A stretch of DNA of 45,176 nt from Lacrimispora amygdalina (lineage in GTDB: Bacteria > Bacillota > Clostridia > Lachnospirales > Lachnospiraceae). Both the position numbers and the translations under genes were made by a program. This document shows, piece by piece, positions 1 through 45,176 of this stretch (position 1 is its first letter; each line of letters starts with the position of its first letter). The notes under the pieces are model-generated. The model saw only the letters and a list, made by a program, of their open reading frames with translations, was not told the origin of the DNA and ran no database searches. The stretch lies in the NCBI RefSeq assembly GCF_003432035.1, contig NZ_QOHO01000086.1, forward strand, positions 1-45,176, given 5' to 3'.

Positions 1-534
1 ACGGACAATTTCACTCTGCACCTCAAGAGGTGGCAGAGGAATAATAACATTCTCCATCAGCTTTTTCGATACATTGAAGCGAGTAACGCCGCTTGCGGTT
101 TTACCGATCTGGTATCGTAAATCGCTTGAACGGAACAGGTGCTTTGCGAAGTCCGGCAACATGATACTTAAATCATTGAAACGGAAGAAGAAGCAGAAAC
201 TATTCAGATACAGCTTTTCTTCTGTTTTAACGGTTACAACAGAAGAAATACCACATTCGTCTGGGGTCTCGGAAGAACCTGTGAAAATAACATCTCCGTA
301 CTGCAATGTACGCTGTTTCTCTCTATCAGCGATTTTTACTCTGTCCTCTACATCAATCTGCAATGCAGGGTTAGAGTAAACATTCTTATAGGTAATGAAC
401 TTTGCGTTGCCATCGGTAAAATCGTCTTTCGATTTGCCCGTCAGACCACCAAAGAACGTTCCCAACTCTCCAAGCGTTTTATGCGGAACACCGTCTGGAC
501 AGTAGAGGGAAATCAATTCGTCTAATTTACTCAT
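1..534 (-). CDS. hsdS: Type I restriction specificity subunit HsdS, N-terminal part (cut by window edge)
   Basis: The minus frame opens with ATG at 534 and stays open to base 1, about 178 codons. It reads as one HsdS target-recognition domain: a start like MSKLDELISLYCPDGV, then LGELGTFFGGLTGKSK, an ITYKNV segment and a conserved end PLPPLEVQSEIV that leads into the central helix. HsdS gives type I RM enzymes their DNA target. Its start overlaps the DUF4357 stop by 8 bases (ATGAGTAA), so translation is probably coupled. It belongs to the chromosomal hsdM-DUF4357-hsdS operon, whose hsdM is broken by the element, so it is probably idle or poorly expressed. The family call is firm; the sequence target cannot be read. 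Confidence 0.9.
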   Translation of the reverse strand, partial: MSKLDELISLYCPDGVPHKTLGELGTFFGGLTGKSKDDFTDGNAKFITYKNVYSNPALQIDVEDRVKIADREKQRTLQYGDVIFTGSSETPDECGISSVVTVKTEEKLYLNSFCFFFRFNDLSIMLPDFAKHLFRSSDLRYQIGKTASGVTRFNVSKKLMENVIIPLPPLEVQSEIVR

Positions 535-856
535 TATTGCCCTCCTTTTCCGCAAGTATCACTTTCAGAGCTTTGCCATTTTCATCTTTCCATGCGGTCA
601 GTCCGTTTGTGCTTGCTCCTGTCACAAAATTTGCGGCTGTGGAAGCACTCTTGAAAGGGACATCTTTGATTACTCTTGTACCATCAACCACACCTACACG
701 GGATTTTTCAATGGACTTTGCACCTCTGAATTTCTCGCTATATGCAATCGTTTCAGAAATAACGCTATCTTTCAGAACTACAAAAGATTTACTTGCCATA
801 TCATACTCAGCTACGGCTTTTATGTTTGAACGAGGTCTTGTCAAATACAGTCTCAT
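527..856 (-). CDS. DUF4357 domain protein in the hsd operon
   Basis: A 109-residue protein with the DUF4357 pattern: KSFVVLKDSVIS near residue 23, then FKSASTAANFVTGASTNGL and a final TAWKDENGKAL block. DUF4357 is a small domain often found with restriction-modification or GIY-YIG proteins; its biochemical role is not known. The start ATG at 856 overlaps the hsdM stop (ATGA) and its stop overlaps the hsdS start, so the three genes form a tight translationally coupled operon. It is chromosomal, not part of the mobile element, and looks intact. Confidence 0.8.
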   Translation of the reverse strand: MRLYLTRPRSNIKAVAEYDMASKSFVVLKDSVISETIAYSEKFRGAKSIEKSRVGVVDGTRVIKDVPFKSASTAANFVTGASTNGLTAWKDENGKALKVILAEKEGNNE

Positions 857-1722
857 ACGCCCACCTCGATTTCTGCGATAATCTTCGCAATTTCATCACG
901 GAGAACCTGTTCACGGGCAACGATTTCCTCAATCTCGGCATTGAGCTTTACAATGTCGATTTTTTCTCTGGTGTCCTCTGCTTCAACATAAGTGGACACG
1001 GAAAGATTGTAGTCGTTTTCTGTGATTTCTTCATAGCTTGCCAGATGGGAGAAGTGTGCTTCCTCCGCACGGGCGGCAAAGGTCTCCACGATTTTGTCCA
1101 TGTTCGCCTGTGTCAGCTTGTTGTTGTTCGTAACCTTGATGCACTCGTTGGAAGCATCAATAAACAAGGTCTTGTTGTCGGACTTGCCTTTCTTCAAAAC
1201 CATAATGCAGGTTGCAATGGAAGTACCAAAGAACAGATTGCTCGGCAACTGGATAATGCAGTCGATAAAGTTATTGTCAATCAGATACTTTCTGATTTTC
1301 TGCTCTGCGCCGCCACGGTACATAATGCCGGGGAAACAAACGATAGCCGCCGTACCGCCTGTTGCAAGCCAAGATAGGGAGTGCATGATAAACGCAAGGT
1401 CAGCCTTGGACTTCGGTGCAAGAACACCAGCAGGAGAAAAACGAGGATCGTTGATCAGCAGAGGATTATCGTCACCCGCCCATTTGATCGAGTAAGGGGG
1501 ATTGGAAACGATCAGCTCAAACGGCTCGTCATCCCAATGCTGCGGTGCGGTCAAGGTGTCCTCGCAGGCAATGTCGAACTTATCAAAGCCCACGTCATGC
1601 AGGAACATATTGATACGACAGAGGTTGTAAGTCGTGATATTGATTTCCTGTCCGTAAAAGCCGTTTCTGACGGCATCCTTACCGAGAATCTTTTCTGCTT
1701 TCAGAAGCAGAGAACCCGAACC
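853..1722 (-). pseudogene. hsdM: hsdM, type I DNA methyltransferase, 5'-truncated by the element
   Basis: About 290 codons of the C-terminal two-thirds of HsdM, the N6-adenine methyltransferase subunit of type I RM. It starts inside the SAM-binding motif (GSGSLLL) and carries the catalytic motif IV as SNPPYSIKW, followed by SKADLAFIMHSLSW and the usual C-terminal helix. The normal residues before GSGSLLL (DPxCGSGSL in the family) are replaced by an unrelated LTRE, so the frame leaves hsdM at about base 1722. The N-terminal domain should lie past the right end of the element, outside this window. A product made from a TTG at 1734 would lack the N-terminal domain and half of motif I and should be inactive. 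Confidence 0.88.
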
Positions 1723-1735
1723 CTCTCGTGTCAAG
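1712..1735. other. Element-hsdM attachment junction
   Basis: Homology to hsdM stops within GGTTCGGGTTC (minus strand, 1722 to 1712). To the right the sequence becomes A+T-rich and non-hsdM, and the next gene, 83 bases away, is a serine recombinase. This is one attachment half-site. The 2-base crossover is not identifiable without the other end, but must lie at or next to the GG of the glycine codon near 1721-1722. A short inverted repeat (TTGTC at 1754, GACAA at 1767) just inside could be a recombinase arm site. Confidence 0.7.
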
Positions 1736-1771
1736 CGAATGACACAAAATGTATTGTCTATTTTTGGACAA

Positions 1772-1794
1772 CAAAAGAGAGTGATTTCTCACTC
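1772..1794 (-). terminator. Terminator after the recombinase operon
   Basis: On the minus strand, a 6-bp stem (GAGTGA/TCACTC, 1794-1789 with 1784-1779) with a GAAA loop is followed by TCTTTTGTTG. It lies 11 bases past the stop of the last recombinase and ends its transcript just before the hsdM junction. Confidence 0.6.
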
Positions 1795-1804
1795 CCTCAT
1801 GCGT

Positions 1805-3298
1805 CTATTTCCATATGATTTTCTGAACAATACTTCCCTCACATAGGACAGAGTCAATGTACTTTTCCATTAACTCCCTTGTAAGCTCATTGTCCTTAAA
1901 GACCTCATCTTGTTTAGACAGTTCCTCTATTCTTTCCGATAGGCTTTCAAGTTCTTTGTCGATGCTCTTTTTGTTTTCTATGAATTTGAGCTTTGTAATT
2001 TTACCAAGTTTGTATTTTTCAAAGTCTGAAGTCTTTTTAGCTTCAAGTCTTGCGACTTGCTTTTCCAAATCTTTAATGCTTGCCCTATCCTTTTGCTCAG
2101 CTTTAACCTCTCCATATTTTTCTTTAATAAGAGTTAACACCTGTTCTTCCAGTTTTTCAGCTCTTGAGTTCTTATGCTCCACATTGTTGCATTTACAAAT
2201 TCTACAATGAAAATACTTGTGTACTCTTACGCTTCCATCAAGCCTCGGTCTTTTTGACTGAACAAATCCCAAGATGTGGTTACAAGTAGGGCATTTAGCA
2301 AAGCCTTGAAGTGGCGAATGCTGTCTCCAAGGGTAATCAGTGTTCTTACCTTTAATAAAGCGTCTGCTTTCTTTTATGGCTTGAACCTTATCAAATTCTT
2401 CCTGAGAGATAATAGCTTCGTGATGGTTATACACCCTGCCCCATTCCTCTTTTGGATGAAACTTGAAGCTTCCAGGTGTCAGCACTGATTTTTCTTGCAT
2501 ATTAAAAACATAAGTGCCTGTGTAATTTTCGTTTGAGAGCATATCCGTTACAGTTCCGTTTGTCCAAGTAGGATTTTTTCTGTTTTCCGAAGATACGATT
2601 TTATACTCGTAGTCCATATTGGTAAGCTCTTTTTTACGCTCATTCGGTGTTGGGATATTCTCCGCATTCATTATGGCTGCAATCTTTCTGGTAGCCATTC
2701 CGCTTAACGCTAAGTCGAACACTTTTCTGACTATCCAAGCCGTTTTTTCATCAATGATAATATTATGCTTATCAGCCGGATCTTTCATATATCCAAGCGG
2801 AGGACTCCAGGCAAGGAATTTTCCTTGCTTTTTAAGTTCCGTTGAAACCGACTTAATCTTTTGTGAAATATCCTTTGTGTAAAAGTCATATAGCAGTCCC
2901 TTGAACTGAATATCAAGGTCTGTTCCATTTCCTTTTTCTTTGGCACTGTCATATCCGTCATTGATGGCTATAAATCTGATACCAAGAAACGGAAAGATAT
3001 TTTCAAGGTAATCGCCAAGAGCAATATAGTCCCTCATAAACCTTGATAGGTCTTTTACGATGATTGCGTTAATCTTTCCGGACTTTACTTCCTCAAGCAT
3101 TCTTTGAAAAGAAGGACGCTTTTCGTTTGTTCCGGTGTAACCGTCATCAATATATTCTTCCCTTTGAAAAGACTTAAACTCTTCATTTTTATTGAGATAG
3201 TCATTCAGATATTGCCTTTGATTTATGATGCTTTCGCTCTCGTCTTTCTTCATCTGATCTTCTACGGAAAGTCTGATATAAAGGGCTATCTTACTCAT
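1805..3298 (-). CDS. Large serine recombinase 1 (element-end proximal)
   Basis: A 497-residue TndX/TnpX-type large serine recombinase that cuts and rejoins attachment sites for excision and integration. The N-terminal resolvase domain shows YIRLS with the nucleophile Ser11, and DLSRFMRDYI near residue 85. Next come the recombinase domain and a zinc ribbon with CPTC and CRIC pairs near residues 335-375, then a coiled coil (about 395-470) rich in K/E. ATG at 3298 is chosen over GTG at 3307 because GGAGGTG stands 7-8 bases before it. Its start overlaps the stop of recombinase 2 (ATGAGTAA), so the pair is coupled. It is the last gene of a three-recombinase operon. Confidence 0.93.
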   Translation of the reverse strand: MSKIALYIRLSVEDQMKKDESESIINQRQYLNDYLNKNEEFKSFQREEYIDDGYTGTNEKRPSFQRMLEEVKSGKINAIIVKDLSRFMRDYIALGDYLENIFPFLGIRFIAINDGYDSAKEKGNGTDLDIQFKGLLYDFYTKDISQKIKSVSTELKKQGKFLAWSPPLGYMKDPADKHNIIIDEKTAWIVRKVFDLALSGMATRKIAAIMNAENIPTPNERKKELTNMDYEYKIVSSENRKNPTWTNGTVTDMLSNENYTGTYVFNMQEKSVLTPGSFKFHPKEEWGRVYNHHEAIISQEEFDKVQAIKESRRFIKGKNTDYPWRQHSPLQGFAKCPTCNHILGFVQSKRPRLDGSVRVHKYFHCRICKCNNVEHKNSRAEKLEEQVLTLIKEKYGEVKAEQKDRASIKDLEKQVARLEAKKTSDFEKYKLGKITKLKFIENKKSIDKELESLSERIEELSKQDEVFKDNELTRELMEKYIDSVLCEGSIVQKIIWK

Positions 3299-4958
3299 TT
3301 TCTGCACCTCCCATCAGCATATCCATATTAAATTTAAAAACCACCTCAAAGTTGTGATTGGCATAAACGATTATCTTTTCTACCAGGCTGTGAATTAAAT
3401 CGCCTGAAAGCTTTTCAATTTCCTTTGCCGAGAATACATCCTTTATCCATTTGAGTGATTTTCTCTTTTCCTTTTCAAGCTCCTTCGCCTTGTTTTCAAG
3501 GGCAATCACTTCATTGTTAATCGTTGCTATATGACTTAGAGCAATTTCTCTTTTCAATGAATAAAGCTCTCTGTCAATCTTTCCAAGGCTATATTCCTCA
3601 TACGCCTTTTGAATGAGCAGCTCTTCTTTCAGCACCTTATCTTTTAGCTTATCAATATCTTTTATGGCAAGGGAAAGCCCCTCATCAAATCTCAAAGACA
3701 CTCTTTCAATAAACTTTTTCTTACTTGTAGCTTTGGTAATAAACTCGGATACCCTATCACTGATAGCCTTATCTAAATCTCTTTCCATGACGAAGACACT
3801 TTTTTCTTTTTCAAGTGTTCCCGTATAGGTGTCATTTTGAAAAGAATAGTAAAGTCTATCCTGATTTTTACCGTATATTCTTGTTCTTCTAAAAAGCTCT
3901 TTGCCGGTGTTATTGTTGAAAACCAAGCCCTTATATCTATTTTCATAATCTCTTTCAAAGTCGTGCATTTTGGCAGCGAAACGATGATTTTCAAGTCTTT
4001 GTTTTCTACCCTCAAGCACCTTTTCAAAATCTTCTGTTGAAATAATAGGTTCGTGAGCATTTTCAAATACTATCTGCTCATTTTCCTCTACAAAATGCTG
4101 TTTTACACCCTTTGCAAGATTTTGCTGTCTTACTCCCTGCACCAATGTGCCGGTATAAGCTCTATTTGTAAGGATTTTAGAAATAGTAGACTTATGCCAC
4201 TGTGATTCTCCCTCAAGCCTGTAAACTCTTCCGGTCTTGTAGTAAACCATCCCTGTGGCATAGCCTTTTTTATTAAGGTATTTTGCAACTTCATATTGGC
4301 TTTTTCCCTCAAGCGTTAAACGAAACATCTCTTCTACTATAAAGCGAACTTTTTCATCTACCTCTAATTTCTGTCCCTCTTTCAGCTTTACAACCTTATA
4401 TCCGTAAGGCGGAACAGTACCGATAAAATATCCGTTTTTTGCCCTGTTATGCTTGCTTGTTTTTATCTTGACGGAAATATCTTTGGCATACATATCGTTG
4501 ACGATATTTTTAAGCGTTACCTCAAATGACTTTTTTGAGTCTAAGTTCTTTACGGTATCAACCTTGTCATTAACCGAGATAAACCTAACGCCTAAAAACG
4601 GAAATACCTTGTCAATCAGTCTTCCCATTTCAAGATATTCTCTGCCAAGTCTTGATAAATCTCTTATGATAATGCAGTTTATCTTTCTATCCTTAATATC
4701 CTGCATCATCTCCTGAAACTGAGGTCTTTCAAAATTTGTTCCGCTGTATTCATAATCAGTGTATGTGTTTAATACCTTAATGTTTTCTTTTAAGGCATAT
4801 TCTTTACAGCAAAGCACCTGCGTTTCAATGGAAGAAGATTTCTCTCTCCATTCTTCTTTTCTTTCAGATGACAGTCTTGTGTAAATACCTGCTTTATAAA
4901 ATACCTTTTCTGTACTATCCTCAGCCTTTTGAATGTATCTTTTGGAAGTCCTTGCCAT
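3291..4958 (-). CDS. Large serine recombinase 2, zinc ribbon lost
   Basis: A 555-residue large serine recombinase. The resolvase domain has YTRLS with Ser30, then DLSRLGREYLEMG and FPFLGVRFISVND. The recombinase domain ends with GTLVQGVRQQ and the coiled coil follows (about 430-510). Where its two neighbours have a CxxC...CxxC ribbon, this protein reads GLVFNNNTGKELFRR with no cysteines, so the DNA-binding ribbon has no zinc ligands. ATG 4958 is preferred to TTG 4964 because GGAGGTG is correctly spaced only for the ATG. It overlaps the recombinase 3 stop by one base (TGATG). The intact catalytic residues argue that it is still a working enzyme or a subunit acting with the others. Confidence 0.92.
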   Translation of the reverse strand: MARTSKRYIQKAEDSTEKVFYKAGIYTRLSSERKEEWREKSSSIETQVLCCKEYALKENIKVLNTYTDYEYSGTNFERPQFQEMMQDIKDRKINCIIIRDLSRLGREYLEMGRLIDKVFPFLGVRFISVNDKVDTVKNLDSKKSFEVTLKNIVNDMYAKDISVKIKTSKHNRAKNGYFIGTVPPYGYKVVKLKEGQKLEVDEKVRFIVEEMFRLTLEGKSQYEVAKYLNKKGYATGMVYYKTGRVYRLEGESQWHKSTISKILTNRAYTGTLVQGVRQQNLAKGVKQHFVEENEQIVFENAHEPIISTEDFEKVLEGRKQRLENHRFAAKMHDFERDYENRYKGLVFNNNTGKELFRRTRIYGKNQDRLYYSFQNDTYTGTLEKEKSVFVMERDLDKAISDRVSEFITKATSKKKFIERVSLRFDEGLSLAIKDIDKLKDKVLKEELLIQKAYEEYSLGKIDRELYSLKREIALSHIATINNEVIALENKAKELEKEKRKSLKWIKDVFSAKEIEKLSGDLIHSLVEKIIVYANHNFEVVFKFNMDMLMGGAENE

Positions 4959-6643
4959 CAGCAAACACCTCCCACCGCAAGTTTTGGCATATTCATTTCT
5001 AAGGCTTCGCCATAAGCTCTGCCTATGGTAAATACTCTCACCTTATTTTCATCTAAAGCCTTAAACTCGCATTTTTCACTGTCTAAAATTGCCTGCATTA
5101 GATTTACTGTATCCATATTATTAAAGACAAAGTTTATGGCGTTATCTTCGCCAATCTCTATGCGGTCAATGAAAGACACCAAGGATAATCTATTCAGCGT
5201 ACCCTCTTCTACATTAGGAATAATATCGGAAACAAAACTACCCTTATCTTTAATTTTTTCTTTTAATTCTTCTATCGTTTTTTGCTTTGTAATAATTTGT
5301 TTCTCAATCTCCCTAATCTTAAGAAGATAATTTTTTCTAAATCTCTCAAACTCTTCTGTGGTAATAAGCTCTTCCTCCAAGTCCATATAAAGAGAGCCTC
5401 TAAGTCTTTCGTACTTTTTCTTCTCTGCTTTTAAGGAGTCGAAATCAGCCTTGATTGTGAGCTTAGAAACATCAATTTTACTTACCTTTTTAAGAAGCTC
5501 ATTATATTTTGAAAGATAATCATTCAGAGCGTGAATGGTAGCACCTATTACATAATCTTCTTTAACGCTGTGCCTTGTGCATTCGCCCTTAATGTTGTAT
5601 TCAGAACATATATAAAAGATGTTGTAGCCATCTTTTGACTTAACTTTTCGTCTAATCATCGGGCTACCACAATCTTTACAGTAAAGCATTCCTGACAGAA
5701 TGCTCGGATTTTCTTTTGAAGCTTTTACATCACGAAGCAGCATTTTATTTGCCAGTGCAAATACGGATTTTGAAACAATGCTTTCATGAGCATTTTCTAT
5801 TGTGATCCAATCATCCTTGGCTACATCGACTTCTCTTTTGGATTTGTAATTGAGCTTTGCCGTCTTGCCTTGTTCTAAAACGCCTATATATACCTTATTG
5901 GTGATGACTCTGTTGACCATCTTAGCGTCCCACTTGGCATCTTTTACGATAAAACCCGTACTAAAGTTATCGCCCTTATTTTCCTTATGCCTTGACGGAG
6001 TAACCATACCTATGCTGTTTAGAAAATCAGCGATTGCCTTTGAGGAATATCCCTCAATTTTCATATCAAAAATACGGCTGACAATATGAGAAACCTCCGT
6101 GTCAACCACAAGCTTATGTTTATTCTTACTGTCTTTCTTATAACCGAATGGAGCGAAAGAGCCGATAAATTCTCCGTTTTTCCTTTTGACCTCCTTAGAT
6201 GATTTTACTTTCATAGAAATATCACGGCAGTAACTGTCGTTAATAAAGTTTCTAATAGGAAGTATCAGGTGGGTATCGCTCACATCAGCGTTGTCGCTGT
6301 CGTAATTATCATTTACGGAAATAAAGCGTATACCTTTTTCGGGAAATATCTTTTGTAAGTATTTGCCGGACTCGATATAATCTCTACCGAAACGGGATAA
6401 GTCTTTTACGATAATTATCTTAAACTTACCTGCGTTTAAGTCTTCAATCATATTCTTGAAGTTCGGTCTGTCAAAATTAGAACCGCTAAAGCCGTCATCT
6501 ACATACTCATTCGATATGGTAATGCCGTTTTCTTTAGCATAAGACTTGATAATTTGTCTTTGATTTGAAATAGAATTGCTTTCTGAAATATCCCCGTCCT
6601 CTCTTGAAAGACGAAGATACATACAAGCGATATTATTGTTCAT
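4958..6643 (-). CDS. Large serine recombinase 3 (first gene of the operon)
   Basis: A 561-residue large serine recombinase. YLRLS carries the nucleophile Ser13; DLSRFGRDYIESG and FPEKGIRFISVND complete the resolvase core. The recombinase domain is followed by an intact zinc ribbon (LYCKDCG, then YICSEYNIKGEC, about residues 318-352) and a long coiled coil to about residue 455. AGGAGGG lies 5 bases before ATG 6643. It heads the operon 3-2-1, which reads outward to the hsdM junction. Serine integrase triplets are known in Tn1549-like ICEs of Bacillota; which member is catalytic for which reaction is not visible here. Confidence 0.93.
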   Translation of the reverse strand: MNNNIACMYLRLSREDGDISESNSISNQRQIIKSYAKENGITISNEYVDDGFSGSNFDRPNFKNMIEDLNAGKFKIIIVKDLSRFGRDYIESGKYLQKIFPEKGIRFISVNDNYDSDNADVSDTHLILPIRNFINDSYCRDISMKVKSSKEVKRKNGEFIGSFAPFGYKKDSKNKHKLVVDTEVSHIVSRIFDMKIEGYSSKAIADFLNSIGMVTPSRHKENKGDNFSTGFIVKDAKWDAKMVNRVITNKVYIGVLEQGKTAKLNYKSKREVDVAKDDWITIENAHESIVSKSVFALANKMLLRDVKASKENPSILSGMLYCKDCGSPMIRRKVKSKDGYNIFYICSEYNIKGECTRHSVKEDYVIGATIHALNDYLSKYNELLKKVSKIDVSKLTIKADFDSLKAEKKKYERLRGSLYMDLEEELITTEEFERFRKNYLLKIREIEKQIITKQKTIEELKEKIKDKGSFVSDIIPNVEEGTLNRLSLVSFIDRIEIGEDNAINFVFNNMDTVNLMQAILDSEKCEFKALDENKVRVFTIGRAYGEALEMNMPKLAVGGVC

Positions 6644-6738
6644 AAGAACCCTCCTAAAATTTTATTTTGGCAAATAGTCATTTAGGAAGATTGCTTCTAC
6701 CGCTTATATTGTACCGCACTCGGATTTTTATGTCAGCC

Positions 6739-6888
6739 CTATAGTTTTATGACCGACCTTAAGAGGTGCATTTCAATAATATCCAGCAAATCAAGCTTTT
6801 CGCTCTTGCTGCTTGAGTAGGTTATCTTCTTCTCATAATTTTTCTCTATTTGCTTTTTATCTTCATTTTTCTTGTTTTCATTTTTCAT
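6739..6888 (-). CDS. Small charged protein upstream of the recombinases
   Basis: A 49-residue frame, very rich in Lys, Asn and Glu at the N-terminus (MKNENKKNEDKKQ) with a hydrophobic end (LLDIIEMHLLRSV). ATG at 6888 has GAGG 8 bases upstream; another ATG at 6894 is too close to it. I do not recognise a family. Its place, just before a recombinase operon, would suit a recombination directionality or regulatory factor, but it lacks a visible HTH, so this is only position-based. Its existence rests on the ribosome site and position. Confidence 0.4.
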   Translation of the reverse strand: MKNENKKNEDKKQIEKNYEKKITYSSSKSEKLDLLDIIEMHLLRSVIKL

Positions 6889-6942
6889 AATCATAACCTC
6901 GCATTTTATCAAATATAAGTTTTTTGACATTGGTAGGTGCAT

Positions 6943-7350
6943 TGGCTGCTACATAGGAATCTCACCTCCGCCCCCTGTTCCAGACGAGGCGGCTTAAACT
7001 ATTGAAGTATCATTATCACCACTTGCATCATCGAAATAAGTTGCCACACTTATCTTTTATGTATTCCTATCTGTCGCTCGTTTTCTTCTATCCTCGGTTA
7101 GCTCCGGTATTCATTTGAACCGATTTTCATCAGCAGAAAAGTCTTGGCGTAGGTCATAATTCTTAGCAAGCGGATAAAGTCCTACCTTGGTCTATTCAGT
7201 TGTCAAAGAACAAATAGCTTTCGCTATGAGAGTTGCTTTTAAGTTTTGGGATATAGATTTCTCTATCACGAAAGAAGCAATTACCCCCTCACTATGTACA
7301 GTGAAAATTCGACCTTGATGTTAACCACTTTTATGAGAAATTTTTGAGAA
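6943..7350 (-). promoter_or_regulatory. Long leader region of the recombinase operon, with start-stop codon pair and coding-like remnants
   Basis: No intact gene in about 400 bases. On the minus strand a strong ribosome site (GGCGGAGGTGAG, 6972-6961) is followed by ATG (6954-6952) and at once TAG (6951-6949), a minimal start-stop frame. Upstream, one reading frame gives three coding-like stretches split by TGA and TAA: VGLYPLAKNYDLRQDFSADE..., IPELTEDRRKRATDRNT, and VATYFDDASGDNDTSIV ending at 6994. The segment TTGTTCTTTGACAACTGAATA near 7190-7210 resembles rRNA spacer leader sequence of Bacillota. It could be a structured leader, or the fossil of a small gene. Confidence 0.45.
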
Positions 7351-7387
7351 AATAAAAAAGCACCTACTTTATTTCAAGTAGATGCTT
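7351..7387 (-). terminator. Terminator after the DUF6994 gene
   Basis: Stem AAGCA-CTACTT/AAGTAG-TGCTT with one mismatch (7358-7369 with 7376-7387), followed on the minus strand by TTTTTTATTTT. It is 20 bases past the DUF6994 stop. Confidence 0.75.
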
Positions 7388-7407
7388 GCAGATATACTGG
7401 CTTTTAA

Positions 7408-8140
7408 TTAGATTAAACTGAGTTTCTCTGTTCTGTCTTTAATAATTTTATTGCTATTATTGAAATATCTTTTATATTCCTCTTTTTGATTTGGAATATA
7501 TATATCTTCTCTCTTTAACGGAATTATCAATCCTTTTTCCAAATCTGAACTGACCAAATCAATTATAGACTCATCATATATAAAACCCTCTAACCCAAAA
7601 AATGATATAAACTTATCAAAAGTTCTAAATAAAGCAAACCAATCGCTGTAATTTTCAATCGCATAATTTATCTTTGAATTATCATTTAAATACCATTTTT
7701 TTTATTGCAAGAAGTGTTAAATCAAATCTATCATAATATGAATTTTCTCCACTTCTCGCTTGATTTACTGTTGTTCCTTGACCTCTTGGGAATACCATAT
7801 GACCTCCAATAGTTCTGGAAATCATTAAGTATTCAACAATCTCTTCGTCAGCTAATCCTGCTTGTTTTGCCCAATAAACAGAAGCTCCTATATAATCTGA
7901 TGACAGTCTATACTTACCATCATCAATAAATAATGTATAGAAATCTCCATTGTTAAAATTTTGGCACTTATTTTCTATAGAGTTTAGTTCTAAGCTATCT
8001 AACCGTTCTTTACTAAAGAAAATCTTCTCTATATCATCATAAAGTTGTTCGCTACACTTATCAGGATCTTTTCTTGTCTTTAAATTAAACCCAATTGGAT
8101 ATTCGGGATATAAGTCGAACAAATAATTTTTTAATTTCAA
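7408..8140 (-). pseudogene. DUF6994-family protein, frameshifted in an A8 run
   Basis: The first 150 codons read through KDPD, YRLSSDYIG, TIGGHMVFP, TTVNQAR and RFDLTLLAIKK and then meet a stop at 7682. In the next frame the protein continues from WYLNDNSKINYAIENYSDW through FALFRTFDKFISFFGL to a stop at 7408. Removing one base from the eight-A run (7696-7703, T on the plus strand) joins both parts into about 243 residues, the usual layout of the family as I recall it. The function of DUF6994 is not known. The start is probably TTG 8140 (GAGGTGG 6-7 bases upstream); GTG 8149 lies inside that ribosome site. It may be a true pseudogene, a slippage site or a sequencing error. Confidence 0.75.
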
Positions 8141-8173
8141 ATATACCACCTCTAATTTGTATTTTCTTATTTA

Positions 8174-8203
8174 ATCATACCCTATCTGAAGTATGTTTAA
8201 CAA
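8174..8203 (-). promoter_or_regulatory. Promoter of the DUF6994 gene
   Basis: On the minus strand, TTGTTA (8203-8198), an 18-base spacer and TATGAT (8179-8174), ending 33 bases before the proposed TTG start. Confidence 0.5.
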
Positions 8204-8238
8204 TGCACAAAATATCACCCTCAAATATAAAGGGTAGC

Positions 8239-8258
8239 AGGCGGATTTGACTCCGCCT
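8239..8258 (-). terminator. Hairpin after the sigma-like gene
   Basis: A 7-bp perfect stem AGGCGGA/TCCGCCT with a 6-base loop lies 15 bases past the stop of the sigma-like gene. The following U-tract is weak, so it may be a weak terminator or an RNA-stabilising end. Confidence 0.45.
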
Positions 8259-8272
8259 ACTATAATACTGCT

Positions 8273-8686
8273 TTACACTAAATCATTTAGTAGTTCCTTT
8301 AACTTTTTCAAAATCTTATTTCTTCGTTTGAACAAAGCCGGTGCTGATATTCCTTTTGATGTTGCTATCGAGCGAATAGACTCATCCTGATAGTAAAGTC
8401 TTTCTATGACTTCTCTTTCCTCATCATTTAACGAGTCAATCGCTTCTCTAACCCTGTCGATAAGCATCTTGGTTTCAACGATTTTTTCCAAATCGTAATT
8501 CTCATCGGCAATAGTATCCTCAAAGGAATATTCTGTGCTGAGGTCAGAAAAAAAGAGCAACTTGTGTTGTCTGTCAAGTCGCTCTAAATATCTTTCCCTA
8601 TTTGTAATTTGCCAGTAGCTTTTATAGACTTCTTGGTCTACTTCGATTTTTTCGTCTCCAACGAAAATGTAGTATTTCTTATCCAT
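8273..8686 (-). CDS. Sigma-70-like RNA polymerase sigma factor (region 4 type)
   Basis: A 137-residue protein. The last half (about 80-135) is a sigma region 4 helix-turn-helix: AIDSLNDEEREVIERLYYQ, then SIRSIATSKGISAPALFKRR and a Lys-rich last helix. Such small sigma-like proteins are usual in Tn916/Tn1549-type ICEs, where they turn on transfer or recombination genes. ATG 8686 is five A's after GGAGG. That ribosome site pairs with an upstream TCCTCC in a long hairpin (8691-8746), and an overlapping leader frame (8638-8763) crosses its start, so its translation is probably controlled. It follows two small regulators under the ImmR-like switch. Confidence 0.8.
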   Translation of the reverse strand: MDKKYYIFVGDEKIEVDQEVYKSYWQITNRERYLERLDRQHKLLFFSDLSTEYSFEDTIADENYDLEKIVETKMLIDRVREAIDSLNDEEREVIERLYYQDESIRSIATSKGISAPALFKRRNKILKKLKELLNDLV

Positions 8687-8763
8687 TTTTTCCTCCGTGT
8701 TCTTTTGAATTTGTTTGCTTGTAAAAATCCAAAAGAATGTGGAGGACTTCTTATCCTTTTCAT
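8638..8763 (-). CDS. Leader peptide overlapping the sigma-like gene start
   Basis: A 41-codon frame: AGGAGG, three bases, ATG at 8763, peptide MKRIRSPPHSFGFLQANKF..., then many Lys/Arg, stop TAG at 8638. It crosses the SD-hiding hairpin and the first 49 bases of the sigma-like gene in another frame. Its first seven residues match the eight-residue leader at 41877-41903 (MNRIRSPT), including the DNA AGGATAAGAAGTCC. It is short, so coding is inferred from the ribosome site and the repeated start. A ribosome translating it would open the stem over the sigma ribosome site. Confidence 0.55.
   Translation of the reverse strand: MKRIRSPPHSFGFLQANKFKRTRRKKWIRNTTFSLETKKSK
8691..8746 (-). promoter_or_regulatory. 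Hairpin that can sequester the sigma-factor ribosome site
   Basis: Arms TCCTCC + TTCTTTTG (minus strand, 8746-8741 and 8737-8730) pair with CAAAAGAA + GGAGGA (8707-8700 and 8696-8691), 14 bp with a symmetric 3x3 internal loop and a 22-base loop. The GGAGGA arm is the ribosome site of the gene starting at 8686. Confidence 0.65.
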
Positions 8764-8783
8764 AAGCCTCCTAAAAATGGGCA

Positions 8784-8819
8784 TAAAAAAAGACCATAAG
8801 TTTTTCACTTATGGTCTTT
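8784..8819 (-). terminator. Terminator or attenuator just before the leader peptide
   Basis: A perfect 13-bp stem (AAAGACCATAAGT, 8789-8801, with its complement at 8807-8819) with a five-base loop, followed on the minus strand by TTTTTTTATGCCC. It lies after the 71-aa gene and 10 bases before the AGGAGG of the leader peptide, so it can cut the sigma gene off from its operon promoter. Confidence 0.8.
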
Positions 8820-8896
8820 GCCCGTGATATTAAATTAGTTCCGTCCCACTATATACACTTTAGCATATATGAAGTTCGCTTAGAGTCCCCTCTTTG

Positions 8897-8973
8897 TCCG
8901 ATGATTGTCCGTAGGTACTCCGTCATTAGTCCGCAACAACTCCGTATTTTATCCGCCTTTTATCCGATAATTT
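8897..8973. repeat. Seven 11-bp iterons with TCCG/CGGA core
   Basis: TCCG starts at 8897, 8908, 8919, 8930, 8941, 8952 and 8963: seven copies with an exact 11-base step; the bases between vary. Four of the units overlap the end of the 71-aa gene, and 11 is not a multiple of three, so coding does not explain the period. Exact helical phasing suggests a DNA site for an array of one protein, like partition centromeres or replication iterons. Confidence 0.85.
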
Positions 8974-9141
8974 TTCTTTTAAGTCTTGCAGAGTCATAGT
9001 CGGACAAGCTTTTTCAGGTACCAGTAAAATCATACTGTCAGGCAACCCCTCAATACTGTCTACGATGTCATCATCTAACCTTTTCATAAGAAGAGCCACT
9101 TCATCTTTATTCCTCAAATCATATATGGGCATTATCTTCAT
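8926..9141 (-). CDS. Small regulator-operon protein, weakly Phd-like start
   Basis: A 71-residue protein. The N-terminus MKIMPIYDLRNKDE resembles Phd/YefM antitoxins (they begin with a similar P-DLRN strand), but the rest does not and no toxin gene follows. ATG 9141 has AAGGAG 7 bases upstream and overlaps the stop of the previous gene (ATGA). The last 16 codons lie in the 11-bp iteron array. It may bind that array or act with the neighbouring regulator; both are guesses from position. Confidence 0.6.
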   Translation of the reverse strand: MKIMPIYDLRNKDEVALLMKRLDDDIVDSIEGLPDSMILLVPEKACPTMTLQDLKEKLSDKRRIKYGVVAD

Positions 9142-9683
9142 CTCTGTTCTCCTTTCGATTTTTCATCACTGATTTCTTTTAAAAGAGTCGGAAGAGCGTA
9201 TCCCCAAAGTGCTATGCCCATAATGGCGATCGCTTCATTTTTCCGCTCGTAGAATGATGTCTTTTCTAATGCAACCTTTCTCATTATCTCCTCGTTTGAA
9301 TATTTATCACGGCTAAGATAAGAGTATTGAATTATCGTATAGTAGCACTGACCGTGAACAGGATATTCTTTTAACCTTATCAATGCACTGTCGATAATAT
9401 CAATCAGCCATTTCGTTTCAAAAAGATGTCTGACCCTTGCTTCAAAATCATCAAGGACTCTATCGGGAGCAAAACTTTCCAGATATGAAAGTGCCTCTCC
9501 CAAATCACTCCCATAGGTTACTTCCTGCTCGCAGACAAGGCACTGTGCCGTATTTTTTACTGACCAAACGACATTTCTGTATATCGAAAGTACGGCTTTT
9601 GCTTTCAGTTTGGTCGGTAAAAAAGAAAGCTCATGACTCTCATAGAGCCTTTCCAATTCCCTAAGCATTTTCCCCTTCGCCAT
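9138..9683 (-). CDS. Putative sigma-like / ArpU-like transcription regulator
   Basis: A 181-residue, mostly helical protein. A conserved-looking end (about 125-170) reads YLSRDKYSNEEIMRKVALE, then TSFYERKNEAIAIMGIALWG. This is the layout of region 4-like late regulators of the ArpU/RinA kind found in Bacillota phages and ICEs. A CLVCEQ pair at about 48-51 has no partner pair. GAGGTGAGG stands before ATG 9683. It is first in the operon driven by the leftward promoter at 9793-9821, upstream of the 71-aa and sigma-like genes, which suggests an activation cascade. Confidence 0.6.
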   Translation of the reverse strand: MAKGKMLRELERLYESHELSFLPTKLKAKAVLSIYRNVVWSVKNTAQCLVCEQEVTYGSDLGEALSYLESFAPDRVLDDFEARVRHLFETKWLIDIIDSALIRLKEYPVHGQCYYTIIQYSYLSRDKYSNEEIMRKVALEKTSFYERKNEAIAIMGIALWGYALPTLLKEISDEKSKGEQR

Positions 9684-9741
9684 CTGCCCTCACCTCGCTT
9701 TGTTTCCCATGTATTTCTTAAAACTTACCGCAAAATATTCA

Positions 9742-9770
9742 TTGCATTTAAGTTCTTCAGATGTTATAAT
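9742..9770 (+). promoter_or_regulatory. Rightward promoter for the ImmR/ImmA-like pair
   Basis: TTGCAT (9742-9747), a 17-base spacer and TATAAT (9765-9770). Transcription would begin near 9777 and leave a ~100-base leader before the ATG at 9878. Confidence 0.65.
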
Positions 9771-9863
9771 AAGTGTACTTAAGTTCTATTTAATTATACA
9801 CAAAGAAAAAGAGAAAAGCAAGTACCTAAATTCACTTTATATTTTTTAGGTGAACTTAGGTTC
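9744..9863. promoter_or_regulatory. Four palindromic repressor boxes (consensus GAACTTAAGTTC)
   Basis: Twelve-base boxes at 9744-9755 (GCATTTAAGTTC), 9775-9786 (GTACTTAAGTTC), 9822-9833 (GTACCTAAATTC) and 9852-9863 (GAACTTAGGTTC). The first overlaps the rightward promoter, the second covers both start points, the third touches the leftward -35 and the fourth lies just before the repressor ribosome site. Confidence 0.65.
9793..9821 (-). promoter_or_regulatory. Leftward promoter for the regulator-sigma operon
   Basis: On the minus strand TTGCTT (9821-9816), a 17-base spacer and TATAAT (9798-9793). The start would be near 9786, so it faces the rightward promoter and the two transcripts overlap by about ten bases. 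Confidence 0.65.
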
Positions 9864-9877
9864 AATAGGAGGATAAA

Positions 9878-10279
9878 ATGAACTTTGGAGAAAAAGTGAG
9901 AAGCTTTAGAACCGAAAACGACTACACCCAGGACGAATTTGCAAAACTTATCGGCGTAAGCAAAAGAACGCTGCTTTTGTATGAGCAAGGGAAAAGATAC
10001 CCGAAGCAAAAGGAAGTCTATGAAAAAATAGCCGAGGTTATGGGCTGCGATTATAACTTTCTTATGACGGAGGAAGATGAATTTTTGGAAGAAGTTTCTA
10101 ACAGATACGGCACAACGGAAGTTGCAAAAGTCAGAGCTTTAGCCGAGGGAGTAAGCAGTATGTTTGCAGGCGGTACTTTACCCGAAGAAGATATGGAAGA
10201 AGCATTCCAGGCAATCACAAGAGCCTACTGGAAAGCAAAAGATATTAACAAGAAATATGGTAAGAAGAAAGATAAATAA
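9878..10279 (+). CDS. XRE-family repressor, ImmR-like
   Basis: A 133-residue protein with an N-terminal HTH_3 domain (about 6-60: TQDEFAKLIGVSKRTLLLYE, then GKRYPKQKEVYEKIAEVM) and a C-terminal part with AITRAYWKAKDINKKYGKKK. The gene before an ImmA-type protease, 9 bases apart, makes the ImmR role likely: in ICEBs1 ImmR represses the excision/transfer genes until ImmA cleaves it. AGGAGG is 7 bases before ATG 9878. Palindromic boxes around both nearby promoters suggest autorepression and control of the leftward operon. Confidence 0.85.
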   Translation: MNFGEKVRSFRTENDYTQDEFAKLIGVSKRTLLLYEQGKRYPKQKEVYEKIAEVMGCDYNFLMTEEDEFLEEVSNRYGTTEVAKVRALAEGVSSMFAGGTLPEEDMEEAFQAITRAYWKAKDINKKYGKKKDK

Positions 10280-10288
10280 AGGTGAGCT

Positions 10289-10849
10289 ATGACAAACGAT
10301 TGGATATACGAAAAAGCCAATGCTTTGGTCAGAAAGTATTTTACTCGTGATCCTTTTGAGCTTGCCAAAGACCTCAATATTCATCTTGAAGTAATGAACA
10401 ACATGACTCATCTTCTTGGAATGTATCAGGTCATACAGAAAAACCGTTTTATCTTTCTTTCCGCAGATTTACATCCAAGTATCAGGAAAGTTGTCTTAGC
10501 TCATGAGATTGGACACGACCAACTTCATAGAAATTACGCAAAGGCAAATGCCTTTCACGAGGTTTCTATCTTCAGAGAATTAGGTTGCCACGAAATAGAA
10601 GCAAATATTTTTGCGGCTCATCTTCTGATTAATGATAAAGAAATCATACGGCTTTTAGAAAATGAAGATGTATCGGATCGCTCTCTTGCTAATGAGCTGG
10701 GCGTGGAAATCAACCTTGTAAACTTGAAAATATCTGAGTTATACAAGATGGGCATACTTTCCTCTTCCAGATACAATATCGAAAGACCGAGAACAGAATT
10801 TCTGAAAGACTATAACCCCATAAGAGATAGAGATAATTCGACTTATTAA
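10289..10849 (+). CDS. ImmA/IrrE-type zinc metallopeptidase
   Basis: A 186-residue protein with the zinc site AHEIGH (His72, Glu73, His76) and the third ligand region HEIEANIFAAHLL (Glu104). ImmA/IrrE proteases cut the cognate XRE repressor to derepress a mobile element after DNA damage or cell signals. The ribosome site is AAAGGTGAG just upstream of ATG 10289, and the gene follows the XRE repressor by 9 bases. The last third (about 125-186) is family-typical and the length is normal. Partner and trigger are inferred from ICEBs1. Confidence 0.88.
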   Translation: MTNDWIYEKANALVRKYFTRDPFELAKDLNIHLEVMNNMTHLLGMYQVIQKNRFIFLSADLHPSIRKVVLAHEIGHDQLHRNYAKANAFHEVSIFRELGCHEIEANIFAAHLLINDKEIIRLLENEDVSDRSLANELGVEINLVNLKISELYKMGILSSSRYNIERPRTEFLKDYNPIRDRDNSTY

Positions 10850-10865
10850 AAGCTCTCAAAGGACG

Positions 10866-10894
10866 CTGACAAATAATTCTATGCAGGATATAAT
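10866..10894 (+). promoter_or_regulatory. Promoter of the mobilisation operon
   Basis: CTGACA (10866-10871), a 17-base spacer and TATAAT (10889-10894). It gives a ~185-base leader before MobC with four hairpins. Confidence 0.7.
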
Positions 10895-10929
10895 AACTAA
10901 CAAAACTCAATACTCGCTTAACGCTTAAT

Positions 10930-11053
10930 CTACAAATCATTCTTTTGTAGCAAGCACAGTCTTTGGATAGCCAAAGACGGAAAAATCGATGAAGCAGGAA
11001 CCCGACCCTGCTTCTTTTTTTATCAATTTTTAGCTTGTTAGGGAGAACCCTAA
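10930..11053 (+). other. Candidate origin of transfer (hairpin cluster before relaxase)
   Basis: Four inverted repeats in 124 bases: CTACAAA/TTTGTAG (10930-10950), GTCTTTGG/CCAAAGAC (10959-10978), GAAGCAGG/CCTGCTTC (10991-11014) and TTAGGG/CCCTAA (11038-11053). They lie directly before mobC and the relaxase, the usual oriT place. The CCCTAAGACCCCG stretch beside the last repeat is the best nick candidate. The position supports this; the nick site is not proven. Confidence 0.45.
10991..11021 (+). terminator. Terminator-like hairpin in the mob leader
   Basis: Stem GAAGCAGG/CCTGCTTC (8 bp, 10991-10998 with 11007-11014) followed by seven T's. It stands between the mob promoter and MobC, so it is an attenuator unless read through, or it ends an earlier transcript. 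Confidence 0.7.
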
Positions 11054-11085
11054 GACCCCGAAATACACCGAAAGGAGACGAAATT

Positions 11086-11445
11086 ATGGAAAACAGAGAA
11101 AGAAATATTCAGCTAATCGTAAGAGTTAATGAAAAAGAAAAGGCACTTTTTGAAAAGAAACGAAAACTTGCTAAGTGCAAAAATATGAACCTTTTTATTA
11201 GAAAATGCGTTCTTGAAAAGGAGATTTATCAGGTTGATTTACAGCCCTTTGCAGATTTGCAGGGACTTCTTTATAACGCTACAAGCAACATCAATCAGAT
11301 TGCAAAACGAGTGAATTCTACAGGAATTATCTATAGCGATGACATCAATGATATGAAAAACCAGATAGACCACATTTCAAAAGAGATATGGCAAATTCAC
11401 TCTCTTCTGCTTGGAAGAACTGCCGAAACTGGAGATGATAAGTAA
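11086..11445 (+). CDS. MobC-like relaxosome accessory protein
   Basis: A 119-residue protein that begins like a ribbon-helix-helix (RNIQLIVRVNEKEKALFEKK) and carries the MobC signature LLYNATSNINQIAKRVNSTG at about 65-84. MobC proteins bind oriT and help the relaxase nick it. ATG 11086 is chosen because AAAGGAG lies 8 bases upstream; the TTG at 11035 has no ribosome site. The stop overlaps the relaxase start (TAATG), so both are coupled. Confidence 0.85.
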   Translation: MENRERNIQLIVRVNEKEKALFEKKRKLAKCKNMNLFIRKCVLEKEIYQVDLQPFADLQGLLYNATSNINQIAKRVNSTGIIYSDDINDMKNQIDHISKEIWQIHSLLLGRTAETGDDK

Positions 11446-12776
11446 TGGCAATAACAAAAATTCACCCTATAAAATCTACGCTTAATTTGGCGATTGACTA
11501 TATAACCAATGCCGAAAAGACGGATGAAAAAATCCTAATCAGCACCAATAAATGCCACACAGCTTCCGCTCACACACAATTTTTAAGGCGAAGAGAAGAA
11601 AATAATATAAGAGGTTCTGTACTTGCAAGACATCTTATTCAATCGTTCTTGCCGGGCGAAGCTACGCCTGAAATGGCACATCAAATTGGTCTGGAACTTT
11701 GCAACAGAATACTTAAAGATGAGTATGAATTTATCCTCTCTACCCACATTGACAAAGGACATATCCACAACCATATCATCTTTAATAATGTAAATATGGT
11801 AACGGGCAAATGCTATCAGTCCAACAAGAGAAGCTATCATCAAATCCGTTATCAAAGCGATAACCTATGTAAAGAAAATAGCCTGTCAGTCATTGACGAA
11901 TACTACGAAAGATTTAAGAAAAAGTATAGGACGAACGGCAAATCCTGGTATGAAAATGAGCAAGCTAAAAACGGAACTTCTTGGAAAAGCAAGCTTCAGT
12001 TTGATATTGACAGAATGATAAAACAGTCAAAAGACTGGGACGAATTCTTGAAAAAGATGGCGGATCTCGGCTATCAAATCAAGTACGGTAAGCACATCGC
12101 TTTTAAGCATAAAGACAAGGAAAGATTTACAAGAGCAAAAACTATCGGAGAAGATTATACGGAAGCCAGACTTAAAGATAGACTTTTGGAAAATGAAAAC
12201 AAAAAGACTTTCACAGTTAAAAAGCGTATTGGAAATATCATTGATATTGCTAACAATGAAAAGGCACAATCAAGCAAGGGATATGAATTCTGGGCTACAA
12301 AACACAACCTGCAAGTAGCTTCAGATACTGTTATTTTAATGCGTGAAAAAGGCTTTAAGTCTCTTGCTCAGCTTGATGATTTTATTAAAAAAAGTGCAGA
12401 CAAAAGGCAAAGCCTACAGGACGAAATTAAGGTACTTGACGAGAAAATAGCTACCCTTTCCGCTACTATGGAGCAAGTCCATACTATAACGAAATACCGC
12501 CAAATTTATCAGGCATATAAGAAAGATCCTACCGACAAAGCCTTTGCCGGTGAACATAAATCAGAAATCCGTTTATATAAAAAAGCCCTTACCGACCTTA
12601 AAACATCCTACTCTAAAATGCCAAATTCCAAGCAGATTTTTGAGGAGCTTGAACCCTTAAACGAAAAAAAGAATACCCTTATGCAAGAGTATTCTTCATC
12701 CAAATCTGAGATGACCGAACTTTATCAAATTAGAAAAAATTACGAGAAATATATGTGGAAAGAGATGGAGAGGTGA
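11445..12776 (+). CDS. Conjugative relaxase, VirD2/MobP type
   Basis: A 443-residue relaxase. The likely nicking Tyr is Tyr19 in LAIDYITNA. The metal site is HIDKGHIHNHIIFN (His101, 106, 108, 110), preceded by the ARHLIQSF motif. The N-terminal ~270 residues are the relaxase domain. After about residue 300 comes a Lys-rich, coiled-coil tail. It nicks oriT, stays bound to the 5' end and leads the strand to VirD4. It is the only + strand transfer gene pair and faces the defence island. Confidence 0.92.
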   Translation: MAITKIHPIKSTLNLAIDYITNAEKTDEKILISTNKCHTASAHTQFLRRREENNIRGSVLARHLIQSFLPGEATPEMAHQIGLELCNRILKDEYEFILSTHIDKGHIHNHIIFNNVNMVTGKCYQSNKRSYHQIRYQSDNLCKENSLSVIDEYYERFKKKYRTNGKSWYENEQAKNGTSWKSKLQFDIDRMIKQSKDWDEFLKKMADLGYQIKYGKHIAFKHKDKERFTRAKTIGEDYTEARLKDRLLENENKKTFTVKKRIGNIIDIANNEKAQSSKGYEFWATKHNLQVASDTVILMREKGFKSLAQLDDFIKKSADKRQSLQDEIKVLDEKIATLSATMEQVHTITKYRQIYQAYKKDPTDKAFAGEHKSEIRLYKKALTDLKTSYSKMPNSKQIFEELEPLNEKKNTLMQEYSSSKSEMTELYQIRKNYEKYMWKEMER

Positions 12777-12796
12777 CTATCACTTCATCTCTTTTT
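12761..12796 (+). terminator. Terminator between relaxase and CBASS genes
   Basis: AGAGATG (12761-12767) pairs with CATCTCT (12786-12792), with an inner GTGA/TCAC stem, followed by TTTTTG. It overlaps the relaxase stop and ends its transcript where the island genes converge. Confidence 0.6.
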
Positions 12797-13565
12797 GATT
12801 TGCATATATTAAATAACTATCCCTAATATCAATCCATTCCTTGCTTAAAGCATTGTTCAGATTGCAAAATAGCCTTTCAGAAAGAATGATTTTCGATTCA
12901 AATACGGCGTTTTCATAGAGTAGTAACACTTCTATTATTTGTGGTAAAATTACACTTGCTTTCGCTGAATGCTTTTCATATGAATTACATATTTCGTTTG
13001 CTTTCTCATACACATCTTCAGATGACTCTTTAAGAGAATTCAACATAATAGCTCTATCAAAAAAACTGCTGGATACTATAAAGCTTAGCAGTAATGATGA
13101 GTAATCATCCATCCCGCTAATAAAAAGTTTTAATACAAAGAATAAAAAAGCAACAACTGATAAAAGATAATATGGAAATGACATTTTAGCTGCTATACGA
13201 GATGTGAATAGGGAATTCTCGTGTATGTTCGCCAATAACTTTATTTCCTCTTTTGATATAGAAGCATTATTATAATAAGGTTCACTATTATAGTTTGGAA
13301 TTCTTTTTTCATTAAAACTATTATCAATAAGCCCCGTTTCTCTAATCCGATGCCCTTTATCAAAAAAAACATTTTTGTAATGTGATGACATATATTCGAC
13401 CACTAATACTACGCCTACTATAGAAAGAAAAATCTTAGCAGGTATAATCAATGTTACGCCCTGAAAAATAGCTAATGCAAATGCCAGCACACCGAAAACA
13501 TCTTGACCTATTGCAAATCTTTTTGAAATAATAAAATCTTTATTCTGAGGATTTTCTGCTGACAT
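12780..13565 (-). CDS. Predicted CBASS membrane effector (four TM segments)
   Basis: A 261-residue protein (264 from ATG 13574). Hydrophobic segments lie about 26-44, 47-62, 134-153 and 158-172 of the longer form, in two pairs around a soluble part. That part has a conserved-looking stretch (HRIRETGLIDNSF, then YYNN, then HENSLFTSRIA). The tail is helical. The place, last in an operon with a CD-NTase and an E2-like protein, makes a membrane-breaking effector very likely; I cannot assign it to S-4TM or another named class with certainty. ATG 13565 suits the GAAGG site better than ATG 13574. Its start overlaps the E2 end. Confidence 0.7.
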   Translation of the reverse strand: MSAENPQNKDFIISKRFAIGQDVFGVLAFALAIFQGVTLIIPAKIFLSIVGVVLVVEYMSSHYKNVFFDKGHRIRETGLIDNSFNEKRIPNYNSEPYYNNASISKEEIKLLANIHENSLFTSRIAAKMSFPYYLLSVVAFLFFVLKLFISGMDDYSSLLLSFIVSSSFFDRAIMLNSLKESSEDVYEKANEICNSYEKHSAKASVILPQIIEVLLLYENAVFESKIILSERLFCNLNNALSKEWIDIRDSYLIYANQKEMK

Positions 13566-14205
13566 TTTTACCATCCTTCGTTAATATCATATATGCTTCT
13601 GTTATAAATTCATTCTTATACGAAGCATTTTTTATAATAGGCAACATATATTTTCCGTGACAATCTCTAAGCTTTTTACCCGAACCGCAAAGACACGGAA
13701 TATGACCTCTATATTTGTCCTCATAAATCATAATTACCATCTTCTTGTATTGATCTTTGGTCAACTTCAAATCATTTAAATAATAATCTAGTAACCCTTT
13801 ATATCCGTGTTTTCTGTCACCAAATGGATAAGTATTGTATTTTTCAAACCAATCCAAGGTGTATATAAAAGCATTCACAAACTTCTTGATAAAAGCTATC
13901 AAAGACGGGTTTTCATTTAAAAAATATATCATTTCACCTATTGTAGCCAAACAAACATTACCATCCTGATAAATATGTTCTATATGTTCTGGATAATCAG
14001 ATACATAAAACTTTGGAATGCTATTGGGAAAGTTTTTTTGAACTATGAGCTTAATATTTCTTTCGCCTTGAGCAATATGTCCATCATAATCCAGGGAGTA
14101 TTTATATACCCCTTGGATTATCCACTCTATATCATTTTCAACCATTATTAATCTCGGCTGACTATCTAATATTTGTTTGACTTCATAACTCAATCCATAA
14201 CTCAT
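13540..14205 (-). CDS. E2-like protein of short type II CBASS with C-terminal SEC-C motif
   Basis: A 221-residue protein. Residues about 30-140 follow the bacterial E2-like fold: a FPNSIPKFYV strand, EHIEHIYQDGNVCLATIG with candidate active Cys85, and WFEKYNTYPFGDRKHGYKG. In type II CBASS the E2/Cap2 part conjugates the CD-NTase C-terminus to targets and primes its activity. Short type II systems have E2 without E1 or JAB, and neither is present here. A SEC-C zinc motif, CLCGSGKKLRDCHG (Cys171, Cys173, Cys182, His183), follows the E2 part. ATG 14205 begins one base past the CD-NTase stop. Confidence 0.82.
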   Translation of the reverse strand: MSYGLSYEVKQILDSQPRLIMVENDIEWIIQGVYKYSLDYDGHIAQGERNIKLIVQKNFPNSIPKFYVSDYPEHIEHIYQDGNVCLATIGEMIYFLNENPSLIAFIKKFVNAFIYTLDWFEKYNTYPFGDRKHGYKGLLDYYLNDLKLTKDQYKKMVIMIYEDKYRGHIPCLCGSGKKLRDCHGKYMLPIIKNASYKNEFITEAYMILTKDGKNVSRKSSE

Positions 14206-14206
14206 A

Positions 14207-15313
14207 CTACTTCTTCCAAGGTTTTGTAGGTGTAATTATTGTAGGCGTTTCAAAAGTTTCTGCAAATACTCTTGTGTTAATATCATTGTGAATACTTTGT
14301 TTGAATTTTCGTTCATCCTCAATATTCATAAAGTCGTTTAATGCCGAAATCCATTTACCCATATTACTCAGCCTATTATCTGTATATCGTTCAATAAGAT
14401 TTTCTCTTAAATCAACTGGATTTAATATTTTGCCATCCTGCATTAGAGATATAGTTTTATTACTAAATCCAACAATAAAAGCATTTACTATGTCTGAAAC
14501 CGATAAAAGCCATTCGTTTTTTATGCTGTCTGCAACTAAAGCTGAGATTAAAATTGACGATGGCTTGTCTCCCCTCAATTTGCTTCTGTCATAATAAATA
14601 TCTCTATGTCTCTTTATAAACTGGACAGCTCTTTGCAAACTTGATCTATAGTAGTAAGTTGGTATTTTCTCTGCACTTGCAAACACCATCCTTATGTCGT
14701 ATGGCAAATTATTGTATTGCTCTGATTTCATATCAGTACTTAAATGCTTATTACTAATTTCCAAAAACCAATCACCAAATCCGAGAGGATTACTGGTAAG
14801 CCAATCATAGTCAGATGATTCTTTATTTGTTATGGCAACAGTTTTCCGTGCATTTGAATACGAAACTCCCGAGTTAATAATGTCGTTCTTTATCGAAATA
14901 TCTTCGTCAACTGATGGGACAATATCCAAAGAAAATCCAACACCATCAGCTACTTCTGCATATTTTAGCGTCCAGCAATTTCTATCTTCTTTTTCTAACT
15001 TATCGGAATAAATTCCACTTTCTTTTATACAATTTCCAACATCATTTTTTACACTTTTTGCATTAGTGTCTTCCTTTTTTCTTTTCAATATCGCCAATAC
15101 ATCTAAATCATAATCATGTTCTTTACCATCACGGTATGGGCGTATCGTTGTACCTATCAAAAATGAACCCTGTGGATAAAAATCAGAATCCAAACCTTGT
15201 TCATCTAAGTATTTTGATAAGGCATCATACTTATCTCTAGCATTTTTCTCCATAGTTGGAGATAAATCCAAATCAGATAATGATTTCAATATATCTTTAT
15301 CTCTGTTCAACAT
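14207..15313 (-). CDS. CD-NTase (cGAS/DncV-like nucleotidyltransferase), CBASS sensor
   Basis: A 368-residue protein of the CD-NTase family. The nucleotidyltransferase core has QGSFLIGTTIRP (Gly49, Ser50) and DYDLDVL with Asp69 and Asp71; the third acid is Asp130 in FSLDIVP. On phage infection such enzymes make cyclic di- or trinucleotides which switch on the effector. The C-terminus is PTIITPTKPWKK, a flexible tail of the kind that E2/Cap2 proteins modify in type II systems. The ribosome site AGGAGG is 8 bases before ATG. It follows res by 46 bases with no terminator, so it may share the type III RM transcript. The product nucleotide cannot be read. Confidence 0.9.
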   Translation of the reverse strand: MLNRDKDILKSLSDLDLSPTMEKNARDKYDALSKYLDEQGLDSDFYPQGSFLIGTTIRPYRDGKEHDYDLDVLAILKRKKEDTNAKSVKNDVGNCIKESGIYSDKLEKEDRNCWTLKYAEVADGVGFSLDIVPSVDEDISIKNDIINSGVSYSNARKTVAITNKESSDYDWLTSNPLGFGDWFLEISNKHLSTDMKSEQYNNLPYDIRMVFASAEKIPTYYYRSSLQRAVQFIKRHRDIYYDRSKLRGDKPSSILISALVADSIKNEWLLSVSDIVNAFIVGFSNKTISLMQDGKILNPVDLRENLIERYTDNRLSNMGKWISALNDFMNIEDERKFKQSIHNDINTRVFAETFETPTIITPTKPWKK

Positions 15314-15359
15314 TTTTAATTCCTCCTAAAAATATATACATCATAGTGCAATTATTTCT

Positions 15360-17969
15360 TTATAATTTTACAATCCACTTATCAATCGCTTTTTCAAATT
15401 CCTCCATTCTATTATCATTATTAAAGAACGGGAATCCGATTATTTTATAATCATCTGCAAATAATCCTTTAACTGAATGCTCTTTTTCAATCTGCATTGA
15501 GAATGCTTCTTTCCAGGCATCCTGTTCCAAAAGTTGATTTCCTTTAGGCTCAACATATCCTTGGTAGGTGAGACTGCCTTCGTTTCTTTTCTTCCTTACA
15601 AATAGCAAAAAGTCAGGTTCAAATCGCTCTCCGGCTTCAAAAGAATATATAGCCAATTCAGGAATTCTTTCATTCCTAACAACATAGTATTCTAAATTCT
15701 TTTCCTTCAGCTTTGGCTCTATATTGGTTTTGAAATACTTTACAAAAAGCTTTTCTTCGCTCGTTCCGTAGTTGTCATTAAATACATACCAACTCTCATT
15801 CGTTAAGTCTAATCTGTATTCTTCATTTGAACAGTTGTTTTGAGAATTTCCTTTTCCACCGTTTCCTTCAATTGACCCTAAGCTGATTTTCTTGTCTTTC
15901 AAAATCACTTTAAGCTGCTTAGGTTCAAATTCTTTAGACCCTACATATTCAGGCTTGATAGCCATAACATGCGATGCAACTTTTACTAAGGCGTGCTTCA
16001 CAGCTGAAAATAAAATCTTTCCATTAACCTCATCTTGAAAATATGTTATTTCCACATTAGAGTTTCCAAGAAACTCATCTGAAGTTAAAAACTCCCTCAT
16101 TGATTTTAGAGATGGATATTTTTCTTTAAGTATGTCAAAACGAAGCTCCTCAAAGCATTCTATAGCCCCAAGCAAAATATTATAATCTATATCCTTGAAT
16201 TTAATACTCTTCAGATTTGTCTTAATGGTACTTGAGTTTGCAGTATCATCGCCTATAAGATTTACAATATTACCTTTGCCAGAAAGAGCTGTGTAGTAAT
16301 ATGTTTTTGTTCTCATACTCGGTTCAAGAGAATGTACTTCATCTCGTCCCTTCAACAATCTCTTATTAGAAAATACATAGCTCTTCTTATAAAAATCACT
16401 ATCCTTAAACTCATCTTTAAGTCTGTATTCCAAAATGATTGGATCAGGTGCCTGCAATCCTGTTTCTATAAGGGCATTCTTCAATTCTGATATATATCTG
16501 GAGTCGTTTTTACTGTGAAAATACATTGTTTCCAAAATACGATTAGGATTCGATATATCGCCATCAAATTTTCTTTTAAATTTAAGTTCCTCATCATCTA
16601 CAACGAATGGGCAATATCTCGCACCTCTTCCAATAAGCTGCGCTTCTTTAATTGTATAGCTTCCTATCTTTCCACCTGATTTACTTTGTCTTGTATCATA
16701 CAGACGGACTATATCAAAGAGGTTGAGTACATCCCATCCTTCGTTTAACATATCTACCGCAAAGATAAGTCTAATCGGATTATCAAGATCTTCCAGAGAA
16801 TTGACTAACAACTGATTTTCCTTGTTATTATCCGAAGAGCCATTCATTATTATCGAAGTATTTTCAGTAAATGCGGTCTTAATTGACTGCTCCAAAAGTT
16901 CCAAAGTATCATCCTTATCTTTAAAATAATTTATCGCTTCCGTCAATTTTTCAATTCCAACTAATTCTAAGTTCTGAATTTCGTAACTTGTCAACTCCTT
17001 TACTTTTTTAAAAAATTCATCATAGAAACTTTTTGACTCATCTATTTTTTGTGATTTAAGCATAACCACAGGCTTAATATTGAGTTTTAAGTCCGCAAAC
17101 AAAAACCTCCTGTACTCACTCATTACGAGAGCCATAAGTGTTCTTACCCATAAATCAGTATCTGTTGCGAAGTTCTGGAAGTCTTTTGTATATCCGCTTT
17201 CCCTAAAAGAAATAAGCGGATAGTTAAAGATGATTTTATCCTTATATTTCTGTAACACGTTTGCATCTTTTAAATCACAAGTAGCCGTGAATTCAAGCAT
17301 AATGCTATCTCTATTTCGTGATAAAGCATTTGTAACAGAGTATTCCCAGCTTTTGGCAGCTTCTTCTTCGTCTTTAGTAGGTTTCTTAGTTAGTGAATTG
17401 ATATGATGGCTCTCATCAGAAATAAAAACTACTTTATTATTCTCAAAGTCATCATAAGTCAGTGAATTTTCTTTCGCTTCACATAAGTCCATATGAAGTT
17501 TTTGCGTAGTAGTAAACAATATTTCGATATCATCATCCAAAATATTACCGCTAAAGTTTTCTACCCTTTTTATCTTGACCTTTTTTCCTAAGTACTCTAC
17601 AACATCATTGAATAGATACTTATTTGAAAGTGGATTGATAAAATTATCAATCGTCTTTTCAAGAACATTTGTCTGATTTACGAAGAATGAAAACTTCCTA
17701 TATCCCTTTGTATACAAGTACAATATCAGACCTGCCATAATGACAGTTTTACCACTACCTGTAGCCATATGAAAAAGAGTATGGACTTGCTTGTTTTTTC
17801 TTAATCCGTCATTATCAAAATATAAAGCAAAGTTTGTAAAAGCATCAATTTGATATTCTCTTAGAGAAATTCTCTTTGATAGTCCGCTTTTTATAATTTC
17901 AGGAAAGTCGACATTCATACCAACTTCTTTTGCGACATCTAATTTTTCGTATAAAAACTGTCCCGCCAT
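15360..17969 (-). CDS. res: Type III restriction endonuclease subunit Res
   Basis: An 869-residue SF2 helicase-nuclease. Walker A is MATGSGKT (about 68-75), motif II is DESHH, motif III FTATCD, and motif VI shows QLIGRGARYCPF. The C-terminal nuclease reads RFEPDFLLFV then YVEPKG, a PD-(D/E)xK site. Res cuts DNA when two unmodified sites are met by translocation/sliding, in complex with Mod. ATG 17969 has GGAGGT just upstream and follows the mod stop by one base; longer starts run into mod. Length and motifs look intact. Confidence 0.92.
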   Translation of the reverse strand: MAGQFLYEKLDVAKEVGMNVDFPEIIKSGLSKRISLREYQIDAFTNFALYFDNDGLRKNKQVHTLFHMATGSGKTVIMAGLILYLYTKGYRKFSFFVNQTNVLEKTIDNFINPLSNKYLFNDVVEYLGKKVKIKRVENFSGNILDDDIEILFTTTQKLHMDLCEAKENSLTYDDFENNKVVFISDESHHINSLTKKPTKDEEEAAKSWEYSVTNALSRNRDSIMLEFTATCDLKDANVLQKYKDKIIFNYPLISFRESGYTKDFQNFATDTDLWVRTLMALVMSEYRRFLFADLKLNIKPVVMLKSQKIDESKSFYDEFFKKVKELTSYEIQNLELVGIEKLTEAINYFKDKDDTLELLEQSIKTAFTENTSIIMNGSSDNNKENQLLVNSLEDLDNPIRLIFAVDMLNEGWDVLNLFDIVRLYDTRQSKSGGKIGSYTIKEAQLIGRGARYCPFVVDDEELKFKRKFDGDISNPNRILETMYFHSKNDSRYISELKNALIETGLQAPDPIILEYRLKDEFKDSDFYKKSYVFSNKRLLKGRDEVHSLEPSMRTKTYYYTALSGKGNIVNLIGDDTANSSTIKTNLKSIKFKDIDYNILLGAIECFEELRFDILKEKYPSLKSMREFLTSDEFLGNSNVEITYFQDEVNGKILFSAVKHALVKVASHVMAIKPEYVGSKEFEPKQLKVILKDKKISLGSIEGNGGKGNSQNNCSNEEYRLDLTNESWYVFNDNYGTSEEKLFVKYFKTNIEPKLKEKNLEYYVVRNERIPELAIYSFEAGERFEPDFLLFVRKKRNEGSLTYQGYVEPKGNQLLEQDAWKEAFSMQIEKEHSVKGLFADDYKIIGFPFFNNDNRMEEFEKAIDKWIVKL

Positions 17970-17970
17970 A

Positions 17971-19914
17971 TTAGACCTCCGCATAGAAAGATTTTGTGAA
18001 CGCCTTGTCCGACTCACTTATATCATAACTTTCATCGTCCATATCCGAGTAATTTACATAGAGTTTATTCTTATCGACTAAGCTGATAAGAGCTTTTTTC
18101 TTTTCTTGAAGTTCAAGTGAATTAAATTCTTCATCAGCTTTCTTAAGCTCTTCCCTTGTGATATATGGAACAATACGCTCATCAGCATATATTTCATTCT
18201 TTATTTCAGAGATTATTTCTTCTGAAGCTTCCTGAATCTTTTTAATGAGTGTACTTGCGTTTTCAAGAAGCTCGCAATAAACAAATGATCCTCCGCCTTG
18301 CCAATCGACAGATTTTGATATACCTCCTTGTTCTCCATCTATCACTTTTTTCATTCTTTCAACAGTAATATCCTCGATATAGTCCATTTGCTCAACACCT
18401 ATATATCTACGACCCATTTTATGAGCAACTGCACAGGTTGTTCCAGAACCTAAATGGAAGTCCATAATTAAGTCTCCTACCCCCGATGAAACATTGATAA
18501 TATTTGATATAAGTAGTTCTGGCTTAGGGTTGTCAAAAGCTTTATCATCATTTGTTATGTTGAATAATTTTCTTAACTCTTCTGTCGCATCTTGATTTTG
18601 CCCCCAATCAAGTAATAAATCAGTTATAGTCTTGCCTGATTTTTCCTCTTCTTCCGTTTTATATCTTCTAAAGGAATTGTTTGCAGTAATATAAAGTAAA
18701 TCTAAATCACAAAATTTAGTAATTTCTTCTTGTGAATTTCTATATTTAGCAATTGCTTCAAAATCATTTGTTACTCTACCATTTTTAATATAAACATCTT
18801 GTAAAAATTCAGTTGACATTGTTTTATTTTGGTAAATACCTTTCTTTATTACTGAATTTTTATCTCCCATATATCTTATGCCTGCTTTAATCTTCATTGA
18901 TACTGCTTTATTTGAAGCATTATCAATACGCTTAGTAGCATCACTTTGCGCTCCCATCTGTAATTTACCTACATTTTTTTGTTCTTTTGCATATACTAAA
19001 ACAGATTCCATAACTCCAGCTATCCTAGATAGAAATGAAGGCTGCTTTTTCTTTTTCCAGTGCAAATGACCAATAAAATTTTCTCTTCCAAACAATTCAT
19101 CCATTAGAATATTTAGATATGGCAAAGCTGATGTTCCTACAATACCATTGGCATTTTGTCTTGAAGAATCTATAGAAATAAAGATTAAACCATCTTTTGA
19201 TAATAATCTTTGAGCTAATTCAAGCCTATTTTTCATAAACGCTAGCCATGTAGAATAGGAGAATGAATCATTATAGCCAAAACTATCTGATCCTGTATTA
19301 TATGGTGGATCAATGTAAATGCACTTAACTTTGCCTTCGTATCGTTTTAGTAAGCTCGAAAGTGCAATCAAGTTATTCCCTTTGATAATCAAGTTGTCAT
19401 TCTCATTAAAAGTAATATTTTCTTCGACTCCATCTTTCGTATATCTCTTTGCGTTCGTAAACACTTTCGGAGCAAGCATTTTACTAATTTCATCACTTGC
19501 TATAGTCTCATTGTAGAAAATCTCTTTACGCTTCTGATCTTCCTTGTCCTGACCACCTTCAAGGACACAATCTTTATATGGAAAGTCTAATACCACATCA
19601 TTAGACTTTGAGATGAAGTCTCCGCCATTAGTTAATCCGATTTTATTTGTATATTTCGTATATGAGTCCGGTAAGAATTCCTTAGACTCAATAAACCAGG
19701 CAAATTTCTGCTTGTCAAAAACAAGTGTGCCGTTTACATTCTCAAAAAATCTTTCTTTGATTTTTTCATCAGATAAAAGTAAAGACAATAATTCTTTGTT
19801 CATAGTCATTACATCGCTATAAACAATCGCCTTGAGCAATTTACCATCATCAGAAATATATTTTGAATTTGTATTTAATACTTCCTCGACTATTTCAAAA
19901 ATATTTTTATTCAT
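17971..19914 (-). CDS. mod: Type III adenine-N6 methyltransferase Mod
   Basis: A 647-residue beta-class DNA methyltransferase: the catalytic DPPYNTGSD (near 200) comes before the SAM motif DFHLGSGTTCAVAHKMG (near 485). The region between holds the target recognition domain (about 260-430). Mod sets the target, methylates one strand and is needed by Res. GGAGG lies 8 bases before ATG 19914, and the stop of the upstream HTH gene touches the start (TAAATG), so a small regulator and mod-res are one coupled unit. N- and C-terminal parts look full. Confidence 0.93.
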   Translation of the reverse strand: MNKNIFEIVEEVLNTNSKYISDDGKLLKAIVYSDVMTMNKELLSLLLSDEKIKERFFENVNGTLVFDKQKFAWFIESKEFLPDSYTKYTNKIGLTNGGDFISKSNDVVLDFPYKDCVLEGGQDKEDQKRKEIFYNETIASDEISKMLAPKVFTNAKRYTKDGVEENITFNENDNLIIKGNNLIALSSLLKRYEGKVKCIYIDPPYNTGSDSFGYNDSFSYSTWLAFMKNRLELAQRLLSKDGLIFISIDSSRQNANGIVGTSALPYLNILMDELFGRENFIGHLHWKKKKQPSFLSRIAGVMESVLVYAKEQKNVGKLQMGAQSDATKRIDNASNKAVSMKIKAGIRYMGDKNSVIKKGIYQNKTMSTEFLQDVYIKNGRVTNDFEAIAKYRNSQEEITKFCDLDLLYITANNSFRRYKTEEEEKSGKTITDLLLDWGQNQDATEELRKLFNITNDDKAFDNPKPELLISNIINVSSGVGDLIMDFHLGSGTTCAVAHKMGRRYIGVEQMDYIEDITVERMKKVIDGEQGGISKSVDWQGGGSFVYCELLENASTLIKKIQEASEEIISEIKNEIYADERIVPYITREELKKADEEFNSLELQEKKKALISLVDKNKLYVNYSDMDDESYDISESDKAFTKSFYAEV

Positions 19915-20133
19915 TTATTTATCCTCCAAGCTATTTTTTTCAATACAGATTAAATCCCCAATATCTGTTCCAAGTTCTTCACAAATTTTCCCTATAATCG
20001 TAAGCGATACGGCATCTCCCCTAACCATTTTTGAAATTGTAGTAGGCGATACCCCCGTTTTATCAATAAGGTCTTTTTTCTTCATATTCTTATCTATTAG
20101 AGTCTTCCAAAGTCCATTGTAATTGAATTTCAT
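19915..20133 (-). CDS. Small XRE/Cro-type HTH regulator of the RM-CBASS operon
   Basis: A 72-residue protein that is nearly all HTH: KKDLIDKTGVSPTTISKMVR, then ICEELGTDIGDLICIEK. This size and placement resemble controller (C) proteins of RM systems and YozG-like repressors. ATG 20133 is chosen from the conserved start (MKFNYNGLWKTL); earlier in-frame ATGs have no ribosome site. It is directly coupled to mod, so it probably regulates its own operon, which seems to include the CBASS genes. Confidence 0.8.
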   Translation of the reverse strand: MKFNYNGLWKTLIDKNMKKKDLIDKTGVSPTTISKMVRGDAVSLTIIGKICEELGTDIGDLICIEKNSLEDK

Positions 20134-20178
20134 TTTTATTTTTCCTCGCTCCATATATGTGGATTTTTTATCCATAAT

Positions 20179-20207
20179 ATTGTAACATATTCTCCGCAAT
20201 ATTTCTA
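20179..20207 (-). promoter_or_regulatory. Promoter for the HTH-mod-res-CBASS operon
   Basis: On the minus strand TAGAAA (20207-20202), 17 bases, TACAAT (20184-20179), 46 bases before ATG 20133. Confidence 0.5.
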
Positions 20208-20213
20208 TTCCAT

Positions 20214-20237
20214 AAAAAGAGCTTTTCGTACCGCTCT
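20214..20237 (-). terminator. Weak terminator after the 202-aa regulator
   Basis: Stem AGAGC/GCTCT (20237-20233 with 20222-20218) then TTTTTATGG on the minus strand. It overlaps the stop codon of the 202-aa gene and separates it from the next promoter. Confidence 0.5.
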
Positions 20238-20844
20238 AATCCAAGTGATATTTCTCCACTATTGATTTATTGATTTTGTATGCGTCCTCTAAATCTTCAT
20301 CCCAGCATTCACTACCAATGGCTTTCATTGTCCTTAACAGCTCATATATCTTCTGTCTTGAAAATGGCTGTTTATTGTTTTTAAATCCGCGATATGTAGA
20401 ATAACTTATACCTGCTCTTTCACAGATAACTCGCATATTAAAATTCTCCGACTGAACAATAAGCAATTCTTCTAAGGTAGAGTCATCACTATCTGTTTTA
20501 CCCTTATAAGAAAAGTTCCACGCTAATCCTCTAAAATTAGCCCTTGTTTCATACTTAGAATAATCGGAATAATCAAGTTTCCCTTTATTTATCAATTCAG
20601 TCCATTCTTTATCACTAATCTCTATTTCTCTTGCGGTAAGTTCGCAGTATTCATCATCTGCAAGGTCATCTTTATGTTCCCTATAAAAGCGATATGCCTC
20701 TGTAATACTTGCAGTTATAAATGAAGGGTCTTCTCCGTCAACTGATATAATCGGATTCATATCACCAGGGAAGTCATTTTCTTCATCCCAGCTAACTATT
20801 TCACTAAATTCAATTTCGTAAATACTTCTAATCTTCTTTTCCAT
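20236..20844 (-). CDS. Predicted DNA-binding regulator at the head of the defence island
   Basis: A 202-residue protein I cannot name. The first two thirds are acidic (EFSEIVSWDEENDFPGDMNP, then a DDEYCELTAREIEISD segment). The end has an HTH-like stretch, VICERAGISYSTYRGFKNNK then FSRQKIYELLRTM (about 141-175). ATG 20844 follows AAAGGAGATAAAAAA. Three 18-bp near-palindromes lie over and around its promoter, so it is probably an autorepressor. The final HTH points to DNA binding; the N-terminal part could bind a partner or toxin. Divergence from ICE core genes suggests it entered with the island. Confidence 0.6.
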   Translation of the reverse strand: MEKKIRSIYEIEFSEIVSWDEENDFPGDMNPIISVDGEDPSFITASITEAYRFYREHKDDLADDEYCELTAREIEISDKEWTELINKGKLDYSDYSKYETRANFRGLAWNFSYKGKTDSDDSTLEELLIVQSENFNMRVICERAGISYSTYRGFKNNKQPFSRQKIYELLRTMKAIGSECWDEDLEDAYKINKSIVEKYHLD

Positions 20845-20863
20845 TTTTTTATCTCCTTTTTTG

Positions 20864-20952
20864 TAATGCAAATTTGTATTATCTTTGTTTTTCTATATAG
20901 TAATACTTTTTTGCATTAGTATCAATGCCTTTTTAATACATTTTTGCATTTA
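20864..20952 (-). promoter_or_regulatory. Promoter with three 18-bp operators
   Basis: Near-palindromes at 20864-20881 (TAATGCAAATTTGTATTA), 20901-20918 (TAATACTTTTTTGCATTA) and 20935-20952 (TAATACATTTTTGCATTT). On the minus strand a promoter TTGATA (20925-20920), 17 bases, TACTAT (20902-20897) encloses the middle box exactly. Confidence 0.6.
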
Positions 20953-20975
20953 TATTTTAAAAAATGTGTCCTAAC

Positions 20976-21010
20976 AAAAAAAAAAGCCGGTGCAGTCCGA
21001 AGACTGACCG
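20976..21010 (-). terminator. Strong terminator after the SSB-helicase operon
   Basis: On the minus strand a stem CGGT-CAGTC with a TTCG loop pairs to GACTG-ACCG (one bulge), then a run of ten T's. It lies 8 bases past the SSB stop and closes the transfer operon before the defence island. Confidence 0.85.
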
Positions 21011-21018
21011 ACAAATTC

Positions 21019-21678
21019 TTATCTTTCTGCTTCTTTGGAAGCTTCTTTTTTCTCAATAGGCTTTGCTTTTTCTTCCGCCTTAAACTTCTTAATTGCTCCA
21101 AGGACAGACTCTTTCTTTTCTTCCTGGCTTTTCATCTGCTCTTTGGCTTTCAAGAGCTTAGAAGCAAGTATCCTCACATTCGTATGCTCTTTACCATTAT
21201 CATCAATAGATTTTCGCTCCTGACCGAAAATCTTTACAAAATCTCCCTGCTTAAAGTCCTTTGGAATATCGCCCTTTTCTCCATAAGCAGAGCAATTCGT
21301 ATAATACTTATTACCATCATCGTCCTTTGACACAACGGAGAAATTAACTACCTTAAAAGCTTCTCCGTTCTTGTTTTCTCGTTCTACTACCTCGACTTCG
21401 CCTACCACATTTCCGACAATATTTACCAGATCGTTATCCTCTTTCTCAAGGCTCGAATTTTCCTTAATCTGACCGCTTTCACGAAGTTCATCAATCATAT
21501 AGTCAAATTCTTCGTTAAGCAGTGTTAATGAGTCGTTGTTTGTGTAGTTGTCATACAATATATCCAGTGCTTCCTTGTCATTCACACCCTTTTCAAAACT
21601 GATTAGAGCCTTTGTAAAGTCTTCGTAGTTCTCGTTTGCCATCTGCTCGATGGTATTTCTCATTTCCTTGTAATTCAT
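21019..21678 (-). CDS. ICE single-stranded DNA-binding protein (SSB-like), long form
   Basis: A 219-residue protein with a helical N-terminus (1-80), an OB-fold of the SSB type (about 84-165: NIVGNVVGEVEVVERE, VVNFSVVSKDDDGN, YYTNCSAYGEKGDIPKDFKQ, FVKIFGQE) and a Lys/Glu-rich tail. The tail has SVLGAIKKFKAEEK, which is matched by [14 protein letters not shown] at the very end of the giant helicase encoded just upstream. It coats the transferred strand. ATG 21678 follows GGAGGTATGAATA. It is last in the operon and followed by a strong terminator. Confidence 0.82.
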   Translation of the reverse strand: MNYKEMRNTIEQMANENYEDFTKALISFEKGVNDKEALDILYDNYTNNDSLTLLNEEFDYMIDELRESGQIKENSSLEKEDNDLVNIVGNVVGEVEVVERENKNGEAFKVVNFSVVSKDDDGNKYYTNCSAYGEKGDIPKDFKQGDFVKIFGQERKSIDDNGKEHTNVRILASKLLKAKEQMKSQEEKKESVLGAIKKFKAEEKAKPIEKKEASKEAER

Positions 21679-21734
21679 TATTCATACCTCCATATTTGTT
21701 GTTAAAAGCGAATAAGGAACTTAAATCAAACCCC

Positions 21735-24700
21735 TTATCGTTCATCGTGTTCTTTTGATTTTGTATCTTTTACTTCTTTTTCTTTCTGCTCTGACTGAAA
21801 TGACTTAATCTGCCCTAAGATAGATGGCTTTTCCTCCTTTGCGTGGAGATTATCTTCCACATCGTAGGTAGTCTCAAAGTAGTCGCTATCCCTAAAGTCA
21901 TTATCATACCTGTCAGGCACTCCATCATTATCCAAATCCTTTGCAAGCGGATCATAGAAATTGCCCTCATCATCAATTTCAAGTCCTAACACTTGCTTTA
22001 ATTCTTCCTCATCAACAGAAACAAATGCACTAAATTCGCCGTTTTCCATTTCAAACTTCATGCAATCAAGAGCCTTTTCTTCGCTGCCGTTTTCTTTTAC
22101 ATAATCGTAATGACTTATCTCTTTGCCGTTTACAAGCTGCGTAGCCGTAAAATCCTCAAGATTAAGTTCAAACTGTATCTCATGCTTTTCATCAGGTGTA
22201 TTCGTATAGGCAATGCCTATATGCTTTAAATCAGGGTATAGCGTATTAAATTCATCATATCTATGATTTTCTTCATACTCTCTGTTGCAGAAGTCAATAA
22301 TAGCTCTTTTCACATCTTCCACTAATGGATTTGGATTTTCTTTTTCTTCCACCTCTCCCATATCAAGGAGCTTATTTAATTCCGCCAGTCTTAATACCTT
22401 AGTTTTCAGTTCATCCGCCTTTTCAAAAGGCTTTTTTAATTCCTCTTTTGCATTTTCAAGCTGCTCTTTGGTACTAATGAGTTTTTCTTCAAGTCTCTTT
22501 AATTTTTCAGGCATTTTCTCAAGGGCATTATCAAGTCTTGTAATGTTACCGTCTGCACTTGTTCCAAGCTCTCCTACTGTTTTAGAAGCACCATTTAAGC
22601 TGAAATTATGCTCATTGGTAAAAAAGTTGTAGCTCACTTCCAAATCCATATTTCGGTACTTACCGATGACCTTGCTCTCATTTACTTTTACTGTCTTTAT
22701 GGTTTCAAGCAGCTTTTCGCCTGCTTCTTTTTTATCCGTTATCTTCACTCCGTTAATGATTATAGAAGTAAACTTGTTTTCTCCATCTCCTTGCGGTTCT
22801 ATGCTTGATATATCCTTTTTAACAGCTTCAATAAGTTTCTCAAGCTTTGCGATTTCATGAGGATAGGTTTTTGCAACCTTATCTTCCAAGCGATAGCGAT
22901 TTGACTTGTAATTGGCTTCAAGCATTTTAAGCTTCGTAACCTCATTATCCAAGTCCATTTTTTCTTTGATTTTCGGATCACCTGTTGCAAGGGCTTTAAT
23001 CTCCGCATAGTTAAGGGAACTTTCATCCACATCTTCCGCCACTCTGACAGGAGTCTTTGAAGTCATAATCTGAGAAATGAATTTTTGCTTATTCTCTATG
23101 GTCTGCCAAAGGTAAGCATCAAAGGTGTTCTCGGTAATGTAACGATAGATATTAACTTCTTTATTTTCATTTCCCTGACGGACAATTCTACCCGCACGCT
23201 GCTCAAGGTCTGCCGGTCTCCACGGCACATCCAAATCGTGCATTGCAATCAGCTTATTTTGCACATTAGTACCTGCTCCCATCTTTTGAGTCGAACCCAT
23301 TAAGATACGGATTTCTCCTTTTCTTACCTTTGCAAAAAGCTCATCCTTTTGCTTATCGGAATTAGCTTCATGGATAAAGGCGATTTCTTCTTTTGGTATT
23401 CCCATTGCCACAAGCTTATCCCTTATATCATCATAGATATTAAACTCTCCGTCTCCCTTTGGTGTAGACATATCCGAGAAAAGAAGCTGTGTAGATTTAT
23501 TCTCTTTTGTCTTATCCCAAATGGCAAAGACATTTTTCACGCAGACATTGACCTTGCTATCAGGATTATCAGGAAGCAAAGGATTGATTAAACGCTGATC
23601 TAAGGCAAGTTTCTTACCGTCATTGGTAATCTTCAGCATATTATCTTCTTCAGGCTCTACTTCCCTATTTCTGACCTTATCCGCTCTTTCAGACAAACCT
23701 TTTAATATCTCTTTTTGCTCATCACTCGGCATTGTCTTAACAACTTCATAGTGGGCTTCAGGTGTAGGAAGATTTAACATATCCGCGGTTTGAATATCTG
23801 CCACTTCCTTAAACATACTCATAAGCTCCGGAAGATTATAGAACTTAGAAAATCTTGTCTTTACTCTATATCCGGTTCCTTCAGGAGAAAGCTCAAATGC
23901 TGACTGTGTTTCTCCAAAGGTAGAAGCCCATGAGTCGAAATGCTCCAATCCATTTTTCTTAAGGTCTTCATACTGCAAGTATCTTTGCATAGTGTAAAGC
24001 TCCGTCATCGAGTTGCTGACAGGCGTTCCTGTGGCAAAGACGATACCTTTCCCGTTTGTCATCTCGTCCATATAACGGCACTTCATAAACATATCGGATG
24101 ACTTAAAGGCTTCGGATTGTCCAATGCCAGCTACATTTCTCATCTTCGTATAAAGATAAAGGTTCTTGTAATTATGGGCTTCGTCCACTATCAGCTTATC
24201 AACGCCAAGCTCTTCAAAGGTAATGACATCATCTTTCTTGAAATCATCATTTAGTTTTTCAAGCCTTGCCTCTAACTTCTTTCTTGTCTTTTGTAGCTCT
24301 TTAACTGTGAAATTCTGATTTCTGTCGTGCTTGTATTCTTCAACATAGTTAATGATTTCATCAATCTGATCCTGAATATGTTTTTGTTGATATTCTTTAC
24401 TCATCGGGATTTTTTCAAACTGACTATGCCCGATTATTACCGCATCATACTCGCCTGTTGCAATCTTTCCGATAAATCTTTTTCTGTTTTTTGGCTCAAA
24501 ATCTTTCTTATCAGCCACCATAATATTGGCGGACGGATAAAGCTGCATAAACTCTCTTCCGATTTGTCCAGTCAAGTGATTGGGAACAACAAATAAAGAC
24601 TTCGTACACATTCCAAGCCTTTTTGCTTCCATAGAGCTTGCTACCATTTCAAAAGTCTTGCCGGCACCTACCACATGAGCAAGAAGTGAATTTCCGCCAT

Positions 24701-27700
24701 AAAGAATTCTTGCAATAGCGTTTCTTTGATGTTCATATAGGTCAATTCCCTCGCCCATCCCCTCAAAGGTTAAATTACTGCCGTCATACTCACGGTTTCG
24801 GATTGAATTGAATTTCTCGTTATATACCTTTACAAGTCTGTTCCTTCGCTCCTGATCGTTAAATATCCAGTTCTTAAACTCTTCTTTCAGAAGCTCCTGT
24901 TTTTGTCCTGCAAGCATCGTTTCTTTTTTATTTAAGACCGATGTTTTAGAGCCGTCAGGATTTATTATCTGGTCAAATACCTTTGTTTCCTTTAAGTTTA
25001 GAGCATCTTCAATCAGCTTGTAGGCACTCACTCTTCCTGTACCATAAGTCATTTCAGCAAGGTCGTTGCCCCTATCTTTACTTTTCCCCTCAACATTCCA
25101 TTCACTTGTAAGATGAGAAAACTTAACCTTTATATCCCATCTTGCCCAGCCCGGTGTCTTTAAGGTTTCAAAGACAAATCGTTCAATATCCTTTGTAGGT
25201 ATCCAGGTAGCACCGAGTCTTACATTTATCTCGCTTGCTTCAAGTTCTTTCGGCATAACCTTTTGAAGCTCTGCCTTTTGAAATTCAAGGCGGTTTAATT
25301 CATTTGCAAGCAATTCCTTTTCATCCGTATTTTCATCCGGAAGCATTCTTTGTGCCTGGCTTAACCTTGCAATATAGCTATCCACAATACCTATCTTTTC
25401 TCTGATATTTCCGCTTAGATACTCATCTTTTGTTACATAGGCATACTTAAAGGAATTATTCTCATCACTACAGCTAAACGGCAAATCGCCGTCTTCAAGG
25501 TCAAATGAAAGTTTCTGATTAAACCTTGTATTCTCCTCTCGAATATTTAGGAAAATTTCTCCTCTAAGTTCCGAAATGATAGTGCTTCTGTCCTTATCCG
25601 TTAGACCTTGCATATATTCAAAGTCCACATATCCCTTTTGGGAAATGGAAAGCACCAAGGCTTCAAGTGAGGTATCCACATGGTCAATTACTCTTGCCTT
25701 TGTGATAGTACGCTTGGAGAAAATATCTCCCTTTGCCTTAAAGTTATCTTCCTCATCAAGTATCTCAATGGATGATACAAGAGGAAAATTACTGTCTTCT
25801 CTTAAAGCTCTTGTGTTTGAAAGGTTATTTACAAAGCCGTGCTTTTTAGAAAAGCTGTCATAGACCTCATTTAATTTCTCCTGAGAAGCCTTTATCTCTT
25901 CATCTGTAAAATCGTCCTTTTGGCTTTTGATAACATCTTTTAAGGCTTCATTCAGCTTGAGATAGTCCTTAATCTTTTCTTTGTTCTTATCCGACACCTC
26001 TTTTTTTATAAAGAGCGAGTTTTCCCTGTAATACACATCGTTATCAATAACGGTATAGGAAAAGTTTTTGACATCGTCCGTTGCCGGAATGGAAGTTATC
26101 TCATCATCAAGAAGCTCTATCTCCTCATACTTACTATATTTAGAGATTTCCTTACTTGCCTTTTCAAGGCTCTCTCTTAAATCGGTATTTTCTTTTGGAA
26201 GACAGGAAATAGTATTTCCAAATCGTCCCGATACTTCACGCATTGTGCCAAGCACCATTTCAGGATGCTCTACAAAGTATTTATTGTAGGTTAGCCCATT
26301 TTCATCTTCAGCTAAATGTACCCAGGGCTCATCACGCTCAAGAACGCTGTCTCTTTTCTTTAAGAAGATAATATCGCTTGTTACTTCTGTTCCTGCTACT
26401 CCCTTAAAAGTGTCGTTTGGAAGCCTGATTGCTCCTAAAAACTCAGCCCTTGCATTTATATATTTTCTGATGCTTTCATCTTTCTTATCCATTGTTCCGC
26501 TTGATGTGATAAAGGCGATAATACCGCCATTTCTAACCTTGTCGATGGATTTTGCAAAGAAATAGTCATGGATTAAGAAGTTATTTCGGTTATACTCTCT
26601 GTCATTAACCTTAAATTCTCCGAAAGGTACATTCCCGATTGCTACATCAAAGAAATTGTTGGAAAAGCTTGTTTCTTCAAATCCCTTTACCTGTATATCG
26701 CTATTGGGATAAAGAAGCTTTCCGATACGACCGCTGACAGAGTCAAGCTCAATTCCGTAAAACTTTGACTTACTCATTTCATCCGGAAGATTTCCGATAA
26801 AGTTTCCAACTCCCATACTCGGCTCTAAGATGTTGCCGCTGTTAAAGCCCATATCTGAAAGTGTCTTATATACGCCGTCAATAACTGTTTTAGGCGTAAA
26901 AAAGGCAGTTAAGGTTGACTCCTTAGCTGCTTCGTATTCTAAAGGTGATAGATTTTCTTTTAGGAATTTTCTTGCGGTCTCCCACTGACCGCCCTTTTCT
27001 TCATCGAATACTTCAGAAAGTCCGCCCCAGCCGACATATTTTGCTAATACTTCCTGTGCTGTATTGTCAAGCTCTCTCTCTCCCTTTTCAACTCTTTTTA
27101 GCATTGAGATGGCTTCCAGGTTATTGTTTAACCTTTCACTTGGTGTGAGCTTTTCAGGTAAAATCTCCTCTGTAATTTTGAAATTGGAAGCTTTCTCTTT
27201 TGGTTTATCCTCAAGTCCGAATAGTCTTTCCAAATCACTTTCAAGCCTATATGGGATAACCTCTGAGCCGGTCATCATACCACCTAAATATTCCGCATTA
27301 TCCTTTATGGTAATGGTCTTTAATCCACCGCCTATATCGTCAAATCTTGTTATGGTAAAGTCTTTATCTTTGTAATGGACTTCATCTCCAACAATAAGTT
27401 TCGGTCTTTCAAAACTTATCTTTCCCAAAAGCTCTTTTTCATTCACAAAGCTTACGATTGGCATTTGACGGTTGCCTTTCCTTACAGGATCAAGCCACAA
27501 ATCATTTTTGTCGATAATTTCGTTCTTGCTTACCTCGTGAATGATATAGGCTTCGTTCTTCATATAGACTGTTCTTCCAGGAGATAAATCCAATTTAGAC
27601 TCTGTAGCAGCTTCTTCCTTTTCTTCGCTTAGATATTCAAAAATATTTCCTTGAACGGCTTCTTGATTTTCTAATGCAATATCACTTTCTATCGCATAAT

Positions 27701-30056
27701 CATTTATCTTAAAAGCTTCATATTTGCCACTATCTATTAGCTTATCTACTTTTTGACTTTCCTCGAAACTGCTTCCACGATTAAGAGAGTATTCTTTTCC
27801 CTCAATAGCAACTTTTCTTCCTGTATCTTCAAGACTAATAGCAAAGCCGTCTTTTTTACTTGCAAGAATAAATTCATTTCCGACTTTAATTGCCACTTTC
27901 TCAAATTCGTTATCTGAAGCTATTTCTTTAAGGCTGTCCACAAATTCGCTCATCGTTACAAAGTCTATATTTTCCTTGAAGCTTTCAATCTGTTCTATAC
28001 TCACCTCATCATTTACAAGGTAGCCTTTAAGCACATTGAATTTCGCAATATCAATGTCAAGGTTTTTGAGATATTGTATCTTCTCTGCTGTAACACCGTC
28101 TTTACCTTTGTTCCAGTCATCAATCAGCCATTTTAACTGCTCCATTTTCCAAACAGGAAGATTGGGCTCGGCAATTTCAGTGATTTCATTACCATAAAAA
28201 TCATATTCTTTAATGGCACTTAAAATCTCATCTAACTGCTCATCATTAAAATCGCTGATGGAAATATTAGTGCCTTTAAGAGCTTCTTCAAGCTTACTTG
28301 TTGCAAGTCTGCTTACAGCTTCTTCTCTTGAAACCTCATATTCTTCCATAATTGAGATTGCTTCTTCAGCAAAATTAGGGCTTAATTCTTCTACATACTC
28401 ATCCGGTAATTCATTTTCTGATGCTTTATGAATTATATCTTCTTCAAAACTAAGCTCGCCGTTAAAGACCATCTGAAGCTCTTCTTCGCTCATCTGCTTT
28501 TTAAGCTCTGTGTCTTTAAGTTCCCTAAATGTTTTCGGGAAATCTTCTAAGATAAGTCTTTGTGCATTTAACTCCTTTAGCTCCTCAAGATTGAAATATC
28601 CCCATTCAGGTTCAATCCCAAGTACAAGTCCAAAGGCATCGCCACTTTCTCTATCGTATTCCGTCATATACCAGGTCCAATTACTTCTAAATGGAATGAT
28701 ATATGCAGCGTGTACTTCCTTATCGGCAAGGGAGATACTTTCCTGCTCATAAAGTTTCGGCACTCTTTCAAGCATTTCATCAGTCATCAGCACATCGGGA
28801 TTGTCTTTGGAATAGAAAAAGGAAGCATTTTCAGCTCCCTCTTGCATTTTTCCTATGCCGTTTTCTTCTACGCTTCGACTACTTCTTTGATTGTTATTTC
28901 TTTCAAGGCTGAAATCATCGCCTGATACTTTGGATCTTCCTCGCTTACTATATTCTGGGCTTTCAAGAGTTTCGGCTTCTCGTTCCTCATAAAGTTGATT
29001 GCTCTTTTCTGAATTTCCATTAAGTGAGATACCAGCTTCTTCTCTTTGTAAAGGTCGATTAGCATCTGATAGTTCGCTTCGTCCTTGCTCTCTGAAAGAT
29101 ACTCCAGTCTCATCACTGCGTAAGTCGGATTCGGAAATTCCTCCATAAAGATCTTCTCTTCTTCCAGGCTGCTTAGGGTCTTCTCCTTGATTATTGCTAC
29201 TATCTCGTCCGTATTCTCCACTCCCGAAAATTCGGTTTCTTTGCTCATCATTTCTTTCGTCATCTGATCGAATAACATTATCATTTCCTCCTAAATCATT
29301 TAATTTAATTTCATTATAATCGGCACTAAGGTTCTTTGTCAGGTCTCGATTTTTAGAAAAATTTCTTGTTCTTCTTCTTGTCTCCTCAATGATGTGGCTG
29401 CAAGCATTTGAAATACAAGTACCGACACTCATTAAAGATATGTTGTCGATAGACTTAAAATTTTCTCTTAAATTATCCATCGGAAACGGATAATCAATAT
29501 GAAATCTGTTTGAAACGGCATAAGCTACCGAATTTCTCATAAAGTTTGCAAATGAGTTTCTGTCTTCATCTGCAATTCTTAAATTGTTTGCAAGCTCGTA
29601 AATACTCTCATCAGCATATATTCGGCTCAAAGTATAAAGATTTTCAGTTAAACTATCGCTTGCCTCATATCCCTGCAAAGTAATCATGTCTTTTAAAGCT
29701 TCACCGTCATTTTCTTTATCAAAAGACCATAGCTTAACCTCGTTGACATTTCTGTCCATTGAAGTTGTCTGGCTGACATCGAAGATGTATCCGACCTTTT
29801 GAAATGCGTTACTGTTATTTAGGATTGGTATGCCCTTTTGCCCTCTCATAACAGTACGATTAAATCGTTCTCGCCATAAATCAAAGCTTGTGCAGGCTGT
29901 GGCATTCGGATTTTTATCATAGATACTTAATTGACTTAAAAAGTCGTATTTCTGATTGTTTCCGACAACCTTTAAGAGCTTCAGATATTCGCTTTCGCTA
30001 TCTAAAATATCTCTTTTTACAAGCTCCATAATATTGTAAAAATCGTTCGTTCTCAT
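21735..30056 (-). CDS. Giant SNF2-type helicase / N6-methylase-like mobile element protein
   Basis: A 2773-residue protein typical of Tn1549/CTn-type ICEs. In order: an ArdC-like N-terminal part (1-220), an unstructured Arg/Glu/Ser linker (230-420), a DUF2958-like domain (about 455-490), a methylase-like domain with EPSMGVGNF (near 1080) and GNVPFG (near 1140) in place of NPPY, an SF2/SNF2 helicase with VGAGKT (near 1797), VDEAHNYKN (near 1958), ATGTPVSNS (near 2008) and [10 protein letters not shown] (near 2287), and a tail with an EF-hand-like DLDNDG/DRYDND loop (near 2708). The degenerate NVPFG argues against normal methylation. It probably remodels or protects transferred DNA. A TnpV-like gene is embedded in another frame. 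Confidence 0.92.
21862..21958. repeat. Repeat copy A: EF-hand-like module in the helicase tail
   Basis: A 97-base stretch aligned without gaps to 36514-36610, with most bases equal, both in frame and encoding DPLxxDLDNDG, DRYDND and FRDSDYFE. It codes part of the C-terminus of the giant helicase. Confidence 0.85.
28868..29278 (-). CDS. TnpV-like protein embedded in the helicase gene (other frame)
   Basis: A 136-codon open frame on the same strand as the giant helicase gene but in a different frame, over its low-complexity linker. AGGAGG (29292-29287) is exactly 8 bases before ATG 29278. The protein reads [19 protein letters not shown], then [17 protein letters not shown] and [16 protein letters not shown], similar to TnpV of Tn4451-type elements, whose role is unclear. 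The intact frame and perfect ribosome site favour a true overlapping gene; the alternative is chance openness over a low-complexity linker. Confidence 0.6.
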
Positions 30057-30058
30057 TC

Positions 30059-31021
30059 TTACCTCCTGTATATTTCATTCAAAATCGCTTCAAGCACATT
30101 TACCACAATGCTGTTGCCTGCTTGCTTATAAAGAATAGATGATGTTTTACCCAGTCTTTTCGGATAAATGGCTCTTATCTTATCGAAATCCTCATCATCA
30201 AAACCCATAAGTCTTAGGCATTCCCTTTCCGTAAGATACCTGTACTTGCCGTTTCCTATATCTATAAGTCCCGAATTTGGCACTCTTACTTGCTTTGTGG
30301 AAATAGTATAGGCGTACTTTTCTATGACTTTTAAGCGACCTTTGAAGTTCTTATTTTTAGGATTACCCGATAAGTATCTGAGCATCGACTCCTGTCTTAC
30401 TTCATAAAGGTCTGAAACACCTTTTTCAAGGAAATCAGCAATGCTTCTTGTTTCCACTTTTTTAAGAGCTTCAAAATCAAAATCATTTTGTCCGAGTAGG
30501 CTCACAACAAAGATACGCTTTCTGTTTTGCGAAATACCGAAATCCATCGCATTTAATATCTTGTATTTGCTCTCATATCCGAGCCTTTCCATTTCTTTTA
30601 GGTAATGAAAAAAGGAAGTTCTCATATTCTTATCGAGAACTCCCTTTACATTTTCCCAAAGGACAACCTTGGGCTTTTCTTTCATTTCTTCAATTATCCG
30701 TATCGTTTCAAATAACAGGCTGCTCCTTGTTCCACTTCCTTTTTCTCCGCCTTTTTTAAGTCCGCTACGGCTGAAATCTTGACAAGGACTTCCGTGCATT
30801 ACAAAGTCTATTCTTTCATCCGGTGGATAATACTTCACTATATCCTGCGGCTTAAAATCTGCTCCATAAAGTGCGTTATAACTTTTTACACAGTTCTTAT
30901 CAACTTCCACATAATCAATTATCCTATGTGGGATTTTTTGCCTTATGAATGCCTTTCTTATAGCACCGATGCCACCGAAAAGCTCCAACACATTTATCTC
31001 TTCTATCGTAATCACCTCCAA
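30059..31021 (-). CDS. DNA cytosine-5 methyltransferase
   Basis: Up to 320 residues with C5-methyltransferase motifs: [16 protein letters not shown] (motif I), [12 protein letters not shown] with the catalytic Cys (motif IV), LWENVKGVL (motif VI), and [14 protein letters not shown] at the end (motif X). A variable region (about 190-250) sets the target. C5 methylases are common in this ICE family and may mask the element from host restriction; no partner nuclease is next to it. The start is odd: GGAGG (31019-31015) overlaps the only in-frame TTG/GTG, and the correctly spaced codon is ATA 31006. The stop is 2 bases before the helicase start, so both are coupled. Confidence 0.92.
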
Positions 31022-31027
31022 TAAAAT

Positions 31028-31056
31028 AAGGGAACAAGATAATCTCTCATTCCCTT
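31028..31056 (-). terminator. Hairpin between topB and the C5 methyltransferase
   Basis: AAGGGAA/TTCCCTT (31028-31034 with 31050-31056) with an inner AGA/TCT pair; on the minus strand it is followed by ATTTTATT and then GGAGG. It may reduce, not stop, read-through into the methyltransferase. Confidence 0.55.
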
Positions 31057-31061
31057 AAAAC

Positions 31062-32774
31062 TTACTTTCTGTATTTTTCTATTGTCTTTTTAATCTCAGC
31101 TTCAATTTCTTTTAGAAACTCGTCCTTACTTGCCTTTCCCTGTGCAATATCCGATAGCTTCATTTCCCATTCTGCCGTTGTCTTTGCGGACTTAAAGGCA
31201 TCCTCAACAATGGTTATAAGGCTAATTCCTTTATGCGTTGCAACAAGATTTTTCTTATCTCTTTCGACAAATCCCTTAAAAATCAGATTTTCAATAATTC
31301 CTGCCCTTGTTGCCGGAGTGCCAAGTCCTTTTCTTTCCACTTCTACGCCTTTTTCTAAGGCATCATTTCCTGCAATCTCCATAGACTTTAATAGCGTATC
31401 TTCAGTAAAGTGTTTCGGAGGTTGGGTAAATTTTTCTTTAATCTCTTTATTTTCAACGCTTAAGACATCGCCAATGCTTACATCAGGAAGCTCCATATCT
31501 TCATCTTTTTTCGCCTTATATTCTCTAAGGTATTTTGTAAAGCCATCGTCTTTAATAACCTTTCCGGTACTCGTAAATTCAAAGCCGTCAAATTCAGCTA
31601 TAATCTTCGTTGTATTCTCGATTAGTGGATAGCCTACACTTGCGTGAAGCTTATTAGAAATCAGCCTATATACCTTTGCTTCACTCTCAGGAATACTCGA
31701 TAAATCTTCACTCAGCGAACTTACTGTCGGGATAATCGCATGATGATCTGTAACCTTTTTTGAATTAAACACCGTCTTGATACGCTCTATGTCAAAGTAA
31801 TTTTTGCCCAAAATGTTATTGACGGTACTTGTAATCATATCTTCTGTTAAACACCTGCTGTCTGTTCTTGGATAAGTAATCAGTTTCTTTTCATACAGGT
31901 TTTGAGCATAGTCAAGTGTCTGCTTGGCACTATATCCAAAATATTTATTGCATTCCCTTTGAAGTGTTGTAAGGTCAAGAGGTAAATCAGGTTTAGTAAT
32001 CTTTTCTTTTTGAATGACATCAGTTATTTCAATCTTATCGCCCACTAAATTTAAGAGCTGCTCTGCTGCGATTTCATCATCAATTATATCTGTTGATAGT
32101 GTAAAACCATCCATAGATAGCTCCACTGTATAGTATTTCTTTTTCTTGAAATTAGCTATCTCATCATCTCTTTTTACAATCATAGCAAGAGTCGGTGTCT
32201 GCACTCTGCCAACTGAATAATTTTGCTTATATAGGAAAGAATAGAGCCTACTGATGTTCATTCCGACAAGCCAGTCTGCAATGGCTCTTGCCTGTGCCGA
32301 TTCAAAGAGATTATCATAGTCCTTTCCATCTTTTAGGTTATCGAAGCCCTCTTTAATTGCACTATCTTCCATAGATGAAATCCAAAGACGCTGCATTTTC
32401 TTTTTGCATTTAGCTTCGTTATATACAAGTCTAAATATGCTTTCTCCTTCACGACCTGCATCGCAAGCATTGATAACCATATCCATCTCTTTATCGTTCA
32501 TCAACTTTTTAAGGATAGCAAATTGCTTCTTAGTTGCCTTTGCCACATCATACTTATATTCCTTTGGAACAATCGGTAAATCAGCCATATTCCATTTTGC
32601 ATATTTTTCATCATAAGCATCCGGATTTGCCATCTGAATTAAATGTCCAACGCACCATGATACTTTATAGCCGTTTCCCTCATAATATCCGTCTTTTTTA
32701 TTTTTCGCTCCGATAACCTTGGCGATAGATATAGCTACGCTCGGTTTTTCCGCTATCACAAGTTTATGTTCCAT
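31062..32774 (-). CDS. topB: DNA topoisomerase III (type IA)
   Basis: A 570-residue TopB. The TOPRIM part has LVIAEKPSVAISIAKVIG, and INACDAGREGESIFRLVY. The active Tyr is in LITYPRTDSRCL (about residue 305), and SVGRVQTPTLAMIV is also present. The protein ends at KKTIEKYRK without zinc fingers, the short ICE form. Type IA enzymes separate single-strand-containing DNA and likely help in transfer or re-replication. CAGGAGGG stands 8 bases before ATG 32774. It lies between two hairpins in the transfer operon. Confidence 0.95.
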   Translation of the reverse strand: MEHKLVIAEKPSVAISIAKVIGAKNKKDGYYEGNGYKVSWCVGHLIQMANPDAYDEKYAKWNMADLPIVPKEYKYDVAKATKKQFAILKKLMNDKEMDMVINACDAGREGESIFRLVYNEAKCKKKMQRLWISSMEDSAIKEGFDNLKDGKDYDNLFESAQARAIADWLVGMNISRLYSFLYKQNYSVGRVQTPTLAMIVKRDDEIANFKKKKYYTVELSMDGFTLSTDIIDDEIAAEQLLNLVGDKIEITDVIQKEKITKPDLPLDLTTLQRECNKYFGYSAKQTLDYAQNLYEKKLITYPRTDSRCLTEDMITSTVNNILGKNYFDIERIKTVFNSKKVTDHHAIIPTVSSLSEDLSSIPESEAKVYRLISNKLHASVGYPLIENTTKIIAEFDGFEFTSTGKVIKDDGFTKYLREYKAKKDEDMELPDVSIGDVLSVENKEIKEKFTQPPKHFTEDTLLKSMEIAGNDALEKGVEVERKGLGTPATRAGIIENLIFKGFVERDKKNLVATHKGISLITIVEDAFKSAKTTAEWEMKLSDIAQGKASKDEFLKEIEAEIKKTIEKYRK

Positions 32775-32796
32775 ATATATTTTCCCTCCTGTTTCA

Positions 32797-32831
32797 ATAA
32801 AAAAGAGCGAAAGATTTTACTCTCTCGCTCT
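32797..32831 (-). terminator. Terminator-like hairpin between DUF4366 and topB
   Basis: AGAGCGA/TCGCTCT stem (32804-32810 with 32825-32831), then TTTTTTATTG on the minus strand and the topB ribosome site. A second stem TGCACCAAA/TTTGGTGCA (32838-32867) touches the DUF4366 stop. Confidence 0.7.
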
Positions 32832-32869
32832 GCATTTTGCACCAAATATTATATTATTTTTGGTGCATT

Positions 32870-34558
32870 TTATTCTTCATCTTCAGAAGCTTCACTTTCC
32901 TCGTACTCCTCGGCTTCCGAGAAAAAATCGTCATCTTCTTCAAGATTTTCAAGTTCCTCTTTCTCTTTCTTCTTTACAACCTTGAAATAATATCCGCCAC
33001 CTAAAGCACCTGCTACTACAAGAGCCAAAAGGATATATGTGCCTAAATCACTCTTTTCTTCTTTTTTCTCAGGCTTTACTTCTTCCTTTACAGGCTCTTC
33101 TTTTGTAATCTCCTGTTTCGGTGTTTCTTTCTTTTCAACCATATTTAGAAGATCGTCTTCAGATACTTCCGTTAAAAGCATGACATTCTCACTATCCTCA
33201 TCGTGGTTGATGATTAAATGAAAGGTCTTACCATTTTTCGTCTGAAATGTAATGAACTGCCTTGCATCTGCTGAATAAATATCTCTTTGAGTGCCATCTC
33301 CAGTATGGTGAATTGGATATGCTCCGTTTCCATTGTCTACATTTTCTGTAACAGACCCTCTAGCCTGTGATGGTGGTGTTGCTACCCCTTTATTGGTATT
33401 AGTCGCTTGATTGTTTGAGTTATTGGTCTCGTCTCCATTTGGATTCTTAGGCGATAACTTATTTGGATATCTTGTTATAGGCTCTTCTTTTTGCTCTATA
33501 ACTGTCCCTTCATTTGGATTTTTGATGACTGGTGCACTTGTGCTTGGTTTTGCTACAGACGTCATTGGTGTTTGCTGCACATATTGAGGAATTACAGTTT
33601 GTGTTGATGTTTTTGCTTGTGTGCTGCTCAAGTTTTTAAGCTGACTTTCAAGACTGGTAATCTTTTCATTTAGCTTTTTCATTTCATCTTTGGCTTGATC
33701 TTGTTCAATTAAGTCTAGGTTCTTTTGAGTGAAATTATCAGTCAGCTCTTTCTTTAAAGCTTCTAGTTCTTTTTCAAGCTTCTTAATGAGGTCTTCTTGA
33801 CTCTTAGTCAGCTTGTCTTTGTCTTTTAGCTCGTAGTTTAGTTCAAATAATTCTCTTTCTAGCTTTCTTGCTTCATCTTCAAGCCTTTTCATTTCCCTTT
33901 GATCGGCTTGTGTATTTGTATTGTTTGTTGATTGCTGATTTTGAGGAGTTTTCTCTGACACATAATCTACTACACGAATGACAAAGTCATCTTTTCCTTG
34001 GACTTGATAGAAGACAAAGTCATCGACAAATTCCATATCCCTTGGAAGTAGTTCAAAGTCCTTTGCTCCTAAAATATATCCCTTTTCAAATTCTTTGACA
34101 TACTCTTTGAAGAAACTTCCATTTTCAAACATATAGATGATTTTGACTTGAAACTTTTGAATTTCAGACTCTACTGGAGTTTCTTCTTTCTTAATAAGCT
34201 CTACTTTTCTGATGATAAGGTCATCTGTGCCTAAAACCTCATAGCCTGTAAAGTCATCTAAAAATCTCATATCTTCAGAGAGGACTTCAAGGTCTGCTTC
34301 TTGCACCATATAGCCCTTGTCAAATTCTTTGGTGTATACCTTGTAGATATTCCCATCTTCAAATACATACTGAATTTTAACATGTACTTTCTCCGTTGTG
34401 ATTTCAATATTTCCCCCTGTCGTTGTATCCACCTCTCCTTGTGCAAAGGCAATTTGTTTGTCGATTAGAATTGCTCCAACTATTGAAACTAACACAAGGG
34501 ATAATATGACGAGTAGTATGATTTTCTTTTCCTTATTTTTCATTTTCATAGTTTTCAC
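32870..34558 (-). CDS. DUF4366 (CD1107-family) surface protein of the conjugation machine
   Basis: A 562-residue membrane-anchored protein. A signal/anchor segment (about 12-30) is followed by two tandem ~65-residue repeats (KIQYVFEDGNIYKVYTKEF and KIIYMFENGSFFKEYVKEF as matching starts), a long coiled coil (about 215-320), a Thr/Pro/Asn-rich linker, a DUF4366 core (ARQFITFQTKNGKTFHLIIN, then EVSEDDLLNM) and a C-terminal TM (about 510-530) with an acidic tail. This outline fits an extracellular part of the mating channel. GTG 34558 fits AAGGAG at 7 bases; it overlaps the DUF4315 gene end by 26 bases. Confidence 0.88.
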   Translation of the reverse strand: MKTMKMKNKEKKIILLVILSLVLVSIVGAILIDKQIAFAQGEVDTTTGGNIEITTEKVHVKIQYVFEDGNIYKVYTKEFDKGYMVQEADLEVLSEDMRFLDDFTGYEVLGTDDLIIRKVELIKKEETPVESEIQKFQVKIIYMFENGSFFKEYVKEFEKGYILGAKDFELLPRDMEFVDDFVFYQVQGKDDFVIRVVDYVSEKTPQNQQSTNNTNTQADQREMKRLEDEARKLERELFELNYELKDKDKLTKSQEDLIKKLEKELEALKKELTDNFTQKNLDLIEQDQAKDEMKKLNEKITSLESQLKNLSSTQAKTSTQTVIPQYVQQTPMTSVAKPSTSAPVIKNPNEGTVIEQKEEPITRYPNKLSPKNPNGDETNNSNNQATNTNKGVATPPSQARGSVTENVDNGNGAYPIHHTGDGTQRDIYSADARQFITFQTKNGKTFHLIINHDEDSENVMLLTEVSEDDLLNMVEKKETPKQEITKEEPVKEEVKPEKKEEKSDLGTYILLALVVAGALGGGYYFKVVKKKEKEELENLEEDDDFFSEAEEYEESEASEDEE

Positions 34559-34784
34559 TAGCTTTCTCCTTTTCTATTTTTACTTTTTTATTCTCTTTAT
34601 CTTTATTGACCTTGTTCATCAAATCTTCGATGGTTATATTGTTTTTCCTACAAATCACGATGATTTCTTGGTCTTCCAATTCTTTTTCTTGCATAAATAA
34701 AGGCTCTAATTCCTCATCGATTAGAGCCTTTTTGAATAAGAGTTTTTGTATTTTATTTTTTACTTGATTTAGTTCTTTTCCCAT
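34533..34784 (-). CDS. DUF4315 family small coiled-coil protein
   Basis: An 83-residue charged helical protein (LNQVKNKIQKLLFKKALIDE, then EKELEDQEIIVICRKNNITI) with the DUF4315 layout: paired helices ending in an EI+x+CRxxNI segment. It always sits between the NlpC/P60 gene and the DUF4366 gene in this ICE family; its role is unknown. AAAGGAG is 7 bases before ATG 34784, and its end overlaps the DUF4366 GTG start. Confidence 0.8.
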   Translation of the reverse strand: MGKELNQVKNKIQKLLFKKALIDEELEPLFMQEKELEDQEIIVICRKNNITIEDLMNKVNKDKENKKVKIEKEKASENYENEK

Positions 34785-34796
34785 AAGGTCTCCTTT

Positions 34797-37367
34797 CTAA
34801 TTTGGTCTACCAAAGCCATAGAAGTGGTCTTGCCAATATTTTGTATTGATAGAAGTATACTGAATTGGATCTCCAGCATGTAGCATCATGCCATTACCTG
34901 CATAAATACCTACGTGAGAGATTGGTGTGCCACTGTTGTAAGTGTTCTTGAAGAAGATAATATCTCCTGCCTGTGCCACACTTGGACTGATTGGTGTACA
35001 GTAGTTCTTGTAAATTCCCCAAGCTGTTGTCCTTGGCATATTTGCAACTCCAGACTTTGTAAAAGACCAACAAACAAAAGATGAGCAGTCAAAGTTTGAC
35101 GGTCCATTCGCTCCAAATACATATCTTTTTCCTATGTGTTTCTCTGCTTCTTGAAATAATTGTTGGATAGTAGCATCATCAAAGGCAATGCCAGGATTGC
35201 CAAAGTTTGGATTGTTGACGATTTCAGATAAATCTCCACTTCCGCTACCAAAGAAGTCTCCCATATTCCCCTGTGAAGCAAGTAGGGCTTCATAATGTAG
35301 AATGTTGTCGGGATAAGAAGCAAAGACTTCCCGAACGACTTCGTCCATCTCCCTTTTAGTAAGGGTTACAATCAGTTTCTTATATTCATAGGGAACTTCA
35401 TAGCTTCCTGTTTGGGTATTGCCATCTCCATCAGTATAAGTGTAATACTCAGTCCGATACCTGATTTCAATTTCTGTGTCATAGGTCAGTTCATACATTT
35501 GGTCAAATAGGTCTTCTAAGATACTTTCCACCTGTGAAACATCCTCTATCTGTCCACACCTTGAAGTGATATAGGCGAGGAGTTCATGGGTTTCGTGTCC
35601 AATCGTCCCACCCATATTGATGATGTATTCGTCATAGCCAGGGTAGTTTTCTTCTACACTGTCGATTTCGTCTTGAAGTTCCTGTTCCATGCTTGAAAAC
35701 TGTTGATTGACATCGGATAAAGTGTTTTCGTTGGATAGGTAGGTGGTGGTAAGCACGCTATTGACCCCATTTAGCATTCCTGTGGCTGACATAGAGGAGA
35801 AGTTAATGACAAAAGTACCCAAGATTAGGATAGCAATAATGATTAGAACAGCTCCTTTGGCTCTACGAATGATCACTTGCTTAGCTGATGTAATGGTATT
35901 AAGGATTCCTTGCTTTAGTCTGTCTACCACCCTTGTTTCATTTTGCTTGTAGATAGCCGACTTCATTTGCTTTTTCTTTTGCAACTTCTTCATGGCACTT
36001 GACTTTTTGTATTTTTCCGTCTTTTTCAGATCATTTACTTGTCTTTTAAACTCTAATTTGGACTTTTTCTGCCTTGCCTTGAAGTCATTTTGTGAAAAGG
36101 CATAAGACTTTTGGTGTTTCCTCTTTCCATTGTAATTTTTGACTCCATGGATAAGCTTTGAACTGGCATCAGCTACCTTTTCTCCAGCTTCTACCCCTTG
36201 GTTTTCATTGCTTCCTTGAGAGAGATAATCTCTTATTGTTTCACTTCCTTTTGCCACTCCCCCTAAGACAGACACTTTCCCAATCTCTTTTTTTAGCTTG
36301 GACTTTTGCTCGGTGTTAATCATGTTCTTTTTCTGTCTGTCTTTGACGGTTTCCTTGCCATTACTTGTCGTAGAAGCTACTTCGGTATTTTCAGGCAAAG
36401 AGTCTTTCTTTCTGGTAAAGAGTTTGTCTGAGTAATTTTTTCTCTTAAGAAGCTGTTTTTGTTTAGGTTTTGCTTTCTTTTCAAAGGCTTTATCTTTTTC
36501 TAACCCATCTACGTCATAGGTAGACTCGAAGTAGTCGCTATCACGAAAGTCATTGTCATACCTGTCGATAATACCATCATTATCTAGGTCTTGAGAGAGT
36601 GGATCATAGACTGTTTCTTGGGATAAAATGATGCCTTCATTTTCTCTGATTCTTTCAGCTACTTTTCTTTGAAAGTCCTTTTTCTTTTCTATCTCTTCTT
36701 GGCTTAAACTAGGCTCTTCAGCTTTGAGATATTCTTTTTCTTGTGGTTTTGCAAAGGTCTTTTTCTTTCTCTTGCTCGACTTAATAGGCTTTGAAACAGT
36801 TTCATCAGCTTGTATAAGCTCTATAACTTCAACTTGCCTATGACTTTGAATCTGAGTATTTGCTATTGGAACATGTTCCGTTAATTTCCCATAATCTTCA
36901 TTGACCTGGTCTACAATATTTTCTTTATTAAAACCGTCATCATCAACTATTTCTTCAGACAAATTTTCTTGCATAAAATCCTGTAAAGCCTTTGACTTAT
37001 CCTTTTTCTTTATGTCTATCTTATTGGATAATCTGTCTTCTACAAAACTTTCCTTTGTTTCTTGTGGTTGGATAACTTGTGTATTCCCATCTACGTCTTT
37101 GACTTCAATGGCTTCCTTGACCTTTGGACTTTGAGAAGACTTTCTTTTCTCTAAGGGCGTTTCTTGAATAGTAGCATCCCTTTTACTTGTCTTTTCAAGT
37201 ACCTTATCTTGAAACCTCTCACTATCCCTAATGATTTTTGCCTTGTAGTCATCTGAATGTTTGATCCTTTTAAAATCATCTCCAGTGATTTTATCTGAAT
37301 TACCTTGGTGATGTTCTTGATTTAGCTTGATCTTTTCATGTAGTTCTCGCTTTCGTTTTTTACTCAT
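34797..37367 (-). CDS. NlpC/P60 cell-wall hydrolase of the T4SS (CD1108 family)
   Basis: An 856-residue protein. The first ~500 residues are highly charged and presumably cytoplasmic, with an EF-hand-like DLDNDG/DRYDND loop at about 260-285 that is nearly identical to that at the helicase tail. One TM (about 505-525: GAVLIIIAILILGTFVI) is followed by an outside domain and a C-terminal NlpC/P60 domain (about 735-856) with FDCSSFVCWSF (catalytic Cys near 760), SHVGIYAG and MLHAGDP. It would open peptidoglycan for the mating channel, like VirB1/CwlT. The start lies 4 bases past the VirB4 stop, with GAGGTAGG upstream. Confidence 0.9.
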   Translation of the reverse strand: MSKKRKRELHEKIKLNQEHHQGNSDKITGDDFKRIKHSDDYKAKIIRDSERFQDKVLEKTSKRDATIQETPLEKRKSSQSPKVKEAIEVKDVDGNTQVIQPQETKESFVEDRLSNKIDIKKKDKSKALQDFMQENLSEEIVDDDGFNKENIVDQVNEDYGKLTEHVPIANTQIQSHRQVEVIELIQADETVSKPIKSSKRKKKTFAKPQEKEYLKAEEPSLSQEEIEKKKDFQRKVAERIRENEGIILSQETVYDPLSQDLDNDGIIDRYDNDFRDSDYFESTYDVDGLEKDKAFEKKAKPKQKQLLKRKNYSDKLFTRKKDSLPENTEVASTTSNGKETVKDRQKKNMINTEQKSKLKKEIGKVSVLGGVAKGSETIRDYLSQGSNENQGVEAGEKVADASSKLIHGVKNYNGKRKHQKSYAFSQNDFKARQKKSKLEFKRQVNDLKKTEKYKKSSAMKKLQKKKQMKSAIYKQNETRVVDRLKQGILNTITSAKQVIIRRAKGAVLIIIAILILGTFVINFSSMSATGMLNGVNSVLTTTYLSNENTLSDVNQQFSSMEQELQDEIDSVEENYPGYDEYIINMGGTIGHETHELLAYITSRCGQIEDVSQVESILEDLFDQMYELTYDTEIEIRYRTEYYTYTDGDGNTQTGSYEVPYEYKKLIVTLTKREMDEVVREVFASYPDNILHYEALLASQGNMGDFFGSGSGDLSEIVNNPNFGNPGIAFDDATIQQLFQEAEKHIGKRYVFGANGPSNFDCSSFVCWSFTKSGVANMPRTTAWGIYKNYCTPISPSVAQAGDIIFFKNTYNSGTPISHVGIYAGNGMMLHAGDPIQYTSINTKYWQDHFYGFGRPN
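36514..36610. repeat. Repeat copy B: EF-hand-like module in the NlpC/P60 protein
   Basis: The partner of 21862-21958 in the N-terminal, presumably cytoplasmic part of the NlpC/P60 protein. The retained DNA identity suggests copying or recombination between the two genes. Confidence 0.85.
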
Positions 37368-37371
37368 AGAC

Positions 37372-39801
37372 CTACCTCACTTCTTCAGGTTTAGTCGTCA
37401 TTTTTTGATAGAGAATGGTATCCTTCGGGAACTTATCTACAAAGGGAACGATGGTATTGCCAAAGAAGACCAGTCCCTCTCCAGCATTGGAGTTGGTTAC
37501 ATATCTTAATTGTGGTGGAGAAATCTTCAGTTTAGTCGCAAGAATATCCCTATCACCTGTCGCCTGATTGAGCATCAAGACAAAATCTGTGTTGTCAAAG
37601 ATATTTTCTATTTCTTTACTAGCAAGCAAGTCTTTCACATTTTGGGTTATCCCTGTCGGTATCCCTCCCCATTTTCTAAAACGCTTCCAAATCTCGACAG
37701 AATACTGGGAAGTCTGTTCGTCTTTTAAAAGCAAGTGAAACTCATCTATATAGTATCTAGTGGACTTGCTTCCCCTATTTTGAGACACCTTGTTCCATAC
37801 CTGGTCTTGGATGACTAGCATACCGATTTTCTTAAGTTGTGTTCCAAGCTCCTTGATGTCAAAGCATAATAACTGCTTGTTCAAATTCACATTGGATTGA
37901 TGATTAAAGACATTGAGCGACCCTGATACATAAATTTCCATCTCCGTTGCGAGTTTTTTACCAACTTTCTCCTCTTGGTTTTTGAGCATATCGTAAAGGT
38001 CTTGAAGGATTGGCATATTTTCAGGTTTTGGATCTTCAAAATACTTTTCATAGATTTTAGGAAGACACCTGTCTATGACAGACTTTTCTTCAGCCGTTAG
38101 TCCACTACCACCTACAACAAGTTCAAGCATAGACATAATGAAGTTTGCCTTGTCTTTGAGTGGTGCATCTCCATCTCCATAATTCATATTGATATCTAAT
38201 GGATTCAGATAGTCCTTGCTCTTAGCTGAGACTTTGACTACTTCTCCATTAAACTGACGGACGAGGTTACCGTATTCTCCCTCTGGATCGCAGATTATGA
38301 CATCATCATCTGTGACCAAAATTGCATTTGCCATTTCCCTTTTTGCAGAGAAAGACTTGCCAGAACCAGGTGTCCCAAGAATGAGTCCGTTAGGGTTCTT
38401 TAGCTTCTTCCTATCTGCCATAATCAGATTATGACTCAGTGCATTTAAGCCATAGTAGAGACTATTGCTTGAATTAATGAAGAGTTCCTCTGTCGTAAAA
38501 GGCATAAAGACTGCCGTAGAAGAAGAGGTAAGCCCTCTGTCTATCTCCACTTTGTTAACTCCTAGAGGTAGAACTGAAATAAATCCCTGTTCCTGTGCAT
38601 GGTCTAGTCTTTTAATTTGACAGTTATGCTTACTTGCGATGGAAGATATCTGAGCAATGGTGTTATCTAGTTTTTGAATAGTTTTAGCAAAGTTCATAAA
38701 GACAATGGATATCACAAACATTCTTTCATCACGACTTTGTAAGTCTCTTAAAAGTAGCTTAATGTCATCTCCATAGGTGTTGATATCACTGGGAATGATA
38801 TCCATATCATAACCTGCTCTTACTGCCTTTTTCTGTTCCTCTATCTTCATTTTGTCTATATCTGTATTCTTTCGTTTGACCATCTTGATTGCTTCTGTCT
38901 GCTCAACTGCCTTGATATGAAACGAGATATTGATGTTGTCATCTATGTCTAAAAACTCTGCAAGCATTCTGTCTGAAAGCTCGCTTGCAAGGATTTGAAG
39001 ATGACTGACAGCTCCGATAAATTTCCCGAACTTAAAGTATTTGCTTGGGATAAAGTTAAAGCTATCCGGTGTTATTACCGTCTTTGTGCTTTCCCTTGGC
39101 TTTAAGTCTTTGTAGGAAAAAGAAAAGAGCTTATCGGGATTTAATATATCGTGTAAGACTTTCAGTCTTTCTTCTCCCGTTAAGCCCTCGGCTCTAACTC
39201 CCATATTTTTTAGATTTGACAAAATATCAAGTTCCAGTCTTTCAAGTTTGACAGTAGCCTGTTCTAAATTATCCGCTTCTACGCCAAAGGTGATATACTT
39301 TGATTTTTTAAGTCCGTTATTACCCTTTGCAAGCTGACTTTTAAGCATTTCACGAAACTCAAGGCGAATATCGTCATATCCGTCATTTTTATCAGGAATT
39401 TGAATAGCAGCCTTCAGTTCATTGTTTCTTCCAAGCTGATTAATATATGAAAACTCAATATCAACACTCGGATCAAATGAATTTAAGACATTGGCAAACT
39501 GATTAAAGATAAGGTCTTTGTCTTCTTCTAATGCAAGCTGATAGTTAATATCCTGAAAGGCAATGCACTTATTAAAGTGCTTTTCGTCAAGCTGACAAAT
39601 ACCGCTTTTTAGCATTCTAAGATACGGAATAGTGTCTTCAACCGTAAATCTTTTTGCTTCCTTTTTTAGGATAAGATCAAGAAAAGATTTCTTTTTCTTT
39701 CCCTTTCCCGTTTTGTCGCTTCTTAAATTTTTCTTGTTTTGTGCCAAGATTTTTTGATTTTTTTCTAAGCTTATCTGCTGTATTTTTCTTTTCTTGTTCA
39801 A
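37372..39801 (-). CDS. VirB4-like T4SS ATPase
   Basis: An 809-residue ATPase that powers the mating channel. Walker A is LGTPGSGKSFSAK (near 477), preceded by LIMADRKKLKNPNGLILG; Walker B is YYIDEFHLLL (near 685); and FIPSKYFKFGKF marks the N-terminal VirB4 domain. The N-terminus is very Lys-rich (1-45). TTG 39801 is used because AAAGGAGG is 6 bases before it, although this gives a 125-base overlap in another frame with the PrgI gene. The next in-frame Met (near 67) would cut the conserved domain. Confidence 0.93.
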   Translation of the reverse strand: MNKKRKIQQISLEKNQKILAQNKKNLRSDKTGKGKKKKSFLDLILKKEAKRFTVEDTIPYLRMLKSGICQLDEKHFNKCIAFQDINYQLALEEDKDLIFNQFANVLNSFDPSVDIEFSYINQLGRNNELKAAIQIPDKNDGYDDIRLEFREMLKSQLAKGNNGLKKSKYITFGVEADNLEQATVKLERLELDILSNLKNMGVRAEGLTGEERLKVLHDILNPDKLFSFSYKDLKPRESTKTVITPDSFNFIPSKYFKFGKFIGAVSHLQILASELSDRMLAEFLDIDDNINISFHIKAVEQTEAIKMVKRKNTDIDKMKIEEQKKAVRAGYDMDIIPSDINTYGDDIKLLLRDLQSRDERMFVISIVFMNFAKTIQKLDNTIAQISSIASKHNCQIKRLDHAQEQGFISVLPLGVNKVEIDRGLTSSSTAVFMPFTTEELFINSSNSLYYGLNALSHNLIMADRKKLKNPNGLILGTPGSGKSFSAKREMANAILVTDDDVIICDPEGEYGNLVRQFNGEVVKVSAKSKDYLNPLDINMNYGDGDAPLKDKANFIMSMLELVVGGSGLTAEEKSVIDRCLPKIYEKYFEDPKPENMPILQDLYDMLKNQEEKVGKKLATEMEIYVSGSLNVFNHQSNVNLNKQLLCFDIKELGTQLKKIGMLVIQDQVWNKVSQNRGSKSTRYYIDEFHLLLKDEQTSQYSVEIWKRFRKWGGIPTGITQNVKDLLASKEIENIFDNTDFVLMLNQATGDRDILATKLKISPPQLRYVTNSNAGEGLVFFGNTIVPFVDKFPKDTILYQKMTTKPEEVR

Positions 39802-40102
39802 GGTAAACCTCCTTTCTCACTCTCTTACCGGGATGATAAAATTTGTGCAGATAGATGTACTTAAAGTATTTTTCAAATGTCAGTCCGTCCTTTTCAAACA
39901 GCGTTATAAAAAAGATTGGCAAGGTCGCTACAATCAGGAAAATAACCGCTATATCGTTCGGCACAAACTTTCTCATAAAAAGATAAGTAGGAATGCCTAC
40001 AAGTGCTGCTACCGAAAATCCGATAAGCTGTCTTCTTGTTAAATTGAAAGCCACCTTTGTCTTAACTTTCTTTAAATCTTTTGGGATTGGTACATACGCC
40101 AT
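39677..40102 (-). CDS. PrgI-family T4SS membrane protein
   Basis: A 141-residue protein: AYVPIPKDLKKVKTKVAFNL, two TM segments (about 28-44 and 49-68) and FEKYFKYIYLHKFYHPGKRV, the PrgI pattern (VirB3-like partner next to VirB4). The last 41 residues are Lys-rich and overlap the VirB4 start in another frame, which may explain the low complexity of both ends. ATG 40102 is preceded by a GTGGGAGG site. Confidence 0.87.
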   Translation of the reverse strand: MAYVPIPKDLKKVKTKVAFNLTRRQLIGFSVAALVGIPTYLFMRKFVPNDIAVIFLIVATLPIFFITLFEKDGLTFEKYFKYIYLHKFYHPGKRVRKEVYLEQEKKNTADKLRKKSKNLGTKQEKFKKRQNGKGKEKEIFS

Positions 40103-40105
40103 AGC

Positions 40106-40366
40106 TTACCTCCCACAGTTTCTGATATTTTCTATTTCCTCAAAATGCTCATAGACAGTGCCGATTTCATCTCTTATCTCTTCAAGCTCCTCTGCCACTA
40201 TTTTGCTGTGGCGATTTAGAAAGTCATTTTCCATGCTTTGAAACATTTTGATGTCGGAAATTTCTCTTTTAATCTTCTTTCTGAACCTCTTTTCGGAAAT
40301 AGCAGCCGTTACCATTCCAATAAGTGAAACTGCTGCAATACCGTACATACAAATATTTTTTCTCAT
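40106..40366 (-). CDS. Small membrane protein of the T4SS operon
   Basis: An 86-residue protein with one TM near the N-terminus (MYGIAAVSLIGMVTAAI) and a charged helix to the end. ATG 40366 is chosen because AAGGAGGG lies 7 bases upstream; an ATG at 40390 has no such site. I know no function. Its position between PrgI and VirB6 and its TM make it a likely accessory channel subunit. Confidence 0.65.
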   Translation of the reverse strand: MRKNICMYGIAAVSLIGMVTAAISEKRFRKKIKREISDIKMFQSMENDFLNRHSKIVAEELEEIRDEIGTVYEHFEEIENIRNCGR

Positions 40367-40379
40367 ATATTTTCCCTCC

Positions 40380-41243
40380 TTAATGTGCATTCATCACGCT
40401 TTTAGCAAGTGTTCCGCTCTTTAGAAGCATTAAACCGAGCAGCACTGAATAGCCAAGTACGGAAAAGATGCTTGCGTGAATATCTGTAATTTCTATCGTT
40501 TTTATTAGAACAGCGTATATGCCGAAGCAAACCATTAAAAACAGTCCCTGTAATCCAAGTGCGAACAAACCTCTTATATAGTTATTTCCGATTTGCCCCC
40601 ACTCCTTATTTCCCATTGTGGCAAAGGGTATTGCGGAAACCGATGCGTAAATATATATCTCAAACATTCTTCCGTAAACTACAAGCATAATGACGATTGA
40701 AACCGCCTGTATCGCCAGTTTTACCATTGATGTTTCAAGAAGTATGCCGAGCAGTTCTCCTAAGCCTTTTTCTTTTAATCCATCTACCATTGCCACGATT
40801 TCATCTCCGGTAACAACAGCAGAAGTGTTAATCACTCCTGCTGCCTTGTTCACCAGATTTTGTGCGACATCAAATACCGCCATCGAAAAATCAAAGGCGT
40901 GAGACACAAGCCAGACGGCTACCCACATCTTGATGATGTATTTAAAGAACTCAAAAGTGTCCGTGTCGTGCATATTGTTCTTTTGCATAACCATATTGAT
41001 AAGTTCAATGCAAAGCACTGCCGTAATAATCAGCCCTGCAATCGGAATAATCACAGAGTCGTTTATGCTTTTGATAAAGCTAAATACTTCCGAGTTCCAG
41101 CTCATAGGCGTTTGTCCCACATCCGTTGCCATCTTTCCGACTTGATTGTTGATGTCAAGGAACATATCTTCCAAGTTTGCCTGGATTCCGCCGAGTAGAA
41201 GGTCTTTGAAAAACTCTTCTATCTTGTCGAAAATTCCAAACAT
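40380..41243 (-). CDS. VirB6/TrbL-like T4SS inner channel protein
   Basis: A 287-residue polytopic protein with about six TM segments (near 60-82, 104-125, 175-195, 200-215, 225-250, 255-275) and MDKIEEFFKDLLLG-like start typical of the CD1112-type VirB6 of ICEs. It would form the inner membrane pore with VirB4, PrgI and VirD4. The start at 41243 (MFGIFDKIEEFFKD) follows AGGAGAT. It comes 11 bases after Maff2. Confidence 0.88.
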   Translation of the reverse strand: MFGIFDKIEEFFKDLLLGGIQANLEDMFLDINNQVGKMATDVGQTPMSWNSEVFSFIKSINDSVIIPIAGLIITAVLCIELINMVMQKNNMHDTDTFEFFKYIIKMWVAVWLVSHAFDFSMAVFDVAQNLVNKAAGVINTSAVVTGDEIVAMVDGLKEKGLGELLGILLETSMVKLAIQAVSIVIMLVVYGRMFEIYIYASVSAIPFATMGNKEWGQIGNNYIRGLFALGLQGLFLMVCFGIYAVLIKTIEITDIHASIFSVLGYSVLLGLMLLKSGTLAKSVMNAH

Positions 41244-41254
41244 AGGCTATCTCC

Positions 41255-41470
41255 TTAATTTAAGACATTTGCAAGAAGTGGGATAAGTTTAAGCCCGATA
41301 AGGACAATGCCTCCGCCCGCCATCAACTGCTTGATACCCTGAGACTTCGCTCCAGGATTGTCGTTACCATAACCTTCCATCAGATTGATAACACCCCATG
41401 CTCCAAGACCTGCACCTACCGCCATTACCAGCGTTTTTAATACATCTACTCCTGCTGTGAAAAATTCCAT
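41255..41470 (-). CDS. Maff2 family small membrane protein
   Basis: A 71-residue protein with two TM segments (MAVGAGLGAWGVINLM and MAGGGIVLIGLKLIPLL) joined by GYGNDNPGAKSQGIKQ. It matches the Maff2 family, always next to VirB6 in these ICEs; its pilin-like size (as VirB2) suggests a channel or pilus subunit, by analogy only. ATG 41470 is preferred over an upstream frame start because AGGAGG is 9 bases before it. Confidence 0.85.
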   Translation of the reverse strand: MEFFTAGVDVLKTLVMAVGAGLGAWGVINLMEGYGNDNPGAKSQGIKQLMAGGGIVLIGLKLIPLLANVLN

Positions 41471-41471
41471 A

Positions 41472-41789
41472 TTAGTTTTCCTCCTTATTTTCTTGTTTTT
41501 CAATCTTGTTCATTGATCTAACGATAAAGTTCTTGTAGGTTTTATCCTCTTTGACTCTCTCTTTGAAGTAGCCAAAAATGTGGATAAAGTCGCCTTTGTT
41601 GAAGTCTTTTGCGACTTCCGCCTTTGCTCCGTAAGCAGAGCAGTTGATATACTCCTTGTCTTTGCCGTACTTCTTGACAAGCGTGAAGTTGGCAACCTCA
41701 ACGGTTTCTCCGTCTTTCTCAAATGAGCTGAACTTTGGCTCAGCCACAAGGTTTGCGTTGATGTTGAGTAATTCTTGCTTTGTTTCCAT
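41472..41789 (-). CDS. Short SSB-like protein at the head of the T4SS operon
   Basis: A 105-residue OB-fold protein: LLNINANLVAEPKFSSFEKD, VANFTLVKKYGKDKEYINC, SAYGAKAEVAKDFNKGDFIH and IFGYFKE. It shares the NCSAYG and KDFxxGDF..IFG blocks with the longer SSB at 21019-21678. AAGGAG lies 9 bases before ATG 41789. Upstream stand a hairpin terminator, a leader peptide and another terminator, so its expression is probably attenuated. It likely protects the transferred strand on entry. Confidence 0.82.
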   Translation of the reverse strand: METKQELLNINANLVAEPKFSSFEKDGETVEVANFTLVKKYGKDKEYINCSAYGAKAEVAKDFNKGDFIHIFGYFKERVKEDKTYKNFIVRSMNKIEKQENKEEN

Positions 41790-41820
41790 ATTTTCTTGTT
41801 CTCCTTTTTCTTTTGGGCAT

Positions 41821-41846
41821 AAAAATAGAGAGTGCTAAGACTCTCT
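41821..41846 (-). terminator. Terminator between leader peptide and the short SSB
   Basis: Stem AGAGAGT/ACTCTCT (41827-41833 with 41840-41846) and six-base loop; the minus-strand U-tract is ATTTTTATGCCC. It lies between the MNRIRSPT frame and the SSB ribosome site. Confidence 0.75.
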
Positions 41847-41876
41847 TCATGGCTTTCGTTATTTAATCTCCGTTTT

Positions 41877-41903
41877 TTAAGTGGGACTTCTTATCCTATT
41901 CAT
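41877..41903 (-). CDS. Eight-residue leader peptide MNRIRSPT
   Basis: AGGAGGAG-AT-ATG at 41903, eight codons, then TAA at 41877. DNA and peptide match the first codons of the leader of the sigma-like gene (8638-8763). It stands between two terminator-like hairpins before the short SSB and T4SS genes. Coding is inferred from the ideal ribosome site and the repeat. Confidence 0.55.
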   Translation of the reverse strand: MNRIRSPT

Positions 41904-41926
41904 ATCTCCTCCTCGAATTTTGGGCA

Positions 41927-41961
41927 ATAAAAAAGCGAATAAGATTTTTTTCTTAATCGCT
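41927..41961 (-). terminator. Terminator before the MNRIRSPT leader
   Basis: AGCGA-TAAG/CTTA-TCGCT stem (one mismatch, 41934-41943 with 41952-41961) then TTTTTTATTGCCC on the minus strand, followed by the leader ribosome site. The layout copies the one at 8784-8819. Confidence 0.75.
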
Positions 41962-42072
41962 CGTGTGAGTGCATTTGATTTTAGGCACTATTAAATACAC
42001 ATTAAAAATTATTTTTTAGCATAAACGACACAGCATTTATTATTTTCTATAAGCACTACGCTTTTGGAAACT

Positions 42073-43458
42073 TTATTTTTTTCCGCAACATTTCTTGTAC
42101 TTCAAACCACTACCACATGGACATTTTTCGTTTCTAGATATCTTTTTTGCAGACATATTATTAGCTGCCATATTACATTCTCTTAAGAGTTTGTTTTGTT
42201 CGTTTATTGATAACTCATTAAAATCAGGAGCACTTGAACCTATCACTCTAGCCGGACCAGTACTAGTAATGATATATCCAGGATCTCCCTCAACTTCAAT
42301 AAGAGAAAATTTACTTCCGCATCCTTTACAATAAATATTTGTTAAATCATGAGGTGGTTTCCAATGATTAGTGATTCCACACATACATGTTAAATCAATT
42401 ACTTCTTGTGAACCTATAAGACCTTGCCTTATAAAAAAATAATATTGATTATTTCTTGTTTTCAAATCTGTAGTTATCTTTGAAACGATAGAGGATATTG
42501 AATTTTGAAATTTCCCAAAAACACTAGGCTCTAATGATTTTTTTAATGAAGCCATAACAGATGGCAAGTATGTTTTCACAAAGAAGTTTGTTGCCGTTTC
42601 TAAAATTTCATATTTTAATTCGCTAAAATTTTCTGTACTTGGAAGATATGGACTAATATCATCACTAAAAATTACTTCTGGAGCATCTGAAGCTGTAAAA
42701 AAGGTTGAAACATATCCAATATGTGTGAACTCAGATGAAAATGCGAACAAGTTTTTGATTTCTTCTTTAAAATCAGTATCTAATGACAAATTTAAACTAT
42801 CAAATAAAAAATCAACTTTTTCACCAAAGCTTTTCTTGTCACACTTTGTAATGGAAGATTCTTGTCCTCTAACCCGCTTATTATATTCAAGATTTCCAAA
42901 TTCTGTTAAAGAGTTTTGAATAGCTGAATTAAAAAGGGCTTGTCTAATAGATTTTGTTGCATACCTATCAAAGCTGTATAAGGATGTAAGAACTTGAAAG
43001 TTCATTTCTTTTGCATCTAAAAGCACAAGTTGATAAGCATCTGCTACTAAAGAATCTATAAACTGGCGTGTTGATGTTACTAGGTTGTTATAGTCAATAA
43101 AATCCTTTTTTAATTTTCCTACAGTTTCAACTGTTATTCCAACTCTATCATCAGGTTGAGAATAATATGCAAATTTCTTTATTATATTAATGTCATTAAG
43201 CAAAATTCGGGGAATAATTGTTCTGAAATAATAAAATCCCTTGGAATCATCTTTAAAATCATCGGAAACATAACTATCATTTTTATATGCTACATCTAAC
43301 TGATTATATATATCCAACAAAGAACTCGATCCCCAAAGTAAAAGACTATTTACATACTTAATATTATTGCAAAGAACTTCATAATTATTTAAAGCGGCGG
43401 TAGATTTTCTTTCAGATAGATTATCTGCAATACTTTTTAAAACATCTATTTCGTTCAT
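42073..43458 (-). CDS. Unknown cargo protein with zinc ribbon and SEC-C end
   Basis: A 461-residue protein I do not recognise. About 1-345 are helical with no clear motif. Then comes a four-Cys ribbon (CMCGITNHW ... YCKGCG, about 361-384) and an end SEC-C motif (EKCPCGSGLKYKKCCG). SEC-C motifs occur in SecA and in many restriction, phage-defence and toxin-like proteins. AAGGAGG precedes ATG 43458. It and the DUF2513 gene lie between VirD4 and the rest of the T4SS genes, so they are likely cargo. A defence role is possible but unproven. Confidence 0.7.
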   Translation of the reverse strand: MNEIDVLKSIADNLSERKSTAALNNYEVLCNNIKYVNSLLLWGSSSLLDIYNQLDVAYKNDSYVSDDFKDDSKGFYYFRTIIPRILLNDINIIKKFAYYSQPDDRVGITVETVGKLKKDFIDYNNLVTSTRQFIDSLVADAYQLVLLDAKEMNFQVLTSLYSFDRYATKSIRQALFNSAIQNSLTEFGNLEYNKRVRGQESSITKCDKKSFGEKVDFLFDSLNLSLDTDFKEEIKNLFAFSSEFTHIGYVSTFFTASDAPEVIFSDDISPYLPSTENFSELKYEILETATNFFVKTYLPSVMASLKKSLEPSVFGKFQNSISSIVSKITTDLKTRNNQYYFFIRQGLIGSQEVIDLTCMCGITNHWKPPHDLTNIYCKGCGSKFSLIEVEGDPGYIITSTGPARVIGSSAPDFNELSINEQNKLLRECNMAANNMSAKKISRNEKCPCGSGLKYKKCCGKK

Positions 43459-43495
43459 AAATCCTCCTTGCCAATAGATTTTAATATTATTTTTT

Positions 43496-43864
43496 CTATA
43501 TCATAGATTGTAGAGTAGCAGTAATCACTCCTGTTGCAACAGTTTTTATAACATCTAAAGTCATTGGAAGTGCCTTATTTTTAATAATGTCCTTAACCTT
43601 ATTCCAAGTTGTATCTTCTCTAATCTTATCCAAAAAATCATGTCCATCCCAAGTTAAAGAGCTTACACCAAATGAATATATTTCGTTATCAGCATATTGT
43701 GCCTTATAATCAGAAATTAAACCCGCCTCGTATAGAAGATTAGAATGGTAGGCTACTTGGTTTCGTGTATACCCCTCGATTTCAAGATTGTATATTGCCG
43801 TTGAATCATACAATTCTTCAATTTTAAACAAGATTTTTCTGCATAAATCCATATCTCTTTTCAT
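43496..43864 (-). CDS. DUF2513 domain protein
   Basis: A 122-residue protein with the DUF2513 layout: KRDMDLCRKILFKIEELYDS, GYTRNQVAYHSNLLYEAGLI, LTWDGHDFLDKIREDTTWNK and a helix end KALPMTLDVIKTVA. The body resembles a winged helix, so DNA binding is plausible. GGGAGG lies before ATG 43864, and a TATAAT (43908-43903) could be its -10. It may regulate the following SEC-C gene 37 bases away. Confidence 0.85.
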   Translation of the reverse strand: MKRDMDLCRKILFKIEELYDSTAIYNLEIEGYTRNQVAYHSNLLYEAGLISDYKAQYADNEIYSFGVSSLTWDGHDFLDKIREDTTWNKVKDIIKNKALPMTLDVIKTVATGVITATLQSMI

Positions 43865-43921
43865 AAAAAATCCTCCCGTTATTTAGCCACTTTCTCAATC
43901 ATATTATACAACCGTTCAATG

Positions 43922-45176
43922 TTAAATGCTCTTAATTCTAATAATATCTGTTTGACTTCTCAGCTTTACCTGTCCTCGCCTTTTAAGATAGTCCTCAACA
44001 TCAAACAAATTCTTCTTGTCATAATCCTCTAAAAGCTTGTAATTCTTATGTTTGGTGATATCGAACTTGTCGGAGAGAAAAGGTCTTACGCCTCTAAGTT
44101 GAAATATACATTTTCCGCCGTCCATAACCGTTATCTCGTCTTGGCTCATAAGGTCTTTCCCGGTTTTTTGATAATTTAGTCCAAAAGACTTCTGATTTGA
44201 CCTCGTTTCCGATGTGTTATATAGGTCTATTGTTTCCTTTCCAAGCGTTTCAGAGAGTTCTTTAAGCGTTGTTTTCTCCTTGCCGCCTAAGAATAGGGTA
44301 GAGTCGCAGTTTCCGATAATTGTATCGGCGTGATCCTTGTAAATAGCCTTTAGCTGAGATTGAGCTTGTAAGATAATGCTTGCAGAAATCTCCCTTGACC
44401 TTATTGTTGCAATCAGTTTTTCAAACTTCGGAATTAAGCCGATATTTGCAAACTCATCAAGCAAGCACCTTACATGGACTGGAAGCCTACCGCCATACAC
44501 ATCATCTGCCTTGTCGCATAAGAGGTTAAAGAGCTGAGAGTACATAATTGACACAACAAAGTTAAAGGTGTCGTCCGTATCGGAGATAATGACAAATAGT
44601 GCTGTCTTTCTATCTCCGAGTGTATCAAGCTCTAATTCGTCCTCACTCATAAGCTCTCTAAGTTCCTCAATGTCGAATGGAGCGAGCCTTGCACCGCACG
44701 AAATCAATATACTCTTAGCTGTTTTGCCCGCCGCAAGCTTGTATTTCTTGTATTGCTTTACTGCAAAGTGGGCGGGATGTCGTCTTTCCAATGCTTCAAA
44801 GAGTCTGTCAATGGGATTCATGTATGTTTCGTCATCTTCTCTGACTTCTGAAGCATCAATCATATCAAGGAGCGTTTTGAAGTTTTTTTCTTCCTTCGGA
44901 GCTTCGTAAAATATATACCCGATTAGTGCCGTGTAATATAATTTTTCTGCTTTAACCCAAAAATCTTCGCCCGCTTTTTCTCCTTCACCCTTAGTGTTGG
45001 CGATAATGGTCTGTACCAGTTTCAATATGTCTTTTTCGCTTTTCAGATAGGCAAAGGGATTGTATTTCATACTTTTCTTGAAGTTTATGGTATTTAGAAT
45101 CTTTATATCGTAACCGCTATCTTCAAGCATTTTCCCGCACTCCAACACGAGAGTTCCTTTCGGAAGCGTTTCGTCA
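43922..45176 (-). CDS. VirD4/TraG coupling protein, N-terminus beyond window
   Basis: A frame of 418 codons open to the right edge. It shows ECGKMLEDSGYDIKILNTIN, FKKSMKYNPFAYLKSEKDIL, a Walker B region CLLDEFANIGLIPKF, an ILQAQSQLKAIYKDHADTI block and NCDSTLFLGGKEKTT, all of the VirD4 family. The Walker A part lies outside. It couples the relaxase-DNA complex to the channel. The last readable codons before the edge give DETLPKGTLVLECG; the family usually has DPKG at this point, which only the flanking sequence can explain. Confidence 0.92.
   Translation of the reverse strand, partial: DETLPKGTLVLECGKMLEDSGYDIKILNTINFKKSMKYNPFAYLKSEKDILKLVQTIIANTKGEGEKAGEDFWVKAEKLYYTALIGYIFYEAPKEEKNFKTLLDMIDASEVREDDETYMNPIDRLFEALERRHPAHFAVKQYKKYKLAAGKTAKSILISCGARLAPFDIEELRELMSEDELELDTLGDRKTALFVIISDTDDTFNFVVSIMYSQLFNLLCDKADDVYGGRLPVHVRCLLDEFANIGLIPKFEKLIATIRSREISASIILQAQSQLKAIYKDHADTIIGNCDSTLFLGGKEKTTLKELSETLGKETIDLYNTSETRSNQKSFGLNYQKTGKDLMSQDEITVMDGGKCIFQLRGVRPFLSDKFDITKHKNYKLLEDYDKKNLFDVEDYLKRRGQVKLRSQTDIIRIKSI

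Follow-up and report, generated by a model that had tools for sequence, protein, structure and literature searches.

E2-class-specific C-terminal tails on CBASS and Pycsar cyclases suggest what a single E2 acts on

A 45,176-nucleotide stretch of Lacrimispora amygdalina DNA (contig NZ_QOHO01000086.1), which we refer to as the window, carries a three-gene CBASS operon in which an E2-like protein stands alone between a cyclase and a membrane effector. This raises the question of what a single E2 might act on when no E1 accompanies it. The three genes are intact and form one tight minus-strand operon, in which neighbours overlap or nearly abut, the start of the effector gene overlapping the end of the E2 gene. 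The features discussed below are as follows.

14207 to 15313, minus strand: CD-NTase (the CBASS cyclase), 368 aa, with PF18144 and PF21654 above their cut-offs (SMODS and DncV-like domains).
13540 to 14205, minus strand: E2-like protein with a C-terminal SEC-C knuckle, 221 aa, a class A E2 in our present naming.
12780 to 13574, minus strand: 4TM membrane effector, 264 aa, from PADLOC models PDLC00719/00726 and hydropathy.
14210 to 14224, minus strand: CD-NTase tail K364-P365-W366-K367-K368, the proposed site of E2 action, with W366 as the proposed attachment residue.
13951 to 13953, minus strand: Cys85, the predicted catalytic cysteine of the E2, present in 60/60 aligned class A E2s.
13651 to 13698, minus strand: SEC-C motif (C171, C173, C182, H183), PF02810 at 24.9 bits with a cut-off of 20.4.

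The identity of the operon as a short, E1-less type II-like CBASS is supported, and cyclic nucleotide signalling and phage protection are predicted for it. The active-site residues G49, S50, D69 and D71 of the CD-NTase are invariant in 41 aligned rows, the PADLOC 4TM effector match (5.5e-24) lies in the same operon as the cyclase, and a ribosome-binding-like AGGAGG can be seen by eye ahead of the CD-NTase (15322-15327). No match to ThiF or JAB was found among the neighbouring genes that were scanned. Nearby genes for a relaxase, for serine recombinases and for type IV secretion support an ICE setting, and a type III restriction-modification pair is found there as well. The first-pass annotation, which had described a CD-NTase, an E2 without E1 or JAB and a four-TM effector as a short CBASS carried on an ICE, is therefore borne out by the Pfam and PADLOC matches and by the surrounding genes. 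The restriction-modification pair (15360-19914, minus strand) lies immediately upstream of the three genes, which places two predicted defence systems next to each other. Other genes of the element encode a 2,773-aa protein that has parts of an Eco57I-type methylase and of a helicase (21735-30056, minus strand) and a 461-aa protein with a SEC-C motif at its extreme C-terminus, in which Pfam matched no further domain at E of 0.001 or below (42073-43458, minus strand). An HTH and IrrE-like peptidase pair with weak PADLOC CapH/CapP matches lies near the operon (9878-10849, plus strand), and IrrE-like genes near CBASS were also seen on four plasmids.

The PADLOC E2 model PDLC00865 covers the E2-like protein over nearly its full length, and a profile of its relatives matches a solved ubiquitin-conjugating enzyme (2.2e-6). 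The first-pass annotation had named structure prediction as a check on the E2 fold, and the confident predicted model (pLDDT 91), which resembles UEV/E2 domains and the Serratia CBASS E2, supports such a fold. H77 and H133 are conserved to the same extent as C85 (60/60 class A E2s). Since no match to PF14457 was listed for the protein at E up to 10 (HMMER filters drop most matches above 0.1), we filed it through the PADLOC E2 models and not through the 2020 definition of type II (short) CBASS, which rests on that Pfam family as quoted in a passage of PMC8568899. A passage of the same article describes CdnG-Cap5 operons whose third gene is "without a Pfam number." Using PDLC00865 as a genome probe for E2s was dropped, as it matched 197 of 200 genomes; outside this locus, the matches listed fall on the second half of PDLC00865 and chiefly on its SEC-C part. 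Relatives of the E2 had no match in a phage collection, and none was confirmed in viral contigs. A relative is carried on a Ligilactobacillus salivarius plasmid (L082).

Is the SEC-C knuckle what sets this E2 apart? The earlier suggestion that an E2-SEC-C fusion may be an undescribed subtype is not supported as put, since the last 62 residues of the E2 alone match C-terminal positions of six PADLOC-DB 2023 models, and we ruled out SEC-C as the novelty. The CBASS E2 families PDLC00865, 00870, 00871, 00872, 00861 and 00833 of PADLOC-DB 2.0.0 cover the SEC-C part of this protein as well as its E2 core, but their entries make no mention of a cyclase tail or of Pycsar partners. The knuckle is general in class A: among 60 intact E2s (leaving out L049, L105 and L028, where the E2 is broken or cut), most of them from loci fetched via the E2 with patterns that include SEC-C, C171 is kept in 60, C173 in 58, C182 in 59 and H183 in 54. 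The plain motif is found in 54, the form CPCGC-x(5-6)-C in three, CPxC...C[HC] in two and a degenerate form in one (L106). Our literature search found no paper joining CBASS with SEC-C, and the matches listed for SEC-C and ubiquitin included none on a bacterial E2-SEC-C by title.

A second class of short E2s, which we call class B, was met through cyclase searches. These proteins are 129-170 aa long and have no SEC-C knuckle (0/18), so that the notion of SEC-C as standard in all short E2s stands for class A, with 54 plain and five variant motifs in 60, and falls for class B. The Serratia CdnG-E2 system of Yan et al. 2024 reportedly consists of a cyclase and a single E2 with no E1, and 8hsb, 8yjy and 9kkb are structures of this Serratia marcescens system. 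The Serratia E2 (8hsb_B, 162 aa) groups with class B, matching the E2 of locus L173 at 5.4e-40; because the class B match runs to residue 151 and leaves only 11 residues, there is no room for a SEC-C. With the class A profile A1 (built on 27 of 53 E2 matches; A2 was built on 46 of 53 plus 41 of 50 loci), the Serratia E2 was absent from the 25 PDB sequences matched at E up to 1. As judged by profiles, the two classes are not wholly separate: at E 1e-3 a single class A E2 (L015, 5.6e-5), which is not that of this operon, was picked from the set by the class B profile, and the class A profile in turn gives weak matches to some class B E2s (L155, 1.2e-8). In a structural alignment, class A and the Serratia E2 share 9% identity and are thus far apart, so carrying the Serratia chemistry over to class A is an analogy.

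The first-pass annotation was right to ask whether the end of the CD-NTase is conjugated. What accompanies the class of the E2 is the C-terminus of its partner cyclase, a feature absent from that annotation: the CD-NTase carries an E2-class-specific tail. The cyclase here ends in ...ITPTKPWKK. At least 90% of the rows in an alignment of 25 retain P365 and W366, as they do the active site; in an alignment of 41 homologues this level is reached by K364, P365 and W366. We tabulated 114 cyclases, with partners assigned automatically. A strict [KR]P[WYF] motif in the last 22 aa is found in 55 of the 63 cyclases beside an E2-SEC-C (51/59 CD-NTases and 4/4 PycC) and in 0/51 others (0/18 beside class B, 0/14 beside Cap2 and 0/19 with no E2). 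Of the eight misses, seven are near variants reading KHW (two) or xPW (five), the last being L049, whose ORFs look frame-broken by eye. As a background, the motif occurs in 11/891 other ORFs of 150 aa or more and in 2/95 E2/Cap2 partners. When CD-NTase homologues were scored on residues 1-340 only, i.e., without the tail, 112 among the 120 listed of 276 had [KR]P[WYF] in their last 20 aa; the other eight had QPW (two), KHW, KLW or KAW (three) or none of these (three, two of them much shorter).

Cyclases beside class B E2s have a different tail, [NH]x[FY][FYWHG][GY], in 16/18 cases, both misses reading PHKN[YF]GG. It is found in 1/19 cyclases with no E2 and in none of the rest. That one exception, L187, was counted as having no E2, but the ORF next to its cyclase looks by eye like a broken class B E2. 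In L201:3476-7044, where two CD-NTases share an operon with a single class B E2, only the cyclase adjoining the E2 carries the tail, so proximity to an E2 need not make a cyclase its substrate. Several choices define these counts. The motifs were set once the first loci had been seen and were later broadened (W to W/Y/F, and the B motif after the B loci), so only later sets test them. Of the plasmid cyclases (124 and 122 records), 17 were fetched, picked for diversity before their tails were known. The 14 Cap2 partners were recognised by a ThiF match in Pfam (ten), by annotation (three) or by profile (L177). The table covers loci whose cyclase ORF is at least 250 aa long, thus omitting L008, L013, L034, L042/L093/L169, L045, L050, L051 and L084, and also omits same-place duplicates, the SEC-C matches L053-L081 and the weak PycC matches L129-L150, of which L129 and L130 were examined.

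Across the 114 cyclases, tail and E2 class are associated with a Fisher's test value of 2.9e-24, which ignores relatedness. The tail could then be shared descent of the cyclases only, with no link to the E2, as near relatives have both tail and E2 class in common. Since Fisher's test does not address kinship, we used a tree of 99 CD-NTases built without their last 25 residues, a quick tree with several long branches that left out L049, the near-copies L010 and L016 and the PycC. On this tree the E2 class changes 21 times and the tail 20 times. For E2-SEC-C versus tail, eight independent pairs lie on well-supported (starred) branches and 8/8 go in the same direction (p 0.0078). The relaxed tail label had at first been given only to rows with an E2, and the repeat used one rule for all rows; with the strict label, 200 pairings gave eight agreeing pairs in 141 and seven in 59, and never the opposite direction. 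For class B there were four independent pairs, too few to test. E2 class and tail therefore switch together on the CD-NTase tree (7-8 of 8 pairs, none opposite), and the same tails also occur on PycC, as described below, which makes shared descent alone a very improbable explanation.

How might the tail be used? In Cap2-type CBASS, an E2-type domain acts on the cyclase C-terminus. Type II CBASS with Cap2 (E1-E2) and Cap3 (JAB), also the subject of PMC10097602, resembles the present system in that an E2-type domain acts on the cyclase, according to PMC11153139, but it has an E1 and a JAB, and its cyclases have either tail in 0/14 cases (ends such as GRLG, PKGFA, EGRFA and SSSGME). The Serratia CdnG-E2 system likewise pairs a cyclase with a single E2, and its cyclase is conjugated near its C-terminus according to the review PMC12135389. 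It differs in that its 162-aa E2 has no SEC-C and in that the tail expected for its cyclase, from the relative L173, is [NH]x[FY][FYWHG][GY] and not [KR]P[WYF]. A table row of that review, citing Yan et al. 2024, gives Y405 as the conjugated cyclase residue in prokaryotic cGASylation by E2. The Serratia CdnG has 407 aa in the PDB, and the L173 cyclase, which is 46% identical to it, has 416 aa and ends in ...NRF-Y414-G-D, so Y405 would coincide with the aromatic residue in the class B motif, provided that both end in the same register. By analogy with Y405, we infer that W366 is the attachment residue here.

We therefore propose the following sequence of events for this operon. Upon phage infection, the CD-NTase would make a cyclic nucleotide that causes the 4TM effector to open or assemble in the membrane. 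E2-SEC-C would regulate the cyclase without any E1, by binding its C-terminal [KR]P[WYF]-x(1-9) tail. Cys85 would attack the peptide bond after the tail aromatic (W366), with the last residues KK leaving, and this cut of the residues beyond W366 would supply the activation otherwise brought by an E1. The cyclase, held as a thioester on the E2, would then be handed on to a lysine, either in another cyclase or in another protein, and thereby be switched on. Binding, cleavage site, thioester, ligation, activation and effector action are all proposed steps, as would be any role of the SEC-C knuckle, which might read the tail, hold the target or simply maintain the fold. That this short type II-like CBASS works in this way, with E2-SEC-C cutting after and conjugating through W366 to activate a cyclase whose tail is the code, we consider probable, a view tempered by the weak overlap of the two E2 profiles and by the assumed register of the Serratia cyclase end.

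Two other uses of the tail deserve attention. The correspondence between tail and E2 class would also be expected if the tail were a mere docking peptide, bound non-covalently, by which E2-SEC-C keeps hold of the cyclase, for instance in an inhibited state or near a target, with no covalent bond through the tail. The best structural neighbours of the E2 model are UEV domains of the TSG101 type, which are not known to be catalytic, and several of these have been solved with bound short peptides such as PTAP (3obu, 4zny and others). A pure binder would, however, have no need of C85, H77 and H133, which are present in 60/60 class A E2s, and the review row mentioned above puts the conjugated residue of a prokaryotic cyclase near its end, so we regard docking as unlikely. 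Less likely still is that E2-SEC-C is mainly a protease trimming the tail, the trimmed cyclase being the active form and ligation irrelevant. This would fit the presence of residues to be removed beyond the aromatic (1-9 in all 55 strict class A loci, 2 or more in the homologue sets), but the E2 fold, when it has an invariant Cys, is that of a transferase. Cutting followed by conjugation through W366 is the reading that we prefer.

The same tails are found on cyclases of another fold. In a Chryseobacterium plasmid, a Pycsar effector, a PycC and an E2-SEC-C form one apparent operon (L089:2362-4480). PycC is a class III nucleotide cyclase, with a fold unrelated to that of CD-NTase, and here it ends in ...NRPWLKRS. 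Further PycC-E2-SEC-C loci are L097, L098 and L102, and PycC stands beside a class B E2 at L123 and L125. PDLC00767 matches at L089 (2.6e-116), L097 (3.7e-135), L098 (1.2e-105) and the place of L102 (4.7e-154), and a 2TM/PycTM effector was tested for, and found, at L089 only. PycC beside E2-SEC-C has the A tail in 4/4 cases and PycC beside a class B E2 the B tail in 2/2, while PycC without an E2 has either tail in 0/6 (three on plasmids and three in genomes). The E2-SEC-C type was present in 11 of 395 genomes from the class to which a Flavobacterium record belongs; the partner cyclases, three of them PycC, have [KR]P[WYF] in 11/11 (the L093 cyclase and the L105 E2 carry an internal stop). When PycC homologues were scored on residues 1-300, without the tail, the strict motif was present in 109 among the 120 listed of 435, the other 11 all reading xPY.

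That a signalling enzyme of unrelated fold also bears the motif suggests that the E2 acts on the tail itself. The tail would then be a specificity code, and the E2-plus-tail pair a module that moves between cyclases, those of Pycsar included. We lean, by a modest degree, toward a general form of this idea, in which E1-free modules come in two kinds, E2-SEC-C reading [KR]P[WYF]-x(n) and the Serratia type reading [NH]x[FY][FYWHG][GY], each cutting near and conjugating through the aromatic, and have been transferred between two unrelated superfamilies of cyclases, bringing Pycsar as well under the control of ubiquitin-like conjugation. Ubiquitin-like control of Pycsar, which this reading predicts, had no mention in titles or abstract openings among the literature matches listed. 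SEC-C in CBASS E2s was known already; new here, within the literature searched, are the E2-class-specific cyclase tails, for which we found no description, although both tails may already be published and the claim of novelty is limited accordingly. The sole match on KPW or a C-terminal tryptophan was the structure paper of Vibrio cholerae CdnG (9WOO), a solved cyclase that ends in SSDPKPWFK plus one residue; in the text of that paper (PMC12804361), "E2 enzyme" appears once, in a reference, and the passages found do not deal with the tail.

These findings 1) reduce the role of a single E2 in CBASS to a direct test of a five-residue tail, 2) offer the tail motifs as a sequence rule predicting E2 substrates in other operons, and 3) suggest how an unrelated enzyme can be placed under the control of an E2, namely by acquiring a short tail. 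As a side observation, the label E1-E2 of PDLC00833 looks odd, since this model of 222 positions gives a near full-length match to the E2-SEC-C proteins of the Pycsar operons.
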